From: Planctomycetota bacterium
GTDB taxonomy: Bacteria > Planctomycetota > Phycisphaerae > Phycisphaerales > SM1A02
Assembly (NCBI GenBank): GCA_009926625.1
Contig: RFON01000002.1
Span: 62,001-126,000, forward strand
Reading direction: 5' to 3'
DNA length: 64,000 nt
In this document: in pieces, positions 1 to 64,000 of the stretch
Layout of the letters: each line of letters starts with the position of its first letter
How positions within the stretch are numbered: position 1 is the stretch's first letter
The notes under the pieces: generated by a model
Seen by the model: the letters and a program-made list of their open reading frames with translations, nothing else
What the model was told of the DNA's origin: nothing
Database searches by the model: none
Made by a program: the position numbers and the translations under genes

Positions 1-153
1 CGCGAGGACGCCCGCCGCGGGTCCATCCTTCTCTGCCAAGAGTGCCGCGAGCAGGTGCAGCGAAGTGATTTCGCCATGTTGGTCACGGACCGCGGCGGAC
101 TGCGCCTGCGAGATGGCACCTTGCGCGAGAGTGGTGAAGCGTTCGAAGTTCAT
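1..153 (-). CDS. clpB: ClpB disaggregase, N-terminal fragment (runs off left edge)
   Basis: Only the first 51 codons are inside the window. They read MNFERFTTLAQGAISQAQ, then a second helix with HGEITSLHLLAALL, which is the Clp N-domain pattern of ClpB-type AAA+ chaperones. ClpB rescues aggregated proteins together with DnaK in the cytoplasm. The ATG at 153 has no Shine-Dalgarno sequence, but a TACGGT hexamer lies 8 bases upstream on the same strand, so the mRNA may have almost no leader. The AAA+ modules are outside the window, so ClpA or ClpC cannot be strictly excluded; the N-domain wording favours ClpB. Confidence 0.8.
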   Translation of the reverse strand, partial: MNFERFTTLAQGAISQAQSAAVRDQHGEITSLHLLAALLAEKDGPAAGVLA

Positions 154-221
154 GGGACTCGACCGTAGCAATATCCATGCCGCGGATTCTGCGGATGCAG
201 TCGCCGCAGCGATCCCGCGAT

Positions 222-1139
222 TCAGCGGTAAATCACGGGAAAGTTGTGGGGGATCAACTCGGGGCGATCGTGCAGCCAACCCACCATCCATCGGAACGCA
301 TCCACAAGGCGCGGTCCAGGGCGATTGAACATTTGATTGCCGTCCACCAGTGCTACCCGACCTCGTTCGAGGTTCGCTGGAAGCACGCTCCACCATCGCT
401 CCGCCAGGAGTGCTGGCAACTCCGCCTCGATGGCAGGCAGTGGCAAACCGCAAGGGCAAATGATCACTCGGTCTGGTGCCGCTGCCACGATCTCCTCAAC
501 GGATGCCACGCGGCTCTTGAACCCAGCGGCGTTCAGCGAATGGCGCGCGCCTGCAGCGCGAATCAGTTCGGGCGTCCAGTGACCACCCACGAAGGTCGGG
601 TTCATCCACTCCAGGAAGAGCACCTCAGGTCCCTCCTCGTACGGGTTCACGAAGTCGACCGCCGTCCACCATCGTTCACGGAGTTCCACCATCGCGGCTT
701 CTGCCTCGCGCTCGAGCCCGACCGCCGCGCCAACTCGGAGCAGGTCATCGAACACGGCCCAGATGGACTTTGGATCGAGGCTCACAACAGTGGGCATCGG
801 ATCCATCGAGCGCGCGACAGCCTGCACAGTCTGCAAGTCGATGGAGCACACTTCGCAAAGATCCTGCGTCAGGATCACATCGGGCTTGAGCGCACGAAGT
901 TGATCGACATCCAGCGCGTAGAGGGACTCGCCCGCACCCAATGCTGCGCGGACGGCGCGGTCGATGTCTGCGCTTGATCCCTCGCCGACAAGCATGGGCG
1001 TCCGCTGACCTGTCAGCACGGGAAGGTGATCCAGACCCAGCGGGAAGTCACATTCGTGGCTGCGACCGACGAGCAGTGATGCACCGCCCACCCTGCAGAG
1101 GATTTCGGTTGCCGAGGGCAGGAGGCTGACGACGCGCAC
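222..1139 (-). CDS. BtuF-like cobalamin/iron-complex binding protein without signal peptide
   Basis: A 305-residue protein opening [19 protein letters not shown] and continuing [10 protein letters not shown], the typical beginning of the periplasmic-binding fold of the BtuF/FecB class. BtuF proteins deliver vitamin B12 to BtuCD. Here there is no signal peptide or lipobox and no transporter neighbour, as in the cytoplasmic 'cobalamin-binding protein' subgroup, so a transport role is unproven. A WWSVLPAN segment and the closing [11 protein letters not shown] helix also fit the family. I chose the GTG at 1139 because a TATGGT hexamer sits 6 bases upstream and the family motif starts at once; an in-frame TTG at 1166 is possible. 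Confidence 0.75.
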
Positions 1140-1145
1140 GCGTTC

Positions 1146-1151
1146 ACCATA
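1146..1151 (-). promoter_or_regulatory. Candidate -10 hexamer of a leaderless transcript (BtuF-like gene)
   Basis: TATGGT on the minus strand, ending 6 bases before the GTG at 1139. No Shine-Dalgarno sequence is visible. The spacing would place the transcription start at or next to the start codon. No good -35 box is seen. Confidence 0.35.
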
Positions 1152-1231
1152 GCCGCACTGGCGCAACGCGAGGATGTTGATTGTGGCGGAGAACGGTTGT
1201 GTCCTCCATTTGCATCAGTCCGCAGTTGGGT

Positions 1232-1237
1232 TACCTT
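1232..1237 (+). promoter_or_regulatory. Candidate -10 hexamer before the dockerin-tailed protein
   Basis: TACCTT, 7 bases before the ATG at 1245, with a weak TTGCAT 16 bases further upstream. It fits the leaderless pattern seen at several other genes here. Confidence 0.3.
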
Positions 1238-1244
1238 GATCACC

Positions 1245-1979
1245 ATGCGACTTGCCACCGTCGTTTCCTGGGCCGCACCCTTGGTGGTTGCTTCAGCGGC
1301 TGCCGCGATCTTGGTGCATGAAACCGCGGATCCGTTCGGTGGATTCTTCGGCTTGTGGGGACCTGATGTGTCGGTGCAGCAAAGTGTCGGTGCCCGCTTT
1401 GTCCCAAGCGGTGACTACACCCTTCAGCAGGTGAAGATCTGGCTGATGGACAACAGTGGCGGCTCCCATCCGCAGGTCCGCATCACATTGCGGACGGACC
1501 AGTCGACGGCATCTGGTTCGGGTTCGAGCCTGCCGTCGAACGAAGTCTTGGAGGAGTGGACAATCGAGACCCAGGCTGTTGGTTGGAGTCCCGTGCAGGA
1601 GGTCATGCAGTCGCGAGGCGGCGTTGCGTTGCGATCCGGGCAGAAGTATTGGGTCGTCGCGCAGTCGACGGCACAGCCGGGGCTGAACGCGGTGTGGAAC
1701 TTCGCTTCGGTTGGGAATCAGTTCGTGGCGATCACGCAACCCGATGGCGTGACCTGGCAGGCGGGTGGGTTCGGCGCTGCACCAACACTGATTGTCGAGG
1801 GAACCCCTGGGCTGCCCATTCGGCAGGGCGACATCAACCGCGATGGACTTGTGAACGGCTTGGACCTGACCGAGTTGCTCGGTGCGTGGGGGGAATGCGG
1901 CGACTGCGCAGCTGACATCGATCAAGACGGATTTGTCGGGGGACAAGACATCACGACCCTGCTGACGAATTGGGGTTGA
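1245..1979 (+). CDS. Secreted protein with C-terminal dockerin-like tail
   Basis: A 244-residue protein with a signal peptide ([21 protein letters not shown]), a beta-rich middle resembling the 'choice-of-anchor' domains of planctomycete surface proteins, and two EF-hand-like calcium loops at the end ([22 protein letters not shown] and a second copy ending LLTNWG). The tail resembles dockerin type I repeats; in planctomycetes such tails are common although no cellulosome is known, so a sorting or anchoring role is likely. The ATG at 1245 is preferred over an upstream ATG at 1197 because it begins the signal peptide and has TACCTT 7 bases upstream. Function of the middle part is unknown. Confidence 0.8.
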
Positions 1980-1988
1980 CCCAAGGCG

Positions 1989-3095
1989 TCACTTCCAGAT
2001 GTTGTTGTCGGGCGTACCCAACTGGGGCGGAATCTGCGCCATGTCCGGTGGGACCAGTTTCAGTTGCGCGACGATGTCTTGCCCGTCCTCGCTCCAGATG
2101 AATCGAAGGAATTGTCGGATGTGTCGCGGCACTTCCGTTCCCTTCGGCGTGATGAAAACCAGACGAAGGGAGCGAGCAAGGGGGTACGAACCATCGGCGA
2201 TGGTGAGCACCGACGGGGCGACAAAGGGAGCGTTGTCCTCTGCCGCGATAGGCAGCATGCGAGCACGCGGCTGTCGTGCACCAGTGCTGGCGATACCCAT
2301 GGCCTTTCGGTACGCACAGCAGGCGTTCACCACTGATGACGCGCTTGGTTCGATGAAGGTGCCGATCGTCGTGATGGGCTCACCCGGCATGCACCACTCG
2401 ACCACTCTTTGCATGGTCGCGGATTTCGCGTCAAGCATGTAGAGCGGAAAAGGTGTTTCGCCGAGGGGCGAGCTTGGATCGAGGTCGTTCCACTCCAAGA
2501 TCAATGTGGGGCAGATCGTGTGCGTTGCAGAAACAATGCCGTTGCACTGAACACGAGTCAGACCGGCGAGCGGGTTGTCGATGTGCACGAAGAACGCCAC
2601 GCCGTCGCGCGCGAACGGCACTTCCTGGACTTCACCCCCGCGGGCGTGCAGACGGTCAGCCACGGTCGCCGAGATGGGACGGGCGATGGCCAAGAGCCTG
2701 CCATCGTTGCGCTCGAGCTCTTGCATGTTGCCATCAGCGATCGTTTGATGGACGGTGACGGTCGAGTCGGAATTCACTTTCGTCCAGGCGCGACCAAGCT
2801 CCATGAAAAGCACCGCCGTTGCGTCGGTTGCATGGATGACAAGGTCCTCGGTGATGGGTTGCCCGTCCCCCTGATAGGCGGGAAACGACTCGACCATTGT
2901 TGCCAACGCAGCGCCGTAGGAGTCGTTCGGCCTCGGGATGAGCGAGAGCGCAGTTCGGATGGCATCCTCCGTGACCTTGGTGGCGGCAGACGGAGGCACA
3001 GCATCCTGCTTGGCAGGCGGATTTGCCGAAGGTGCCTGCGCAAGAGTCGAGGCGCTGAGCGAGAGAGTGAGCAGGACAATCGAAGCGCGAATCAT
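1989..3095 (-). CDS. PstS-like phosphate-binding protein
   Basis: A 368-residue secreted protein with a signal peptide (ASIVLLTLSLSASTLAQA) and a long low-complexity linker. The body matches PstS-type solute-binding proteins of the PBP-like family: an early segment on VIHATDATAVLF, a central RPISATVADRL, and near the end YPLARSLRLVF followed by RQFLRFIWSEDGQDIVAQ, the usual closing helices of PstS. No pstCAB genes are nearby. Instead it is the last gene of an overlapping operon with mscL and a lipoprotein (its start overlaps the previous stop by 4 bases). The ligand may be phosphate or another anion, or the protein may act as a sensor rather than in uptake. Confidence 0.7.
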   Translation of the reverse strand: MIRASIVLLTLSLSASTLAQAPSANPPAKQDAVPPSAATKVTEDAIRTALSLIPRPNDSYGAALATMVESFPAYQGDGQPITEDLVIHATDATAVLFMELGRAWTKVNSDSTVTVHQTIADGNMQELERNDGRLLAIARPISATVADRLHARGGEVQEVPFARDGVAFFVHIDNPLAGLTRVQCNGIVSATHTICPTLILEWNDLDPSSPLGETPFPLYMLDAKSATMQRVVEWCMPGEPITTIGTFIEPSASSVVNACCAYRKAMGIASTGARQPRARMLPIAAEDNAPFVAPSVLTIADGSYPLARSLRLVFITPKGTEVPRHIRQFLRFIWSEDGQDIVAQLKLVPPDMAQIPPQLGTPDNNIWK

Positions 3096-4423
3096 GTCTT
3101 TCCTCCGAATCGCGAGCGCAGGATCATCAGGACTCCAAGTCCTCCGATCGCGGTCAGGACAATCACCATCGTGCGCCAGAAGATTCGATCGGTCGATGCA
3201 TTGGCAGCCGCCTGAATCTCGTTCAGGCGACGATCGATCTCGGTGGATCCGATCAACTTTCCACCGCCGTCGATGGCTTGGCGCGCTTCCACGAGTGTCG
3301 CCCGCGCCTCGGAGACCAGCGTGATGATCTCCGACATTTCGACCGGCTTGGCAGTTGGCGCGTTCGGATCCTGATGCTTCAGGCGTTCTGCCTGGAAGAC
3401 GATGAGCTTGTCGAGGGCGGCGTTCACCTGTTGAAGTGTGCCATCGCTTGCCTGCATGACATCGCGCACGCCATCGACCAGCGGCGCTGCGTGATCGAGC
3501 GATGCGGTCGTGGCCTGCATGGAGCGCTGGTACTCCTGCATCAGCGCGATCAACGCAGGCTGCTGCGCTTCGGCGAGGGCGGGAAGCGAGCCGACGACCT
3601 CCGCGACACGATTCACCCCCTGAAGGGTCCGTTGGACATCCGGCACGAGCAAGAGGTCGTAGGCGAGTGCTTCGGCCTGCCAGTTGGCAAACAGCGGCAG
3701 TCTCTTTCCCCAGAAGAACCCGCGCTCGTAAGCCAACTTCGCTTCTTCCACCTGTTCCGTTGCGCGGTCGAGCGGTTCAAGGAGACCGCCGCCGTCGCGC
3801 ACCGACTCGATCAGTTTCTTTCCCTTCGAACTGGCGACCTCGCTGAATCGGACATAGGCCACCAATTCTGCGCCAGTGCTCCGAGCCCACCACGCCGCAA
3901 CATTCTGGTCCAGTTCCAGCAGCTGCTCCTCGGTGAAAACCCGCGAACACAGCGCGGTGATGTCTTCCCGCGCTCGCCGCAAGTTCTCTTCCAACAGTTG
4001 CGCTCGATCACCCCAAATGGCGTGCGCGCTTCCAGAGTCCACCCACAGGTAGTTCTGCAGGACCACGACCACATACTGATCCACCAGTTGGGTCAGCGTG
4101 TCGGGCGAGGTGGCGATGTCGTACATGCTCGAGACCCCCAAGAGCCGCAGCCCGTTCATCAGTCGGCACTGCTGCATGTCTGGATTGCCGCGCATGACGC
4201 GCTCGCTCGCAGACACCATGAGGGTGAAGTAACGGTCGGCGAAAGCGTTCGACAGTTCTTCGAGTTGCGCTCGGCTGATCTGCTCGTCGCGAAAAAGCTT
4301 GGCCCCTGCGCCGACCTTCGACTTGGGCTGCGAGCATGAACTGATTGCCAACGCCAGGGCGATCGAGGCGACTGTGCCCGCAAGACAGCAGATCGGCCGT
4401 ACGACGAACCGTCGCACGATCAC
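3092..4423 (-). CDS. Lipoprotein with helical body and C-terminal membrane segment
   Basis: A 443-residue protein of unknown family. The N-terminus carries a lipoprotein signal ending LALAISSCS (Cys 30 would be lipidated). The body is almost entirely helical and coiled-coil-like, with heptad-rich stretches such as ATEQVEEAKLAYERG and EARATLVEARQAIDGG. A single membrane helix (TMVIVLTAIGGLGVLMIL) followed by a basic tail closes the protein, so it could link two membranes or both leaflets. It overlaps mscL upstream and the PstS-like gene downstream by 4 bases each, which suggests translational coupling and a joint job in envelope tension or osmotic response. That role is inference. Confidence 0.65.
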   Translation of the reverse strand: MIVRRFVVRPICCLAGTVASIALALAISSCSQPKSKVGAGAKLFRDEQISRAQLEELSNAFADRYFTLMVSASERVMRGNPDMQQCRLMNGLRLLGVSSMYDIATSPDTLTQLVDQYVVVVLQNYLWVDSGSAHAIWGDRAQLLEENLRRAREDITALCSRVFTEEQLLELDQNVAAWWARSTGAELVAYVRFSEVASSKGKKLIESVRDGGGLLEPLDRATEQVEEAKLAYERGFFWGKRLPLFANWQAEALAYDLLLVPDVQRTLQGVNRVAEVVGSLPALAEAQQPALIALMQEYQRSMQATTASLDHAAPLVDGVRDVMQASDGTLQQVNAALDKLIVFQAERLKHQDPNAPTAKPVEMSEIITLVSEARATLVEARQAIDGGGKLIGSTEIDRRLNEIQAAANASTDRIFWRTMVIVLTAIGGLGVLMILRSRFGGKT

Positions 4424-4770
4424 GCCCCGCGGGCGCTCATCACCCGCGACATGACCTTCACGGCGACGAAGGCGCTCAATCCAACGATGAGGAACTCGAC
4501 GATGGAATTCAGGAATGCGCCGTAACGGACGGCGACTTCGGCGACGGCAGGTGCGCCGTCAACGGCGTCCTTGCCCTGTTGGAGCACGATTTGCAGATTC
4601 TTGAAGTCGACGCCTCCGATCAGCAGTCCGAGCGGTGGCATCATGAGGTCTGACACGATGGAGTTGATGATCTTGTTGAACGCAGCACCGATCACGATGC
4701 CGATTGCCATGTCGATGGCGTTGCCCTTGATGGCGAAAGCCTTGAATTCCTCGGCGAACTGTCGAAGCAT
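4420..4770 (-). CDS. mscL: Large-conductance mechanosensitive channel MscL
   Basis: A 116-residue protein with the full MscL pattern: amphipathic N-terminal helix (EEFKAFAIKGNAIDMAIG), TM1 with IVIGAAFNKIINSIVSDLMMPP, a periplasmic loop, TM2 (FLNSIVEFLIVGLSAFVAVKVM) and a short C-terminus. MscL opens under membrane tension to release solutes on hypo-osmotic shock. The ATG at 4770 has a good AGGAG 8 bases upstream. It heads a three-gene overlapping operon; the short C-terminus lacks the usual long cytoplasmic bundle, which is common in small MscL forms. Confidence 0.95.
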   Translation of the reverse strand: MLRQFAEEFKAFAIKGNAIDMAIGIVIGAAFNKIINSIVSDLMMPPLGLLIGGVDFKNLQIVLQQGKDAVDGAPAVAEVAVRYGAFLNSIVEFLIVGLSAFVAVKVMSRVMSARGA

Positions 4771-4874
4771 TGGATTTCTCCTGCGGAGTGAGTGATCGGG
4801 ACCAGGAGGTGCGGGAGACTAGTCGATCGTGCGCGAGGAGTGTCCGCGACGCGTCGGCCCTTCTTTCTGGACAA

Positions 4875-4945
4875 CTGGGGATCCTAGATTCGAACTAGGA
4901 CAAACTGAGTCAGAGTCAGTTGTGCTACCGTTACACCAATCCCCA
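4875..4945 (-). tRNA. tRNA-Gln (anticodon CTG)
   Basis: A full cloverleaf on the minus strand: acceptor TGGGGAT pairs with ATCCCCA, the D arm has GTG/CAC with AACGGTA, the anticodon stem ACTGA/TCAGT holds the loop CTCTGAC (anticodon CTG), the variable loop is TTGT, and the T arm is CCTAG-TTCGAAT-CTAGG. The discriminator base is G, as in tRNA-Gln. CCA is not encoded. It decodes CAG. Confidence 0.95.
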
Positions 4946-4998
4946 AGTGGATTTGAGGTTGAATGATAGCGAAAATGCTGACCCTCGGCACGGGTGAC

Positions 4999-6033
4999 AT
5001 GCGGCGCAGTCGATTCGTGGAGCGGGGCGATCGGCAGTCGTCCACTCGGTGGATCCTGTTCACAATCGGTGTAGCCATCGTGATGTCCGTGGGTGCGTGC
5101 ATTTCGAAGCCCGTTCAGATTCGGGTCATGCGTGCCGACACGGGTTCGCCGATCGAGGGCGCGGAAATCCGACAGCACGGCGCGCGTTTCTTGCGCTTCC
5201 TGCCGCGCCCGAATGCGAAGCCCAGCGTGACGGGTGCCGATGGAATGGCATCGCTCGTTCTCGATGCACGCGGCACCAGTCTCGCGGTGCTTTGCCAAGG
5301 CTTTGTCCCCGTTCAAGTGAGCATCGTGCCGGAGCCCCGAGGGTGCGCCGAGCCATCGAAGCCAACGGCGCTCGAAGTGACCGTGCCGGACGACCTGTGC
5401 GTTCCCTTCGAATCGCTCGCGGACCGAGCGCGCTTGGATGTGATGCTCCTGCCGCTGCGAGCTTCGCCGCTCCGGGTGTGTGTCCGTGACGAACATGGCG
5501 AGTCGATGGCGGGGGCCATGGTGGTCGTCGAGTGCTCGCTGTTCCTGCCCTCCGATGGTGCGGAGGCAGCCTGGGGGCTGCCCGCGGCGCAGCGGCTGAC
5601 TGTCGGCAGCGATGGGTGCGTTCAGGTCCAGCGGTTCCATCCGCTCCGCGCCTATGCCTACGCGCGAATGGCGGGCTTTGCGCCGGCGCGAATTCGCATC
5701 GACCGAGAGCCCGACGGAGGAACTGCAACCCTCGAGATGCGCCGCTTGCAATGGAAGAAGAGCACGCTCCGCGTCGTGGACGCAAGGACCGACGCGCCGA
5801 TCGCCGGAGCACAAGTGCAGTTCGGCAAGGAACTCGATGGTGTCCCGCGCGATCCGAACGGCTGGGTTGTGGCGTGTGATGCGCAGGGGATCACGCCGCC
5901 CGTCGATCTTCCGAATCTCGACCAGCTCGTGTTGACCGTTTCAGCCAAGGGATATCGCTCGGCGCGATGTGTGATGCAGTGGGCGAGCATCCGTTCCGGC
6001 CGGCCAACCGAACTCGTGCTCGAGCGTCGGTGA
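4999..6033 (+). CDS. Lipoprotein with carboxypeptidase-regulatory-like repeats
   Basis: About 344 residues, with a basic n-region, a hydrophobic stretch (WILFTIGVAIVMSVGAC) and a likely lipidated Cys. Three beta-sandwich repeats follow, each starting with a variant of 'V.D..TG.PI.GA.V', for example MRADTGSPIEGAEI, VRDEHGESMAGAMV and VDARTDAPIAGAQV. This is the carboxypeptidase regulatory-like fold, common in planctomycete surface proteins. No catalytic domain is present, so it is probably structural or binding. Start codons at 4963 and 4975 are also possible; I chose 4999 for signal-peptide length. It diverges from tRNA-Gln, whose gene would overlap its promoter. Confidence 0.65.
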   Translation: MRRSRFVERGDRQSSTRWILFTIGVAIVMSVGACISKPVQIRVMRADTGSPIEGAEIRQHGARFLRFLPRPNAKPSVTGADGMASLVLDARGTSLAVLCQGFVPVQVSIVPEPRGCAEPSKPTALEVTVPDDLCVPFESLADRARLDVMLLPLRASPLRVCVRDEHGESMAGAMVVVECSLFLPSDGAEAAWGLPAAQRLTVGSDGCVQVQRFHPLRAYAYARMAGFAPARIRIDREPDGGTATLEMRRLQWKKSTLRVVDARTDAPIAGAQVQFGKELDGVPRDPNGWVVACDAQGITPPVDLPNLDQLVLTVSAKGYRSARCVMQWASIRSGRPTELVLERR

Positions 6034-6069
6034 GTGTGCGTCTGCACTGCCAATCGCTAGCCTCCGCGC

Positions 6070-7386
6070 ATGCATGCCGTGCGGGCAAATCACTGGTTGA
6101 TTCTCGCTGGGCTTGTCATGGGTGCAGCATGCGGGGCTGTCGCCCACCGCGTGGTCGACCGCGTGCCCGAGTGGCAGCGCACGCTTGACTTCATCAACAC
6201 CTCGATTCTGAATCCGATCGGGCAGATCTTCCTGCGCCTGCTCTTTCTTGTGGTGGTGCCCTTGGTGTTCGCATCGCTCGCCGCTGGAGTCGCCCGATTG
6301 GGCGACCCTGGCAGGCTTGGACGGGTGGCGGGACGGGCGCTGGTGCTGTTTGCGATCACCTCCACGACGGCAACCATGATCGGCTTGTTCGCGATGAACA
6401 TCCTCCAGCCCGGCGTCGGCTTCGATCCGATCATTCGGGGCGAGCTGATGGAGGCATTCGGTGCCGAAGCCGTGCGCATCGAGGAGGGCGGTTCACTTGG
6501 GGGCGATCGGGCGTTGCCGGTGGTCATGCAGGTCATCGATGCCACACTGCCGCGGAACATCCTCGGCGCAGTCGTGCAGATGCAGATGCTGCCCCTGATC
6601 GCGTTCTCGTTGCTGCTGGGCGTTGCGCTCGGGGTGCAGCCTTCGGAACGCCGCCTCCGTGCGGTCGAGTTCTTTGACATCATCGGTGATGCCATGGTGT
6701 TCATCGTGTCAGTCGCCATGCGCCTCGCGCCGATCGCAGTGTTCTGCCTGATCTTTGTGGTGGTCGCCCGCTTCGGCGGTGAGCTGTTGTGGAAGTTGGC
6801 TCAGTATGTGGCGGTCGTTCTCGTCTGCTACGCGATCGTGATTCTGCTGCTGTACCCGCTGCTGCTGACCGTGCTGGCTCGTCGCAATCCGTGGCATGTC
6901 CTGCGCGCGTGCGTTCCCGTCATGGTCACTGCATTCTCCACCTCATCGAGCAATGCCACGCTTCCGACGACCATGCAGTTTTCGCAGCGGGACCTTGGCG
7001 TGAGGCGAGAAGTTTCGGGGTTCGTTCTTCCTCTCGGCGCAACGATCAACATGAATGGCACGGCACTCTTTGAAGGCTGCGCCGTTCTCTTCATCGCACA
7101 GGTGTTTGGGATCAACCTGTCGCTCTCCGATCAGATTCTCGTCCTCGTGCTGTGCGTGATCAGTTCGGTCGGTGTGGCAGGAGTTCCCGGCGGTTCGTTG
7201 CCGCTGCTGATGGCGGTCATGGCGCAGGTGGGTGTGCCGCCGACCGGCATTGCGCTCATCCTTGGGGTGGATCGTCTGCTTGACATGGGGCGGACCGCCG
7301 TCAATGTGATGGGCGATGTTGTCGCCGCCGTGTGCGTCGAGGAGTCCATGCGTCGGAGCGACCAAAGCATCACGACCTCTGCCTAG
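6070..7386 (+). CDS. Dicarboxylate/amino acid:cation symporter (DAACS family)
   Basis: A 438-residue polytopic inner-membrane protein of the DctA/GltP class, which import C4-dicarboxylates or glutamate/aspartate with Na+ or H+. Seen: TM1 (HWLILAGLVMGAACGA), the NPIGQIFLRLLFLVVVPLVFASL helix, the serine-rich HP1 hairpin (FSTSSSNATLPTT), the unwound TM7 motif NMNGTALFE and the HP2 loop GVAGVPGGSLPLL, then DRLLDMGRTAVNVMGD. The usual NMDGT is NMNGT here, an Asp to Asn change at the signature that may alter ion or substrate use. A TAGCCT hexamer lies 6 bases before the ATG, with no Shine-Dalgarno sequence. The substrate cannot be settled from sequence. Confidence 0.88.
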   Translation: MHAVRANHWLILAGLVMGAACGAVAHRVVDRVPEWQRTLDFINTSILNPIGQIFLRLLFLVVVPLVFASLAAGVARLGDPGRLGRVAGRALVLFAITSTTATMIGLFAMNILQPGVGFDPIIRGELMEAFGAEAVRIEEGGSLGGDRALPVVMQVIDATLPRNILGAVVQMQMLPLIAFSLLLGVALGVQPSERRLRAVEFFDIIGDAMVFIVSVAMRLAPIAVFCLIFVVVARFGGELLWKLAQYVAVVLVCYAIVILLLYPLLLTVLARRNPWHVLRACVPVMVTAFSTSSSNATLPTTMQFSQRDLGVRREVSGFVLPLGATINMNGTALFEGCAVLFIAQVFGINLSLSDQILVLVLCVISSVGVAGVPGGSLPLLMAVMAQVGVPPTGIALILGVDRLLDMGRTAVNVMGDVVAAVCVEESMRRSDQSITTSA

Positions 7387-7390
7387 ACTC

Positions 7391-7822
7391 ATGGACCGCA
7401 TGCCGCCCATGAACAAGCGACCACTCGGATCGGAAGCCGTCACGGATGGCATTCGCGTGCGCGTGGAGCCCGCGTTTCTCGATTCGCACTCCGACATCGA
7501 GCGGGGCAATTTCACATTTGCCTACAAGATTCACCTCACCAACGAGGGCACGATGGGGGCGCGCCTGCTCGGTCGGTACTGGCGCATCGTGGATGCCGAT
7601 GGGCATGAAAGTGTCGTGGAGGGACCAGGAGTCGTCGGACAGCATCCGCATCTTGAGCCAGGGCAGACCTTTGAGTATTCGAGCTTTTGCCCGCTCAAGA
7701 CATCGTGGGGAACGATGGAGGGGCACTTCATTTTCGAGCGGGCAGATGGCGAGACATTCCGCGCCACGGTGGACCGCTTCTATCTTGCCTGTCCAGAGGC
7801 TCGAGCGGCAAGCCGCTCGTAG
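7391..7822 (+). CDS. apaG: ApaG domain protein
   Basis: About 143 residues. The body (VRVEPAFL, then FAYKIHLTNEGTMGARLLGRYWRIVDADG, GVVGQHPHLEPGQTFEYSSFCPLKTSWGTMEGHF) is a textbook ApaG/fibronectin-III-like beta sandwich. ApaG is a small cytosolic protein of uncertain role, often linked to ApaH and to phosphate or nucleotide binding. Here it follows the symporter by 4 bases and no apaH is near. ATG codons at 7391, 7400 and 7409 are all in frame; a TAGACT hexamer at 7384-7389 would suit the second. Confidence 0.9.
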   Translation: MDRMPPMNKRPLGSEAVTDGIRVRVEPAFLDSHSDIERGNFTFAYKIHLTNEGTMGARLLGRYWRIVDADGHESVVEGPGVVGQHPHLEPGQTFEYSSFCPLKTSWGTMEGHFIFERADGETFRATVDRFYLACPEARAASRS

Positions 7823-7863
7823 TAGGCGAGCGGTGAAGCGCCGCGGCGATCCAAGCGCTCGCC
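7802..7863. terminator. Two GC-rich hairpins at the end of apaG
   Basis: CGAGCGGC and GCCGCTCG form a perfect 8-bp stem with a 2-base loop at 7802-7819, overlapping the last apaG codons. A second stem, GGCGAGCG/CGCTCGCC, spans 7825-7863. Neither has a T-run, so the terminator call is tentative. Confidence 0.35.
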
Positions 7864-7867
7864 TGAA

Positions 7868-7890
7868 GGGGCGCGAGTAGGCTGCGCCCC
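7868..7890 (+). promoter_or_regulatory. Hairpin abutting the start codon of the NHLM fusion protein
   Basis: GGGGCGC and GCGCCCC form a perfect 7-bp stem whose right arm ends directly before the ATG at 7891. The loop contains GAGTAGGCT, which includes the TAGGCT -10-like hexamer (7878-7883). If the RNA starts upstream the stem would mask the start codon; if the gene is leaderless the palindrome could be an operator. Confidence 0.4.
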
Positions 7891-8721
7891 ATGACAACAA
7901 CTTCGCAGGGCGAGAGCAAGTTGTTTCGCGAGCGAGCGATGCAAGCGGTGGGCGGTCGAAACCGACTCAACACGCTGAGCCCGGTTGTTTCGCCGAGGCT
8001 ATGGGTCTTTGCAGCGGCGCTCGGATTCCTCGTCGCTTCGGTGATCGCCTGGGGATTCCTCGGCGATGTGCCCGTTGCGGTCTTCGGTACGGGAGTGTTT
8101 CTCAAGGGGGAACGCATCACAGCGCTCGTCGCTCCTCTTGATGGGCAAGTTTCCGCGGTGCTGAAACAGGTCGGCGACGAAGTGAAGGCGGGCGAGCCGA
8201 TCGTTCGAGTGCGGAGTCAAGAAGCCCAAGGCGTCCAGGTCCTTGAGGGGGTGGTCACGGCCGCGGAGGCGGGTCGCGTGACTTCGCTGGGTGTTGTTCT
8301 CGGCGATGCCGTACGCGACGGTCAACATGTGTGCGCAGTGGTCGTTGGTCGAGAGCAGCTGCGCTGTGTCGCGTTTCTCCCGCTGGGGGATGCAAAGCTG
8401 ATCGAACCGCAGTTCGATGCGCTCCTGCATTTCGTGACGCGTACCGCAGGCACCGATGGCGAGGCTCGCGGCAAGGTGGTTGCGGTCGAGTCTTTCATGA
8501 CCACTGGCGAGCGCATTTTTCAACGCGTGCCGAACGCGGACTTTGTGCGAATGGTTCAGGAACGGTTCGGCACCGTGTGCGAGGTGGAGGTCGAGGTGCA
8601 GGAGTCGACGCTGTCTGATGCAGTCCGCACCGGCGTCCCCTGCGACATCGAGATCATCGTGGACCATGTACGCCCAGTGGAACTGGTGTTTCCGGGACTT
8701 CGATCCAAGTCGAAGCGATGA
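7891..8721 (+). CDS. NHLM-type bacteriocin system secretion (HlyD-like) protein
   Basis: A 276-residue membrane-fusion protein. After a short cytosolic start there is one membrane helix (LWVFAAALGFLVASVIAWGFLG, about residues 37-58), then a split lipoyl/barrel-sandwich domain with LVAPLDGQVSAVLKQVGDEVKAGEPIVRV. No long coiled-coil hairpin is present, and the length is short for HlyD, both typical of the NHLM (nitrile hydratase leader microcin) export subfamily. It should link the inner-membrane peptide exporters to the periplasm. Its stop overlaps the start of the next gene by 4 bases, so the three transport genes form one unit. Confidence 0.82.
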   Translation: MTTTSQGESKLFRERAMQAVGGRNRLNTLSPVVSPRLWVFAAALGFLVASVIAWGFLGDVPVAVFGTGVFLKGERITALVAPLDGQVSAVLKQVGDEVKAGEPIVRVRSQEAQGVQVLEGVVTAAEAGRVTSLGVVLGDAVRDGQHVCAVVVGREQLRCVAFLPLGDAKLIEPQFDALLHFVTRTAGTDGEARGKVVAVESFMTTGERIFQRVPNADFVRMVQERFGTVCEVEVEVQESTLSDAVRTGVPCDIEIIVDHVRPVELVFPGLRSKSKR

Positions 8722-10952
8722 GCGAGGCGAGCACAGAGCCCGAGTCCGAGGTGGAGCCCGAGGCACCGCCGCCTCAGCCGTCGCTGCCGGGAGGGCCGCC
8801 GCGCCGAGTTCGTTGCCCGACGGTGATGCAGGTCGTCGCGGCGGAATGCGGCGCCGCGAGCTTGTGCAGTGTGCTGGGCCATTTTCGGGCGTATCGACCG
8901 CTTGAAGAGGTTCGTGAAGCGGTCGGCGTCGACCGCGATGGATCGAACGCGCGCCGAATTGCGAGTGCGGCTCGGCACTTCGGGCTTGAGGTCGAGGGGA
9001 TCAAGTGCGAGGTCGACGGCTTCGATGATGTGAAGCTGCCCGCGATCCTCTTCTGGGGACTCAATCACTTCGTCGTGCTCGAGGGATGGAACGCGCGCGA
9101 GTTCCTCCTGATGGATCCGGCGACGGGTCGGCGTGCGGTCAGTCCGCAAGAGTTCGACGAGGAGTTCAGCGGCGTCGTGTTGAATGTGCAGCCGAGTGAG
9201 CAGTTCGTGCCATCGGGCGGACCGCCATCGGCGTTGAAGCTCGTGGTTGACTGGATGCGGGGTTCGGGTTCCGCCGTCTGGCTCAGCGTGCTCCTTGGAT
9301 TGCTGCTCGCGGTTCCGATGGTGACGGTTCCGGGCCTGGCAGCTGCGTTCATCGATCAGGTGCTGTCGGACCAGCGCGACGGATGGACCTTGTCGCTTGT
9401 CGGAGTCGCCGTGGGCGCGATGGTCGTGGAGGCGATCCTGCTGCTGCTTCAGCGCAACCTGCTCGCGCAAGTGGAACAGCAGCTCTCGCTCGAGCGCAGC
9501 GTGGACTTCCTGCGCCAGATCTTCCGCCTCCCGTCGACCTTCTTCGGACAGCGGTATCCAGGCGACATCGCCGAGCGCGTCACCGCGAATGATCAGGTGG
9601 CGTCGATGCTCGCCTCCCAGTTTGCCCCCGCGATCGTGCAGGTGCTGACGCTGATGGCATTCCTGATCGCGATTTCGCTGATCAGCACCACGATGGGGAT
9701 CATCGCGTTCTTCGCGGTTTCAGCGACGATCACGATCCTCGTTCTCGCCGCGCGCGCTCGCGTCGATCAAGCGACGGCGCTCTCGCAGCAGGAAGGCATG
9801 AAGCAGGGTGCCATCGTGGCGGGACTCATCACGCTCGAGTCGCTCAAGGCGGGAGGGCGTGAGTCGGACTTCTTTGCGCGCTCCATGGGTTTCACTGCGC
9901 GTGTCGCCTCGGCTCGGCAGCGCGCCGCACTGTTGTCGAACATGGTCAGCATCGTGCCGTCGTGGCTGCAGTCGGTGGTGGTCTCCGCCATCGTGCTTGG
10001 CGTCGGCGGGCTGCAGGTGATGGACGGGGAAATCTCCATCGGCACGCTGCTCGCGCTGCAGATCCTAGTGATGGGATTCATGTCTCCCGTGACGCAGTTG
10101 GCGGAGTTGCTGCGGGAAATCCAGACGGTGCGCGCCGATCTCGGCAGGCTCGACGACGTGATGTGCCATGCAACGGATCCGCTTGCGTCGGAACCGGATG
10201 TCGACCACACAGCGGACATCGAGTATGCCGCGGGGCAACTCGAACTGCGCAGCATCACCTTCGGCTACGGCCACGGGCAGGCACCGCTGCTGAAGGACTT
10301 CTCGCTGACGGTGCGACCAGGTGGCCGCGTGGCGATCGTCGGCGGAACGGGTTCTGGCAAGTCCACCGTTTCGCGACTGGCTGCCGGGCTCTTGGAACCG
10401 TGGGACGGCGAGGTTCTGCTCGACGGTTTCCCGCTTCGCAGTGTGCCGCGCCACATCCGTGCGGCGAGCCTTTCGACGGTCTTTCAGCGTCCGTCGTTCT
10501 TCGAGGGCTCGATTCGTGAGAACCTCTCCCTGTGGAATCCCGACATTCCCGATGCATGGCTGCTCGAGGCGCTCGACGATGCCCAGCTCACGGCGGTGAT
10601 CAATTCGCGCGGCGGTCTCGATCATCCAGTGGCCGAAGGCGCGTCCAACTTTTCTGGGGGTGAGGCGCAGCGGCTCGACATCGCCCGCGCGCTGTGTCGT
10701 CGACCCGCTGTGGTCATCCTCGACGAGGCAACCAGCGCACTTGACCCGACCACGGAGCTCGCCATCGATGCAGCGCTGAGGCGCCGCGGAACGACCTGCC
10801 TGGTGGTGGCACATCGGCTCAGCACCATTCGAGATGCGGATGAAATCGTCGTGATGGATCAAGGCGAAGTCGTCGAACGCGGGACGCACGAGGACTTGCT
10901 GGCTCGGCGCGGGCGCTACCACGAGTTGATCACGGGAGAGTCGCACGCATGA
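8718..10952 (+). CDS. NHLM-type C39 peptidase / ABC exporter
   Basis: A 744-residue fusion. Residues 1-30 are Pro/Glu-rich and probably disordered. A C39 cysteine peptidase follows, with Cys44 in AAECGAASLC, His117 in WGLNHFVVLEGW and Asp133 in LMDPATG; it should cut after a double glycine. Next come six membrane helices (about 180-470) and an ABC domain with Walker A GGTGSGKST, signature NFSGGEAQR, Walker B VVILDEATSALD and the H-loop AHRLST. All catalytic residues are intact, so it is probably an active peptide exporter that removes leader peptides. It overlaps both neighbours by 4 bases. Its likely cargo is the double-glycine peptide at 13781-13930. Confidence 0.92.
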   Translation: MSEASTEPESEVEPEAPPPQPSLPGGPPRRVRCPTVMQVVAAECGAASLCSVLGHFRAYRPLEEVREAVGVDRDGSNARRIASAARHFGLEVEGIKCEVDGFDDVKLPAILFWGLNHFVVLEGWNAREFLLMDPATGRRAVSPQEFDEEFSGVVLNVQPSEQFVPSGGPPSALKLVVDWMRGSGSAVWLSVLLGLLLAVPMVTVPGLAAAFIDQVLSDQRDGWTLSLVGVAVGAMVVEAILLLLQRNLLAQVEQQLSLERSVDFLRQIFRLPSTFFGQRYPGDIAERVTANDQVASMLASQFAPAIVQVLTLMAFLIAISLISTTMGIIAFFAVSATITILVLAARARVDQATALSQQEGMKQGAIVAGLITLESLKAGGRESDFFARSMGFTARVASARQRAALLSNMVSIVPSWLQSVVVSAIVLGVGGLQVMDGEISIGTLLALQILVMGFMSPVTQLAELLREIQTVRADLGRLDDVMCHATDPLASEPDVDHTADIEYAAGQLELRSITFGYGHGQAPLLKDFSLTVRPGGRVAIVGGTGSGKSTVSRLAAGLLEPWDGEVLLDGFPLRSVPRHIRAASLSTVFQRPSFFEGSIRENLSLWNPDIPDAWLLEALDDAQLTAVINSRGGLDHPVAEGASNFSGGEAQRLDIARALCRRPAVVILDEATSALDPTTELAIDAALRRRGTTCLVVAHRLSTIRDADEIVVMDQGEVVERGTHEDLLARRGRYHELITGESHA

Positions 10953-13642
10953 GCATTGCCGCGACGGACTACGCGGCGGTGTTCGCCGCGCTCGGTGGGG
11001 AACGGCATGCTGCGGATCGACGCAGTGGCGTTCCCATGCGTGACGACTCCATCGTGGTCCTGCTCTCTGGCTCCGTGCAGGTGTTCGCGTATCGCAAGGG
11101 ACATCGGCGTCGCCACCGCATCGGTGAACTGCTGCCGGGTTCCGCGGTGCAAGGGCCTGTGTTTCCTGTCGACCTGATTCCCGAGTCGACCGCGGAGTTC
11201 CTGCGATTGCCCGCCGGCGCGCTCGCGGCTGCCGCATCGCATGGCCCCGCGGCGGAGGCGCTTCGGCAAGGGTTCGCGAAGACGCTCGCGGGGTGTGGTG
11301 GAACGCTGAGTCCGAAGGTGTCGCTCGCCGATGCGGCGAAGCGCGTGACCGAGGAGCTTGAGCGCCGCGGGCAATCGACCTCGGAAGCGGCGTATGCGCG
11401 TCACATGCGTCGATTGGTCGATGTCGCAAGCGGATCGTTGGCGTTCGAGCAGCGCATCCAATCGCTCGTGACGACTCGGACGGGTCCACGCTGGATGTAC
11501 CAGCCAGATTCGCGCCTTCCTCCTGTGGTGAGGGCGTGCATTCAGCTGGCGGTCATGATGGGTTACGAGCCCGACGCCGTTCCGACTCGTATCCCGCGAG
11601 ATGTGACGAGAAAGACCGAGCAGACCTTCGCACATGTTGCGGGACTGGGGATCCGAACGGTCTTTCTCGACCCTGGTTGGTGGTTGCAGGACATCGGTTC
11701 CGTCTTGGCGTTCCGCGCCGAAGATCAGGCACCCGTCGCGGTGTTGGCAACGCCGCAGGGGCTGAAGGCGTTCGTTCACTCCTCAGGCGCGATCGCAGGT
11801 CCGTTCACGGTGGACGAGGCGTTTGCATCCACGCTCGCCAAGTCTGCATCGCAGTTCCACGCAACGCTCGGACCACAGCGCATCAGCGTCTGGAAGTTCC
11901 TGCGCTTCATCGCGAAGGGATCGGAACACGATTTCCTGCTCGCGTTCATCATGGCCGGACTCGGTGTCCTCGTGAGCCTGGCGATTCCCGTTGGAACGGG
12001 TCTGCTCATCTCCCGCGTGATCCCAAGTGAGAATCACTGGGGGCTGCTGTTCATCGGCATGGTGCTGCTCGCGACGACGGTCACCTCCGCCGCCTGCTCG
12101 TTTGTCGTGTCGAATCTCCTCCTCCGCGCCGAGACACGCATGGACGGACGCGCGCTTGGTGGCATTCTCGACCGTTGCCTCCGGATGCCCGTCGAGGCGT
12201 TCCGCACGTTCACCAGCGGAGATCTCGCCGACCGAATCCTGTCGGTCGGCAACATGCAGCAACTGCTTTCGGGCTCAGCCGTGGCGGCGATCATGGCAGG
12301 CGTGTTCTCGGTGGTGTACCTCTCGGTGATGGCCGCGGTCGATTCGCAGGCGGCGGTCGTCGGGTTCGCGTTCATGGTGATCGCGGTGCTCGTCAGCGTG
12401 CTCATCAGCCTGAAGCGTGCGCAGCTCTCGATGCAATCGATGGAGTCGCAGGGCGGACTCTCGACGGTGATGCTGCAGTACATCGGTGGAATCGACGCGC
12501 TGCGGGGGGCGGCATCGGACCAGTTCGCCGTACTCCGATGGCTCGAGAAGTTCCGTGTCGTTCGGACATTCTCCATGCGCATCCACCGCCTCGACCGCTT
12601 TTACGAGGTGTTTTCCGCAGGGTTCCCAGTGCTGTGCACGACGCTCTTCTGGATCATCTTCTCGCAGCGTTTCGCGTCGCCAGACACATTCGAGAGCTCG
12701 CCCATCGATGCCCCGGTTCGTGTGGCGCAGTTCGTGATGTTCACTGCTGCATTCAGTGCTGCACTGTTTTCCGTGCTCGATGTCGGCACGCGCTTGGGGG
12801 ATCTCGCGCTCCTGCAGTCCACATTCCGCCGCATCAGGCCGATTCTCGATGCCGAGGTGGAGTCGTCAGGCGAGCGCGAAGTGCCCGGTGTGATCTCCGG
12901 CCAAATCACGATTGCGGATGTGCGGTTCGCGTACCCGGGAAGCGCGAACGAGATCCTGTCTGGTGTCAGCATCCGCATCGAAGCGGGGGAGAGTGTTGCC
13001 GTCGTCGGTCCGAGTGGAAGCGGGAAGTCGACGCTCCTGCAACTCGTGCTCGGGCTTCGCAAGCCAACAAGCGGCAATGTGCTGCTCGACGGAAAGGACC
13101 TTGATCGCCTCGACCTCGTTTCGGTTCGGCGGCAGATTGGTGCAGTGGTGCAGAACACGCGCATCGTGCCAGGCGCCATCCTCGAGAACATCGTCGGAAG
13201 CACGCTGCATGGCGTCGACGACGCACAGCGCGCGCTCGAGGCGGCGGGGTTTGCGGACGAAGTCGAGCGGATGCCGATGGGTGTTCACACCTATGTGACC
13301 GACCAAACGCTCTCTGGTGGACAGTTGCAGAAGTTGCTCATTGCGCGCGCACTGGTGGCGCGTCCCAAGATTCTCGTCTTTGACGAGGCTACGAGTGCGC
13401 TCGATGAGATCTCGCAGGCGCAGGTGGTGGCGAGCCTCGAGGGACTTCGCGCGACCCGCATCATCGTCGCGCATCGCCTGAGCACGGTGCGATCGTGCGA
13501 TCGGATCTTCGTCATGGACGCGGGGCGCGTCGTCCAGGTGGGAACCTTTGACGATTTGGTGCGGGTGGAGGGACGCTTCCGCGAGATGGCGCGGCGACAG
13601 ATGCTCGATGTGCCCCCCGCGATTGGCCCAGCGATCCAATAG
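10949..13642 (+). CDS. NHLM-type second ABC transporter with N-terminal cNMP-like domain
   Basis: An 897-residue protein. The first 110 residues resemble a jelly-roll cyclic-nucleotide-like domain (DDSIVVLLSGSVQVFAYRKG, IGELLPGSAVQGPVF), and a degenerate substrate-binding region follows. The membrane domain starts near residue 325 and contains FLLAFIMAGLGVLVSLAIPVG. The ABC domain has GPSGSGKST, LSGGQLQKLLIARAL, ILVFDEATSALDE and AHRLSTVRS. This matches the second, peptidase-free ABC protein of NHLM systems, which pairs with the C39 protein. Whether the N-domain binds a nucleotide is unknown; in the family it is thought to be regulatory. Confidence 0.88.
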   Translation: MSIAATDYAAVFAALGGERHAADRRSGVPMRDDSIVVLLSGSVQVFAYRKGHRRRHRIGELLPGSAVQGPVFPVDLIPESTAEFLRLPAGALAAAASHGPAAEALRQGFAKTLAGCGGTLSPKVSLADAAKRVTEELERRGQSTSEAAYARHMRRLVDVASGSLAFEQRIQSLVTTRTGPRWMYQPDSRLPPVVRACIQLAVMMGYEPDAVPTRIPRDVTRKTEQTFAHVAGLGIRTVFLDPGWWLQDIGSVLAFRAEDQAPVAVLATPQGLKAFVHSSGAIAGPFTVDEAFASTLAKSASQFHATLGPQRISVWKFLRFIAKGSEHDFLLAFIMAGLGVLVSLAIPVGTGLLISRVIPSENHWGLLFIGMVLLATTVTSAACSFVVSNLLLRAETRMDGRALGGILDRCLRMPVEAFRTFTSGDLADRILSVGNMQQLLSGSAVAAIMAGVFSVVYLSVMAAVDSQAAVVGFAFMVIAVLVSVLISLKRAQLSMQSMESQGGLSTVMLQYIGGIDALRGAASDQFAVLRWLEKFRVVRTFSMRIHRLDRFYEVFSAGFPVLCTTLFWIIFSQRFASPDTFESSPIDAPVRVAQFVMFTAAFSAALFSVLDVGTRLGDLALLQSTFRRIRPILDAEVESSGEREVPGVISGQITIADVRFAYPGSANEILSGVSIRIEAGESVAVVGPSGSGKSTLLQLVLGLRKPTSGNVLLDGKDLDRLDLVSVRRQIGAVVQNTRIVPGAILENIVGSTLHGVDDAQRALEAAGFADEVERMPMGVHTYVTDQTLSGGQLQKLLIARALVARPKILVFDEATSALDEISQAQVVASLEGLRATRIIVAHRLSTVRSCDRIFVMDAGRVVQVGTFDDLVRVEGRFREMARRQMLDVPPAIGPAIQ

Positions 13643-13780
13643 CGATCCAAGAGCCATCCGGTGAAGACCGATGTCGACCGATGAAAAAGCGATCGGCGGC
13701 CGTTCAGGAGCAGAGAACGGTCACCGACCGCGTGGTCATTCACCGAAGCCGGTCAGAAGCCGGTCGGAGACGGGCGCAGA

Positions 13781-13930
13781 TCAGCGCTTTGGAGTCCGCG
13801 CTTGTCGGGCGGCGGTCGAGTTGCGAGAGACGCGGCTGGCGCCGCCTCCACTCGCCTTCTCGAGATCAGCGTCCGAAAGCTTGGTGGACTTGGTCGTTGT
13901 CTTCGTCGAGTTCGCTGGCTTCGATGACAT
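13781..13930 (-). CDS. Double-glycine leader peptide precursor, probable NHLM cargo
   Basis: A 49-residue peptide. Residues 1-17 are rich in Ser, Thr and Lys; residues 18-29 read LSDADLEKASGG, which fits a C39 leader exactly (Leu -12, Asp -8, Leu -7, Ala -4, Gly -2, Gly -1). Cleavage there would free the 20-residue core GASRVSRNSTAARQARTPKR, with five Arg, one Lys, no acidic or aromatic residue and no Cys. A good AAGGGA Shine-Dalgarno lies 7 bases before the ATG. The gene faces the exporter operon, ending 138 bases from its last gene. I see no lanthionine, heterocycle or radical-SAM enzyme nearby, so the product may be exported unmodified. Function (bacteriocin, signal or surface peptide) is unknown. 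Confidence 0.75.
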   Translation of the reverse strand: MSSKPANSTKTTTKSTKLSDADLEKASGGGASRVSRNSTAARQARTPKR

Positions 13931-13960
13931 GATGTTTCCCTTCAAGAGCGTCGAGCGCAC

Positions 13961-14015
13961 TTGGCATACGCATCCAAGGCACTGAACGACCGAACCGTAC
14001 GATACAGTTGGCATA
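13961..14015. repeat. Paired TTGGCATA direct repeat between peptide gene and asd
   Basis: TTGGCATA occurs at 13961-13968 and 14008-14015, 47 bases apart, in the short divergent region. Read on the minus strand the match extends to TATGCCAAnTG. It could be a binding site for a regulator of the peptide gene. Confidence 0.4.
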
Positions 14016-14040
14016 TGGCAAGCAGATTTGAGGATTTCTG

Positions 14041-15084
14041 TTGAATCCCAAGGCGCTGCTTGGATCCGGTCCTTTTGCCGTTGTTGGGGCGACGGGCGCG
14101 GTCGGCTGCGAGTTCTTGAGGATTCTGCAGGAATCAGGGGGATCGCTCGATGGGCTGCGCCTCTTCGCAAGCCCCCGATCGTCCGGCAAGTCGGTGGGCA
14201 TCGGGGGGCGGGAGGTGGTGGTGGAGCCGCTGCACGATGGCTGCTTCCGTGGAACGCAAGTCGTGTTCTTCTCCGCCGGCAAGGGGATCTCGCGCGAATG
14301 GGCTCCGCGGGCTGTTCGCGAGGGAGCTTGGGCGATCGACAACTCAAGTGCGTTCCGAATGGATCCCCTCGTGCCGCTGGTGATCCCCGAGGTCAACGGC
14401 GCCGTGCTTGATCGGTGTCGTACGCCTTGCATTGTTGCCGTGCCGAACTGCTCGACCATCCTCGCACTCGTCGCGGTGACGCCACTGCACCGCGCGGCGC
14501 GCGTTCGGCGGATGGTGGTATCGACCTACCAAGCCGTCAGCGGCGCTGGCGCAGCGGCCATGCGCGAACTTGAACAGCAGGCGCGCGATTTCGCTGCGAG
14601 CAAGCCACTCGACATGAGCGTGTTTGGACGCCAGTGTCTCTTCAACTGCTTCTCGCACAACAGCGCCATCGGTGCGGATGGATACAACGAAGAGGAGGCG
14701 AAGCTGCTCCACGAGTCCCGTCGCATCTGGGACGATCCGCAGCTGCGTGTGACCGCCACCTGCGTGCGTGTCCCCGTGCTTCGCGCGCACTGCGAGTCGA
14801 TTGCGCTCGAGTTTGAACGACCCCTTGCCGAGGCGCATGCTCGCGCGCTGCTGGCGGACGCGCCAGGTGTTGAAGTGGTCGATGATCGGGACGGCAATTG
14901 CTTCCCCGAACCGCTTGCGGCCGCAGGGCGCGATCCCGTCCTTGTTGGGCGAATTCGTGCGGATTGGAGCTTGGATTCGGGGATGGGACTGCAACTGTTC
15001 GTAGCGGGTGATCAGATCCGCATCGGAGCGGCGCTGACCGGGTGGCGCATCGCCGAACGGCTTGCTCCAGTGATCTGCGGCTGA
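14041..15084 (+). CDS. asd: Aspartate-semialdehyde dehydrogenase
   Basis: A 347-residue enzyme that reduces aspartyl phosphate to aspartate semialdehyde for lysine/diaminopimelate, threonine and methionine synthesis. Seen: the NADP-binding loop VVGATGAVGCEFLRIL, VVFFSAGKG, the active-site Cys in IVAVPNCSTI, the segment STYQAVSGAGAAAM, and the C-terminal LQLFVAGDQIRIGAALTGWRIAE. The start is a TTG at 14041; GAGGA lies 7 bases upstream, and the nucleotide-binding motif begins 10 residues later, so this rare start is well supported. It diverges from the double-glycine peptide gene. Confidence 0.95.
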   Translation: MNPKALLGSGPFAVVGATGAVGCEFLRILQESGGSLDGLRLFASPRSSGKSVGIGGREVVVEPLHDGCFRGTQVVFFSAGKGISREWAPRAVREGAWAIDNSSAFRMDPLVPLVIPEVNGAVLDRCRTPCIVAVPNCSTILALVAVTPLHRAARVRRMVVSTYQAVSGAGAAAMRELEQQARDFAASKPLDMSVFGRQCLFNCFSHNSAIGADGYNEEEAKLLHESRRIWDDPQLRVTATCVRVPVLRAHCESIALEFERPLAEAHARALLADAPGVEVVDDRDGNCFPEPLAAAGRDPVLVGRIRADWSLDSGMGLQLFVAGDQIRIGAALTGWRIAERLAPVICG

Positions 15085-15097
15085 TGGCGAACGATCT

Positions 15098-15117
15098 CCC
15101 GCGACGGAAATCGCGGG
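15098..15117. terminator. Hairpin between convergent asd and trpC
   Basis: CCCGCGA and TCGCGGG form a perfect 7-bp stem with a 6-base loop, in the 43-base gap between two converging genes. There is no T-run; it may stop transcription from both sides. Confidence 0.5.
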
Positions 15118-15127
15118 CGCGCTGCGT

Positions 15128-15934
15128 TCACGCGGTCATGTCGCGAAGCGCCACCCCTGGGTCTGGTTGGCGCAGCAGGTGCTCGCCCACGAGCACGATG
15201 TGGATGCCGTGCTCGCGAAGTCGACGCAGGTCGTCCCCCGATGTGATGCCGGACTCGCTGACGAGCACGCGTGTGTCCTCGACCAACTCAGCAAGGCGGA
15301 AGGAGTGGTGGAGGTCCGTCTTCATCGTGCGGAGATTGCGGTTGTTGATGCCGAGCAACGAGTACCCCGCGTGGGGAAAGCCGACATGCTGCATCGCGCG
15401 GCAGAGGTTCTCCGCGTCATGCACTTCGAGCAGCGTGGTCATCCCGAGCTCAACGCTGAGGATCTGGTAGTCGATGATTTCGCTCTCCCGCAGCGCTTCG
15501 GCGATCAGCAGGATCGCATCGGCACCTGCGGCGCGCGACTCCCAGATCTGATAGGGATCGACGATGAAGTCCTTTCGCAGTACGGGCAGGGGGACCGCAT
15601 CTCGCACCGCATGGATGAACTCCAGCCGCCCGCCAAAGTCCACCTCGTCCGTGAGGCAAGAGATCGCAGCAGCGCCGGCAGCGTGATACTTTCGCGCGAT
15701 GGCGACGGGATCGAAGTCCTCCCGGATCAATCCAGCGCTGGGGCTGGAGCGCTTGATCTCCGCGATGACGCGCGTTCGCGAGGCCTTGCCCCGATCCACC
15801 ACCGCTTGGAAGAAGTTTCGCGGACGACCCAGTTCGGCAATCTGCTCGCGCAGTTGTTCGAGCGGCACGGTCGACTGCGCCGCCTTCACTTCGGCACGCT
15901 TCCGTCGCAGGATGCTCTTGAGCCTGTCGTTCAT
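15128..15934 (-). CDS. trpC: Indole-3-glycerol phosphate synthase
   Basis: A 268-residue TIM-barrel enzyme of tryptophan synthesis, converting CdRP to indole-3-glycerol phosphate. Seen: RLKSILRRKRAEVKAAQ at the N-terminus, VIAEIKRSSPSAGLI (catalytic Lys), LTDEVDFGGRLEFI, PVLRKDFIVDPYQIWESRAAGADAILLI, LLEVHDAENL, GINNRNLRTM and VSESGITS. All canonical motifs are present. It is a lone trp gene here. Its start at 15934 lies inside the possible 5' end of the divergent CPBP gene. Confidence 0.95.
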   Translation of the reverse strand: MNDRLKSILRRKRAEVKAAQSTVPLEQLREQIAELGRPRNFFQAVVDRGKASRTRVIAEIKRSSPSAGLIREDFDPVAIARKYHAAGAAAISCLTDEVDFGGRLEFIHAVRDAVPLPVLRKDFIVDPYQIWESRAAGADAILLIAEALRESEIIDYQILSVELGMTTLLEVHDAENLCRAMQHVGFPHAGYSLLGINNRNLRTMKTDLHHSFRLAELVEDTRVLVSESGITSGDDLRRLREHGIHIVLVGEHLLRQPDPGVALRDMTA

Positions 15935-16820
15935 CGTTGCGGTTTCGTGCGTGTGTGGAGAGGGTAGGGCGGAAAGCCTCGCCTCGTTGCCGGATGCACA
16001 GCAGGCATCGTGGCTGTGGGCAACCGTCATCATCGGCGCATTCGCTGCGGCGGCGATCATGGTCTCGGGCGTGTGGCGATCGACGCGCTTCGCGGAAGTG
16101 CGGTGGCCGTTCAGCGCAGTGGAGTCGTTGCTGTTGTTCCTGATGCTGCAGGTGCTCGGCGCCCTCGGCGCCATGATCGGCAGCCGTCTGGCACCGCCGC
16201 AGGGAGATGGTGCTGCGCCCACGCTCGACGGCGCGCTTTGGATGATCGGTGCGGCATCCCTGTTGCAGGTCTCGGCCCTCGTTGTTGTGCTGCTTCGCCG
16301 CCGCGAAGGCATGCACCCGCGATTGCACTTTCGCGTGGGCTGGACGCCTGCGCTGACCGGTGCGATTGCATTCGCTGCAGCGTGGTTCCCGCTGCAGGCA
16401 ATCGGCGCCGCCGTGGCGACCGTGCAAGTCGGACTCGGCGGTCCCGCGATCCCCAGTGAAGGGCACGCAACGCTGCAGCTTCTCGGCGAATCGCCTCTGG
16501 ATCTTCGGCAGTGGCTCATGATGGTTTGCGTCGTGCTCGTCGTGCCCGCGGTCGAGGAGGTCATGTTTCGCGGCGCACTGCTTGGTGCCCTGCGTCGCGC
16601 GGGGCTCTCGCCGTGGACGGCCATCGCGATTTCTGCATCGATCTTCGCGCTCATGCACATCCCTGCGCTCGTGGACGGCGCCGTCGCACCAGGCATCGCG
16701 ATGCTGTTGGCGCTGGGCATGCTGCTCGGCTGGTGTGCCGCACGCACGGGTTCGCTGGCCGCGCCGATCACGGCGCACGCACTCTTCAATGCGGTGAATC
16801 TCCTGCAGTCGACGCGGTGA
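15912..16820 (+). CDS. CPBP-family intramembrane metalloprotease
   Basis: About 302 residues with a signal-like N-terminus and six or more membrane helices. The three CPBP (Abi) motifs are present: VPAVEEVMFRGALLG (EExxxR), SIFALMHIPAL (FxxxH) and ITAHALFNAVN (HxxxN). The family includes the eukaryotic CAAX protease Rce1 and, in bacteria, bacteriocin-immunity proteins; the substrate here is unknown. The ATG at 15912 makes it overlap the divergent trpC by 23 bases; an in-frame GTG at 15951 would remove the overlap, so the start is uncertain. It is about 2 kb from the NHLM peptide gene, and a link is only speculation. Confidence 0.85.
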   Translation: MLLSLSFIVAVSCVCGEGRAESLASLPDAQQASWLWATVIIGAFAAAAIMVSGVWRSTRFAEVRWPFSAVESLLLFLMLQVLGALGAMIGSRLAPPQGDGAAPTLDGALWMIGAASLLQVSALVVVLLRRREGMHPRLHFRVGWTPALTGAIAFAAAWFPLQAIGAAVATVQVGLGGPAIPSEGHATLQLLGESPLDLRQWLMMVCVVLVVPAVEEVMFRGALLGALRRAGLSPWTAIAISASIFALMHIPALVDGAVAPGIAMLLALGMLLGWCAARTGSLAAPITAHALFNAVNLLQSTR

Positions 16821-16857
16821 ACGCGGCACGCGTTCGTGATCCGTAGCATCCCGCGCC

Positions 16858-17928
16858 ATGCAAGCAGCGAGTCCGAAGCCCCGCATCCTCACGGGCGACA
16901 CACCAACCGGAACGCTCCACCTCGGCCACTGGGTCGGCAGCGTGCGACGCCGCGTCGAACTGCAGTCGACGCACGAGTGCTACTTCCTGCTTGCGAACAT
17001 GCATGCCTTCACCACGCGTGCCGAACGGCCCGAGGAGATTCGCCGCGACACCATCGAGATCGTGCGCGACTATCTCGCCATGGGAATCGACCCGCGGCAG
17101 TCGGCGATCTTCCTGCAAAGCGAAGTGCCGGCCATCGCCGAACTCACCTTTCTGTTTGCGATGCTCATTCCCTTCAACCGCGTGATGCGCAATCCGACGC
17201 TGAAGGATGAGATCAAGGTCAAGAACCTCGGCGATGCGTATTCATTCGGGTTTCCGCTCTACGCCGTTGGTCAGACTGCCGACATCCTCGCGTTTCGCCC
17301 AGTCGGTGTGCCTGTCGGCGAAGATCAGGTGCCTCACCTCGAGATGACCCGCGAAGTGGCGCGGCGTTTCAATCAGGTGTTTTGCGGCGTTTCGGAGCAT
17401 GCCGAGGATGAAGAGCATGTCGCGCTCGGCGGCACATTCCCGATCCCGAAAGCCGATGTCGGTCCGGTCGGCAGGCTGATGGGCATCGATGGCGTCCAGA
17501 AGATGAGCAAGAGCCTCGGCAATGCCATCTTCATCGCCGATCCGCCGAAGGAGGTGCAGAAGAAGGTCGGCAAGATCTTCACGGGGCGCCAGAGCCCCAA
17601 CGATCCAGGCGATGTGACCAATGCGCTGTTCCAGTATGTGGAGGCGTTCATCCCCGATGCTGCACGCGTGGCGGAGTTGAAGGATCGCTACGCGCGCGGC
17701 GACAACATCGGCGATGGGCACATCAAACTCGAGGTGGGGGAGGCGCTGAACGCGCTGCTCGAGCCGATGCGTGAGCGACGAAGGCAGTTCGAGGGGAACG
17801 ATGATCTCATCATCGACATCCTGCGCGATGGGTCGCGGCGTGCGAACCGCGTCACCGAGGAGACGCTCGAACTCGTGAAGCAGGCGGCGCGACTGCACTT
17901 CTTCCCGCGTCGACTCGAGATCGATTGA
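16858..17928 (+). CDS. trpS: Tryptophanyl-tRNA synthetase
   Basis: A 356-residue class I synthetase. Seen: the HIGH-type motif TGTLHLGHWVGSV, the central VPVGEDQVPHLEMTREVARRFN, GTFPIPKADVGPVGRLMGIDGVQKMSKSLGN with the KMSKS loop, and a C-terminal helical anticodon-binding region. It charges tRNA-Trp. TAGCAT lies 8 bases before the ATG and no Shine-Dalgarno sequence is visible. Its 3' end overlaps the convergent recombinase gene by 77 bases. Confidence 0.95.
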   Translation: MQAASPKPRILTGDTPTGTLHLGHWVGSVRRRVELQSTHECYFLLANMHAFTTRAERPEEIRRDTIEIVRDYLAMGIDPRQSAIFLQSEVPAIAELTFLFAMLIPFNRVMRNPTLKDEIKVKNLGDAYSFGFPLYAVGQTADILAFRPVGVPVGEDQVPHLEMTREVARRFNQVFCGVSEHAEDEEHVALGGTFPIPKADVGPVGRLMGIDGVQKMSKSLGNAIFIADPPKEVQKKVGKIFTGRQSPNDPGDVTNALFQYVEAFIPDAARVAELKDRYARGDNIGDGHIKLEVGEALNALLEPMRERRRQFEGNDDLIIDILRDGSRRANRVTEETLELVKQAARLHFFPRRLEID

Positions 17929-18850
17929 CGCGCGCCTCGCGGGGGTGGCAGTTGAGCAGCGTTTCCCGCAGGTGATCGCGCGTGACATGCGTGTACACCT
18001 GCGTCGTCGTGACATTCGCGTGGCCAAGCATTTCCTGCACTGCACGCAGGTCTGCGCCGCCCGTCACGAGGTGCGTGGCGAAGGAGTGTCGCAAGGTGTG
18101 CGGGTGGACATCCTTGAGCCCGGCAAGCGCCGCGTGCTTCTTCACGAGTTGCCAGATCGCCACGCGTTCGAGCGGTCGTCCGGAATAGGACAGCAGCAGG
18201 CGATAGTCATCCTTGCCCGCGTCCGCAGCGGCAAGTGAGGGGCGGCATTCCTTGAGATAGCGCTCGGTCCACTCGATGGCAGGCACACCGATCGGCACGA
18301 TGCGCTGCTTGCGCCCCTTGCCGGTCACGGCGAGGGATCCGATGGTGGGATGGAAGTCGTTCACCTTGACCGTGCAGATCTCGCTTGCACGAAGCCCGCC
18401 GCCGTACAGCAGTTCGAGGATCACCTTGTCACGCAGCCAGAGCGCACCTTGCTCAGGTTGAGGCGATTCCATCAGCGCCTTCATCTGCCGCGGCGTCAGC
18501 GTTCCCGGCAGCCGCTTCCAGGCGGTGGGTCGTTCGAGCAGGCGAGCAGGATCGCGCGGCGTCACGCCCGTCGCATGGAGCCAGCGGTAAAAGACCCGCA
18601 TCGTCGCAAGGTGCCGCGTGACGGTGGTGGGTTCGTAGGACTTCTCGCGTGACATCCAACGGATGTGGTCCGCGAGATCGGACATGCTTGCGAGCGCTGG
18701 GTCGGCCGTGCCGCGCGCATCGAGCCACTGCGCGAGAAGCGTGAGGTCTCGGCCATATGCCTCGAGCGTGAGCGGTGCGAGCCCGCACTCCACTCGGCAG
18801 AATGCGAGGAAGTCGCGCGTCCGTCGGTCAGCGCTGTGGAGGCTTGCCAT
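17852..18850 (-). CDS. Tyrosine recombinase of the XerC/XerD type
   Basis: A 332-residue recombinase. The N-terminal SAM-like domain has FLAFCRVECGLAPLTLEAYGRDL. The catalytic domain shows the full set: Arg in GGLRASEI, Lys in TGKGRKQRIVP, HTLRHSFATH, LGHANVTTTQ and the nucleophile in VYTHV. Xer proteins resolve chromosome dimers at dif sites. The C-terminal 35 residues after the active site are Arg-rich and longer than in XerD. No phage or integron genes are near, so a housekeeping role is likely, but I cannot tell XerC from XerD. Confidence 0.88.
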   Translation of the reverse strand: MASLHSADRRTRDFLAFCRVECGLAPLTLEAYGRDLTLLAQWLDARGTADPALASMSDLADHIRWMSREKSYEPTTVTRHLATMRVFYRWLHATGVTPRDPARLLERPTAWKRLPGTLTPRQMKALMESPQPEQGALWLRDKVILELLYGGGLRASEICTVKVNDFHPTIGSLAVTGKGRKQRIVPIGVPAIEWTERYLKECRPSLAAADAGKDDYRLLLSYSGRPLERVAIWQLVKKHAALAGLKDVHPHTLRHSFATHLVTGGADLRAVQEMLGHANVTTTQVYTHVTRDHLRETLLNCHPREARVNRSRVDAGRSAVAPPASRVRASPR

Positions 18851-19094
18851 GGATGGTGGCTTGCATTGCTGCAGGCATTCTGCGGTCTTGCAAGATCGTC
18901 GGCTGCCCTGGCTTCGTGGTTGCCGCGAAACGCCGCTCCATGTTCAGTCGGTGAAACATGGCGCAGCCGTGGAATCCGCTGCAGCAGAACGCAAACATCT
19001 GCTCAACCTCCCCGAGTGCGAAGCGCGATGTGCAACGCGGATCGTTGCGGTCGATGTGCGGGCAGTGCCTCGGATCGGCGGCTGGTTCTCGCAT
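18828..19094 (-). CDS. Small Cys/His-rich protein upstream of the recombinase
   Basis: An 88-residue frame with a compact cluster: HCPHIDRNDPRCTSRFAL, then MFAFCCSGFHGCAMFHRL. The spacing Cys-x-His, Cys, Cys-Cys, Cys, His suggests a metal-binding fold, and I recall similar short Cys-rich proteins in planctomycete genomes. Its stop overlaps the start of the recombinase by 23 bases, which fits translational coupling. No Shine-Dalgarno sequence is obvious. It fills an otherwise empty 330-base gap. The last 35 residues look less conserved. Existence is likely, function unknown. Confidence 0.55.
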   Translation of the reverse strand: MREPAADPRHCPHIDRNDPRCTSRFALGEVEQMFAFCCSGFHGCAMFHRLNMERRFAATTKPGQPTILQDRRMPAAMQATIHGKPPQR

Positions 19095-19183
19095 GTTCGG
19101 GGGGTCGGCTTGACCACACTGTACTTCTGCTCATCGGTCATCCGACCGCGAATCCGCCTCTTTTGCCGCATAGCATCCATGGC

Positions 19184-20284
19184 GTGACTCCCAAGCGTCC
19201 AACCATCGCCATTTCGCTTGGTGACCCCTCGGGCATCGGCGCGGAGGTCACGGTCAAGGCGCTGCAGGATCCCGAAGTTCGCGCGCTCGCACGCTGGTTC
19301 ATCCACGGATCGAACCATGCGATGCATGTCGCGGCGGAAACGAGCGGCATTCCCATCGATTGGGTGCGCGTTGCCGTCGGCGGCGACCGTGCGCAGTATG
19401 AGATCGACTCGGACTATGTCGTGTTGGACCATGGACAGGTGCTCGGACTCTTCAACGGGCGCGAGCCATCGAAGCCCGGCGGCATCGCCAGCAAGGCGTA
19501 TGTGGAGGCGGCGATCAGTGATGCCATGCGCAGCATCGGCGACCCGCGGCGTGTGGACGCCATCGTCACTGCGCCCATCAGCAAGGAGTCCTGGTCGCTC
19601 GCCGGCTATCGATGGCCAGGCCACACGGAACTCGTCGCGTTTCGCGCGCGCGCTCGGCGCCACTGCATGGCCTTCGCTTCACCGCGGCTTCGCGTGGCGC
19701 TTGCGACAACGCATGTGCCGCTGATGAACCTGCGCGACCTGCTCACCATCGGTCGCGTGTTCGACCCGATCGATCTGGGCAACCGGCTCTGCAAGGACCT
19801 TGGGATCGCATCGCCGCGCATCGCCGTGTGCGGACTCAACCCACATGCGGGCGAACATGGACTCTTCGGCGACGAGGAGGAGCGCATCATCCAGCCCGCC
19901 ATCGACATGGCGATGAATGCTGGCATTCATGTGTCTGGTCCGTGGTCACCCGATTCGGTGTTCCGTGATGCGCTGCTCGATCGACATGACCTCGTCGTTG
20001 CGCTCTACCACGATCAGGGACTCATCCCGCTGAAGCTCGTGGCATTCGATTCGGCGGTGAATGTGACGCTGGGAATTCCGATCATTCGAACGAGTCCCGA
20101 TCATGGGACCGCGTTCGAGATCGCTGGAGAAGGCAAGGCGAACCCAGGTGCGATGAAGGAAGCGCTTCGCCTGGCGGCGCGCCTGGCGACGAGTGCGCGC
20201 ATGTCCGTGGGCACTGCCTTTGGCAGCACGGCGGAGGGACCAGCGCGAGGCGAGTGGAACCAAACGGGTCCATGGACTCCCTGA
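19184..20284 (+). CDS. pdxA: 4-hydroxythreonine-4-phosphate dehydrogenase
   Basis: A 366-residue NAD-dependent enzyme of pyridoxal phosphate synthesis. Seen: IAISLGDPSGIGAEVTVKAL at the start, the metal ligands in WPGHTELVA, NPHAGEHGLFG and YHDQGLIPLK, and the closing NVTLGIPIIRTSPDHGTAFEIAGEGKANPGAMKEAL. I chose the GTG at 19184 because it precedes the family motif by a few residues and TAGCAT lies 7 bases upstream; no ATG fits. The tail of about 40 residues after the core is longer than usual. Confidence 0.93.
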   Translation: MTPKRPTIAISLGDPSGIGAEVTVKALQDPEVRALARWFIHGSNHAMHVAAETSGIPIDWVRVAVGGDRAQYEIDSDYVVLDHGQVLGLFNGREPSKPGGIASKAYVEAAISDAMRSIGDPRRVDAIVTAPISKESWSLAGYRWPGHTELVAFRARARRHCMAFASPRLRVALATTHVPLMNLRDLLTIGRVFDPIDLGNRLCKDLGIASPRIAVCGLNPHAGEHGLFGDEEERIIQPAIDMAMNAGIHVSGPWSPDSVFRDALLDRHDLVVALYHDQGLIPLKLVAFDSAVNVTLGIPIIRTSPDHGTAFEIAGEGKANPGAMKEALRLAARLATSARMSVGTAFGSTAEGPARGEWNQTGPWTP

Positions 20285-20356
20285 CCCTCGATGGCATCAG
20301 CGAGTGCTTGATTGAACGGTTCAGGGTCCCACGCTGGGTCCCACTCTGGGTGCATC

Positions 20357-21523
20357 TCAGGGCGCGATCAAGATGGTGCTGTTCGGTTCGGTGAGCAACT
20401 CGTAGATCATTTCAACATCGCGGTCGCCCATGCGGACGCATCCCATCGATGCCTGCCTGCCGATGGAGTCGGGTTCCACGGTGCCGTGAATGCCGATCCC
20501 CTTGAAGCCCTGATTGTGCGCCTCAACGCCGAGCAGGCCGATCCAGCGTTCACCGATCGGATTCTTCGGATCGTCCGCAGCGAACTGCTCGCCCGTGCGC
20601 GGGTTCTTCCACTCGGGGTTGATCAACTTGCTCTTTGGTCGAACCATGAACACGCCCGTCGGTGTGGAGTCGAATTCACCGAGTCCGACGGGGAATGCCG
20701 CGACCATCACTCGCGTCGGTCCCTCGCCTGCGTACACACGCATGAGGTAGGAAGACTTGGACACTTCTGCATGGAACGCCGTCACGGGAATCTTGATGGT
20801 CTGTCCAACGCGGAGCGACTTCTCGCTCTTGAGTCCGTTGATTCGCTGGATGACCCGCCAGTCCGCCTGGACGCCGCTGCGCCGCGCGATCTTCGCGAGC
20901 GTGTCACCCGACTGCACTGTGTATGCCTTTGTCACGATGTCGCCTGGAGCGACCGTCGGCGAGAAGAAGAGCCGTTCGTTCACTTCACGGATCGCTTGCA
21001 GCGCAGCGCGTTCATCCGCCGCGTTCAGTTGGCGGCTGTCGATGAGTTGGGTCAGCGCGAGGCGCGCTCCCACGGGATCGGATGTCAACAGTGCGCGAGC
21101 TGTCGCGAGATTCGCGGCGCCCGCGGCTGGTGCGGGCATTGTCGCGGGCGGCTGCACGCCTGATGGCGCTGGTTGCGCGGGTGCGGGCTTCGATGGAACC
21201 ACGGTGGTTGCGGTTGCTGCGGGGAGCGGCGGAGTCGCCGAGGCGGCAGGCTGTGCGAGAGCCACTTGCTTCTGCGGGGTCTGCTGTGGCGTCAGTTCCG
21301 GCATCTGCTCGGGCGACGCTTGCGCGACAGCAGCGGGTGGCGGAACAGGATTGGCGGCAACCTTGTCCGCCGATGGCGTCGCATCGGCCCTGCTGAAGTA
21401 ATAGGTTCCAGCCACGACCGTCAGCGAACCGACGAGAGCGAGCGTGATTGGAATCAACTTGCTTCGCGCTGCGGCGAAGGGCTGCACATGGGGTGTTCGA
21501 GGGACTTGGCTTCCGAGTGTCAT
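20357..21523 (-). CDS. LysM and L,D-transpeptidase (YkuD) envelope protein
   Basis: A 388-residue protein. A single membrane anchor (LIPITLALVGSLTVVAGTYYF) is followed by a long Pro/Ala/Gln-rich linker, a helical segment, a LysM domain (AYTVQSGDTLAKIARRSGV ... LRVGQTIKIP) and a YkuD domain with the motif GIGIHGTV, then SMGCVRMGDRDVE containing the catalytic His and Cys. L,D-transpeptidases cross-link peptidoglycan or attach lipoproteins to it. It supports the presence of a peptidoglycan wall in this organism. The ATG at 21523 has a GGAAGGAA ribosome site. It is downstream of the cyclo-ligase gene on the same strand. Confidence 0.9.
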   Translation of the reverse strand: MTLGSQVPRTPHVQPFAAARSKLIPITLALVGSLTVVAGTYYFSRADATPSADKVAANPVPPPAAVAQASPEQMPELTPQQTPQKQVALAQPAASATPPLPAATATTVVPSKPAPAQPAPSGVQPPATMPAPAAGAANLATARALLTSDPVGARLALTQLIDSRQLNAADERAALQAIREVNERLFFSPTVAPGDIVTKAYTVQSGDTLAKIARRSGVQADWRVIQRINGLKSEKSLRVGQTIKIPVTAFHAEVSKSSYLMRVYAGEGPTRVMVAAFPVGLGEFDSTPTGVFMVRPKSKLINPEWKNPRTGEQFAADDPKNPIGERWIGLLGVEAHNQGFKGIGIHGTVEPDSIGRQASMGCVRMGDRDVEMIYELLTEPNSTILIAP

Positions 21524-21569
21524 GGGTGAGGTTCCTTCCGTGGAGATGTGGACAATGTCAGTATCGGCG

Positions 21570-22232
21570 TCATGCGCCGCTGGACTGCTGTGGGTTTGAT
21601 GGATTGGGGAGCGCGAGCACTGGGCTCGACGCGCTGCCCTCGATCGCACGGCGGTCGGTGACGACTGCGTGGACGGGGACATCGTTGGCTTCAGTCGGGA
21701 TTTCCTCGACAAGCTGAAAGTCGAAGCAGATGCCGATGGCGGTGGAATGCCGCTGTGCCTTGGCGAGGAAACGGTCGTAGAAGCCGCCGCCGCGACCGAG
21801 CCGCGCACAGCGCAGGTCGAACGCCACACCTGGGGTGATGATGAGGTCGATCGAGTCTTGGGGCATCTCCCGTCCGCTTCGCGGTGCGGGGACCCCGAGC
21901 GCGTCCGTTGCCATCGTCTCATCATCGATGGACTTGATCTCGACCGCATGCATGGACCGGCCGCCATCGGGGACGCGAGGAACGCACACGATCTTCCCGA
22001 GGCGGAACGCTTCGAGCGCAATCGACATCACATCGACCTCGCTGCGCAGCGGCATGTACAGCATCACGCACACGGCGGACTGGAACGCGGGTGACTTCAG
22101 GATGCGAGCGCACGCTGCAGCGGAACGCGCTGCCCGTTCGGCGTGGGGCAATGAGCCCAACTGCTCCCGCATGCTCGCACGAACGGCGTTCTTCCGAAGT
22201 GTGATGGATTCTGGTGTGTCCGGCGCATCCAT
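21570..22232 (-). CDS. 5-formyltetrahydrofolate cyclo-ligase
   Basis: A 220-residue enzyme that uses ATP to convert 5-formyl-THF to 5,10-methenyl-THF. Seen: ITLRKNAVRASMREQLGSL, the VMLYMPLRSEVDVM strand, IVCVPRVPDG, DLIITPGVAFDLRCARLGRGGGFYDRFLAK (the phosphate/ATP loop) and a C-terminal VPVHAVVTDRR. The start at 22232 follows the family length. It diverges from glmS. Confidence 0.9.
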   Translation of the reverse strand: MDAPDTPESITLRKNAVRASMREQLGSLPHAERAARSAAACARILKSPAFQSAVCVMLYMPLRSEVDVMSIALEAFRLGKIVCVPRVPDGGRSMHAVEIKSIDDETMATDALGVPAPRSGREMPQDSIDLIITPGVAFDLRCARLGRGGGFYDRFLAKAQRHSTAIGICFDFQLVEEIPTEANDVPVHAVVTDRRAIEGSASSPVLALPNPSNPQQSSGA

Positions 22233-22376
22233 GCGTCGGTGTCTCCAAGCGATCGGGCCACCTGTCCTTCGCACCATGCGTTGGACTCGTGCGTAGGGTA
22301 CTCTCTTTGATCCGCGGTTGCACTCCAAACTGCGGCGATTGAGCAGTAGAAAGCAAGCCCCTGAGAGGAATCGCAC

Positions 22377-24221
22377 ATGTGTGGAATCGTCGCATACATC
22401 GGACGCAAGCAAGCACTCCCGATCCTGTTCGAGGGACTCAAGCGGCTCGAGTACCGCGGCTACGACTCGGCGGGGGTTGGTGTGCTGAACGGCGAGGTCC
22501 ATGAGGTCCATGTGTGCCGTTCGGTTGGGCGCGTCCGCGTGCTCGAAGACAAGGTCGAGGCTGCGGGCGGGCTGACGGGCACCATCGGCATCGCGCACAC
22601 CCGGTGGGCGACCCACGGTGGAGTCACGGAGGCGAACGCGCATCCCCACCGCGATGATTCATCGGTTGGCCATCGTATTGCGATCATCCACAACGGGATC
22701 ATCGAAAACTATTCGTCGCTGAAGAAGTATCTGGAGGAGAAGGGGCACTCGTTCACCAGCGAAACCGACACCGAAGTACTCGCGCACCTCATCGGCGAGC
22801 TCTACCACGGCGATCTGGAGAAGGCAGTGCAGGCAGCGCTCCGCGAGGTGACGGGTGCCTACGCCATCGCGGTCATCTGTGCGGAGGAGCCCGACACGCT
22901 GGTGGTTGCGCGAAAGGGTTCGCCGCTGCTCGTCGGTGTCGGCAATGGCGAGTTCATCGTGGCCAGCGATTCAAGCGCGATCGTCGCTCACACGACGCAG
23001 GCGTTCACGCTGCCGGACTTCACCGTCGCCAAGCTGACGCGAGACAACTTCCGCACCGCCACCATCGACGATGTGCCGATCACCGCGGAAGTTCGGGAAC
23101 TCGAGTTCGAACTCGCCGAGATCGAACTGGGGCCCTATGAGCACTACATGCTCAAGGAGATCTTTGAGCAGCCGCGGTCGCTGCGCATGACGCTGCAGGG
23201 TCGCGCCGACAGCCGCACGGGATCGATCGTCCTTGGAGGCATCGGCGAACATGCGCGCACACTTGCCAATGCCAAGCGCATCGTGATGGTTGGGCAGGGG
23301 ACTGCGCTGCACGCGAGCATGGTCGGCAAGTACCTGATGGAGGATCTCGCGAAGATTGCTGCGGAGCATGACTTTGCGAGCGAGTTCCGCTATCGAAACC
23401 CGATCGTCGATTTCGGCACGGCGGTGATCGCGGTCAGCCAGTCGGGCGAGACCGCAGACACCCTTGCGGCATTGCAGGAAGCGAAGCAGCGCGGCGCGCT
23501 TGCGCTCGGCGTGGTGAATGTGGTCGGTTCAACGATCGCGCGCGAAACCGATGCTGGGGTGTACCTGCGCGTGGGACCTGAGATCGGTGTGGCGAGCACG
23601 AAGGCGTTCACCGGACAGATCATGGCGCTTGCCATGCTGGCGCTCTTCATCGGGCGGCGGCGTTACCTGAGCCAGGATTTCGTCAGCAGTTTCATTTCGG
23701 AGATGAACGCGATCCCCGACCGAATCACGCGAGTGCTGGAGCGCAGCGACTCCATCCGTACCGCCACGGCGAAGTATGTGGACCGCGAAAACTGGCTCTT
23801 CCTAGGGCGAGGTGCCAACTACCCCGTTGCGCTCGAGGGTGCACTCAAGCTGAAGGAGATTTCGTACATCCACGCCGAGGGCATGCCCGCAGCCGAGATG
23901 AAGCACGGGCCCATCGCGCTCATCGACAAGGGAATGCCAGTCGTGTTCATCGCGACGCGCAACTCGCAGTACGAGAAGGTGCTTGCCAACATCTCCGAGG
24001 TCCGCAGTCGAGGCGGGCATGTCATCGCTGTGGCCACCGAAGGCGATGAGGAGATCCGCAGCATGGCGGAGGAAGTTTTCTATGTACCCCAAACGATCGA
24101 AGCGTTGCAGCCGCTTGTCAACGTGATTCCGCTGCAATTGCTCGCCTACCATGCGGCTGTGCTGCGAGGCAAGGATGTTGACAAGCCCCGCAACCTGGCC
24201 AAGAGCGTCACGGTGGAGTGA
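22377..24221 (+). CDS. glmS: Glutamine-fructose-6-phosphate aminotransferase
   Basis: A 614-residue enzyme making glucosamine-6-phosphate for peptidoglycan and LPS. The N-terminal Cys2 (MCGIVAYIG) is the glutaminase nucleophile; RLEYRGYDSAGVG, HTRWATHG and HNGIIENY follow. Two SIS domains show AVSQSGETADT and AEGMPAAEMKHGPIALI, and the C-terminus closes NLAKSVTVE. All key residues are present. A GAGAGGAA ribosome site precedes the ATG. I looked for a glmS ribozyme in the 144-base upstream region and saw nothing convincing. Confidence 0.97.
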   Translation: MCGIVAYIGRKQALPILFEGLKRLEYRGYDSAGVGVLNGEVHEVHVCRSVGRVRVLEDKVEAAGGLTGTIGIAHTRWATHGGVTEANAHPHRDDSSVGHRIAIIHNGIIENYSSLKKYLEEKGHSFTSETDTEVLAHLIGELYHGDLEKAVQAALREVTGAYAIAVICAEEPDTLVVARKGSPLLVGVGNGEFIVASDSSAIVAHTTQAFTLPDFTVAKLTRDNFRTATIDDVPITAEVRELEFELAEIELGPYEHYMLKEIFEQPRSLRMTLQGRADSRTGSIVLGGIGEHARTLANAKRIVMVGQGTALHASMVGKYLMEDLAKIAAEHDFASEFRYRNPIVDFGTAVIAVSQSGETADTLAALQEAKQRGALALGVVNVVGSTIARETDAGVYLRVGPEIGVASTKAFTGQIMALAMLALFIGRRRYLSQDFVSSFISEMNAIPDRITRVLERSDSIRTATAKYVDRENWLFLGRGANYPVALEGALKLKEISYIHAEGMPAAEMKHGPIALIDKGMPVVFIATRNSQYEKVLANISEVRSRGGHVIAVATEGDEEIRSMAEEVFYVPQTIEALQPLVNVIPLQLLAYHAAVLRGKDVDKPRNLAKSVTVE

Positions 24222-24296
24222 CGAGTAAATCCAAGCGCCGTGAAACGCGTGATTCCCAAACCAATCGATTCCCCACGGCGCACCAAGGACCGCAAC

Positions 24297-24935
24297 ATGA
24301 TCCAGAACATCCGTCACGCCATCGTCGGTGCCGTCCTGCTTGCCACGGGCGCGGCATGCGCGCAGCAAGCGCCCCAGACACCAGAACTCACCGAAAGGTG
24401 GAAGGACAAGAGCATGTACTCCATTCAGACGAAGGCGCTCGATGGCACCGACATGGACCTCGCGCAGTTCAAGGGAAAGGTCGTGGTGGTCGTGAATGTG
24501 GCCAGCCGCTGTGGCTACACACCCCAGTATGCGGGGCTCCAGAAGCTGTATGACGACATGAAGGGCAAGGATGTCGTCGTGCTCGGCGTGCCGAGCAATG
24601 ATTTCGGCGGACAGGAGCCCGGGAGCGCGCAAGAGATCGCCTCGTTCTGCAGCAAGAACTATGGCGTCACATTCCCGATCACCGAGAAGAGCCAGACGGC
24701 CGCGGGCAAGGGACAGTCGGCGCTGTACGAATTCCTCGGCACGCGGACGGGCAAGTTGCCTGGATGGAACTTCTGCAAGTATGTGGTCGGGCGTGATGGT
24801 CAGCCCGTGCAGTTCTTCTCCAGTTCAACCAAGCCCGACAGCGCCGAACTCCGAGCCTGCATCGAGAAGGCGCTTGAGTCGAAGGCACCTGCGGAGAAGT
24901 CCGGCGCGGTGCAAGCGCCCGCCACCAAGTCATGA
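24297..24935 (+). CDS. Exported glutathione peroxidase-family protein
   Basis: About 212 residues with a signal peptide (HAIVGAVLLATGAACAQQ). The body has the peroxidatic Cys in NVASRCGYTPQYAGL, Gln in PSNDFGGQEPG, a probable resolving Cys in SFCSKNYGVTFPI, and WNFCKYVVGRDG. Bacterial enzymes of this type usually take electrons from thioredoxin, not glutathione, and a thioredoxin gene lies 2.7 kb downstream. Signal peptide suggests a periplasmic site. The start at 24297 (with AAGGA upstream) is preferred over 24240. The stop overlaps the next start by 4 bases. Confidence 0.88.
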   Translation: MIQNIRHAIVGAVLLATGAACAQQAPQTPELTERWKDKSMYSIQTKALDGTDMDLAQFKGKVVVVVNVASRCGYTPQYAGLQKLYDDMKGKDVVVLGVPSNDFGGQEPGSAQEIASFCSKNYGVTFPITEKSQTAAGKGQSALYEFLGTRTGKLPGWNFCKYVVGRDGQPVQFFSSSTKPDSAELRACIEKALESKAPAEKSGAVQAPATKS

Positions 24936-26731
24936 GGGCAACCGTGCACAGTGGAAGGAAGGCGTTGACGCTGGCAGCGGCCGCCATCCTGATCGCGTGT
25001 TCGTTCGTCGGCGCCGCGAGAGCCGATGCGCTCGACGATGTCCTCGCGTTGATCCCGCCTGACGCCGCGAGCTTCGTCGTGGTGCCGAGCCTTGCGTCGG
25101 TGAACGCCGACGCCGAGTCGTGCATCGCAGCGATGGACCGCAAGGAGTCGGTGCTGGTCGGCCGACCGATCGACCAGCTGCGCAGCGCCCTCGGGATCGC
25201 CGAAGGTCTCGACGAGCGCGGGTCGTTCGCGTTGTGGTCGTCGGGCAAGCAAGGAGACGACGGTCGGGCGTTCCTGCTGCTGTTGCCTGCGGAGAATCCA
25301 GCCGATTTCATCGCTGCCAACCTCGCTCCAGCTGCGGATGGCAGTACAACAATGCGTGGTGAGCGGGTGTTCGCGCGGGCGTTGAAGGGACATGTGCTCG
25401 TCTCGCGGACGAAGGCGGATGTCGACGGCTACGACGCCAAGGGGGGCATCGCAACTTCCTGGAGTGCGCGCGTTGGGGCGCGGGCGATTGAGTTGGCACG
25501 CCGCGGCGATGCGGTGGCGTGGGCTGGCGCGGAGGCGCTCGGTGAGTCGCGGCGGGCGGCTGAACAGCAGGCGAAGGATGCCGCAGGCGTGGAAGTCTTT
25601 GCGCAGTCGGTCGCCGCGCCCGCGAAGATCCAGGCGCTGCTTGCGGGTGTGGAGAGCGGCGTGCTTGTGCTCGACATCGATGCGCTGGGGCTCTCGATCC
25701 GCAGTGTTGCGGTCTACGCGCCGGAGTCTGAACTGCAACGATTGTCGAAAGGTGCCGCACCCGTGGCTGGCGGCGGTGGAACGCTCGCTGGACTGCCGCG
25801 AAGTCCGTTCTATCTGGCGGCCGCGATCGACGCGCAGGCGCTCGGGGGCTCGGGGAAACTGGATGAACTCGCGGCAGCCGTCGGCGCGGATGGCGTGCTG
25901 CCGGATTGGCTGGCCGACGCGAAGGAAGGGGTCCGCGGAGTGCGCTTTGCGTGCTATCCCTCGAAGCTTGGCTTGGTCGCGGGAGGTTTCTTCAACGACT
26001 GCGCCTTGGTCATCGAGACCGACCAGCCCGCGGCGATTCGCGATCTGTTCCGCACGAAACTTCTTGCGCAGACGGGCAAGTTGGATGGCGTGCGCCGCGA
26101 ACCCATGTGGGAGGATGGGCGCACGCTCAAGAATGGAATCGTGGCGGACGCATTCGAGTTGAAGGAAACGCCCCTCGGTGCGAGCGAGGCGGAGGGCGCG
26201 GACCTCGGCGCGGTCGCCTTGCGGCAGATGTCGAGACAGGCGCTGTTTGGATCGCGTGGCATGCACGGACTCGTCAAGGTCCTGCCAGCGGCAGTCGTGG
26301 TGACATTCAGTCAGCGCCCCGATGTGCTCGAACGAGCGGTTAAGGCAGCGCAAGGAGGTGAGTCACTTGACGGAGAGGCAACGCTCGTTGCCATGCGTCC
26401 GTGGCTCGTGCCCGGCGCGCAGATCGAGGCGTTCGTATCGGTCGGCCAGATTCTCAAGGTCGCGCGCCAACTCGCGGATTCGTTTGGCGGCGGCGACATG
26501 CCCTGGCCAACGATTCCTGCGCGAAGTCCACCCATCGCCGTTGCGTTGCGCGCGGACGAACGCTCGTCAGAGGCGGCGATCATGATCCCGACGCCGACGC
26601 TCGCTGCCGCGTACGACCAAGCGCTCGCCGCGCGGTTGCGCGGTGCGGAGGGTGGGGACGGCGATGCCGACGGCAAGGCGAAGGATGGAACGGCATCGAA
26701 GGGGAAGTCGGGTGACAAGGACGACTCCTGA
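24932..26731 (+). CDS. Secreted protein of unknown function, overlapping gpx
   Basis: A 599-residue protein with a signal peptide (KALTLAAAAILIACSFVGAARA). The body alternates helices and strands, with an early segment DVLALIPPDAASFVVVPSLASV that recalls the 'DUF3352-like' secreted proteins of planctomycetes, though I cannot confirm this. The C-terminus is acidic, Lys/Asp/Gly-rich and probably disordered. It overlaps the peroxidase upstream by 4 bases and folP downstream by about 20, so the genes are likely co-transcribed. No catalytic motif is recognised. Confidence 0.7.
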   Translation: MRATVHSGRKALTLAAAAILIACSFVGAARADALDDVLALIPPDAASFVVVPSLASVNADAESCIAAMDRKESVLVGRPIDQLRSALGIAEGLDERGSFALWSSGKQGDDGRAFLLLLPAENPADFIAANLAPAADGSTTMRGERVFARALKGHVLVSRTKADVDGYDAKGGIATSWSARVGARAIELARRGDAVAWAGAEALGESRRAAEQQAKDAAGVEVFAQSVAAPAKIQALLAGVESGVLVLDIDALGLSIRSVAVYAPESELQRLSKGAAPVAGGGGTLAGLPRSPFYLAAAIDAQALGGSGKLDELAAAVGADGVLPDWLADAKEGVRGVRFACYPSKLGLVAGGFFNDCALVIETDQPAAIRDLFRTKLLAQTGKLDGVRREPMWEDGRTLKNGIVADAFELKETPLGASEAEGADLGAVALRQMSRQALFGSRGMHGLVKVLPAAVVVTFSQRPDVLERAVKAAQGGESLDGEATLVAMRPWLVPGAQIEAFVSVGQILKVARQLADSFGGGDMPWPTIPARSPPIAVALRADERSSEAAIMIPTPTLAAAYDQALAARLRGAEGGDGDADGKAKDGTASKGKSGDKDDS

Positions 26732-27626
26732 TCGCAGCGTCCTGCGCGACTGGCGCGTTGGGCATGGAAAGCGTTTGCAGTGGTCACCCTTCGGCAGCGC
26801 GGGCAGCGCGCCGTGCTCGCTGATGGCGATCATCAATGTGACCCCCGATTCATTTTCCGATGGTGGCGATCATGCAACCACCGAAGCGGCAACGGAGCAT
26901 GGACTTCGCTGCGCCGAGCAGGGGGCGGTCATCGTGGATGTCGGCGGGGAAAGCACGCGGCCTGGTGCTGCGCGCGTCTCGGAAGCGGAACAGTTGGCGC
27001 GCGTACTGCCCGTCATTCGCCGACTCGCAGCGGCGCTGCCGAGCGGGGTCGCCATTTCGGTCGATACAACTCGTGCGGGCGTGGCATGTGCGGCAGTCGA
27101 TGCAGGCGCAGCGATCGTGAACGATGTCAGTGGGGGCATGGATGATGCGGCGATGTTGCCATCCGCCGCACGACTCGGGTGTGGCGTGATCCTGATGCAC
27201 CGCCTCTGCGAACCAGCGCAGGATTCCTACAGCGACCGATACGCGCGCGAGCCTGCGTACGGCGATGTCGTGCATGATGTGATTGCGGCGCTTCGATCGC
27301 GCTGCGAAGCGGCGCAAGAGGCGGGGATCGATCGCGCAGCGATTGCCGTGGATCCTGGGCTCGGGTTCGGCAAGAGCGTTGCGCAGAACATGCAGTTGAT
27401 GGAGCGACTGCACGAGTTCGCGGTGCTCGCCGCACCGATCGTGGTGTCGGCAAGCCGAAAGTCGTTCATCGGTGCGACCACCGGCGAGCGCGATCCAAGG
27501 CGCCGTGATGCAGCAAGCGTGCAGGCCGCCCTCGCCATGCACGCCCGTGGCGCATCCATCCTGCGCGTGCACGATGTTGCGCTGCACGCGGCGGCATTGC
27601 GTACCGCGGGGCACTGCTACCATTGA
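26712..27626 (+). CDS. folP: Dihydropteroate synthase
   Basis: About 304 residues; the enzyme joins pABA to the pterin diphosphate in folate synthesis. Seen: LMAIINVTPDSFSDGGDH, VDVGGESTRPGA, IVNDVSGGMDD, IAVDPGLGFGKSV and VVSASRKSFIGATTG, with RVHDV near the C-terminus. The start is uncertain: GTG at 26712 overlaps the previous gene and gives the family's usual N-terminal strand; ATG at 26823 would cut it off. Confidence 0.92.
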   Translation: MTRTTPDRSVLRDWRVGHGKRLQWSPFGSAGSAPCSLMAIINVTPDSFSDGGDHATTEAATEHGLRCAEQGAVIVDVGGESTRPGAARVSEAEQLARVLPVIRRLAAALPSGVAISVDTTRAGVACAAVDAGAAIVNDVSGGMDDAAMLPSAARLGCGVILMHRLCEPAQDSYSDRYAREPAYGDVVHDVIAALRSRCEAAQEAGIDRAAIAVDPGLGFGKSVAQNMQLMERLHEFAVLAAPIVVSASRKSFIGATTGERDPRRRDAASVQAALAMHARGASILRVHDVALHAAALRTAGHCYH

Positions 27627-27675
27627 CGATTCGCACACGCGTTCAAGAATGAGCGCATTTCAGGAGACGACCATC

Positions 27676-28005
27676 ATGGCAGGCGCCAACACCCTCGAGT
27701 TCACCGACGCAAACTTTCAGAGCGATGTGCTGGAATCCAAGGTTCCAGTGCTCATCGATTTCTGGGCGGAGTGGTGCGGTCCGTGTCGAGCACTTGGACC
27801 GACCATCGATGAGCTCGCCAACGATTATCAGGGCAAGGCGAAAATCGGAAAGCTGAATGTCGACACCGCGCGCGATACGGCGATGAAGTTCCAGATCCAG
27901 TCGATCCCGACGATCGTCGTCATGAAGAACGGTCAGGTGCACAAGAAGTTGATCGGGCTCGTGTCGAAGAGCGTGCTCGCTGGGGCGATCGACTCCGCGA
28001 TCTGA
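27676..28005 (+). CDS. Thioredoxin
   Basis: A 109-residue thioredoxin with the active site WAEWCGPCRALGP, cis-proline in IQSIPTIVVMKNGQ and the usual C-terminal helix. It reduces disulfides in the cytoplasm and could serve the peroxidase upstream. The ATG at 27676 follows AGGAG by 8 bases; an earlier ATG at 27649 is less likely. Confidence 0.95.
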   Translation: MAGANTLEFTDANFQSDVLESKVPVLIDFWAEWCGPCRALGPTIDELANDYQGKAKIGKLNVDTARDTAMKFQIQSIPTIVVMKNGQVHKKLIGLVSKSVLAGAIDSAI

Positions 28006-28081
28006 TCGGTCGCTTCTGTTAGACTCCCGAATCGAACATGGCTGCCGTAAACGCGGTCGCCGTGGGCTGAAAAGTTCTGCT

Positions 28082-28154
28082 GGGCCTGTAGCTCAATTGG
28101 GAGAGCGCTTCCATGGCATGGAAGAGGTCGTCGGTTCGAGCCCGATCAGGTCCA
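28082..28154 (+). tRNA. tRNA-Ala (anticodon GGC)
   Basis: Complete cloverleaf: acceptor GGGCCTG with CAGGTCC including the G3-U70 pair that identifies tRNA-Ala, D arm GCTC/GAGC, anticodon stem CTTCC/GGAAG with loop ATGGCAT (anticodon GGC), T arm GTCGG-TTCGAGC-CCGAT, discriminator A. CCA is not encoded. A TAGACT hexamer 56 bases upstream may be its promoter. Confidence 0.96.
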
Positions 28155-28160
28155 TTTTCG

Positions 28161-28218
28161 GTGGTGCGCAGCGCGCATCACGACTTTGCTGCATCTTGCC
28201 GCATGATGCTCATCATGC
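28161..28218. terminator. Two hairpins after tRNA-Ala and the convergent membrane gene
   Basis: GTGGTGCGC/GCGCATCAC (one G-U pair, loop 3) spans 28161-28181, and GCATGATG/CATCATGC (loop 2) spans 28201-28218. They sit between two converging transcripts. T-runs are weak. Confidence 0.5.
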
Positions 28219-28222
28219 CGCA

Positions 28223-29815
28223 TCACCAGTTGCCATAGGCTGGATCAACGGGGCATTCGACGGTGAACACGGTCTCGGCGAAGAGGGAACAGTCGAGATC
28301 CGCTCGGACGCTCAAGCGCAAGTCTGGATTGCGGCGCAGCATCCACTGCACCGTTGTGTCCCAGTCGATGGACTGCATGACCGAGCAGATGTACTGACCG
28401 TAGGTTGTTCCGGGTCTGCACGCGGGGCCGAAACAGATCTCGAGCGTGTCGGCTTTTGCACGGGTGCCTCGCTGCGCTCGAGGGTCCGATTTGGACTCGG
28501 CGACCTCGGCGACCCATGCATCCGCTGCTTGGATGATCGCGGCATTGGTGCGCGATGCGTTGGTCCATGTCGTCTGGAAATGCGCGGCCCTTCCACTGAG
28601 TCCGAAGGCACCAATCGCGAGCAAAGTCACGATGGCTGCCGTTGTCGCCGCGCCGACTGCCCTTGCACATTTGCCGTCGTCCGACGCGCGAGCAACAAGC
28701 AGGACCGCCAGCGCAATCAGCAGGGAAAACCCAGCATTGAAGCCGAAGCCGTAGAGTTCTGAAACGGTCTGCATGAGGCAGGTGATCGCAGCGCTTCCCG
28801 CCGTTGCAAGAAGCAGCATCACCGCAAGTCGGCATGCACGGCGCTCCTCGTCGCGGCCGCGCAGGAATCCAAACTCGAAGGCGGTCACGGCGATCAAGCC
28901 AGCAAGGATGCAAGCCACGCCAGGCAGCGCGCGGAGCACCAGCGGCGCGCCGCCGTTCATGATGAGATGGAACGGTCCGGTGGAAGCGGCACCGATCGTG
29001 GCCATCATCGCATTGACGGGCAGGTTGATGCCGAACTCCAGCTTGTATGGATTGTCCAGTGCCTCGCCCTGTCCATGCTCGAGCGCACCCGCACTGAGAC
29101 GCACGGCCAGCAGCGCCATGGGAACGACGACCGCTCCGAGCAGGATCGGCAGTACACGAAGCGATGCCGCTCGATTGTGACGGAGGAGCATGACCGCGCC
29201 ACCGATGATGCAGAGTCCGATGCCGAGGCTCCAGCCGTACGCGGTTTCCTTGATGAGTGCCGAAACGATGAAGCAACTGGCGAGCAGCGCGCCACTCAGC
29301 CACGGCCAGCGGCCAGACTTCGCGCACTCGAAACCTCGCCAGGCGATCACGCAGCTCCACAAGCCCAGCGCGACCCCCCAGGTCTGCGAGCATGTGTCCA
29401 TCTGCCAGAGGGCTGCAGTCGTTGCGGGCGAGAGCGACAGCAGGATGATCGCCAACGGCGCAAGCCTGCGCTCGCTCGGCAGGAGGATCCTCGCCAACTC
29501 TGCAACGGCCCAGCAGATCAACGCAAATCCGCACGCCTGGATCGGCAGGACCCAACTGCAGCGCAGAGTGACTGGATCACATGTCCGCCCCACCAGTACT
29601 TCGAGCGGTCGAAAGGTGTGCGAAGCCCACATCTGCTGCAGGTGATCGCCGATCGAAAGGTCACACGCCGGCGATCGAACGAACTTCAGGTCGTCATTGA
29701 TCACCACCATGCCGCCAAGAAGCGGCCACAGGAAAACGAACAGCAGCAGCGCCGCCACCACGCACCACAGCATCGGTGAGGGTTGTCCGGGTTGCGCGGG
29801 ACGATCACGCACCAT
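28223..29815 (-). CDS. Polytopic membrane protein, glycosyltransferase-C-like
   Basis: A 530-residue protein with about ten to twelve hydrophobic helices and a C-terminal soluble domain of about 120 residues (from TNASRTNAAIIQAADAWV) that contains three or four Cys. An acidic pair in MVVINDDLKF after the first helix, followed by RPLEVL, resembles the first-loop motif of GT-C glycosyltransferases and related PMT-like proteins. The family is not certain and no partner genes are near. It converges on tRNA-Ala. Confidence 0.65.
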   Translation of the reverse strand: MVRDRPAQPGQPSPMLWCVVAALLLFVFLWPLLGGMVVINDDLKFVRSPACDLSIGDHLQQMWASHTFRPLEVLVGRTCDPVTLRCSWVLPIQACGFALICWAVAELARILLPSERRLAPLAIILLSLSPATTAALWQMDTCSQTWGVALGLWSCVIAWRGFECAKSGRWPWLSGALLASCFIVSALIKETAYGWSLGIGLCIIGGAVMLLRHNRAASLRVLPILLGAVVVPMALLAVRLSAGALEHGQGEALDNPYKLEFGINLPVNAMMATIGAASTGPFHLIMNGGAPLVLRALPGVACILAGLIAVTAFEFGFLRGRDEERRACRLAVMLLLATAGSAAITCLMQTVSELYGFGFNAGFSLLIALAVLLVARASDDGKCARAVGAATTAAIVTLLAIGAFGLSGRAAHFQTTWTNASRTNAAIIQAADAWVAEVAESKSDPRAQRGTRAKADTLEICFGPACRPGTTYGQYICSVMQSIDWDTTVQWMLRRNPDLRLSVRADLDCSLFAETVFTVECPVDPAYGNW

Positions 29816-29909
29816 TGGTGCGGATGGTCTACCTCAAACGACACAGGAGTGCGGAGCGGCCATCACCGCAGACGCCAAGCGTTCAGCCCGCGACGATTGC
29901 CAGTCGGCT

Positions 29910-31718
29910 TCAGCCCCAAGCGCTGAGCACTGCTGCTAGGTCGGAGCCGTCGACCGTGCCGCTGCCGTCAACATCGCCGCTGCCCGAATTGTTCCAATTG
30001 CTCAGCAGGGTTGCGAGATCCTGGCCATCCACGATGCCGTCACCGTTGATGTCTGCTGGGTTGCTCGGCGGCGCGGAGGGTCCTTGCACCGTGAACGACA
30101 CACTCCCTGGCGTTCCCGTGCGGAAAAGTCCGATGGAAGCCGTGACATCGGCAGGCGGTCGAGTCGAATCGAACCAGAAGGTGTAGGCGGTCGCAAACCG
30201 CAAGGCGTTCGCGTTGGCGTTCTGCGCAAAGGTCTGTGTCGACCAGGTCACGGCGCCACTTGCCGAGGATGAAGTCCAGTCCGTACTCGAGAAGGGATCG
30301 CCCGAGTGGTAGTGGACATCGCGGAAACCAATGCCCGAAGCCTGGGCGCCGCTCGGGAGCGGCACGCTGAACGATTGACCGCTTCGGTGGCTGTTCATGT
30401 TGAAGATCGCGTAGTCGTAGTGCCAGGTTCCATTGCCGTTGTCGCGCACGGCGCTCCCAATGACGAATCGTCCATCACCAGCCACATCGACATGCGTCAC
30501 CTGAACCGCGGGCACGAAGGTCTTCCATGCGTCAATGGGATTCTTCTGCTGGAACGTGTTGCCCGTCGGAGTGAGTGTGTATGCGCCACTCGACAGTGCG
30601 CCGACAGTGATCTGTCGCCACGAGCCGTTGTTGTTGTCGGTGCCCGCAGCGGCGTCGCCCGGGTGGATGTACTGCGCTTCGACGAAGTAGACCGCTCCGC
30701 CGTTCTCCGCAGGATCAAGATCGGTCGACCCCACATTGATCCTTCGGCCGATCGTCGCAGGGGCCGAAGGCATGCCGGCGTTGTATGGACAGGGATGAAT
30801 TCCCGTTGCGGCGTTCACCTCGTGGCGAGCACCAAGGCCGCTCTGACTTCCGTTCAGGCTGGCCGAGTATGGATCGGAACAGCCAATGCCGAGGAAACTG
30901 CCACTGCTCGATGCTTGGCATGTGCCGCACAGCGTTCCCTGCAGTGCAGTGAACCCGTGCTTTCCCCAACCCATCCCGATGTGCTCGAGTCGGTTCGCCT
31001 TGACACGGAAGATGTTCTGCGTGATGAACGGATGCTGATTGCTCGATCCGCACGAGGACCAGGTGAGCTGCGCGCCGCCGATGTTGCAGCTGGTGGTGCC
31101 GACTGCGTACGCCATGGTGGTGACGCCACCCGCGGTCACGCCACCGTACTTGGAGATGTCGGGAAGCGCACCCACGATGACATCACTGACGGCCGAACCA
31201 GTGGAGCCGCTTGCTGCGAGGGTGACCGAGCCAATGCCGCCATCGTTGGTGTTGTATCCACCGACTGCGATCCGATAGGTCGTTCCTGCAGTCAGGCTTC
31301 GCGCAACCGATGACTGTTGACCGCATCCATCGTCGTTGCACGCGACAGGAACGAGATTGCTTCCGCACGCCGTGAACACCGCAAGGCGTGTGTCCCAGTT
31401 GCTCGCGCCACAGGTCGAGATGGTGTAGACGCCAGTGGTGGCTGGAGTGAAGGAGAAGTAGTTGACCTTGTAGATCGTGTGGGCACCACAACCAACGGCG
31501 CTCGCCACGGTCAGGCTCGCCGTTGCCGAGGATGTATCGAAGGAGTTGCTGCCGATGACGAGTGCAGGTGCAGTGGCGCAGGTGGTGCCGCCGCCAGCCG
31601 TTCCGCCTTCGTCACCGCGGCGCGCAACGGCGGGCAGCTCGAGCGAGGCGAAGTAGGTGCCCGCACAGGCAGCGGAGAGCAGAAGGACGAGGGTGGTTCG
31701 CGATGATTGGCGGTGCAT
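29910..31718 (-). CDS. Secreted protein with pre-peptidase-like domain and dockerin-like tail
   Basis: A 602-residue exported protein. Signal peptide LVLLLSAACAGTYFASLELPAVA, then a beta-sandwich of the PPC-like type (NYFSFTPATTGVYTISTCGASNWDTRLAVF), a large middle part with many Gly/Ser/Asn and paired Cys, and a C-terminus with two calcium loops (DINGDGIVDGQDLATLLSNW and VDGSGTVDGSDLAAVLSAWG). The tail is the same type as at 1245-1979 and 37923-40223. The ATG at 31718 is chosen for the signal peptide. Function unknown; surface or extracellular location is likely. Confidence 0.8.
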   Translation of the reverse strand: MHRQSSRTTLVLLLSAACAGTYFASLELPAVARRGDEGGTAGGGTTCATAPALVIGSNSFDTSSATASLTVASAVGCGAHTIYKVNYFSFTPATTGVYTISTCGASNWDTRLAVFTACGSNLVPVACNDDGCGQQSSVARSLTAGTTYRIAVGGYNTNDGGIGSVTLAASGSTGSAVSDVIVGALPDISKYGGVTAGGVTTMAYAVGTTSCNIGGAQLTWSSCGSSNQHPFITQNIFRVKANRLEHIGMGWGKHGFTALQGTLCGTCQASSSGSFLGIGCSDPYSASLNGSQSGLGARHEVNAATGIHPCPYNAGMPSAPATIGRRINVGSTDLDPAENGGAVYFVEAQYIHPGDAAAGTDNNNGSWRQITVGALSSGAYTLTPTGNTFQQKNPIDAWKTFVPAVQVTHVDVAGDGRFVIGSAVRDNGNGTWHYDYAIFNMNSHRSGQSFSVPLPSGAQASGIGFRDVHYHSGDPFSSTDWTSSSASGAVTWSTQTFAQNANANALRFATAYTFWFDSTRPPADVTASIGLFRTGTPGSVSFTVQGPSAPPSNPADINGDGIVDGQDLATLLSNWNNSGSGDVDGSGTVDGSDLAAVLSAWG

Positions 31719-31959
31719 TTGTGTGGCTTCTTTGGATGGGGCTGGGCCTGCGAGGCTGCGTTCGCATTCGAACGAACTCTGAACGCAAAGCATGATGCCA
31801 CATTTTCGAGTGCGCTGCGGCAAAGGAAGCAAAAAACAGCCGTCAAATCGAATATGGGCATCGCCTGCAGCCGTTTTCCGCAAGGGCACCAGCGGCAACT
31901 TGACGCGGTTTGCCAGATGCGACGAAGTTCCGAGCGCGGTTTAGACTCCCGCGCCCCCA

Positions 31960-33012
31960 ATGCTAAGCGCCACCTTCACGAGCAATCGGAATCGTGCAGC
32001 GTGCTTGGGCGGCATCGCGGCCTTGTTCGGGTTGCTCGCGTTTGCACCGCAGGCGCAGCAAGCAGCGAATCCATCCTGGGGACTCGTGATCGAGGCTGCG
32101 CCGGACGCAGCGGTGGTGACCGACGCGGCGGTTCGGAGTGCCATTACCCAGTCTGGGTTGCCTTGGAAGGTACGGCACCTCTCGACGGGGATCGAACTCG
32201 TCCTCGTGCCAGCGGGTCGTTTTCGAATGGGCGCATCGAGCGGCGATTCCGATGCGGGCAAGGCAGAGTCGCCCGCACATGAAGTGGCGATCTCGAAGCC
32301 GTTTTACATCGGGCGCACGGAAGTGACCCAAGGGCAGTGGCAGTCAGTCATGGGCAGCAATCCGAGCCGCTTTCAATCGGCATTTTTCCGTGACGAAGCA
32401 GAGCAGCAGCGGTCCAATGCCATTGCCCGCATCACGGCCGACGGCGCAACGAAACAGGAAGCGGAGTCGACCCTCGGACCGCGTCCTCCATGGATCGACG
32501 ACACGCGCGACTTTCCCCTCGATTCTGCACCGTTTGCAGAGGTCGAGGCCTTCTGTGCCAAGGCGGGTCTGAAGTTGCCGACCGAAGCGCAGTGGGAATA
32601 TGCATGTCGGGCTGGCAGCAACGCGCCGACATTTGGACCGCTCGAGTCGATCGCTTGGTGTGGTGCGAACAGCGGCGACCGAACGCACGCCGTGGCAACC
32701 GCAGCGCCGAACGCATTCGGCCTGCATGACACGCTCGGCAATGTCTGGGAGTGGACAGCAGACCTGTTCGTCCCCAATGCCTATTCGCAGCGGGGCGCGA
32801 ACAGCGCCGACCCCGCGGTCACGGGCTCGGGTCCGCGCGCGGTGCGCGGCGGCAACTGGCTCAGCTTGCCCAAGACCTGCAGGGCATCGACTCGAATCCC
32901 TGCTGCAGAAGTCCGCATCCCGAGCATCAGCGCGGAGCGCCGAGCCATGGGAGAGTCGGCAGGCGATCCTCAGTATCCCGCGTACGGATTTCGAGTGATT
33001 CTGGAACCGTGA
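31960..33012 (+). CDS. FGE-fold (SUMF1-like) exported protein 1
   Basis: A 350-residue protein with a signal peptide and the FGE-sulfatase-modifying fold: LSTGIELVLVPAGRFRMGASSGD, ISKPFYIGRTEVTQGQWQSVMGSNPS, LPTEAQWEYACRAGS, GLHDTLGNVWEWTADLF and RGGNWLSLPKTCRASTR. Formylglycine-generating enzymes need two nearby cysteines at the active site; only one Cys is seen in that stretch, so this is probably a non-catalytic or ligand-binding member. It opens a run of three paralogues. A TAGACT hexamer lies 12 bases upstream. Confidence 0.85.
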   Translation: MLSATFTSNRNRAACLGGIAALFGLLAFAPQAQQAANPSWGLVIEAAPDAAVVTDAAVRSAITQSGLPWKVRHLSTGIELVLVPAGRFRMGASSGDSDAGKAESPAHEVAISKPFYIGRTEVTQGQWQSVMGSNPSRFQSAFFRDEAEQQRSNAIARITADGATKQEAESTLGPRPPWIDDTRDFPLDSAPFAEVEAFCAKAGLKLPTEAQWEYACRAGSNAPTFGPLESIAWCGANSGDRTHAVATAAPNAFGLHDTLGNVWEWTADLFVPNAYSQRGANSADPAVTGSGPRAVRGGNWLSLPKTCRASTRIPAAEVRIPSISAERRAMGESAGDPQYPAYGFRVILEP

Positions 33013-33041
33013 GAACCACCACGCCAACCCGAGAACAAACC

Positions 33042-34064
33042 ATGCACGCATCGCACGACTTGCCACGACTTGCCGCCATGATGTGCACCATGCTCGTCTT
33101 GACCGCATGCGCCACCACGGGTGGCGGCAGTTCATCACCATCGTCGAAGGGCTCGTCGCCGATGTCATGGGCGGAAGTCGTTGAACGCGCCCCGAATGCC
33201 AGCGTCGTTACCGACGGCGAGTGGCGGCAGCGCATCAGCGCGACTGGACTGCCGTGGCGCGTTCGGGACCGTGCCAGCGGCGTGGAGATGCTGCTCGTTC
33301 CCCCCGGCGATTTCGTGATGGGCATGAGCCCTGGGGATTCCGATGCCATGGAAGACGAGCGCCCAGCCCATGTGGTTCGGATCACCAAGCCGTTCTACCT
33401 CGGGCGCACCGAACTCACGCAGGGACAGTGGACGGCGATCATGGGCTACAACCAGAGTTACTTCCAGGATGTGAACTACAGGATCATCACGGAGCAGGAG
33501 GCACCGCGTCGCGTGGCAACACTCATGCTTCAGGGGATGACGCGCGACGAAGCGGAGCGCCAGGCAGGCGCGGGCGCGCTCGAGGAAACGGGCGCATCGC
33601 AGTGGCCGCTCGAGACGATCACGCCAGACGAACTGCGACCGTTCTTGCTGAAGACGGGGCTTCGACTCCCCACTGAGGCGGAGTGGGAGTACGCGTGCCG
33701 CGCGGGCACACGCACAATTCGCTACGGGGAGATCGATGACATCGCGTGGCATGCGGGGAACGCGGACGGTCGTACCTACCCGGTCGGTCAGAAGGCCGCG
33801 AACGCACTCGGCTTTCACGACATGATCGGCAATGTGTGGGAGTGGTGTTCCGACTGGTACTCGGATGCGTACTACGGCGACTGTGAGAACGGTGCGACGG
33901 ATCCGCAGGGTCCCGGCGAAGGAAGTCCCGCTGACTTCCGCGTCGCTCGCGGCGGGTCGTGGGATCATGTCGCAAAGAACTGCCGCGCGTCCTACCGTCA
34001 GAACCACTTCATGCCCGATCCGCGCGTGACGGACTTCGGCGTGCGCGTTGCGCGCGATCCGTGA
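33042..34064 (+). CDS. FGE-fold (SUMF1-like) lipoprotein 2
   Basis: A 340-residue paralogue of the gene before it. The start at 33042 gives a lipoprotein signal (MCTMLVLTACAT, lipidated Cys). A Ser-rich linker is followed by PNASVVTDGEWRQRISATGLPWRVRD, a shared N-terminal segment, and then the FGE fold (GVEMLLVPPGDFVMG, KPFYLGRTELTQGQW, LPTEAEWEYACRAGT, MIGNVWEWCSDWY, RGGSWDHVAKNCRASYR). The catalytic Cys pair is again absent. It is 29 bases after gene 1 and 69 before gene 3. Confidence 0.85.
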   Translation: MHASHDLPRLAAMMCTMLVLTACATTGGGSSSPSSKGSSPMSWAEVVERAPNASVVTDGEWRQRISATGLPWRVRDRASGVEMLLVPPGDFVMGMSPGDSDAMEDERPAHVVRITKPFYLGRTELTQGQWTAIMGYNQSYFQDVNYRIITEQEAPRRVATLMLQGMTRDEAERQAGAGALEETGASQWPLETITPDELRPFLLKTGLRLPTEAEWEYACRAGTRTIRYGEIDDIAWHAGNADGRTYPVGQKAANALGFHDMIGNVWEWCSDWYSDAYYGDCENGATDPQGPGEGSPADFRVARGGSWDHVAKNCRASYRQNHFMPDPRVTDFGVRVARDP

Positions 34065-34133
34065 TCGATACTGCCTTGGAGTCGTTGTCTTGGTCTGCAC
34101 CTGCATTCGTCATGGCATCTGGAGGATTTCAGA

Positions 34134-35288
34134 ATGAACACCTCATCTGATCGGAAGTCTCGGTGGTCCCTGCTCGCGCTGCTCTCGTTCGCTCCTGTCC
34201 TGTGGGCGGTGGCGGGGCAGACTTCGACTGCGCCAAGCCCATCCAAGTCCGTCGCCGCGCCCCAGGCGGCGCCAGCCGCCGCAGCAGGCGCCGCGCAACA
34301 GCCTCAGAATGCTGCGCTCGAGGCGGCAAAGGCAGAGCAGGCGCGCATGGCGGGATTGATCGCCGCGGTTTCGGGTGGCACCAACATCCCGGTGAACGCA
34401 TGGGCCGACATCATCGAAGCGGACTGCGATGCCCGCGTTGTGACCGACGAGAAGTGGCGAGCAGACATCAAGGCGACAGGACTGCCATGGCGTGTTCGTG
34501 AGAAGATCACGGGCATCGAGATGCTGCTGATTCCCCCAGGTCGGTTCGTGATGGGCATGAGCGTGGGCGATGCAGATGCCAGCGCCGACGAGCGCCCGTC
34601 ACACGAGGTGATCCTGACAAAGCCCTTCTATCTCGGGCGCACGGAAGTCACGCAGGAGCAGTGGACTCGCATCATGGGCTGGAACGAGAGCTACTTCCAG
34701 GACTTCAACTTTGAGGCGATCCCCGCAGAGGACCGCGAGCGGCGGGTGCTTGAGTTGATCGAAGCGGGGTACACGCGTCAGCAGGCGGAAGAGAAACTTG
34801 GCCCCGTGTTGATGAACAAGGTTGAGACGGCGACATGGCCGGTGGAGACGGTGCAGCCCGACTCGATCGAATTGTTCCTCAGCAAGGCAGCCCTTCGCCT
34901 GCCGACGGAAGCGGAGTGGGAGTTCGCGTGTCGCGCGGGCACAAGCACCTCGCGCTACGGGGAACTCGATGTGATCGCGTGGCACTCAGGCAACTCGGAA
35001 GGCCGCACGCACCCGGTCGGATCCAAACTGCCCAACGGACTCGGGCTCTACGACATGATCGGCAATGTGTGGGAATGGTGTTCGGATTGGTACGGGAGCG
35101 ACTACTACAGGAACTGCGAACTCGGTGCGACCGATCCGAAGGGGCCAGGTCCAGTCCCATTCCGTGTTCTTCGTGGCGGTTCGTGGGACCATCAGGCAGA
35201 CAAGTGCCGAGGGTCGTTTCGCCTCAATCACTTCATGGGCGATCCGCGAGTCACGGACTTCGGCTTTCGGGTTGCGCGCACCCCCTGA
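34134..35288 (+). CDS. FGE-fold (SUMF1-like) exported protein 3
   Basis: A 384-residue paralogue, closest to protein 2 in its core (GIEMLLIPPGRFVMGMSVGD, KPFYLGRTEVTQEQW, LPTEAEWEFACRAGT, MIGNVWEWCSDWYGSDYY, RGGSWDHQADKCRGSFR). The N-terminus holds a signal or anchor helix and an Ala/Pro/Gln-rich linker of about 60 residues. A GGAGG ribosome site precedes the ATG. The stop codon overlaps the porin start (TGATG), so the two are coupled. Role unknown. Confidence 0.85.
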   Translation: MNTSSDRKSRWSLLALLSFAPVLWAVAGQTSTAPSPSKSVAAPQAAPAAAAGAAQQPQNAALEAAKAEQARMAGLIAAVSGGTNIPVNAWADIIEADCDARVVTDEKWRADIKATGLPWRVREKITGIEMLLIPPGRFVMGMSVGDADASADERPSHEVILTKPFYLGRTEVTQEQWTRIMGWNESYFQDFNFEAIPAEDRERRVLELIEAGYTRQQAEEKLGPVLMNKVETATWPVETVQPDSIELFLSKAALRLPTEAEWEFACRAGTSTSRYGELDVIAWHSGNSEGRTHPVGSKLPNGLGLYDMIGNVWEWCSDWYGSDYYRNCELGATDPKGPGPVPFRVLRGGSWDHQADKCRGSFRLNHFMGDPRVTDFGFRVARTP

Positions 35289-36847
35289 TGAACTCTGCCG
35301 CGACCCTGACGCTGTTCGCTTCGCTGAGCATCTGCGCGCTCGCTTCGGCGATGCCCCAGTCCTCCTCGACCGCGCAGTCGCCACCTGTCGATCCCGCGGA
35401 GTTGCAGCGTGCCATTCGGGAAATCGAGGCGCTGCGCTCGCGCATGGAGGCGCTCGAGTCGCGTCATCGCACGGATTTGGAGGCGATGGAGCGGAAACAT
35501 GATGCGGAGTTGACGGCACTGCGCAACTCGCAAGGCGACCGATGGCTTTCGCAGGAGCGCGCCGCGGAGATTCGGGAGGCCGTCCGCGAAGTCATGGCTG
35601 ATGCCGCTGCTCGCGGACAGTTGCAGACCAACGGTGTGCAGGCGCAATTGGAGAACGGCAACTTCGCCCTGCGTTCCGAGGACGGGAACTTCCTCCTCAA
35701 CATCGGTGGGCAGATCCAGGCGCGGTACTCCTACAACTATCAGGGACCGCAGAATCAGGCACCATCGGAGCCAGCGGAATACAACCTTTACGGGCTCGGA
35801 CTTCGACGAGTGCAGCTCATTTTTCGCGGGCATGTCCTTGATCCAAGCTGGACCTACCGGATCCAGATCAACTTCAGTCAGAACAATCCGACCTATCAAG
35901 GGCCGAATGTGTTCCAGCAAACGATCAACGGCGCAGTCCTTGACATGGCGTACATCCGCAAGGACCTCGGGGACGGTTTCGGCGTCGTGGTCGGGCAGTG
36001 GCGATCGCAGTACAACTACGAGGAACTGGTTTCATCGCGGCACCAACAGTTCGTCGAGCGATCCATGCTGTCGCAGTACTTCACCACCAAGTTCATCCAA
36101 GGCATTCAACTGGAGTACGGCAATGACTCATGGCGCACATGGCTGAACACGAGCGATGGCGGCGGGAACAGGAACCTTGGTATCGCGGGCGTGAACCAGA
36201 CCGTGGAGTGGGCATTTGCTGGACGGGCTCAGTACAAGTTCGCGGGCGAGTGGGATGACCTGCACCGCTACTACGCGCCTCGTGGGACACCGCTCGGCGT
36301 GATGGTGGGTGCGGCGTTCAATTGGCAGCGAGGGCAATCGGAGGGCGGCGCGAACGCATTCAATGGCGACTTCATCGGCAACTCTCCAGGTGTCAATTTC
36401 TCTTGGACCGCTGATACGGCTTGGCGGTTTGATGGACTCAGCCTGTCCGCAGCGATCCTCGGCAACCACTACTACGATCGTCCTGGAGGTGTGGCGGCGC
36501 TCGAGTCGATTGGCGGGGTGTTGCAAGGCGGATACTTCCTCAGCAAGGATGTCGAACTGACCGCGCGCTGGGAGTACCTGAATGTGTCAGGTGGCACCGC
36601 TTCCGACTACACCAATCCATCCGCGTCGAACGCGCAGCACTTCTCGATCTACACCGCTGGTTTCAATTGGTACCTCGGTGGTGAGTGGGTGAAGTTCAAC
36701 ATGGATGCAGGTCTGACGGTGGGGGGCATCAACTTCTCCAACGGCGTTTACAACCAGTCGGTGAACAGCGGCGACTTCCGCGCCGACACCACCTCGGGCG
36801 CGACTGGGCAGTTTGTTGCGCGAATGCAACTGGTGTTGATGTTCTGA
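35288..36847 (+). CDS. OprP/OprO-like outer-membrane porin with coiled-coil N-terminus
   Basis: A 519-residue protein. Signal peptide (LTLFASLSICALASA), then a coiled coil (LQRAIREIEALRSRMEALESRH) and a beta-barrel with alternating aromatic strands. The FALRSEDGNFLLNIGGQIQARYSYNY segment and LGLRRVQLIFRGHVLDPSWTYRIQINFS are hallmarks of the phosphate-selective porin O/P family, and the last residue is Phe, as usual for barrel proteins. It is coupled to the third FGE-fold gene. It implies a true outer membrane. The solute is not certain. Confidence 0.85.
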   Translation: MNSAATLTLFASLSICALASAMPQSSSTAQSPPVDPAELQRAIREIEALRSRMEALESRHRTDLEAMERKHDAELTALRNSQGDRWLSQERAAEIREAVREVMADAAARGQLQTNGVQAQLENGNFALRSEDGNFLLNIGGQIQARYSYNYQGPQNQAPSEPAEYNLYGLGLRRVQLIFRGHVLDPSWTYRIQINFSQNNPTYQGPNVFQQTINGAVLDMAYIRKDLGDGFGVVVGQWRSQYNYEELVSSRHQQFVERSMLSQYFTTKFIQGIQLEYGNDSWRTWLNTSDGGGNRNLGIAGVNQTVEWAFAGRAQYKFAGEWDDLHRYYAPRGTPLGVMVGAAFNWQRGQSEGGANAFNGDFIGNSPGVNFSWTADTAWRFDGLSLSAAILGNHYYDRPGGVAALESIGGVLQGGYFLSKDVELTARWEYLNVSGGTASDYTNPSASNAQHFSIYTAGFNWYLGGEWVKFNMDAGLTVGGINFSNGVYNQSVNSGDFRADTTSGATGQFVARMQLVLMF

Positions 36848-36858
36848 TCGAGGCTGCC

Positions 36859-37902
36859 TCAGCGAACGGGCACAACCTTGTAGGGTCGCTTGAGGAAGTC
36901 GCTCCACTCCTTGCCGATGACACCAAGTGGAACGATGTCGCCATCATTCGTGGCATCGATGCTCGCGGCCTCGGCGAGCACATAGGTTCGCCCTTCATGC
37001 TCGATGGTGCGGTCACCCTGCTTGGTGGGGACTCGGATGCCGAGGATCGCATGTCCAGATCCGTCCTTCATCTGCAGTGTCACGACGGCGCATTCCGCGA
37101 GGCAAGCCGCGCGCAGCAGTGATGCCATGAGCACGGACTTCGAGTCGCAGTCGCCTCCGCGCAGCAGCGTCAGCAGCGGTGTACGCAGGCCGCAGCGATC
37201 CTTGCCATCCGGAAGTTCGGGAATCGTTTCATAGGGGATCGCCTGGATGAAGCGGAACACCGCTTCGACGCGGTCTCGCACCGTCGCTGGGCGCGTCCCG
37301 CCGCGCTCCGCAAGGACGCGGTCGGTCTCCTTCAGCACGGCTTGCGCCACCGGGTTGATGTCGGCGCGGCATGTGTCGATCAGCCACTGGAAGTCCGGCT
37401 CGAGCACGCCCACCTGCGCATCGTTCGTTGGCAAGAGGCGGAGTCCATGGTGCGCGAGCTTTTCCTGCTCAAGCCGCTCGAGCCGCTTGCCCTCGGCTTC
37501 GGATCGGTAGGAGTACTGGAGCGCATCCATCGGAGCGCCAAAGTGCTGCTCGACCGCCTCCGCGCGCGCGACATCGATGCGAACCGAAACTTGGAAGCGC
37601 CATGGTTCGATGGATGGATCGCGCAGCCGACGGCCGTTCTCGTACACGATCGCTGGGGTTCCATCCGCCCAGGCAATGGAGTGCCGCACGATGCGCGGCG
37701 ATACGGTCGGCAGGTCAGTCGGCGTCCGAAGCCATGCCTCGAATGCAGCGTTCGAGGGCGGTGATGAGCCCGTCGCGCGATCGCGGTCCGCTGCGCTCGC
37801 AAGCAGGGGCGCGCACAGCACAGCGATCCAGAGGGCTCGCCGTGGTCGCGCGTGTGCAGAACTCTTGTGCAGATCGCGCACTGCAAGTGGAAACTGCATC
37901 AT
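36859..37902 (-). CDS. Transglutaminase-like exported protein
   Basis: A 347-residue protein with a signal peptide (RALWIAVLCAPLLASAAD). The core carries a papain-type triad: Cys in LLRGGDCDSKSVLMASLL, His in DGSGHAILGIRV and probably Asp in ASIDATNDGD. Such transglutaminase-like proteins cleave or cross-link peptides; the substrate is unknown. The Cys-rich ends (TCRADIN, KDRCGLRT) may form disulfides. It diverges from the FG-GAP protein. Confidence 0.8.
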   Translation of the reverse strand: MMQFPLAVRDLHKSSAHARPRRALWIAVLCAPLLASAADRDRATGSSPPSNAAFEAWLRTPTDLPTVSPRIVRHSIAWADGTPAIVYENGRRLRDPSIEPWRFQVSVRIDVARAEAVEQHFGAPMDALQYSYRSEAEGKRLERLEQEKLAHHGLRLLPTNDAQVGVLEPDFQWLIDTCRADINPVAQAVLKETDRVLAERGGTRPATVRDRVEAVFRFIQAIPYETIPELPDGKDRCGLRTPLLTLLRGGDCDSKSVLMASLLRAACLAECAVVTLQMKDGSGHAILGIRVPTKQGDRTIEHEGRTYVLAEAASIDATNDGDIVPLGVIGKEWSDFLKRPYKVVPVR

Positions 37903-37922
37903 TCAAGGATACGCTTCGATCC

Positions 37923-40223
37923 GTGAAGACGATGCAAACCGCCGCCCAACTGGTGCCTCTTTGGGCTCTCGCACTCGCGGGCACATCGTCGCTGGTGGAG
38001 CCGCTGCATGCGGACATCATGCTTGCGAACGCCGTTTCGTTCCCGCTCGATCCGCTTGCATACCCGACGCATGTCGCGGTGAAGGACATCGACGGCAACG
38101 GTGTGGTCGACTTGGTGATCACCTGCCGCGATGCGGAGGGACGCATGGCAATCGTGCGTGGGATCGGTGGCGGAGTGTTTGGACCTGTCGAAGTCATTCC
38201 GCTCGAGATGCAAACCGATTGGTGCGATGTGGTCGACGGCGATGGCGACGGGATCCTTGACATCTTCGCTGCGGTGCGCAGCGGATGGGGTCGGGTCGCG
38301 TTCCTGAAGGGTCATGGAGACGGAACATTTGATCCCCCAGTGACCACAACTGCAGGCCGAAGCGGTGCAGGCTTGGTTGCCCGTGACTTCAGCGGTGATG
38401 GTCGGATCGATGTGGCCATGGCGAACTACACATCGGGCAGCGTGGGTTGGTGGCATGGAACGGGTGACGGTGGGCTGATCGAGCGAGGGCATGAGCTTGT
38501 CACGCCTTGGTCCGTGTCCATTCCTTACCCGTTTCATGTTGCGAGCGGCGATGTCGATGGCGACGGCGATGTGGACTTGGCGTGCAGCGCGACGGGTTCG
38601 ACTCGTTTGGTGATTCATCGAAACGCCGGCAGCGGCAACTTCGGCGCGGGCGAGGCGTGGGATGTGCCGCCCGTCGGCGAGGAACGCCCGGCAATCGCGA
38701 ACTTGGCGATCGCGGACATCGACGCGGATGGCGATCTGGACATTCTTGCCAACGGACTGCTGCTGATGTCTCCGTCGGTCACGGTGGTCTGGAAGAACGA
38801 CGGGTTGGGCGGCTTTGCAGCGCGCGAGACCCGACCGGCAAACATCGAGGGGTATGCGTGGACCGTGCAGGTCGGCGACCTCGACGGCGATGGTGATTCG
38901 GATGTGCTTGCAGGGTCCGCACTACCTGGTCGACTGACAATTGCCGAAGTCGATGCGCAGAAGGGGGGCGCCTATGTGGCGGTCACCACGAAGTTTGCCG
39001 GCACATTCCTGCGAGACATGACGGTTGCCGACATCGATCAAGACGGAGATTCCGATGTCGTTGCAGTCGACATTGCAACGGCGCGCGTGATGATCTTCCG
39101 AAACGAGACGGGTGGGGTGGCCGGCGACGGCGATGAGGGCGGTTCGACGACCAAGCCCCGATTCGGCAGCGCGCAGGCCGCGGTTGGATGGCTTGCAGCG
39201 TGGGAGGGTTCGCAGGAATTCCTCGCGGGTGACCCTCCCGCCGTGTGCGGGAGTGGCACTGGGCTTTGCGAGGAAGTGCACGAAACACCCGGGTGCGTGC
39301 GCACGCTCTGCTGCGAGGCGGTGTGCGCGTTCAATCCGCTCTGCTGCGAGGTGTCCTGGGATCAGCCGTGCGTTGATGCGGAAGAGGAACTGTGCGACAA
39401 CTTCAACTGCCCGAGTGCCGGCAGCTGCACCGAGTTCCATCCATCGCTTGCCTGTGATGACGAGGCGTGCTGCCTGTTCTTGTGCGACTTCGATCCGTTC
39501 TGCTGCTCATCGATTTGGGATGCGGTCTGCGCGCGCGAGGCCACGATGTATTGCGGCGCATCGGCATGCGACATTGGAAGTGTGCCTGGGGCCATTCAAC
39601 TTCCAGAGGCGTGCTACGCGCACTTGGATGATGGGTGCAACCCCGCCGGCGGGCGCATCGATCCGATGTGCCCGGCCGTGTACGAGTCAACGCTGACGAG
39701 CGATGTGCCAAGGGACACCGATTGGTTCAACCTGTCGGCGCTGCAGCAGGGCTCAGTGCGGGTCAAGTTCGATACGGAGCTTCCGCTGATGGTCGAAGTG
39801 GTGCGCGGGGTGTGTTCTGGCCCGCTGCAGGTGACGCGATTGACCGAAGTGCCGCCGTGTGGAAGTGCGGAGATCGATGTGGCGATCGAGCCGGATCTCT
39901 GGCTGGTGCTTGGTGTGGGCAACAAGGACCGCGTCATTCGAGGGGAGTTCCCGTGCGACCTCACCGATCCGAACGATCCGCCGCCTGGCCCCGACGACCC
40001 GCCGTTCGTCCCTGGATACTTTGGGCTGAACTACCGCGTGGGATTCTCCGTTGGCGGTCCAGCGGGCGACTTGAACGGTGACGGTGTCGTCAGCGGACTC
40101 GACCTGACCGTGCTGCTTGGAGCATGGGGTGCGTCGGGCAACGCCGACCTGAACGGGGACGGAGTCGTGGGAGGGATCGACTTGACGATCCTTCTCTCGA
40201 ACTGGGGTTCCGTCGGCGGCTGA
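37923..40223 (+). CDS. Secreted FG-GAP repeat protein with Cys-rich modules and dockerin-like tail
   Basis: About 766 residues. Signal peptide, then seven or so FG-GAP/VCBS-like repeats with calcium loops (VKDIDGNGVVDLVI, DGDGDGILDIFAA, GDVDGDGDVDLACS, LDGDGDSDVL), probably a beta propeller. Residues 449-491 and 502-544 are two equal-length Cys-rich modules with matching spacing. The end has the calcium-loop pair GDLNGDGVVSGLDLTVLLGAWG and ADLNGDGVVGGIDLTILLSNWG. The GTG at 37923 gives the best n-region; ATG 37932 is possible. A large surface or extracellular protein. Confidence 0.8.
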   Translation: MKTMQTAAQLVPLWALALAGTSSLVEPLHADIMLANAVSFPLDPLAYPTHVAVKDIDGNGVVDLVITCRDAEGRMAIVRGIGGGVFGPVEVIPLEMQTDWCDVVDGDGDGILDIFAAVRSGWGRVAFLKGHGDGTFDPPVTTTAGRSGAGLVARDFSGDGRIDVAMANYTSGSVGWWHGTGDGGLIERGHELVTPWSVSIPYPFHVASGDVDGDGDVDLACSATGSTRLVIHRNAGSGNFGAGEAWDVPPVGEERPAIANLAIADIDADGDLDILANGLLLMSPSVTVVWKNDGLGGFAARETRPANIEGYAWTVQVGDLDGDGDSDVLAGSALPGRLTIAEVDAQKGGAYVAVTTKFAGTFLRDMTVADIDQDGDSDVVAVDIATARVMIFRNETGGVAGDGDEGGSTTKPRFGSAQAAVGWLAAWEGSQEFLAGDPPAVCGSGTGLCEEVHETPGCVRTLCCEAVCAFNPLCCEVSWDQPCVDAEEELCDNFNCPSAGSCTEFHPSLACDDEACCLFLCDFDPFCCSSIWDAVCAREATMYCGASACDIGSVPGAIQLPEACYAHLDDGCNPAGGRIDPMCPAVYESTLTSDVPRDTDWFNLSALQQGSVRVKFDTELPLMVEVVRGVCSGPLQVTRLTEVPPCGSAEIDVAIEPDLWLVLGVGNKDRVIRGEFPCDLTDPNDPPPGPDDPPFVPGYFGLNYRVGFSVGGPAGDLNGDGVVSGLDLTVLLGAWGASGNADLNGDGVVGGIDLTILLSNWGSVGG

Positions 40224-40231
40224 GTGTCCCG

Positions 40232-40555
40232 TCAGGTGCCGTTGGCAACGGCTTCGAACGCCGTCCGCAGGCAGCGTTCCATTTCGCTTCGGATCTCCTG
40301 GTCGCCGACCGTGATCCCCTTGGACTTGAGGTCCGCGGCGAGTTTCGCGGCAACATCAGCGTCGCCCACCTTCCGCAGATCATGGGCCGTGAGTTCCTGG
40401 GCGTATGCATCGATGCCCGCGGAATCGAGCTTTGCCTTGCCCCCGAACCATTCGGCCAGCAGTTTGTTGCGCCGCGCCTCTGCCCTGAACCGCTTCTCTG
40501 CATCGAATGCGAACTTGGACTCGAAACCTTCTTCGCGCTTGGAGAAGCCGCTCAT
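40232..40555 (-). CDS. DUF1476 protein (F1-ATPase zeta-like)
   Basis: A 107-residue protein: SKREEGFESKFAFDAEKRFRAEARRNKLLAEWF, then AYAQELTAHDLRKVGDADVAAKLAADL and a C-terminal helix. This matches DUF1476, whose Paracoccus member is the zeta subunit that inhibits F1Fo-ATPase. DUF1476 is best known from alphaproteobacteria. A perfect AGGAGG lies 5-6 bases before the ATG at 40555, so translation should be strong. ATP-synthase genes are not in the window. Confidence 0.82.
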   Translation of the reverse strand: MSGFSKREEGFESKFAFDAEKRFRAEARRNKLLAEWFGGKAKLDSAGIDAYAQELTAHDLRKVGDADVAAKLAADLKSKGITVGDQEIRSEMERCLRTAFEAVANGT

Positions 40556-40654
40556 CAGAACCTCCTTTGGGGCAACGGAGTGTAACGAACGCACTCGACC
40601 CGCGCGGGGGAGGGGCGTTCGAGCACATTGCTGCAGTCGTCGCCCCAAATGAAA

Positions 40655-40685
40655 AACTGGCTAGGGCACACTGCCCTAGCCAGTT
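40655..40685 (-). terminator. Strong intrinsic terminator of the small membrane protein gene
   Basis: A perfect 14-bp inverted repeat with arm AACTGGCTAGGGCA and a 3-base loop. On the minus strand it is followed by a TTTTC run. It lies 31 bases after the stop of the small membrane protein, the clearest rho-independent terminator in the window. Confidence 0.88.
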
Positions 40686-40716
40686 GATTGATCACACGGA
40701 ACCCGAAGGATTCGGA

Positions 40717-40956
40717 TCAGGTCGTGGACTGCTTCTTCGTGAACACGGCAATGATCACAAGCAAGGCGATCAGTCCGACGAAGCCACCGTTGCCAAGTTG
40801 ACTGATGAAGCTCGTCAAGTTGGAGGTGATGCTGCCGAAGAATCCAGTGTTCGTGGTACCGAAGATGATCTGCACAAGGACGCCCAAGCCGATGAAGAGC
40901 AGCATGATGTCCATGAGTTCGCGAGCCCAACCCTTGATCCAAGTGAATGCCTGCAT
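40717..40956 (-). CDS. Small two-helix membrane protein
   Basis: A 79-residue protein with two hydrophobic helices (LMDIMLLFIGLGVLVQIIFG and FVGLIALLVIIAVFT), a Thr/Asn/Ser loop between, and a basic end. AGGAG lies 10 bases before the ATG at 40956. It has its own strong terminator and an inverted repeat upstream, so it is a single, probably well-expressed and regulated gene. No family is recognised; a holin, toxin or membrane stress protein is possible. Confidence 0.7.
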   Translation of the reverse strand: MQAFTWIKGWARELMDIMLLFIGLGVLVQIIFGTTNTGFFGSITSNLTSFISQLGNGGFVGLIALLVIIAVFTKKQSTT

Positions 40957-40986
40957 GTCTCGAAGCTCCTGAGGGATTCCTGAACA

Positions 40987-41011
40987 TGGCAGTCGCACCA
41001 TGCAACTGCCA
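40987..41011 (-). promoter_or_regulatory. Inverted repeat upstream of the small membrane protein
   Basis: TGGCAGT and ACTGCCA, 7 bp each, separated by 11 bases, 30-55 bases before the ATG at 40956. A second pair, TTATCGG (41021-41027) and CCGATAA (41070-41076), lies further upstream. Possible operator or RNA hairpin. Confidence 0.4.
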
Positions 41012-41232
41012 ACAAATCACTTATCGGCAAGTCAGCGGTTGACGGGGTGGAAATCTCTGTTCCAGTAGTCCGATAAATTTTGATCATGGTGATGCCAAAG
41101 ACCGAATTGTCCTGTTTTTGGATCACCAATCCACTTTTTGGGCTCTGAACGAATCCGAAAGATTTCTTGAACGCTCCCATGAAGTCTGCGTGGAAGCCCG
41201 ACCGTTTTGATTGATATGCTCCGCCGCCCAAA

Positions 41233-42003
41233 ATGGCATTCGCATCGTCCATGACCCCACTCATTCGCGCTGAAAACCTCTCCAAACGCTTCGGTCACAT
41301 CGAGGCAGTCCGCGGCGTCACCTTGGAGGTTTCTGCTGGCGAAGTCGTCGGATTCCTCGGTCCCAACGGCGCCGGCAAGACGACGACGATGCGGATGATC
41401 ACTGGGTTCCTCGAGCCAACGCAAGGTCAGGTCACGCTGCAGGGTTTCTCACTCGATGCGTCACCCATTCTGGCCAAGCGTGCGTTCGGCTACCTGCCCG
41501 AGGGTGCGCCCGCGTATCCCGACATGAGCGTGCTCGAGTACTTGCAGTTCATCGGGCAGGTGCGCGGATTCGGTGGGAAGGCACTCGATGAGCGCATCGC
41601 CTCGGTGGTTTCGCAGGTGCACTTGGAACGAGTCCAACATCAAACCATCGAGACACTGTCGAAGGGTTTCAAGCGGCGCGTGGGAATTGCCCAGGCGATC
41701 CTGCACGACCCTCCGATCCTGATCATGGATGAACCGACCGACGGGCTCGATCCCAACCAAAAGCACGAGGTGCGTCAATTGATCCGCAGCATGGGTTCAA
41801 CCAAAGCCATCGTGCTGTCGACGCACATCCTTGAGGAGGTCGAGGCGGTGTGCACGCGGGTGATCCTGATCGCCGCAGGCAAGATCGTTTTCGATGGGCG
41901 CCCGCAGGAGTTCGAGGCTCGCGCTCCAGCGTCCGTGCAGCGCAACCGAATGGATCATGTCTTCCGCGAACTGACTTCTGCGGGCGCAGAGGTGCGTTCA
42001 TGA
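41233..42003 (+). CDS. ABC transporter ATPase (GldA-like)
   Basis: A 256-residue ATPase: Walker A VGFLGPNGAGKTTTMRMI, LSKGFKRRVGIAQAIL signature, Walker B PILIMDEPTDGLDP and STHILEEVEAV. It is the usual partner of ABC-2 permeases; the operon resembles the GldA/GldF/GldG set known in gliding Bacteroidetes and common in planctomycetes. The start may be 41233 or 41251. The stop overlaps the permease start by 4 bases. Confidence 0.9.
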   Translation: MAFASSMTPLIRAENLSKRFGHIEAVRGVTLEVSAGEVVGFLGPNGAGKTTTMRMITGFLEPTQGQVTLQGFSLDASPILAKRAFGYLPEGAPAYPDMSVLEYLQFIGQVRGFGGKALDERIASVVSQVHLERVQHQTIETLSKGFKRRVGIAQAILHDPPILIMDEPTDGLDPNQKHEVRQLIRSMGSTKAIVLSTHILEEVEAVCTRVILIAAGKIVFDGRPQEFEARAPASVQRNRMDHVFRELTSAGAEVRS

Positions 42004-42746
42004 GCGGAAGCGTGCAGCCCTGGCGAGCGATCTTCCGCCGCGAGTTCCGTTCGTACTTTGCCACGCCACTCGCGGCGGTGTTCCTCGTCGTGTTCCTCTT
42101 CCTTGCGGGGATATTCACCTTCTCGCTCGGCGGCTTGTATGAACGCGGGCAGGCGGACCTTCGTCCGTTCTTCGACTTCGCGCCATGGCTCCTGCTGTTT
42201 CTCGCGCCTGCCGTGTCGATGCGGCTCTGGGCGGAGGAGCGTCGCCTCGGCACGATCGAAGTGTTGACGACCCTGCCGCTGCCGGTGTGGCAAGCGGTGC
42301 TTGGAAAGTTCCTCGCCGCGTGGGCGTTCAGCGTCATGGCGATCGTGTTGACGGTGCCACTGTGGATGACCGTGTCGTGGCTCGGCGATCCAGACCAGGG
42401 AATGATCGTCGCGGGCTATGTGGCGACAGCGCTCATGTCGGGATTGTTCTTGGCGCTCGGAGGAGTGGTCTCCGCGCTGACGAAGAATCAGGTGATCGCC
42501 TTCGTGGTGACCGTGGTGGCGTGCTTCCTGCTGATGGTGAGCGGGTTTCCCGTCGTGCTGGATTTCCTTCGAGGCTGGGCGCTGCCAAGCGTGGTCGATG
42601 CCGTGGCAAGCCTCAGCACGCTGACGCATTTCGCCAGTCTCACGCGCGGCGTCCTCGATCTCCGCGATGTTGCGTACTTCATCGTCGGGATCGCCGTGCT
42701 GGTGCTCGCGACCACGTTCCTGATCGACTGGAAGAAGAGTGCCTGA
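42000..42746 (+). CDS. ABC-2 type permease (GldF-like)
   Basis: A 248-residue protein with six membrane helices, including FRSYFATPLAAVFLVVFLFLAGIF, LRPFFDFAPWLLLFLAPAVSMRLWAEERRLGTIEVLTTLP (the conserved ABC-2 re-entrant/E-loop region) and the closing VAYFIVGIAVLVLATTFLI. It works with the ATPase just upstream. Substrate unknown. Confidence 0.88.
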   Translation: MSGSVQPWRAIFRREFRSYFATPLAAVFLVVFLFLAGIFTFSLGGLYERGQADLRPFFDFAPWLLLFLAPAVSMRLWAEERRLGTIEVLTTLPLPVWQAVLGKFLAAWAFSVMAIVLTVPLWMTVSWLGDPDQGMIVAGYVATALMSGLFLALGGVVSALTKNQVIAFVVTVVACFLLMVSGFPVVLDFLRGWALPSVVDAVASLSTLTHFASLTRGVLDLRDVAYFIVGIAVLVLATTFLIDWKKSA

Positions 42747-42747
42747 C

Positions 42748-44598
42748 ATGTCTCGATCAAGCAAGTCATCCATCGCACTGAAGGGGACCGCACTGCTGCT
42801 GGTCGTGTGGATCGCCCTGAGCGCATCGCTGTCGATCATGCCGCTGCCGATTCGCATCGATCTGACTGAAGGTTCGGTGTACACGCTCTCGCCTGGTGTG
42901 CGGGCCATGCTCGCATCGCTCGACGAGCCTGTGCGTTTGGAGTTGTTCTTCACCGCCGAGGGATCGCGCGACCTCCCACAAGTCCGCAACCATGCGCTTC
43001 GGGTGCAGGAGTTCCTTGGCAGCCTCGTGGCGTCGTCGAACGGCAAGGTGACCTTGAAGGTCGTTGACCCGCAGCCGTTCTCGGAAGCCGAGGACACCGC
43101 GAAGGCGGCCGGCATCGCGCCGATCACGGCGGATGGTGCGGGACGCACGCTCATGTTGGGGCTGTTGGTGTCCGGCGCGACGGACCAGCGCGAGTGCCTT
43201 CCCTATCTCAACCCGCAGGAAGAGGCGTTCCTGGAGTATGACATTTCGCGCGCGATCATCAGCGTCTCGCGGACGCAGCGCGCCAAGGTCGCGCTCGTGA
43301 CGGGGCTGCCGATGGACAGCAGTTTCGATCCGCGCTCGCAGCGCATGACGCAGCCGTGGCAGGTGATGGCACAACTGCGCAACCTGTTCGAACTGGAAGT
43401 CGTGCCGCCGAGTGCGGAGAAGTTGCCGGAGCGGTTTGATGCGCTCGTCGTGGCCCATCCCAAGGGGCTGGCGGAGCCGCTGCTGCGCGCCATCGATGCC
43501 TATGCGCTTGCTGGCGGGCGCATGCTGCTGTTCCTCGACCCGTTCTGTGAGAGCGACTCCGCACCGATGGGACCTGGCGGATTCGGATCTGGTGGAACGC
43601 CGAGCGACTTCGGCTCGCTGCCTTCGTCGTGGGGCATCGCCTGGAAGCCCAACGAGGTTGTTGCAGACCGCACCTTTGCGCAGCGCGTTCGCGCGCGCAG
43701 CGACACGGGATTGGCAACGGTCGACTTCGTTGCATGGCTGAATCTGAACAAGGATGCGATCAGCCGCGATGACCCTGCGTTCGGCGTCTTGCAGTCGCTC
43801 ATCCTGATGTCGGCGGGGTCACTCGATCGCACCGAGGGATCGAAACTGGAAATGGTGCCGCTCGTGCGTAGTTCCGCGGACTCCATGCTGATCGAAGGAA
43901 CCAAGCTCGGGCCATTCGCTGATCCGTCGGCGCTGCTTCGCGATTTCAAGGCAGATGGCGCGCAGCGCGTGATCGCGGCGCGCTTCTCGGGTGTGGTGCG
44001 GAGTGCGTTCTCGCCCTCGACCGTCGAGGGCACCGCTCCCGCGAGCATCGTCGTTGTGGCTGACGCCGACATGCTGCGCGACGAGACCTGGATTCAGGAG
44101 GAGCGGCTCGGCAACCTCAGTCTCGGTTGGCGCGCGTTCGCCGACAACGGTTCACTCCTGCTGAACACCGTGGAGCAGCTCAGTGGCAACCAGGCGCTGC
44201 TCAGCCTGCGCGCGCGCGGCAGCAGTCAACGACCGTTCGATGTGGTGCGGTCGCTGCAGCGCGATGCCGAGCAGCGTTTCCGTGCGCGGGAAGAGGAACT
44301 GCAGAAGCGGATCAGCGAGACGCAACAGCGCATCACCAGCATGCAGCAGCAGAAGACGCCCGACCAGATGCTGCTGCTGACTCCTGAGCAGCAGGAGCAA
44401 CTCGAACGGTTGCAGCAAGAGGTTCTCGATGCCCGCAAGGAACTTCGGCAGGTGCAGTTCAGCTTGCGCGAGGATGTGGAGGCGCTTGGGCATCGTCTGA
44501 TGCTGCTGAATGTGTTGGCATGGCCTGCGATCGTGGCGGTGGCGGCCATCGTGCTTGGTGTGCGTCGGCGAGGCGGGTCCGCGGGGGTGGCGGCATGA
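42748..44598 (+). CDS. GldG-like ABC auxiliary protein
   Basis: A 616-residue protein: one N-terminal helix, a long extracytoplasmic GldG/IFT52-like part (IRIDLTEGSVYTLSPGVRAMLASLDEPVRLELFFTAEG, then VALVTGLPMD and RAIDAYALAGGRMLLFLDPF), a coiled-coil with many Gln (FRAREEELQKRISETQQRI), and a C-terminal membrane helix. It starts one base after the permease stop. GldG proteins accompany ABC-2 systems of uncertain export role. Gln-rich coil length is unusual for the family as I know it. Confidence 0.85.
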   Translation: MSRSSKSSIALKGTALLLVVWIALSASLSIMPLPIRIDLTEGSVYTLSPGVRAMLASLDEPVRLELFFTAEGSRDLPQVRNHALRVQEFLGSLVASSNGKVTLKVVDPQPFSEAEDTAKAAGIAPITADGAGRTLMLGLLVSGATDQRECLPYLNPQEEAFLEYDISRAIISVSRTQRAKVALVTGLPMDSSFDPRSQRMTQPWQVMAQLRNLFELEVVPPSAEKLPERFDALVVAHPKGLAEPLLRAIDAYALAGGRMLLFLDPFCESDSAPMGPGGFGSGGTPSDFGSLPSSWGIAWKPNEVVADRTFAQRVRARSDTGLATVDFVAWLNLNKDAISRDDPAFGVLQSLILMSAGSLDRTEGSKLEMVPLVRSSADSMLIEGTKLGPFADPSALLRDFKADGAQRVIAARFSGVVRSAFSPSTVEGTAPASIVVVADADMLRDETWIQEERLGNLSLGWRAFADNGSLLLNTVEQLSGNQALLSLRARGSSQRPFDVVRSLQRDAEQRFRAREEELQKRISETQQRITSMQQQKTPDQMLLLTPEQQEQLERLQQEVLDARKELRQVQFSLREDVEALGHRLMLLNVLAWPAIVAVAAIVLGVRRRGGSAGVAA

Positions 44599-45647
44599 GT
44601 CGTGACGCGGTGCGTGTGCTGTTGGTGGCTGCCGTTGTTGCCGTGCTCGTAGCCGTGTTTGTTCGCAACAGCCGAAGCGGCGGAACGCTTGAAGTGGATC
44701 AGCCGCTGGTTTCGTTCGCTGCCGATGCGGCGGGGATCGATCGCATCGAGATCGAGCAGGGGAATGATCGGATCGATGTGCAGCGCAAGGATGGCCTGTG
44801 GGTGCTCCAATCGCGCGACGGGTTCCCCGCGAAGTCGGAGTCGGTGCAGGAGGTGGTGCGAGGGCTCGATGGTCTGCGAAAGTCGCAGCAGATGACGGCG
44901 AAGCCAGAACGCCATGGCGATCTCGGCATCGCATGGCCTGATCCGAGCGGCACGGCGCGGCGCGTTCGGGTCTTTGCGGCGGGCAAGGAGAAGCCGCTTG
45001 CCGATGTGGTGATCGGTCGCACGGCAGCAGCACCGACTGGTGTGTACGCGCGCGGCAGCGATGATCCGCAAGTCTGGCGCTGCACGGGCGTGCTGAACAT
45101 CCCTGCCGGCGTGACTGGATGGTTGGCAACGCCCGTTGCGGATTTCCCGTCCGATCAGTTGCAGCGGATCACGCTGGAGGATGTCACCCTGACGCGCAGC
45201 GGGACCGAGTGGAATGCAACGACATCGGATGGTCAGCCCGCAGCGTCAGCGCCGCGGCTCGACACGATCAAGAACACGCTGCCGTTCCTGCTGACAGGTT
45301 TCGCACCTGATGATGTTCGCCGTGAGATTCCCGAGGATGCATCGCGCGCTGGAGTGATCGAGGCGCAGGCTTGGGTTGATGATGCGAACTCCATTGCCAT
45401 CCGCATGTGGATGCAGGATGGCAAGGTGTGGACGCGGCTCGCGCCTGGGGCCTGTGGCGCACAGCACGATGCTCGGATCGATGGCGGCGCGCAGCGGTGG
45501 AGCGGCTGGTTGTTTCAACTTCCGTCGTGGCGCAGCGACTATCTGAAGCCGATGTTCGAAGCCGCCGCGCCCGCCGCCGCGCAGCCTGCGGATCCAGCGC
45601 TACCCGCGGATGCCGCGCTGCCCGCGACACTTCCCGCCGTGCCATAA
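44595..45647 (+). CDS. DUF4340 protein, last gene of the Gld-like ABC operon
   Basis: A 350-residue protein with an N-terminal helix (VRVLLVAAVVAVLVAVFV) and DUF4340-type repeats of 'I.RIEI..G...I.V.R.DG.WVL' (IDRIEIEQGNDRIDVQRKDGLWVL). The C-terminus is Ala/Pro-rich. It overlaps the GldG-like gene by 4 bases. DUF4340 proteins regularly end such ABC operons, probably as an extracytoplasmic part of the complex. Confidence 0.82.
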   Translation: MSRDAVRVLLVAAVVAVLVAVFVRNSRSGGTLEVDQPLVSFAADAAGIDRIEIEQGNDRIDVQRKDGLWVLQSRDGFPAKSESVQEVVRGLDGLRKSQQMTAKPERHGDLGIAWPDPSGTARRVRVFAAGKEKPLADVVIGRTAAAPTGVYARGSDDPQVWRCTGVLNIPAGVTGWLATPVADFPSDQLQRITLEDVTLTRSGTEWNATTSDGQPAASAPRLDTIKNTLPFLLTGFAPDDVRREIPEDASRAGVIEAQAWVDDANSIAIRMWMQDGKVWTRLAPGACGAQHDARIDGGAQRWSGWLFQLPSWRSDYLKPMFEAAAPAAAQPADPALPADAALPATLPAVP

Positions 45648-45648
45648 T
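45643..45648 (+). promoter_or_regulatory. Candidate -10 hexamer (CATAAT)
   Basis: CATAAT lies 6 bases before the ATG at 45655, a close match to TATAAT. No Shine-Dalgarno sequence is present, so a leaderless mRNA is likely. Confidence 0.4.
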
Positions 45649-45654
45649 GTCGGC

Positions 45655-46401
45655 ATGGCAAAGGCTTCAACCACGAGCACAAAGAAGTCACAGCCCGCAA
45701 TGGGTGGGGCGCGCGTGTACGAGGGCGATGGCGACCGCTTGGTTGAGATTCCCGCCGCGGGTCCGAAGGTGACCCTGCTGCCGTCGGGCGATCCCCGCGC
45801 GGCCGATGCGTCGCGGCGCATCCGCGTGCAGTGGGGGCAGCACCTGCTTGATGACCTCGTGGACGGGCGATATCGCACGCTGATTTGTGGGGTGAACGAG
45901 AAGGACAACTCGCACGGCATCCTCGGCGAGATCCTCAAACTCATTCCGACAAGTCAGTGGACGCTCGGATCTGCAACCAGTTACGCGCAGGTGTTCCGCA
46001 GTGCAGTTCAAGTGCATGCGAAGGAGGACCGCGAGCCGTACATCCTGAAGTTCGACCTCGATCGTCTGCTGGTCCTTGCGTTGCTCCGCCCGCATGGGCG
46101 CGACCACTTCACGCTGGAGGACATCTACCGCGGCTTTCGTACTGCGGCGCGAATGCTGGAGGGTCGAGCGGATCGCCAGGCTGTCGCCACCATTTCGTTC
46201 CTCGGTGCGAAGAGCAATCGACTGGTGAACCACGCGGGTAGCGAGCCGAGCCTTGAGGCTGTGCTGAAGGCGATGCACGACGCTGGATTCCATGGAGACT
46301 GCTATCCGCCCGTGTCGCTGTGGGATTGTGCTCGAACCGGTGTGTTCGCCCGCTATCCGTTTCCTGCGGGAGTCGACCGCATGCGTGAGGGCAGCAGTTG
46401 A
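45655..46401 (+). CDS. Conserved hypothetical cytosolic protein
   Basis: A 248-residue protein with a Lys/Ser/Thr-rich start. The middle has WGQHLLDDLVDGRYRTLICGVNEKDNSHGILGEI and FDLDRLLVLALLRPHGRDHFTLEDIYRGFRTAARML. No family recognised; no signal or membrane helix. Its stop overlaps the next start by one base (TGATG), so both are likely translated together. Confidence 0.75.
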   Translation: MAKASTTSTKKSQPAMGGARVYEGDGDRLVEIPAAGPKVTLLPSGDPRAADASRRIRVQWGQHLLDDLVDGRYRTLICGVNEKDNSHGILGEILKLIPTSQWTLGSATSYAQVFRSAVQVHAKEDREPYILKFDLDRLLVLALLRPHGRDHFTLEDIYRGFRTAARMLEGRADRQAVATISFLGAKSNRLVNHAGSEPSLEAVLKAMHDAGFHGDCYPPVSLWDCARTGVFARYPFPAGVDRMREGSS

Positions 46402-47144
46402 TGGTCGAACAGGCACCATTCAGTCTGCCGAGCGTGGCGTTCTTCGGACGAACGCTCGCGGAGTACCTGCAGTGTTTCTGTCTCGATGCGAAGGACTTGC
46501 GCGGGAAGCGCGTTCTGGACTGTCCTGGCGGTCCAGGGTCATTCGCGGCAGAAGCTGCGGATCTCGGCTGCGAAGTGACGGCGGTGGATCCCGCCTACGA
46601 GTCCAGCGCCGACGAACTGGAGCAGCGTGGTCGTACCGACATCGACGCGTGCATCGCGCAGATGCGCGCGAAGCCATGGGCTGCACCACCAAGCGACTTG
46701 GACGCGTATGCAGCTGCGAAGCGGGCGGCGCTTGAGCGCTTCATCGACGACTTCCGTGCGAATCCCAGTCGCTACCGCGCTGCGTCGCTGCCCGTGTTGC
46801 CCTTCGCCGATCGCCAATTCGATCTGGTCCTGTCGGGGCATTTGCTCTTCCTGTACGCGCCGCTTGCCGAGGACGGGCTGCTTGAGGGGCATCGATTCGA
46901 CCTCGCGTGGCACCATGAGGCGCTCGGCGAACTCGCGCGAGTGTGCTCGGCGGAGATGCGCATCTACCCGACCCTGGCGCTCAACGCAGCGCCGCGCCGA
47001 CACTGCTACGCATCGCCGATCGAGGCTGACTTGGAGGCGCGCGGGTGGTGTTGCTCGTTCCTGCCCTCGAACTATGCGCAGTATGCGCCGAGTTGGAACG
47101 ACTGCTTGGTGGCTCGACGCCTCAGCGTGTCGGCATCGACCTGA
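46401..47144 (+). CDS. Probable SAM-dependent methyltransferase
   Basis: A 247-residue protein with a Rossmann-type SAM site VLDCPGGPGSFAAEAADLGCEVTAVDPAY, and LPVLPFADRQFDLVLSGHLLFLY near motif IV. The loop has 'CPGGPG' instead of the common 'GxGxG'. The substrate is unknown. It is coupled to the unknown protein upstream. Confidence 0.75.
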   Translation: MVEQAPFSLPSVAFFGRTLAEYLQCFCLDAKDLRGKRVLDCPGGPGSFAAEAADLGCEVTAVDPAYESSADELEQRGRTDIDACIAQMRAKPWAAPPSDLDAYAAAKRAALERFIDDFRANPSRYRAASLPVLPFADRQFDLVLSGHLLFLYAPLAEDGLLEGHRFDLAWHHEALGELARVCSAEMRIYPTLALNAAPRRHCYASPIEADLEARGWCCSFLPSNYAQYAPSWNDCLVARRLSVSAST

Positions 47145-47178
47145 CGCGCTGCGTCAACGCATGCGACCGCATGCCACT

Positions 47179-49173
47179 TCATGCTCGAGCCTGCACGCCG
47201 TGCTGGATTCCAGTGAGTTGTGTGTGCCGCTGCAAGTAGCGCAGCGCGGTCGTGATGAACGCGGCGTGCGACCATGTGAGCGGACTCACGGACAGGTGCG
47301 CCCCTGAATACGGATCAAACTGCTCCGCCAGCACGCCTGATGCTGAAGCGCGCCGACAGACCCATTCGAGCAGCGGAACCGCCTCGGCGAGTTCCTCCTC
47401 GCTGTGGGAGCGAGCGATCAGCCACTGCGCATACCACAGCGTGCTGATGATCCATGGATTGCCGGGCACCCGCTGCAGGTCGTGGCGTTCGATCTGGTGG
47501 TACGGATCGCCTGCGTAGCGCGCCATGCCGCCGACTTCCGTGTGAACCCACAGCGTGTCACGCAGCAGTCGCATGTGGCTGGTGACGCGCGGATCATTCG
47601 CCTCGAGTGCGCCGAAGGCGAAGAGCCCACAGGCGCTTGCGTCAGGAGTGAAGTCGAGGTGGTAACCGCCGGCACCGTTGGGAGTCGCCATGCGTGCGAA
47701 GCAGCCTCGCTCCTCACTCCACATGTGTCGAATCATCGCTTCGCGCATGCGTTCAGCACCGAGATCGAACTCGGCGGCGCGGTCTGCTGCACCGACTTCA
47801 TCGGCAAACGCTGCGGCGGCTTTCAGTCCGCCGATCACCGAAGCGACGGTGAAGAGGTGGATGCCGCGCCGCTCCTCCCACAAGTCCCATGACGGTTGTG
47901 GCAAGCCGTTGGCATCGCGGTAGCGCAGCATCCAGCCGGCGGGTTCGATCACGAGTGGGTTGTAGAGATCGCGCACGAACTCCACATCGCGGAAGGTGAC
48001 GAAGTGACGACGAAGCGCCCAGACGACGAGCGCAGTCTCATCTTCCTGGATCGGCAGGATGCGCTTGCCATCGAGCACCCATGGATGCCAACTTGATGCA
48101 ACGGTTCCAGATGGGTTGTACTTGTGCAGGAAGTAGCCAGCCGACTCGATTACCCGCGCCGCGAAGCGGAAGAACGCCTGTGACAGTTCGCCTTGCCCTG
48201 CCAGCACCAGCGCATGCGAAACGAGCGCGCCGTCGCGCGGCCAGAGGTAGGAGTAGGTGTCGCCGGCAAATCGCGTGATGTCGTAATCGTTGGCCGCGAT
48301 GATCGCGCCGCCCTTGTCGATCTGCGTGCGGATGATGAGTTCGCTGCGGATGAAGAGATCGCGGATGGCGGTCGGCAGGGGGGAGAAGTCGATGCCTTCC
48401 TTGGTGGCCCAGAGGCGCCAGTATGCCTCGGTGCGGAGCATCATGCGCTGCGGCGTCTTGGCGCGCACCTTGTCGTCGAGCGCCTTGACCTCGGCGTAGT
48501 CGCGCCCCGCGCAGATCCAATAGGTCACCAGCGCGCTGCCGCGCGACGGGACGCCAAGCGTGAAACCCACGGTGGAGTCGACCGATCCCTGCGCGATCGA
48601 GTTGCGACTGAGTACGCCATCCTCCGCATCGCGCCATGTGCCCTCGGCGTCGCGGATGCGCTTCTGGCCCGTCGACCATGTGTCCACGCCGGTGGCGCGC
48701 GCACCGTAGCCATTGAAGAGGAAGTAGGTGTCGTCCTTGAAGTGAACGAGGCCGCCCGTCTGCGGGTCGTAGTGCACGGTGTCACCGACGGCGTTCTCGC
48801 CGATGGAGAGATCCTGATGGAAGAAGAGGCGCACATCGCGCGCGTGGTCGTGCAGATTGTGGACGCGAACCTCTCGAAAGTAGACAGGGCTCCAGAAGTC
48901 AACGGCATCGCGGCAATGCAGCCGCACGCCAAGTCGATCATTGCGGAGGCGCACTTCAGTGACGAGCGAATCTCGCGTGTACTCCAGTTCCCGTGCCCAG
49001 CCTGGCGCGTCGACCCAGGCGAATTGCCCATCGACCCACACGCCGAACCGCTGCAGGTGACCGCAGGTGTGGTTGGGCATGCCGACCCGCGGCCAATACA
49101 GATCACGGATCCGATAGAAGTCATCGAAGGCGACGAGCATCTCGCCGTTGCCGACAGGGATGTTGCGCGGCAT
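47179..49173 (-). CDS. GH15 glucoamylase-like glycoside hydrolase
   Basis: A 664-residue protein without a signal peptide. The N-terminal beta-sandwich (IPVGNGEMLVAFDDFYRIRDLYWPRVG) is followed by an (alpha/alpha)6 barrel with YSYLWPRDGALVSHAL, the acid in SWDLWEERRGIHLF, and the base in LAEQFDPYSGAHLSVSPLTWSHAA. GH15 enzymes act on alpha-glucans or trehalose; the cytoplasmic form may degrade glycogen or trehalose. It ends the fabF operon strand with only 6 bases between, and a link to fatty-acid genes is not obvious. Confidence 0.9.
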   Translation of the reverse strand: MPRNIPVGNGEMLVAFDDFYRIRDLYWPRVGMPNHTCGHLQRFGVWVDGQFAWVDAPGWARELEYTRDSLVTEVRLRNDRLGVRLHCRDAVDFWSPVYFREVRVHNLHDHARDVRLFFHQDLSIGENAVGDTVHYDPQTGGLVHFKDDTYFLFNGYGARATGVDTWSTGQKRIRDAEGTWRDAEDGVLSRNSIAQGSVDSTVGFTLGVPSRGSALVTYWICAGRDYAEVKALDDKVRAKTPQRMMLRTEAYWRLWATKEGIDFSPLPTAIRDLFIRSELIIRTQIDKGGAIIAANDYDITRFAGDTYSYLWPRDGALVSHALVLAGQGELSQAFFRFAARVIESAGYFLHKYNPSGTVASSWHPWVLDGKRILPIQEDETALVVWALRRHFVTFRDVEFVRDLYNPLVIEPAGWMLRYRDANGLPQPSWDLWEERRGIHLFTVASVIGGLKAAAAFADEVGAADRAAEFDLGAERMREAMIRHMWSEERGCFARMATPNGAGGYHLDFTPDASACGLFAFGALEANDPRVTSHMRLLRDTLWVHTEVGGMARYAGDPYHQIERHDLQRVPGNPWIISTLWYAQWLIARSHSEEELAEAVPLLEWVCRRASASGVLAEQFDPYSGAHLSVSPLTWSHAAFITTALRYLQRHTQLTGIQHGVQARA

Positions 49174-49179
49174 GCCGGA

Positions 49180-50436
49180 TCAGCCCTGCAGCGTGCCGAA
49201 CACGAGCGTGGTGTTGTGGCCGCCGAACCCGAAGGAGTTGTTGAGGGCGATGCGGATTGGGCGCTGCTGCGCCGTGTTGGCGACAAAGTTCAGGTCGAAC
49301 CCCTCATCGGGCTCGTCGAGGTTGATCGTTGGAGGCAGCGTGCCGCTCTGCAATGCCTTGATGGTCGCGATGCTCTCCACGCCACCGGCCGCACCGAGCG
49401 CATGACCCATCACGGACTTGGTTGAGCTCATCGCCAGCTCGTAGGCGTGGCTGCCGAAGAGGCGCTTGACTGCGCTCACTTCTGCAGCATCACCGAGCGG
49501 GGTGCTCGTACCGTGCGCATTGATGTAGCCGACGTCGGTCGCGTTCACCTGCGCATCGGCGAGGGCGTTCTGCATCGATCGGAACGCGCCAGCTCCATGC
49601 TCCTCTGGTGCAGCGATATGGAACGCATCGCCCGAACAGCCGTAGCCGAGGAGTTCTGCGTAGATCGTGGCACCGCGCTTCCGCGCGTGCTCGAGTTCCT
49701 CGAGCACGAGGACCGCTGCGCCCTCACTGAGCACGAACCCATCGCGATCCTTGTCGAAGGGTCGGCTCGCCTGCGTCGGCGCATCATTGCGGGTCGACAG
49801 CGCCTTCATCGAGGCGAACGCGCCGATGCAAAGCGGCGTGACCGCGGCTTCGGCGCCGCCGGCAAGCATCACATCCGCATCACCGCGCTGGATGAGTTGG
49901 AACGCGGATCCGATCGCGTGCGAACCAGTGGCGCATGCGGTCGCCGTGGCGATGTTGCTGCCACGCAGGTTGAATCGAATCGAGACCTGGCCTGCACCTG
50001 CATTGACCATGAGGCGTGGCACGGTGAATGGATTGATTTTGCGGTTTCCCGCAGTCACCATCCCTCGAACGCCTGTCTCAATCGTTCCGATCCCTCCGAT
50101 TCCAGATCCGATGGCGACGCCATGCCTGTAGGGGTCACCAACCTGGAAGTCGAAGCCGCAGTCGCGGACCGCTTCGTGCGCCGCACCAAGGGCAAAGATG
50201 GCAAAGCGGTCGATGCGCCGCTGCTCTCGGACATCGAGGAACGACGACGGGTCGAAGTTCCTGACCTCGCCTGCGAAACGGACCCCCCAGTCCTCGTTCG
50301 CATCGAACTGCGTGATGCCCGCAATGCCTGAGCGACCGTGGATGAAGCTATCCCATGTTTCCGCAACGGTGCGCCCAACAGGCGTGACGGCACCGAGCCC
50401 GGTCACAACGACGCGTCGGAGTGTGATGGTCCTCAC
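49180..50436 (-). CDS. fabF: 3-oxoacyl-ACP synthase II
   Basis: A 418-residue condensing enzyme with the Cys-His-His triad in ATACATGSHAIG, NAHGTSTPLGD and KSVMGHALGAAG, plus NNSFGFGGHN at the end. It elongates acyl-ACP in fatty-acid synthesis. It follows acpP by 27 bases in the usual order acpP-fabF. I chose the GTG at 50436; a TTG at 50454 is also in frame. Confidence 0.95.
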   Translation of the reverse strand: MRTITLRRVVVTGLGAVTPVGRTVAETWDSFIHGRSGIAGITQFDANEDWGVRFAGEVRNFDPSSFLDVREQRRIDRFAIFALGAAHEAVRDCGFDFQVGDPYRHGVAIGSGIGGIGTIETGVRGMVTAGNRKINPFTVPRLMVNAGAGQVSIRFNLRGSNIATATACATGSHAIGSAFQLIQRGDADVMLAGGAEAAVTPLCIGAFASMKALSTRNDAPTQASRPFDKDRDGFVLSEGAAVLVLEELEHARKRGATIYAELLGYGCSGDAFHIAAPEEHGAGAFRSMQNALADAQVNATDVGYINAHGTSTPLGDAAEVSAVKRLFGSHAYELAMSSTKSVMGHALGAAGGVESIATIKALQSGTLPPTINLDEPDEGFDLNFVANTAQQRPIRIALNNSFGFGGHNTTLVFGTLQG

Positions 50437-50463
50437 TGCAGGAAAGCGCCGCAAAGGCGCAGG

Positions 50464-50736
50464 TCAGCTCGTCTTTGCTGCGCCGCCCTTGCCGCTGCCG
50501 AAGTTGGTCTTGATGTAGTCGATTGCGGAACCGACGGTCTGGATCTTGTCGCCCTGATCATCTGGGATCGATGTCCCAAACTGGTCCTCAAACTCCATCA
50601 CGAGTTCAACGATGTCGAGGCTGTCGGCGTTGAGGTCGTTGGTGAAACTGGTCTCGCGCTTGATCTCAGCCTTGTCGACCCCCATCTGCTCGGCAACGAT
50701 GGCGATGACCTTCTCTTCGATCTCTTTTTCAGTCAC
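50464..50736 (-). CDS. acpP: Acyl carrier protein
   Basis: A 90-residue acidic protein with the phosphopantetheine serine in [16 protein letters not shown]. It carries growing acyl chains. The start is a GTG at 50736 with AGGAG about 6 bases upstream; the family start '[13 protein letters not shown]' follows. It is longer at the C-terminus, with a Gly/Lys/Ala-rich tail. Divergent from fabG. Confidence 0.95.
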
Positions 50737-50898
50737 TGGGGGCTCCTCTGGATGGGTTGGAAGTTGCTTTTGATCCGTTTGAACGACCAAGAACATCGGC
50801 AAAACATGCCTGCGAGGAGTATAACGACTGAGGGAACTTCCGTGCGGACTGTGCCGACGAGCCTCCTTGATCGGGATGGCTATGATCGCCGCGCTGCA

Positions 50899-50904
50899 AG
50901 GAGG
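50899..50904 (+). promoter_or_regulatory. Perfect Shine-Dalgarno before the ATC start of fabG
   Basis: AGGAGG, with a 5-base spacing to the ATC at 50910. It is what fixes the unusual start. Confidence 0.7.
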
Positions 50905-50909
50905 CAAAC

Positions 50910-51644
50910 ATCGAAAAGCGTGTCGCCATCGTCACTGGAGCCAGCCGCGGAATCGGTCGCGCCATCGCGCTTCGGCTTGCCGCCGATGGGAAGCATGTGG
51001 TGGGCGTTGCCCGCAACGCCGAGCATTTGGCTGCACTGCAAGGGGAGATCGCCTCTGCGGGCGGAACGTGCGAGGTGGCTGCGTGCGATGTGGGCGATGG
51101 AGTGGCGCTTGCTGCCCTGATCGAGGGCATCGCGGAGCGACTCGGGCGTCTCGACATCATGGTGAACAACGCCGGCATCACGAAGGATGGTCTGCTGCTC
51201 CGTATGAGCGACGAGGACTTCGATGATGTGATCCGCGTGAACCTGCGATCGGCATTCGTCGCGTGTCGATCGGCGGCGCGACCGATGATGCGTGCGCGCT
51301 TTGGTCGCCTCATCAACATGGGTTCGGTTGCGGGGGTGATGGGCAACCCTGGACAGGCGAATTACGCCGCGGCAAAGGCGGGCTTGATCGGGATGACCAA
51401 GTCGATCGCGAAGGAGCTCGGCGGGAAGGGAATCACCGCAAACATCGTCGCGCCGGGCTTCATCGACACGGACATGACTGGGGCGCTTGGTGCCGCAGTG
51501 AAGGAAGCGGTTCTTCCACACATCCCGCTCAAGCGATTTGGCCATGTCGATGACATCGCTGCAGCGGTGTCGTACTTGGCGTCCGACGGCGCGGGCTATG
51601 TGACGGGGCATGTCCTGTCGGTTGACGGCGGACTCGCCATGTGA
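50910..51644 (+). CDS. fabG: 3-oxoacyl-ACP reductase, apparent ATC start
   Basis: A 244-residue short-chain dehydrogenase: [20 protein letters not shown] (NADPH loop), [15 protein letters not shown], the triad Ser in [11 protein letters not shown], Tyr and Lys in [15 protein letters not shown], and the closing LSVDGGLAM. It reduces 3-oxoacyl-ACP. No ATG, GTG, TTG or CTG lies in frame between an upstream stop and the cofactor motif; the first downstream GTG would delete it. AGGAGG five bases before an ATC strongly suggests ATC initiation, giving the family's normal length. A base error at that codon is the alternative. Confidence 0.9.
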
Positions 51645-51726
51645 AACTTGTGAACCATGTGAATCACGAGGCCCCCGAGGGCGATTGCCCAAGCCATGCG
51701 AGGACCATGCGCGGACCACTCGGGGA

Positions 51727-52530
51727 TCAGTCTGGAATCGGCGCGCGCTTCTGCTTCTTGAGCGAGCCGCCACCCGTGCCGCTCGGAGGCGTTGGAGTGC
51801 CACCGCCGCCGCTGCCACCGTCGCTTGCCTCTTCGCCTTCTTCGACCTTTGACTGCGGGATCTCGACTTCCTCATCCGGCAGGTTGGCGTACTTCTCGAA
51901 CATGTCGTTCACGTACTTCTTCCATGCAGCGATCGAGTCGGTTCCAGAGAGGTGATCAAGGATGTCTGGCGGACCTGGGAATGAGGTGAAGACGATCTTG
52001 CCGTCCTCGTCGGCGGCGTCCCACAGCAGCGCTCGATCGGGCAGGTCACTCGTGATGATGGCAAATGTCGCAAAGCCCTTCGAATCGTTCTTGCACTGCA
52101 CCTCAATGGACTTGATGCCCACCGTGGACTTCGCCCAGCCGCTGCCTTCGGTCAGTTTCTTCAGCACTTTCGCATCGCGCTCCGACATCATGCCGCCTGC
52201 GGTCGTTTGGTCCCCCTTGGCGAATGCGTTCCAGAACAAGAGGACGGCCTTGCGCTCTTCGGTGGTCTTTGGAGCAAGGTCCTCTGGGAGGCTGACGCGC
52301 TCGTCGATCGAGAGCGACTTCATCAGTGACGCAATGTCTTCCACCGTTGGTTCCGGCGGTGGTGGCGGCGGTGGCGGCGGCGCTTGAACGATTGGAGCCG
52401 ACTGTTGCGGCTCTTCGTCGCTGCATGCACCAACCACGAGGATCGCGGCGGCGCAGGCGATCCAAACGGCATGGCGCGCGATCAGGCTTGCCTCATGGTT
52501 TCGATGCGTCAGCTGGTTCTGGCTTGTCAT
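51727..52530 (-). CDS. Lipoprotein of unknown function after fabD
   Basis: A 267-residue protein with a lipoprotein signal (AAAILVVGACSDEE, Cys 36), a run of prolines and an acidic, helical body (LSIDERVSLPEDLAPKTTEERKAVLLFWNAFAKGD). The C-terminus is Gly/Ser-rich and ends basic. It overlaps the 3' end of fabD by 38 bases, so it is in the same operon. No family recognised. Confidence 0.7.
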   Translation of the reverse strand: MTSQNQLTHRNHEASLIARHAVWIACAAAILVVGACSDEEPQQSAPIVQAPPPPPPPPPEPTVEDIASLMKSLSIDERVSLPEDLAPKTTEERKAVLLFWNAFAKGDQTTAGGMMSERDAKVLKKLTEGSGWAKSTVGIKSIEVQCKNDSKGFATFAIITSDLPDRALLWDAADEDGKIVFTSFPGPPDILDHLSGTDSIAAWKKYVNDMFEKYANLPDEEVEIPQSKVEEGEEASDGGSGGGGTPTPPSGTGGGSLKKQKRAPIPD

Positions 52531-53452
52531 GCGTGGTCACCTCGAATGTTCTGTCAATTCGCCTCATCAGCCCCTTCAGTACCGAGCCAGGAGCCAATTC
52601 GTGCAGACTCGGCCGCGCGTCGCCCGACGGCGTTTCGGCCGAGAGAGCTGCCATGCTCTGACTCCACTGTACAGGGCGGACGATCTGGTCCACAAGCAAT
52701 CTGCGCAAGAGGTTCGCATCCGACGAATCATGCGGACGCGCGGTGACATTGCTCCATACAGGCATCTGCAGTGGTCGGAATGCGGTGCGATCGAGGACGG
52801 CGGCCATCGCCTCGGCGGCAGGCGCCATCAGCGGGGAATGGAATGCACCCGCGACCTGCAGTTTCGTCGCGCGGCAGCCGACCTTCGCGGACGCATCAAG
52901 CGCGCGATCGCAGGCGGACGAGTGCCCGGAAAGCACGATCTGCCCAGGTGCGTTGAAGTTTGCACAGACCAACACTTCTCCCTGCGCGGCAGCATCGCAC
53001 ACCGCCTGCGCCTGCGCCTCGTCAGCGCCGATCAGCGCGACCATGCCACCCTTGCTCGCCTGCGCCGCAGCCTGCATCTGCCGACCCCGCTCCGCCACGA
53101 GTTGCAATCCATCCTCAAAGGTGAACGCGCCTGCAATGTGCAGTGCGGTGTATTCGCCGAGCGACAAACCGGCCGCAGCGCAGATGCTCCTGCATGCGCC
53201 GCGCTCCTGCAAGGCGTGCAGCGACGCGATCGCGCAGGTGTAGAGCGCGGGCTGGCTGACATCGGTGCGGTGCACCGTGTCGGGCGCGCCATCGAATGCA
53301 ACTTTGGACAGCGGCTCGCCGCCGATGTGAACGATTGCGTCTGCGCGCTGGAAAATCGCAGCGGCCGCAGCACTGGACTCGAACCACGCCCGTCCCATTC
53401 CAGGGGTTTGTGCGCCTTGACCAGGGCACAGGATGATCTGCTGTTGTGTCAT
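52493..53452 (-). CDS. fabD: Malonyl-CoA:ACP transacylase
   Basis: A 319-residue enzyme that loads malonate onto ACP. Seen: ILCPGQGAQTPGMGRAW, the nucleophile in AAGLSLGEYTAL, ERGRQMQAA (Arg), ANFNAPGQIVLSG, AGAFHSPLM (His) and ELAPGSVLKGLMRRI. The usual GHSLGE is GLSLGE here. I chose the ATG at 53452; a TTG at 53473 is possible. It follows fabH by 80 bases. Confidence 0.93.
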   Translation of the reverse strand: MTQQQIILCPGQGAQTPGMGRAWFESSAAAAAIFQRADAIVHIGGEPLSKVAFDGAPDTVHRTDVSQPALYTCAIASLHALQERGACRSICAAAGLSLGEYTALHIAGAFTFEDGLQLVAERGRQMQAAAQASKGGMVALIGADEAQAQAVCDAAAQGEVLVCANFNAPGQIVLSGHSSACDRALDASAKVGCRATKLQVAGAFHSPLMAPAAEAMAAVLDRTAFRPLQMPVWSNVTARPHDSSDANLLRRLLVDQIVRPVQWSQSMAALSAETPSGDARPSLHELAPGSVLKGLMRRIDRTFEVTTHDKPEPADASKP

Positions 53453-53532
53453 GTGTTGTGGAGGCTTCTTCAATCAGCCCGAACGCGCTTGAATCCGATC
53501 AAGTTGTACTGGACAGACGACGGGGAGGATGC

Positions 53533-54537
53533 TCAGACTCGCCACACCGAACTCGCCCATGTGAGCCCGCCGCCGAAGGCGACCATCACGAAGGGGCGTT
53601 CCCGTTCAATCTTGCCCGCTCGCCACAGTTCATCGAGACAGAGTCCGACGCTTCCCGCCGATGTGTTTCCGTACTTGTCGATGTTGATGTAGACCTTTTC
53701 CTGAGGCAGTCCAAGGCGTTCACGCGCGGCGTCGATGATGCGCAGGTTCGATTGATGGCAGATGATCTGCCCAACGGAATCCGCAGTCAGGTCGGTCCGC
53801 TTCATCGCCTCCTCGAGCACCTCGCGGAACTTCGTGACGGCGAAGCGGAAGACTTCCTTGCCGTTCATGCGGATGTTGCCGAGGCGGATCGGATTGTCGG
53901 CATCGAAAGGCGGAACATCCCGCGGCTTCCGCGGCAGGTAGAGCGAATGCCAGCCGCTGCCGTCCGCGCCCATGGACTGATAGAGGCATCCGATGCGGGG
54001 GTCCCGATCGCGCTGCAAGATAGCCGCACCCGCGGCATCGCCGAACAGTATCGAGACGGAACGGTCGTCGTAGTCGACGATGCTGCTCATGTTCTCGGCG
54101 CCGATGACAGCGATCGTGCGGAACATGCCCGCGCGTATCAACCCCTGTGCGATGTTGAGCCCATACATGAAGCCGCAGCAGGCGGCAGAAACATCGAATG
54201 CAGCGGCAGGCACGGCACCAACAGCCGCCCCGACGCGCGCGGCCACGGAGGGACAAGTCATCTCGCCCGTCACGGTGCCGACGATGATCAGGTCAAGGTC
54301 CGAGCCCTTCATCCTGGCACTGTCGAGTGCACGCTCGAGAGCCGTGCGGGCCATCTCGAATGTTCCCTCACGGGAGGGATCGCAGATGCGCCGTTCACGA
54401 ATGCCGGTGCGCTGCACGATCCACTCGTCGCTCGTATCGAGGGTTCTCGCGAAGTCCTCGTTCGTCATGCGCCGCTCAGGCACATAGGACCCCGTCCCGC
54501 AGATGCGGACTCCGCACGCGGGGAGGTCGCTGCTCAT
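53533..54537 (-). CDS. fabH: 3-oxoacyl-ACP synthase III
   Basis: A 334-residue initiating condensing enzyme with the triad Cys in DVSAACCGFMYGL, His in IICHQSNLRI and Asn in YGNTSAGSVGL. GTGSYVPERRMTNEDFA and TSDEWIVQRTGIRERR are typical. It condenses acetyl-CoA with malonyl-ACP. Its start overlaps plsX by 4 bases. Confidence 0.96.
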   Translation of the reverse strand: MSSDLPACGVRICGTGSYVPERRMTNEDFARTLDTSDEWIVQRTGIRERRICDPSREGTFEMARTALERALDSARMKGSDLDLIIVGTVTGEMTCPSVAARVGAAVGAVPAAAFDVSAACCGFMYGLNIAQGLIRAGMFRTIAVIGAENMSSIVDYDDRSVSILFGDAAGAAILQRDRDPRIGCLYQSMGADGSGWHSLYLPRKPRDVPPFDADNPIRLGNIRMNGKEVFRFAVTKFREVLEEAMKRTDLTADSVGQIICHQSNLRIIDAARERLGLPQEKVYINIDKYGNTSAGSVGLCLDELWRAGKIERERPFVMVAFGGGLTWASSVWRV

Positions 54538-55550
54538 GCGATGAGATGCTGCGCCGCAGCGAGCCGCTCGACGATGGCGTCGTTGACACCGAGGTCGACG
54601 AAACTTCGTGCACGGCGGATCGCGCTGGTGATGGTGCGTGCCACGCTCGAACCGTGGGAGATCAGGCACACGCCGTTGACCCCCATCAGCGGCGCGCCGC
54701 CGTGCTCGTGATAGTCGTACTTGGCGTAGAGGCTCTTCACGACGGGTTCAAGCCGTGATGCGAGCGTCGGATCGATCGCGAAGACCTCCTTGGCGAGCGC
54801 CTTGAAGATGCCGGAAGAAAGTCCTTCCGCCATCTTGAGCATCACATTGCCAACGATGCCATCGGTGATCACCACATCCGCTTCACCGTCGAAGACGCCG
54901 CGACCTTCGACGAAACCGCTGAACTGGAGCCCGTCGGTCATGCGAAGGAGGTCGCGTGCATCACGCATCTCCTGCGTGCCCTTCTGCTCCTCGCCGCCCA
55001 CATTCATGAGCGCGACGCGCGGGTTGGCGATGCCGAGCACCCGCCGCGCATAGATGTCACCCATCACACCGTACTGCGCGAGGTGATGCGCCTTCGGCTC
55101 GATGTTCGCGCCCACATCGATCAGCACGATCGGACCTGCAAAGGTCGGCACCGTGACCGCAATGCCAGGTCTGATCACCCCTTCGAGCCGCCGCATGTGA
55201 AGTTGGGCGGCCGCGACGCATGCGCCAGTGTTTCCAGCAGAGATGACCGCGTCAAGGCGGTTGGGCTGCTTGGGCGATGCCATGCGTCCCATCACCACGA
55301 TGGAGGAATCCTTCTTCGACCGCACCGCATCAACCGGCGCGTCGTCCATCCCGATGACCTCAGTTGTTGGAACGACCTCGATCTGGGTGCGGTCGATGCC
55401 GCGTTCTCCGATCGCCTCCTCAATCAGTGGACCGTCGCCGATGAGAACAAGTTGGTCCCCTGTTGTCATCTTGGGGACCGCCGCAAAACAACCCTTCAGG
55501 ATTTCATCGGGGGCGTTGTCGCCTCCCATCACATCGACGCCGATTCGCAT
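54534..55550 (-). CDS. plsX: Phosphate acyltransferase PlsX
   Basis: A 338-residue enzyme making acyl phosphate from acyl-ACP for phospholipid synthesis. Seen: [56 protein letters not shown] and [17 protein letters not shown]. It follows rpmF by 10 bases, the conserved rpmF-plsX-fabH-fabD order. Confidence 0.96.
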
Positions 55551-55560
55551 CAGGGGGTCA

Positions 55561-55746
55561 TCAGGCGCTGGCCTGAAAGCCCTTCAGCTGCAGTCCTGGG
55601 CGGACATAGCCGCACGAATTGCACGCGTGATGGGGGCGCTTGGCGGCGCCGCAGTTCGGGCAGGTGACCGCATGGGCCGCGCGAAGCGCCTGATGGTTTC
55701 GGCGTCGGCGGGTTCGTCCTGGGCTGGTTCGAAAGACGGGATTCAT
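55561..55746 (-). CDS. rpmF: 50S ribosomal protein L32
   Basis: A 61-residue protein, [21 protein letters not shown], with a zinc ribbon (CPNC ... CNSC) and the end [15 protein letters not shown]. All L32 hallmarks are present. It leads the lipid operon; a consensus-like promoter is 45-72 bases upstream. Confidence 0.96.
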
Positions 55747-55790
55747 GGGTGGATGTGCCTCGTAGACCCCTCTCGCGGGGTGAAGGCCAG

Positions 55791-55818
55791 AGTCTATCGG
55801 CCCGCCGCGTTCTGTCAA
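55791..55818 (-). promoter_or_regulatory. Sigma-70-type promoter of rpmF-plsX-fabH-fabD
   Basis: On the minus strand TTGACA (55818-55813), a 16-base spacer and TAGACT (55796-55791). The -35 box is a perfect match to the consensus and the -10 matches 4 of 6. Start would be about 35-40 bases before the rpmF ATG. It is the best promoter in the window. Confidence 0.7.
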
Positions 55819-55837
55819 GATTGTGCAAGCCAGTGGG

Positions 55838-55866
55838 TTGCCGTCACGGGGGTGTTCCTGTACCTT
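55838..55866 (+). promoter_or_regulatory. Candidate promoter of rpsL
   Basis: TTGCCG, a 17-base spacer and TACCTT, ending 27 bases before the rpsL ATG. Each box is only a partial match; the spacing and place are right. Confidence 0.4.
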
Positions 55867-55893
55867 GCGCGGCTCCCCACTTGGGAAGTCCTC

Positions 55894-56286
55894 ATGCCGA
55901 CCATCAACCAGCTCGTTCGTAAGCCACGCCGCGACCCCGCCACCAAGAGCAAGGTCACGGACCTCGCCGCGTGTCCACAGCGCCGTGGTGTGTGTCTGCA
56001 GGTGAAGACGGTCACCCCGAAGAAGCCGAACTCCGCGCTTCGCAAGGTGGCGCGTGTGCGCCTTTCGAACGGGCGTGAAGTGACGGCGTACATCGGCGGC
56101 GAGGGGCACAACCTCCAGGAGCACTCGATCGTGCTGGTGCGCGGAGGTCGTGTGCGTGACCTTCCGGGTGTGCGTTACCACGTCGTGCGCGGCACGCTCG
56201 ACTGCCTCGGCGTGGACGGCCGCAAGAAGGGCCGCTCGCTGTACGGCGTCAAGCGCAAGGCTGCCGCCGCGGCGAAGAAGAAATGA
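55894..56286 (+). CDS. rpsL: 30S ribosomal protein S12
   Basis: A 130-residue protein: [70 protein letters not shown], and a Lys/Ala-rich tail. Strong match to S12, the decoding-centre protein. The lysine of PKKPNS (site of streptomycin-resistance changes in other bacteria) is wild type. rpsG follows after 197 bases, the usual str-operon order. Confidence 0.97.
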
Positions 56287-56483
56287 CCGTGGCCTGCTCG
56301 CGGCCGCATGACGGCTGCGCGCAGTCCGCATCAGGTGCGCCGATCACCATCCTCGGCTGCGGGACGGACGGTCCGCCCGCAAGGCAGTAATCGGGTCGCC
56401 TCGCTCCGGAGATGCCCAACCTCCAGCGACTCGGTGAACAACGCGTGCCTTTCGGCCCGCAAGCCCCACACAAGGAGAGTCTC

Positions 56484-56978
56484 ATGCCAAAGCAGTTCAC
56501 GGCCAGCGAATCCCAACTCAAGCCCGACCCGCGTTACCAAGACCTGACGGTCGCGAAGTTCATCAACTGCATGATGCGAGGCGGCAAGAAGGCCACCGCG
56601 CAGCGCGTGGTGTACGACGCCTTCGATGCGTTGCAGGTGCGTCTCGACAAGGAGAAGAGCGATGCGCTGCCCAAGACATCGATCGAGCTCTTCCACAAGG
56701 CGATCGAGAATGTCCGACCAAGCGTGGAAGTGCGCTCCAAGCGCGTCGGTGGCGCCAACTATCAGGTGCCGATGCAGTTGAACCGACGCCGCGCGCAGAG
56801 TTTGACTTTCCGCTGGATCATCGAGGCTGTTCGCGACGAGAAGGGCAAGCCTGTTTCCATTCGGCTGGCGAAGGAACTCTTCGATGCCGCGAAGAATGAA
56901 GGCAAGGCTGTGACGACGCGCGAAAACACCCACCGCATGGCCGACGCCAACAAGGCGTTCGCGCACTTTGCTTGGTGA
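56484..56978 (+). CDS. rpsG: 30S ribosomal protein S7
   Basis: A 164-residue protein with DLTVAKFINCMMRGGKKATAQRVVYDAFD, VEVRSKRVGGANYQVPMQL, RRRAQSLTFRWIIEA and the closing ENTHRMADANKAFAHFAW. AAGGAGAG lies 6 bases before the ATG at 56484. S7 nucleates the 30S head. fusA does not follow: instead the next gene is a DinB-like protein, so the str operon is broken here. Confidence 0.97.
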   Translation: MPKQFTASESQLKPDPRYQDLTVAKFINCMMRGGKKATAQRVVYDAFDALQVRLDKEKSDALPKTSIELFHKAIENVRPSVEVRSKRVGGANYQVPMQLNRRRAQSLTFRWIIEAVRDEKGKPVSIRLAKELFDAAKNEGKAVTTRENTHRMADANKAFAHFAW

Positions 56979-56990
56979 GCCTCGTTCGAC

Positions 56991-57060
56991 GAAGCAGCGA
57001 GTCCAAGCGAGTCCAAGCGAGTCCAAGCGAGTCCAAGCGAGGCCAAGCGAGGTCATGCGA
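56991..57060 (+). repeat. Tandem 10-bp repeat after rpsG
   Basis: Seven units of 10 bases: four identical gtccaagcga at 57001-57040, flanked by a degenerate unit gaagcagcga before and ggccaagcga, ggtcatgcga after. It lies in the gap between rpsG and the next gene. It has no obvious hairpin. Confidence 0.85.
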
Positions 57061-57108
57061 GGCGATGACCAAGGCACTGCGCGGCGGGTCGTCGGGTAGC
57101 CTTTCGCC

Positions 57109-57603
57109 ATGAACCTTGGTGCTGCCCTTGCCCCGTCACTTCGGATGACGCTCGGCTATGCGGATGAACTCGTCCGCACGATTCCGGCAGAGCGGTTTTC
57201 GCACATGCCCGCTGCAGACATCAACAGCCCCGCGTTCTGCATCGGGCACCTATCGATCTATGCAGCGCGAGCGGGCGAGGCAATGGGAGTGAAGATCGTC
57301 CCAGCACCGAGTGGCTGGATGGACCTGTTCAAGAATGGCGCGCCGTGCGTTGATCGGGCGGGGCACTATCCAGCGAAGGATGAACTGGTCGCGGAGTTCA
57401 GCCGCGGTTGGAGCGAAGTGGCTGAAGCGCTGCCCGCGGTTTCGGATGCGGTCTTTGCGGCGCCGAACCCGGTGGCGTCGCTCGCGCAGCGACTGCCGAC
57501 GACGGGTGCGTTGCTGGCGTTCCTGTGCCTCGCGCACAACATGGTCCATCTGGGGCAGATCAGTGCATGGCGCCGCGTTGTGGGGCTCGGGTCCGCGATG
57601 TGA
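57109..57603 (+). CDS. DinB-superfamily protein
   Basis: A 164-residue four-helix protein: MTLGYADELVRTIPAERFSHMP, then CIGHLSIYAARAGEAMG and LAHNMVHLGQISAWRRVVGLG. His residues at these places form the metal site of DinB/YfiT-like proteins, which often act on small thiols (bacillithiol, mycothiol). TAGCCT lies 6 bases before the ATG. Confidence 0.8.
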   Translation: MNLGAALAPSLRMTLGYADELVRTIPAERFSHMPAADINSPAFCIGHLSIYAARAGEAMGVKIVPAPSGWMDLFKNGAPCVDRAGHYPAKDELVAEFSRGWSEVAEALPAVSDAVFAAPNPVASLAQRLPTTGALLAFLCLAHNMVHLGQISAWRRVVGLGSAM

Positions 57604-57629
57604 GTGTGGGTGCGACCGAGCGAGGTCGC

Positions 57630-60137
57630 ATGCCGCGCGCGATGCCGCGCGCGACGGTTGGATTCTGGTGCATTGTCCTGTGTGCCGCGCTCGGTTGGCA
57701 GGCGAGTGCGCCGTCGCGATGGTTCGCCGACCCGATTTCCCTTCGTGATCTCATCACGCTGCTCGAGCGTGCGGGAGCCGACACCATCGCTCGTGCCAAT
57801 GCGGTCGATGTCGCGCATGCGCAGTACGAGCAAGCCTGGAGTGCCCTCCGCAGCGGTGCCCTCGGACGCTTCGAGTCGTCGACCGCAGGGGTGCCGCAGA
57901 GCTTGGTCGGTGTGGATGCGGAACGGCTCCGCGTGGTCGTGCCGCAATGGCAGGCGCTCTGTGCGAGCCGTGACCGCATCGAGTCCGCGCTCTTCGAGTC
58001 GGTGAAACGCGCTGCCGATGCGACGGAACACAATGCGATTGACGCGGCGCGCGCTGCGCGGCGGCGCGCGGTCCTGCGTGCGGATGTGCAGTTCGATCCG
58101 CCGACGCTCGCGAGGCTCGTCGACATCGATGATGTCTTGTGGTCACTCGCGGCGGTGAATTGGGGAGCACAGGATGCCGATGTGCGGCAAGACTGCACCG
58201 AGGCGTTGCAACGATTGGAAAGTGGAACGCCGATGTTCGAGGCGCGTTCAAGGGCCTTCGGCGATGCGGTGCTTCGTTACGCGAGCGATTCGAGGAACAA
58301 GCCGCTTTCGGACGATGCCAAGGAGGATGAAGCGCGAGTCCGCGACTGGATGAACGGTCGTCGGGCGGCATTCGAGGAGGCGTTTGACCAAGTCAGCCAA
58401 GAGGAAGCCGCGATCCTGTTCATGAACAGCAAGCACCTTGCGGCGGTGGAGGCCGCCATCACGCCCTTGCCTCGCTCGGTGCAGATGGCAGTGCGGGATG
58501 GATATCTCGAGGTCGCGCATCCAACGATCCGGACCCAGGCATCCCTCGGTGTGCAGGCATGTGCAGCACGGACCATCCGCGCGAAGTCGCTTTCGACTGG
58601 ATCGCGCGCGGTCGTGCGCCAGTTGTTGTTTGAGTGGGCATTGCAGGATCGGCGGTTGGGGGATGCACTGGTCAAGTTGGACATCTCGTTGCACACGCCC
58701 GCGCGGTATCTGCTGATCCCTGATGGCGCTCGCCTGCAACCGGAGCTGGACCCGCAATGGCAAGCGCTTGAGGAGCGGCGGGCATCGGGCGCTCGGGTCG
58801 TCATCAAGCAGATGCAGGAGATGCTGAGCGCGGCGGAGCGCGCGGCATTCGACGGGGGACTGACCGGCGAGCAGGATGTTCACTTTGTTTCGTCGGATGT
58901 GGTTTCGCTCGACGAGGCTTCTGCCAAGGGCCCCGATGCGTCGGTCGAGCCGCCTTCGCGCCCCACCATGCCCGAACCTGAAGGCCGTGATGTGGGGCGG
59001 ATTCCAATGACGAGACCGATGGGCACGGAGTGGATCTCGTGCATCGCTGCGGCGCTGCAGGCCGATTCGGGAGCACGCGAAGTGCTCGGATCGCTGCACA
59101 GCGACTATGTCAACGAGTGGGAACAGCGCCTGAAGGATCGACTGAAGGCGCTCGAGGATGGCTCGAGGGAAGACGCGATGCGGTCCGAGGAAGAGGTGGA
59201 GCAGCGAATGGAAGTTGCGAGGATGCTCGCCCTCGAGCAACGAGCGCTTGATGAGGGGCTGCTGACCGATGCATCGTTCGCGCTGCTCAAGGCGGGCGAT
59301 GAGCCGATCCTTGAACTCATGCGCATGGCGCGACTCTGTGGAGAGCCGCAGTGGGGCATTGACACCGTGTTCGATCGGCAGTCGGGCGGCGAGGAGAACT
59401 GCAATGTCCCGCTGATTGTCCTGTCGGTTGGACTCGACCACGATGCATTGCTTCGCGCAGCCCATGTGATTGAGTCGGAGCGACCCGCGCTCGAGAGTTC
59501 TGCCGAGAAGTTCCGTGCCATGCAGGAGCGCTACTGGATCTGGAAGATGCAGGCTCCCATCCTGTGGCAGCGGGGATCCCAGTTGTCGGACCCTGCGCGT
59601 TGGGGAGCGCTGCAGCGTCAGTTGAACGCGCGCGAGGCGCAGTTGATGGCCGAGGGAAGCGCTGCGGCAAGGGCAAAGGCGGCGGCGCAGCGCCACGCCT
59701 TGGAGTCGGTGCTGTTGGTGATTCCTGTCGCGGCTCGCCCAGTTGTGGAAGCAAGATTTCTCCGAGCGGCGTATCCCAGCGCATTCTCCACGACGGAAGC
59801 GGCGGCGAGTGCAATACAGCGCGCGCTCGGGGTGGGCGGATTGACCGAGGGGCAGCGTGTGGCGCTCGCGACTGCACGAGATGCCTTCGAGCGGGAGCGA
59901 GCGGAATTGACCGCACGGCTGCTTGCGCTCGTGAGCGACGAGGGAGCGGGCGGTGCAACGGGGGGAGATGCCGCAGCGTTGGCGGCTGCGCTCGAGGCGC
60001 GCGTGATGGCGATCGGGCAGGTCACATCCAAGCGCGACGCGGCGTGCGCGCGTGCGATTCAAGCTGTGTGCGATGCGCTCACGGCCGCTCAGCTGCAGCA
60101 GATCGAACTGAAGTGCGCGGCGACCGCGCAGCGGTGA
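57630..60137 (+). CDS. Large exported helical protein of unknown function
   Basis: An 835-residue protein with a signal or anchor helix (TVGFWCIVLCAALGWQASAPS). The rest is Ala/Glu/Arg-rich and helical with coiled-coil stretches (NEWEQRLKDRLKALEDGSREDAMRSEEEVEQRMEVARML style), and few Cys. No enzyme motif is recognised. The start could also be GTG at 57600 or 57606. It precedes glpK by 9 bases, so it may be in that operon. Confidence 0.65.
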   Translation: MPRAMPRATVGFWCIVLCAALGWQASAPSRWFADPISLRDLITLLERAGADTIARANAVDVAHAQYEQAWSALRSGALGRFESSTAGVPQSLVGVDAERLRVVVPQWQALCASRDRIESALFESVKRAADATEHNAIDAARAARRRAVLRADVQFDPPTLARLVDIDDVLWSLAAVNWGAQDADVRQDCTEALQRLESGTPMFEARSRAFGDAVLRYASDSRNKPLSDDAKEDEARVRDWMNGRRAAFEEAFDQVSQEEAAILFMNSKHLAAVEAAITPLPRSVQMAVRDGYLEVAHPTIRTQASLGVQACAARTIRAKSLSTGSRAVVRQLLFEWALQDRRLGDALVKLDISLHTPARYLLIPDGARLQPELDPQWQALEERRASGARVVIKQMQEMLSAAERAAFDGGLTGEQDVHFVSSDVVSLDEASAKGPDASVEPPSRPTMPEPEGRDVGRIPMTRPMGTEWISCIAAALQADSGAREVLGSLHSDYVNEWEQRLKDRLKALEDGSREDAMRSEEEVEQRMEVARMLALEQRALDEGLLTDASFALLKAGDEPILELMRMARLCGEPQWGIDTVFDRQSGGEENCNVPLIVLSVGLDHDALLRAAHVIESERPALESSAEKFRAMQERYWIWKMQAPILWQRGSQLSDPARWGALQRQLNAREAQLMAEGSAAARAKAAAQRHALESVLLVIPVAARPVVEARFLRAAYPSAFSTTEAAASAIQRALGVGGLTEGQRVALATARDAFERERAELTARLLALVSDEGAGGATGGDAAALAAALEARVMAIGQVTSKRDAACARAIQAVCDALTAAQLQQIELKCAATAQR

Positions 60138-60146
60138 GTGAGCGCC

Positions 60147-61640
60147 ATGGATCGTTTCATTCTTGCGATGGATCAAGGCACGAGCAGTTGCCGCAGCGTG
60201 CTCGTGGATGCGGCTGGGGAGATCCGGGCGCGGGCGCAAGAAGAACTGTCCACGCTGTTCCCAAAGCCTGGTTGGGTCGAGCACGATGCGCAGGAGATCT
60301 GGGCGCGGCAACTGTCGACTGCCCGCACTGCACTGCAATCGAGCGGAGCTGATGCGCGGGACATCGCGGCGATCGGCATCACCAACCAGCGCGAGACCGT
60401 CGTGGTGTGGGATCGGCGGAGTGGCGTTCCAATCCACCACGCACTGGTGTGGCAGGACCGCCGAACAGCGGATGCGATGCAGCGGCTCGCGACGGATGGG
60501 GAGGGCGATCTTGTGCAGCAGCGCACAGGGCTCGTCTTGGATCCGTACTTCAGCGCATCCAAGTTGGCTTGGATCCTGGACCATGTTCCGCAGGCTCGAG
60601 CGCGGGCGGAGCGCGGTGAGTTGGCTGCGGGCACCATCGATGCATGGCTCATCTGGCAACTGACGGGCGGGCGCGTGCACGCAACGGATGTCTCCAATGC
60701 GTCGCGGACGATGCTGATGAACCTTCGGACGCTTGACTGGGATGATGAACTGCTCGACCTGCTGCGCGTTCCGCGCGCGGTCTTGCCGAACATCGTCGAC
60801 TCGAGCGGTGTGTGCGGCGAGAGCGATGCCTCGCTGTTCGGCGCGTCCATTCCAGTGGCGGGAATCTGCGGCGATCAGCAGGGCGCACTGTTTGGTCAGG
60901 GCTGCACGGAATCGGGACAAGCCAAGATCACTTTCGGGACCGGATGCTTCCTCCTCGTGGGGACAGGAGCGGAAGTCGTGCGGAGCCGAAGCCGACTGCT
61001 GACAACGGTCGCCTGGCGACTTCGCGGGCAACCAGCGGCATTTGCGCTGGAAGGCAGCGTTTTCATGGGAGGTGCTGCGGTGCAGTGGCTCCGCGATGGG
61101 CTGGGGCTCATCCGCACCGCCGCCGAGGTGAACGAACTCGCAGCCAAGGTGAGCGACTGCGGTGGCGTGATGATGGTGCCGGCGTTCACGGGGCTGGGTG
61201 CGCCGCACTGGGACCCGACGGCGCGCGCGTGCGTGCTTGGGATGACTCGCGGGACCACCGCGGCGCACCTCGCGAGAGCCACGCTCGAAGGCGTCGGACT
61301 GCAGGTGTGCGATGTGGTGGAGGCAATGGAGGCAGACATCGGATCGCGCCTGCGCGTGCTCCGCGTCGACGGCGGTGCGTGTGCGAGCGATCTGCTGATG
61401 CAGGTTCAGTCGAACATCCTCGATGCCATCGTTGAACGCCCGCGACAGCTCGAAACAACCGTGCTCGGTGCGGCGTTCCTCGCGGGGCTTGGCGTCGGGT
61501 TGTGGAAGCACGCCGCAGAAGTCGCTGCGCTTGCGCGGGTGGAGCGAACCTTCAGCCCGTTGCTTGATCCCGCGATCCGTGCCACCATGCGCAGGCAATG
61601 GCGACGAGCAATCGAGTGCGCGAAGGGTTGGCAGCCGTGA
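60147..61640 (+). CDS. glpK: Glycerol kinase
   Basis: A 497-residue FGGY-family kinase: [82 protein letters not shown] and [21 protein letters not shown]. It makes glycerol-3-phosphate. glpD follows with a 4-base overlap. Confidence 0.95.
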
Positions 61641-63229
61641 CGGATCCGCAGGCCTTTTCCCGTGGCGAAATGCTTGCGCGGTGCGATGGCGGATCGTTCG
61701 ATGTGCTCGTGATTGGCGGAGGGGCGTCGGGGTTGGGCGTGGCGGTGGATGCGGCGCAGCGGGGTTACAGCACATGCTTGTTGGAGGCGGAGGATTTCGC
61801 GAAGGGCACCTCGAGCCGCAGCACGAAGTTGGTGCACGGTGGGGTGCGCTACCTCGAGCAGATGGACATCGCGCTCGTCATGGAGGCGCTGCGGGAGCGC
61901 GGGCTCATGCATGAGAACGCATCGCACCTGGTCCACGATCTCGCGTTCATCGTTCCGCGGTACAGCTGGTGGGAGGCACCGTTCTATGGGGTTGGGCTGA
62001 AGCTCTACGACCTGCTGGCTGGCAAGCGCAACCTCGCGCCGAGCCGCATGCTCTCACGCGACGACACGCTCGCGGCAATCCCGAATGTATCGGTGGATGG
62101 GCTGCTCGGCGGCATTGAGTATCACGATGGGCAATTCGATGACGCGCGCATGGCGATCGCGCTTGCTCGGACGGCGGCGTCGTTCGGCGCTGCGCTGGTC
62201 AACCACTGTCGCGTGACGGCGTTGCGTCACGGTCCCGATGGCATGGTGAATGGTGTCGGCGCGGTTGATGCAGAGTCGGGGCGCGAGTTCGATGTCCGCG
62301 CGAAGGTGATCGTGAACGCCTGCGGCATCTTTGCGGATTCGATTCGGACGATGGCCGATGCGCGCGCTGAGCCGATGATCGAGCCCGCGCAGGGCGTTCA
62401 TCTGGTGCTGCCGCGGGCGTTCCAGCCGAGCGATCGAGCGATCATGGTTCCGCACACGGATGATGGGCGCGTGCTCTTCGTGATCCCGTGGCACGGTCGG
62501 ATCGTCGTCGGCACGACCGATACACCGATGGAGCGCGCAGAGATCGAGCCTCGTGCGCTGCCCGAGGAGATCGACTTCATCCTGCGGAATGCGGGGCGGT
62601 ACCTCGAGCGTCAGCCGCAGCGCGCGGATGTGTGTTCGGTGTTTGCGGGGATGCGGCCGCTGGTTCACGAGGGCGGGCGCGGCGGCGCGACCAAGTCCAT
62701 CTCACGATCGCACAAGGTGCTCGTCGATCCGAGCGGACTCGTGTCGATCCTCGGTGGGAAGTGGACGACCTACCGCAAGATGGCGGAGGACACGCTCGAC
62801 CGTGCGATCGATGTGGGGATGCTCACGCGTCGTCCCTGCGCTACCGAGTCGTTGCGCATCCACGGCTGGATGTCGCGCACGGATCCCGCGCTGCCCGCCG
62901 AGGATTGGCTGCGCGTGTACGGCGCCGATGCGCCGCTGGTGCAAGCGGTTTGCGCGGAGCGTCGGGAGTGGAGCGCGCCCCTCGGCGCGGGCGTTCCAAT
63001 GCCACTCGGCGTCGCGGCCCATGCCGCGCGGCATGAGATGGCGCGAACTGTGGATGATGTGCTTGCGCGGCGGACGCGCTGCCTGCTGCTCGACGCGCGT
63101 GCGGCGCGGGCCTGCGCTCGATCCGTGGCGACGGTGATGGCGCAGGAGCTCGGGCGTGATTCTGCCTGGGTGGAGCGCGAATGCGAGTCGTTCGAAGCGC
63201 TCGCGGATGGTTATGTCCTCGGCGCGTGA
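61637..63229 (+). CDS. glpD: FAD-dependent glycerol-3-phosphate dehydrogenase
   Basis: About 530 residues: [23 protein letters not shown] (FAD), [61 protein letters not shown] and [19 protein letters not shown]. It oxidises glycerol-3-phosphate to dihydroxyacetone phosphate and feeds electrons to quinone. The GTG at 61637 gives a GTGA overlap with glpK; an ATG at 61598 is possible. All FAD motifs are present. Confidence 0.94.
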
Positions 63230-63239
63230 ACGCCATCGG

Positions 63240-63245
63240 TATCTT
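63240..63245 (+). promoter_or_regulatory. Candidate -10 hexamer (TATCTT)
   Basis: TATCTT lies 6 bases before the ATG at 63252 with no Shine-Dalgarno sequence; fits the leaderless pattern. Confidence 0.35.
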
Positions 63246-63251
63246 CGCTGC

Positions 63252-64000
63252 ATGCTGATGACCAACGGTCGTGCGTTGATGCGTGGTGCGTTGGTCGCGT
63301 GCGCCGTGACTGCGATCGCAGCGGTTCGTGTGCAAGGAGAGTCGGACGCACCTTTGCAGGGAGGTGCTGCAGGCGCGAACCCCGCGCAGTCGGCACCAGC
63401 GGAAGGCCAGCCGATGCCGGTTCCGTGGCCGATGAAGATCGGACTGCAGTCCTTCCAGGTCTCGATGCGTCTGCCGGTGGTCGATCAGGTTGTCTTGGTG
63501 CCCGATGCGGCGACCTACCTCGACGAGATCGGCCGATGGGACATCCGAGGTCGATGGCCAGTGCTGCTGGAGGATGCGAAGTATGCGCCGCTGTTCGTGC
63601 GGGCGTTCAAGCCGTCGCGCGTGGTGCGCCGCACATCGGTCGGAAGCCTGCCAGCCAACCGCACCGAACGGGAAGCATTGGCACAGCAGGCGATCGTGCG
63701 CGCGTGGAAAGTGCCGGGAAAGGACGGCGCGCCGACAACGCCCGCCGAGGCCTATGCATCTGTTGGATTCCAGCCGTTTGGGGCGGTGTTCGCGAGCATG
63801 GACGATCCAGCATGGACGGCTGCCGTTGCGCTGACCGCAGGACGAGGTCAGGCACCGTTCTGGTTGGAAGCGTCGCTCGGGCAGCCAAGCGACACGCTCG
63901 GCGGCGATCAGTTTCGCGCGCTCGCCGCGCAGGTGGAGGATGCCGTGCGTTCCACTGGACTTCCGTCGATGAAGCTCGGTGATGCGATCGATGCGGTGAC
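63252..64000 (+). CDS. Exported protein of unknown function, 3' end outside window
   Basis: 249 codons are open to the right edge. A signal peptide (ALMRGALVACAVTAIAAVRVQG) is followed by a Pro/Ala/Gly-rich linker and a folded part with VSMRLPVVDQVVLVPDAATYLDEIGRWDIRGRWPVLLEDAKYAPLFVRAFKP. This wording recurs, as I recall, in Phycisphaerae hypothetical proteins. No catalytic motif is seen in the visible part. Confidence 0.7.
   Translation, partial: MLMTNGRALMRGALVACAVTAIAAVRVQGESDAPLQGGAAGANPAQSAPAEGQPMPVPWPMKIGLQSFQVSMRLPVVDQVVLVPDAATYLDEIGRWDIRGRWPVLLEDAKYAPLFVRAFKPSRVVRRTSVGSLPANRTEREALAQQAIVRAWKVPGKDGAPTTPAEAYASVGFQPFGAVFASMDDPAWTAAVALTAGRGQAPFWLEASLGQPSDTLGGDQFRALAAQVEDAVRSTGLPSMKLGDAIDAV

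Follow-up and report, generated by a model that had tools for sequence, protein, structure and literature searches.

The window, a stretch of 64,000 nucleotides from a Planctomycetota contig, carries three exporter genes whose reading frames overlap by 4 bases each, and a 49-residue peptide gene that lies 138 bases beyond the last of them on the opposite strand (Table 1). This is the arrangement given in the preliminary description. The ORF coordinates leave gaps of 44 to 138 bases among apaG, the exporter, the peptide gene, asd and trpC. One of the ABC proteins (ABC1) contains a C39 peptidase domain and the other (ABC2) does not, and a three-gene neighborhood with such a pair corresponds to the NHLM layout. 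No OEP/TolC-type gene for an outer-membrane duct was found on the window's contig; elsewhere in the same genome the OEP/TolC family gave 15 domain hits on 8 contigs.

Table 1. Genes and sequence features of the exporter-peptide locus, in positions of the window.
Feature	Position	Strand	Properties	Basis
apaG, flanking	7316..7822	+	ORF; true start probably internal	PF04379; synteny
Periplasmic adaptor (HlyD/TransFuse-like)	7891..8721	+	276 aa; a single TM helix followed by a nearly all-beta remainder	TIGR03794; alignment; AF2; Foldseek
ABC1, C39 peptidase/permease/ATPase (TransCleave-like)	8718..10952	+	744 aa	TIGR03796; Pfam C39; 6mpz alignment; motifs
ABC2, second ABC permease/ATPase (TransABC-like)	10949..13642	+	897 aa	TIGR03797; motifs; model and Foldseek
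Precursor peptide gene	13781..13930	-	49 aa	Translation; 18/19 genus genomes; pN/pS
Predicted mature core	13784..13843	-	20 aa, GASRVSRNSTAARQARTPKR; 6 basic residues, 0 acidic, 0 Cys	Cleavage site inferred from GG motif
Leader	13844..13930	-	29 aa, end LSDADLEKASGG (L-12, L-7, A-4, G-2, G-1)	Alignments; positions over 29 distinct peptides
Promoter-like box TTGCCA..TATCGTA, 5' of peptide gene	13998..14021	-	Conserved	Alignment of 18 upstream regions
asd (aspartate-semialdehyde dehydrogenase), flanking	14041..15084	+		PF02774/PF01118; synteny

The catalytic motifs were retained in the C39 peptidase and in both ATPases. The intact C39 peptidase described earlier was confirmed in ABC1, where the Pfam C39 domain scored 105.8 bits against a cut-off of 22 and alignment to the C39 protease structure 6mpz placed the catalytic residues at Q38, C44, H117 and D133. 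The ATPase motifs of ABC1 lie at 542 (Walker A), 645 (signature), 665 (Walker B) and 696 (H-loop). In ABC2, the predicted N-terminal domain resembled a cyclic-nucleotide-binding fold, with weak Foldseek matches, and BLASTP showed no similarity between the middle region and the C39 domain of ABC1. The description of the exporter as NHLM-type is supported, with a qualification on the scores. The best NCBIfam models were indeed the NHLM ones, but all three window proteins stayed below the curated cut-offs: the adaptor reached 109 bits with TIGR03794 (cut-off 156), ABC1 811 bits with TIGR03796 (853) and ABC2 643 bits with TIGR03797 (709). The locus thus shares its three-gene layout and best models with the TransFuse-TransCleave-TransABC systems outlined by Haft et al. 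(2010, PMC2887384). It differs from them in the scores below cut-off, in a 29-residue leader that is not of the NHLP type (TIGR03793), in having no modifying enzyme that we could find, and in the adaptor, which has no hairpin.

The 49-residue peptide had no match in Pfam or NCBIfam. Of the 19 genus genomes, 18 carry its gene, and each of the 17 relatives among them has it at the same position; in the 19th genome (G009) the contig stops inside ABC2. Within the genus, pN/pS was 0.22 for the core, 0.26 for the leader motif and 0.55 for the N-terminus, and four genomes shared an identical peptide protein while differing by 3 to 9 silent changes. This conservation and the substitution pattern indicate that the peptide gene is real and that its core is under purifying selection.

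Leaders cut by C39 peptidases have hydrophobic residues at -12, -7 and -4, followed by GG or GA at -2/-1. The leaders of 29 distinct peptides from four genera, for which we chose the start codon in g2 and in part of the g43 set, conformed to this consensus: Leu at -12 and at -7 in 28 each (Met in the other one), Ala, Val, Ile or Met at -4, and Gly at -2 in 29 and at -1 in 28. The window peptide therefore has the short classical double-glycine leader first ascribed to it. The 29 cores contained no acidic residue and no cysteine, and held 6 to 10 Lys or Arg. Ser, Thr, Ala and Gly made up 45 to 65% of each core, and at most four Ile, Leu, Met or Val and at most one aromatic residue were present. 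The chance of an acid-free composition was 2.7e-6, calculated post hoc over the 117 positions of four representative cores. The cores differ between genera, and a search with the window peptide missed the peptides of genomes G019 and G035. Because the cores are too unlike between genera, the case for a common origin of the peptides is built on their location, their leaders and their composition.

Exporters belonging to this clade were found in 37 of 181 family genomes, in four genera (g1, which is the window's genus, g2, g18 and g43); the tree carries a long-branch warning (L106, g2 and others). A double-glycine peptide gene lay convergent at the end of the exporter operon in 36 of these 37 genomes, and the single miss was again the truncated G009 contig. 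This count rests on peptide ORF criteria set after the first peptides were known: the first pattern recovered every peptide of g18 but a single one of the ten from g43, a looser pattern the remaining nine from g43, and the g2 peptide was recognized by reading ORFs. As background, peptide-type ORFs occurred 5 further times in 789 kb and 4 times in the reversed-sequence control. The flanking gene asd was present in g1 and g2, and its query gave nothing in the fetched stretches of g18 and g43. In six of ten g43 genomes a TolC gene lies in the operon between exporter and peptide. Nine outgroup exporters had no peptide-type ORF at the operon end; one outgroup locus (L110), whose contig reaches only about 320 bases past ABC2, had a chance-like peptide ORF inside the operon, and another contig (L108) carries an NHLP-leader peptide. 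No peptide-type ORF was seen at L112 of genome G048, which matched with ABC1 only. The exporter and peptide are thus conserved together, in keeping with the minimal planctomycete system suggested at the outset and with the peptide as its cargo.

Additional cargo was sought in the window's own genome, which is 91% complete. The leader profile matched one site only, that of this peptide, at E values up to 10, and the NHLP leader model TIGR03793 had no match. TIGR03793 did match in one of 19 genus genomes, on a contig different from the exporter's, and in five of eight genomes with outgroup exporters. Two other, weak hits of the peptide search were judged to be chance. The one on C53 (E 0.016) falls inside the 482-codon frame of a long protein; that on C16 (E 0.067) lies in a frame of 98 codons, which loosely resembles the motif as L..ADL..A.GS but has a Cys in its leader part, and was missed by the leader profile. 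We therefore rejected a many-peptide exporter for this genome, and with it the suggestion of a cargo spread over the genome. An exporter and peptide that are unrelated neighbors, with the true cargo elsewhere, would suit the opposite strand and separate upstream region of the peptide gene, and a cargo gene could fall in the missing part of the genome. The adjacency, however, persists although the flanking genes differ and TolC intervenes in six g43 genomes, which nearly refutes this reading. In addition, the leader fits the C39 motif and no other leader was found in the genome, so that an unrelated pair is very improbable. Judged from these comparisons, the peptide is very probably the cargo of the exporter.

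The preliminary description saw no modification enzyme nearby, and none appeared among the seven neighbors tested (4963-17928). Models for YcaO, LanC-like and SPASM proteins had no match in the window's own genome. Across the 19 genus genomes they matched in one (not our own), none and none, respectively; a control set of 14 genomes gave YcaO in five, LanC-like in one and SPASM in ten. For a modified peptide (RiPP), the tailoring enzyme would have to be encoded away from the locus and act in trans. NHLM exporters were defined through their link to modified NHLP peptides, in the account of Haft et al. (PMC2887384), one genus member (G015) carries a YcaO/NHLP-like cluster, and the cores are rich in Ser, Thr, Ala and Gly. 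These points are outweighed by the enzyme counts and by the 29 cores themselves, which offer neither Cys for lanthionine nor Asp or Glu for graspetide bonds. A RiPP seems improbable and the peptide is probably unmodified, though Ser/Thr-rich cores could be modified by other enzymes, such as glycosyltransferases.

The adaptor departs from those of related exporters. In the alignment it lacks a 136-residue hairpin block, the part expected to dock TolC. Among 16 aligned adaptors, nine had the whole block (one from g2, three from g43 and five from the outgroup), and the five from g1 and two from g18 had 0 to 2 residues in its place. Aligned genus adaptors (14) were 276 to 291 residues long, and those of g18 are reduced further than those of g1. 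The lengths quoted omit loci with over-extended, cut or absent adaptors, or use aligned starts: ORF starts were over-extended at L037, L039, L049, L111, L100, L133, L102 and L109, and slightly at L129; contig ends cut the adaptors of L034, L125 and L131; and no adaptor was present at six loci of g1 or g18 (L035, L036, L048, L120, L123 and L124). TIGR03794 matched the window adaptor in two stretches, the better covering only profile positions 6 to 93, and its cut-off was passed by the g43 adaptor, the g2 adaptor and both outgroup adaptors that were tested. No hairpin was visible in the AF2 model, whose confidence was moderate (mean pLDDT 73.7 for the best of five and pTM 0.51; the other four 41 to 53; residues 1 to 33 unreliable). 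The best eight Foldseek matches of this model were all BesA, with TM below 0.5 and 12 to 14% identity. Alignment and model thus describe, at moderate model confidence, a hairpin-less periplasmic adaptor of the BesA kind, with lipoyl and barrel domains. The block was possibly deleted twice, in g1 and in g18. The exporter had been called complete. Its three genes and C39 domain bear this out, but by the usual standard it is incomplete, because the adaptor lacks the TolC-docking hairpin and the contig shows no duct gene.

A double-glycine leader with a C39 exporter is the layout of class II microcins, and an adaptor is common to both this locus and the colicin V type. The cationic core might accordingly leave by way of the adaptor, joined to a TolC from another locus, and kill related bacteria. 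OEP genes elsewhere in the genome and TolC in six of ten g43 operons agree with such a bacteriocin, as does the precedent of BesA, a hairpin-less adaptor in a working pump (PMC3807786). However, the core is conserved in the genus, whereas NHLP cores are described as highly variable (PMC2887384). The gaps from apaG to trpC are too short for the usual immunity gene, the cores hold few hydrophobic residues, and a second ABC protein sets the locus apart from microcin systems. A bacteriocin is therefore unlikely.

The space between the peptide gene and the divergent asd, shared by both, contains the promoter-like box, which matched once in the window and never in 100 shuffles. A strict sigma-70 scan and a terminator scan gave no matches. 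A conserved TTC....GAAAT block 5' of the peptide was considered as regulatory and was read instead as the ribosome-binding and start region of asd. A conserved upstream box, a short conserved core in single copy and a dedicated exporter would all suit an extracellular cell-cell signal, like the double-glycine peptides of other bacteria, with its receptor elsewhere. No receptor or regulator was present among the seven window neighbors tested, however, and the loss of the hairpin lowers the certainty of external release. Such a signal appears a minor prospect.

Our preferred explanation, which we consider reasonably likely as a whole, is an NHLM-derived system in which one exporter is dedicated to one peptide, an unmodified cationic peptide that it possibly delivers to the periplasm. 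The peptide gene would have a promoter of its own and be transcribed against the direction of the exporter operon. The precursor would be cut after GG by the C39 domain of ABC1, and the ABC1/ABC2 pair would drive the core of about 20 residues over the inner membrane. The core would then be freed into the periplasm, or exit only through a non-standard, BesA-like junction. Release into the periplasm is the likelier of the two because the adaptor hairpin is missing, and for the window's genus we put periplasmic delivery at slightly under an even chance. The missing hairpin is no proof, because hairpin-less BesA serves a tripartite pump reported as functional (PMC3807786). The unmodified core may act on the anionic envelope of the producing cell itself or serve as a signal, and would not be a diversifying bacteriocin; a role in the envelope or in signaling, not killing, is somewhat favored. 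The hairpinned adaptors of g43 and g2, with TolC in six of ten g43 operons, point to an ancestral system that exported its cargo out of the cell. A tentative extension is that hairpin deletion converted a natural-product exporter to intra-envelope delivery, in which one conserved polycationic, unmodified peptide is processed and then released in the producer's periplasm, to serve lake planctomycetes as a structural counter-ion, envelope organizer or internal signal.

Three known systems resemble this one in part. BesA of Borrelia BesABC (PDB 4kks, 4kkt, 4kku) shares the lipoyl and barrel domains without an alpha-hairpin, but is part of a drug pump of the RND type whose operon includes the duct gene besC, as reported (PMC3807786), whereas here an ABC peptide exporter has no duct gene in the locus. 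The EbfG1-4 proteins of Synechococcus elongatus are likewise small double-glycine proteins with a C39-type peptidase transporter, PteB, and are described with a non-antibiotic role in biofilm (PMC4997328); they comprise four cargo proteins against one here, and the likeness is one of description. For HetC of Nostoc, also a C39 ABC exporter, delivery of the substrate to the periplasm has been discussed (PMC10986499). That proposal rests on the absence of a nearby adaptor gene, while in our locus a shortened adaptor is present and a cargo candidate is identified.

NHLM exporters are more widespread than NHLP cargo according to Haft et al. (2010, PMC2887384), and the window peptide would be one concrete non-NHLP cargo of an NHLM-derived exporter. 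Our literature searches found no paper describing such a planctomycete exporter-peptide system. The comparisons define, in four genera of one planctomycete family, a group of short cationic peptides that lack acidic residues and Cys and have an NHLM-derived exporter dedicated to them. If delivery does end in the periplasm, this would be a new use for an exporter of the NHLM kind. Since homologous exporters with peptide cargo have adaptors that are hairpinned in g43 and g2, hairpin-less in g1 and reduced still more in g18, the role of the hairpin in peptide export is directly testable. The genomes with the exporter and peptide come from related lake planctomycetes.

The NHLM models were the best NCBIfam match for all three exporter proteins of the window, which lies at bases 62001-126000 of contig C2 in a genome of 2.58 Mb that is 91% complete. 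Each protein scored below its curated cut-off. The preliminary description of an NHLM-type exporter with an intact C39 peptidase stands for the ranking of the models and for the peptidase, while by the cut-off criterion the sequences set the system apart from NHLM membership. The protein of PDB 6mpz (LahT) aligned to the intact C39 domain of ABC1 at E 3.7e-32, and Q38, C44, H117 and D133 were all in place. The entry is titled 'Double Glycine Motif Protease domain from AMS/PCAT Transporter'. The Walker A, signature, Walker B and H-loop motifs were kept in both ABC1 and ABC2. In the model of ABC2 the N-terminus forms a beta-roll, for which Foldseek gave matches of low TM to cyclic-nucleotide-binding domains (E 3e-5 to 1e-3). 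After it comes, as read from secondary structure, a C39-like alpha/beta region; BLASTP found no similarity between this region and the ABC1 C39 domain. The predicted fold suggests that a ligand may control the pump.

Features of the exporter locus and of related loci (window positions, or positions within a fetched locus, L, where one is named)
Feature	Position	Strand	Basis or remark
Three overlapping exporter genes (adaptor, ABC1, ABC2) between apaG and asd	7891-8721, 8718-10952, 10949-13642	+	ORFs; flanks by domain match
49-codon gene, 138 bases past the exporter genes	13781-13930	convergent	ORF
N-terminus of ABC2	10949-11899		beta-roll model
TTGCCA..TATCGTA box between peptide and asd	13998-14021		strongly conserved genus-wide; could serve either gene
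Long ORF	15128-16849	-	over-extends trpC
Rce1-like CPBP protein	15699-16820	+	start probably later
TolC-type duct gene	immediately past ABC2 in g43 loci L099, L126, L128, L129, L132, L133		
Weak window-peptide match	L003 (G000:C16:30784-33873), 1501-1590		E 0.067
752-aa YcaO fusion protein adjoining NHLP-like peptide	L142 (G015:C26:5000-18000), 6445-9049		

The 49-codon peptide gene is real. The double-glycine peptide of 49 residues, described earlier on the opposite strand, was confirmed by its ORF and by homologues in 18/19 genomes of the genus (g1), own genome counted; the exporter was present in 19/19. The sole g1 genome lacking a peptide match was G009, whose contig stops inside ABC2 (L084/L111). 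Among the other 42 genomes of this search the best match was at E 0.0149, and the search also overlooked the peptides of genomes G019 and G035, found otherwise. Gene order and orientation were the same in 17/17 peptide-bearing relatives, as far as contigs reach, and a scan of a genome-contig database using the peptide alignment returned 17 loci, matching the same 17 genomes. Four genomes encoded an identical protein with 3-9 silent changes, and over 18 copies pN/pS was 0.22 in the core, 0.26 in the leader motif and 0.55 at the N-terminus. In the 14 more distant of the 17 peptide-bearing genomes (some contigs partial), the peptide shows 69-79% identity, ABC1 67-73%, ABC2 56-59% and the adaptor 30-38%. 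The weak match in L003, which has a loose GS-type site within a frame of 98 codons, was judged to be chance.

Comparison of sequences indicates that the exporter-peptide pair is older than g1. Same-clade exporters, defined by ABC2 at E up to 1e-130, occurred in 37/181 family genomes and 4/45 genera (g1 19, g18 7, g2 1, g43 10). An order-level draw of 400 genomes from 163 genera gave the exporter in 36, only in the same four genera. These grouped with support 100/100 both in the ABC1 tree of 40 rows and in that of ABC2, with 43 (midpoint root, long-branch warnings), and nine other family exporters from eight genomes lay across a branch from them in both. The check on conservation in relatives proposed earlier bore out the pairing, with a convergent GG-leader peptide gene at the operon end in 36/37 exporter genomes (g1 18/19, g2 1/1, g18 7/7, g43 10/10), most g43 peptides and that of g2 being found only via a loosened search or by reading the spot. 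The ORF criteria, fixed after examples had been seen, gave just five other matches when run over the fetched loci (789 kb), and reversing the sequence gave four. Between ABC2 and the peptide, 6/10 g43 genomes carried a TolC-type gene, detected with a query taken from L099; this genus also retained the long, hairpinned adaptor.

Among 29 distinct peptides, positions -12 and -7 were each L (28) or M (1), -4 was A/V/I/M, -13 was K/R, and the predicted cleavage site was GG (28) or GA (1). Cores were 20 residues long in g1, 23 in g18, 28-35 in g43 and 43 in g2, with 6-10 K/R each; D, E and C were absent from their 728 residues, of which a single one was aromatic. Since core sequences differ between genera, it is composition, leader and position that unite the peptides.

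Alignment and modelling both indicate that the window adaptor has lost its hairpin. Adaptors were ~420 aa long in g43 and g2 and 423-458 aa in outgroup exporters (those with a plausible start), 276-291 aa in g1 and 211 aa in g18. Across 16 aligned adaptors, a 136-residue block between two lipoyl-domain halves was full in all nine rows that came from g2, g43 or the outgroup, and 0-2 residues of it were left in five g1 and two g18 rows; the g18 adaptors also lacked the lipoyl halves. TIGR03794 matched four adaptors above cut-off and over nearly their whole length, one each from g43 and g2 and two from the outgroup. The g1 adaptors matched it in two pieces (best shown: window 24-111 to profile 6-93; L053 115-281 to profile 251-419), and the g18 match was confined to profile 287-419. 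Modelled with AF2 from 14 rows (mean pLDDT 73.7, pTM 0.51), the window adaptor had one TM helix followed mostly by strands, with no more than a loop (109-118) at the expected hairpin position. Its eight best PDB matches were chains of BesA (E 2.5e-10 to 2.2e-9, TM 0.41-0.46), an adaptor reported (PMC3807786) to be without an alpha-hairpin; MacA came next (E 3.1e-8). Because g1 and g18 did not group in the ABC1 tree, where g18 joined g2 (support 80/63), two separate losses seem likely; the ABC2 tree did not settle this point.

Model searches of the 19 g1 genomes found YcaO in one (G015) and LanC-like and SPASM proteins in none; the same models were positive in 5, 1 and 10 of 14 control genomes, respectively. 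The Ser/Thr-rich core could be modified by enzyme classes beyond these. The NHLP leader model was positive in 9/121 genomes, with no match in the own genome and, within g1, only in G015. It matched in 5/8 outgroup-exporter genomes (G024 18, G080 11, G075 6, G070 3, G031 1), not in G061, G062 or G071, and weakly in three family genomes. G024, of the same family (g7), combines two NHLM-type exporters with its 18 matches, in contrast to the single cargo of the window genome. The NHLP-like peptide of G015 ends in AFSGITCD, without a GG site, and forms a separate pair with the YcaO fusion; the long ORFs in the 13 kb fetched from this contig included no recognisable exporter. The one exporter that G015 is known to carry may serve both peptides, or the NHLP-like peptide may not be exported.

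Most likely, the C39 domain would cut the peptide after GG and the ABC1/ABC2 pair would transport the cleaved core, to be released to the periplasm or passed on via an unusual BesA-like junction. The HetC paper (PMC10986499) discusses periplasmic delivery by a C39 exporter that has no adaptor gene close by. Secretion to the cell exterior is possible, because BesABC, which does without the hairpin, is described in PMC3807786 as a working tripartite pump and OEP-family genes are located elsewhere in the own genome. As the core, probably unmodified, is cationic and under purifying selection, a peptide acting on the envelope or in signalling would fit better than a diversifying bacteriocin. GG proteins can serve a non-antibiotic role, as the EbfG/PteB work (PMC4997328) shows.

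The exporter kind is already known; Haft et al. 2010 (PMC2887384) associate it with NHLP cargo and remark that it is the more widespread of the two. Three points are apparently new, with no earlier description in the literature searched: a family of short cationic cargo peptides, their co-occurrence with the exporter in four genera, and an adaptor that has lost its hairpin. As a lead only, the genus may fall in the lake clade CL500-3/Nemodlikiaceae, judging from a report on freshwater Phycisphaerae MAGs (PMC6461901).
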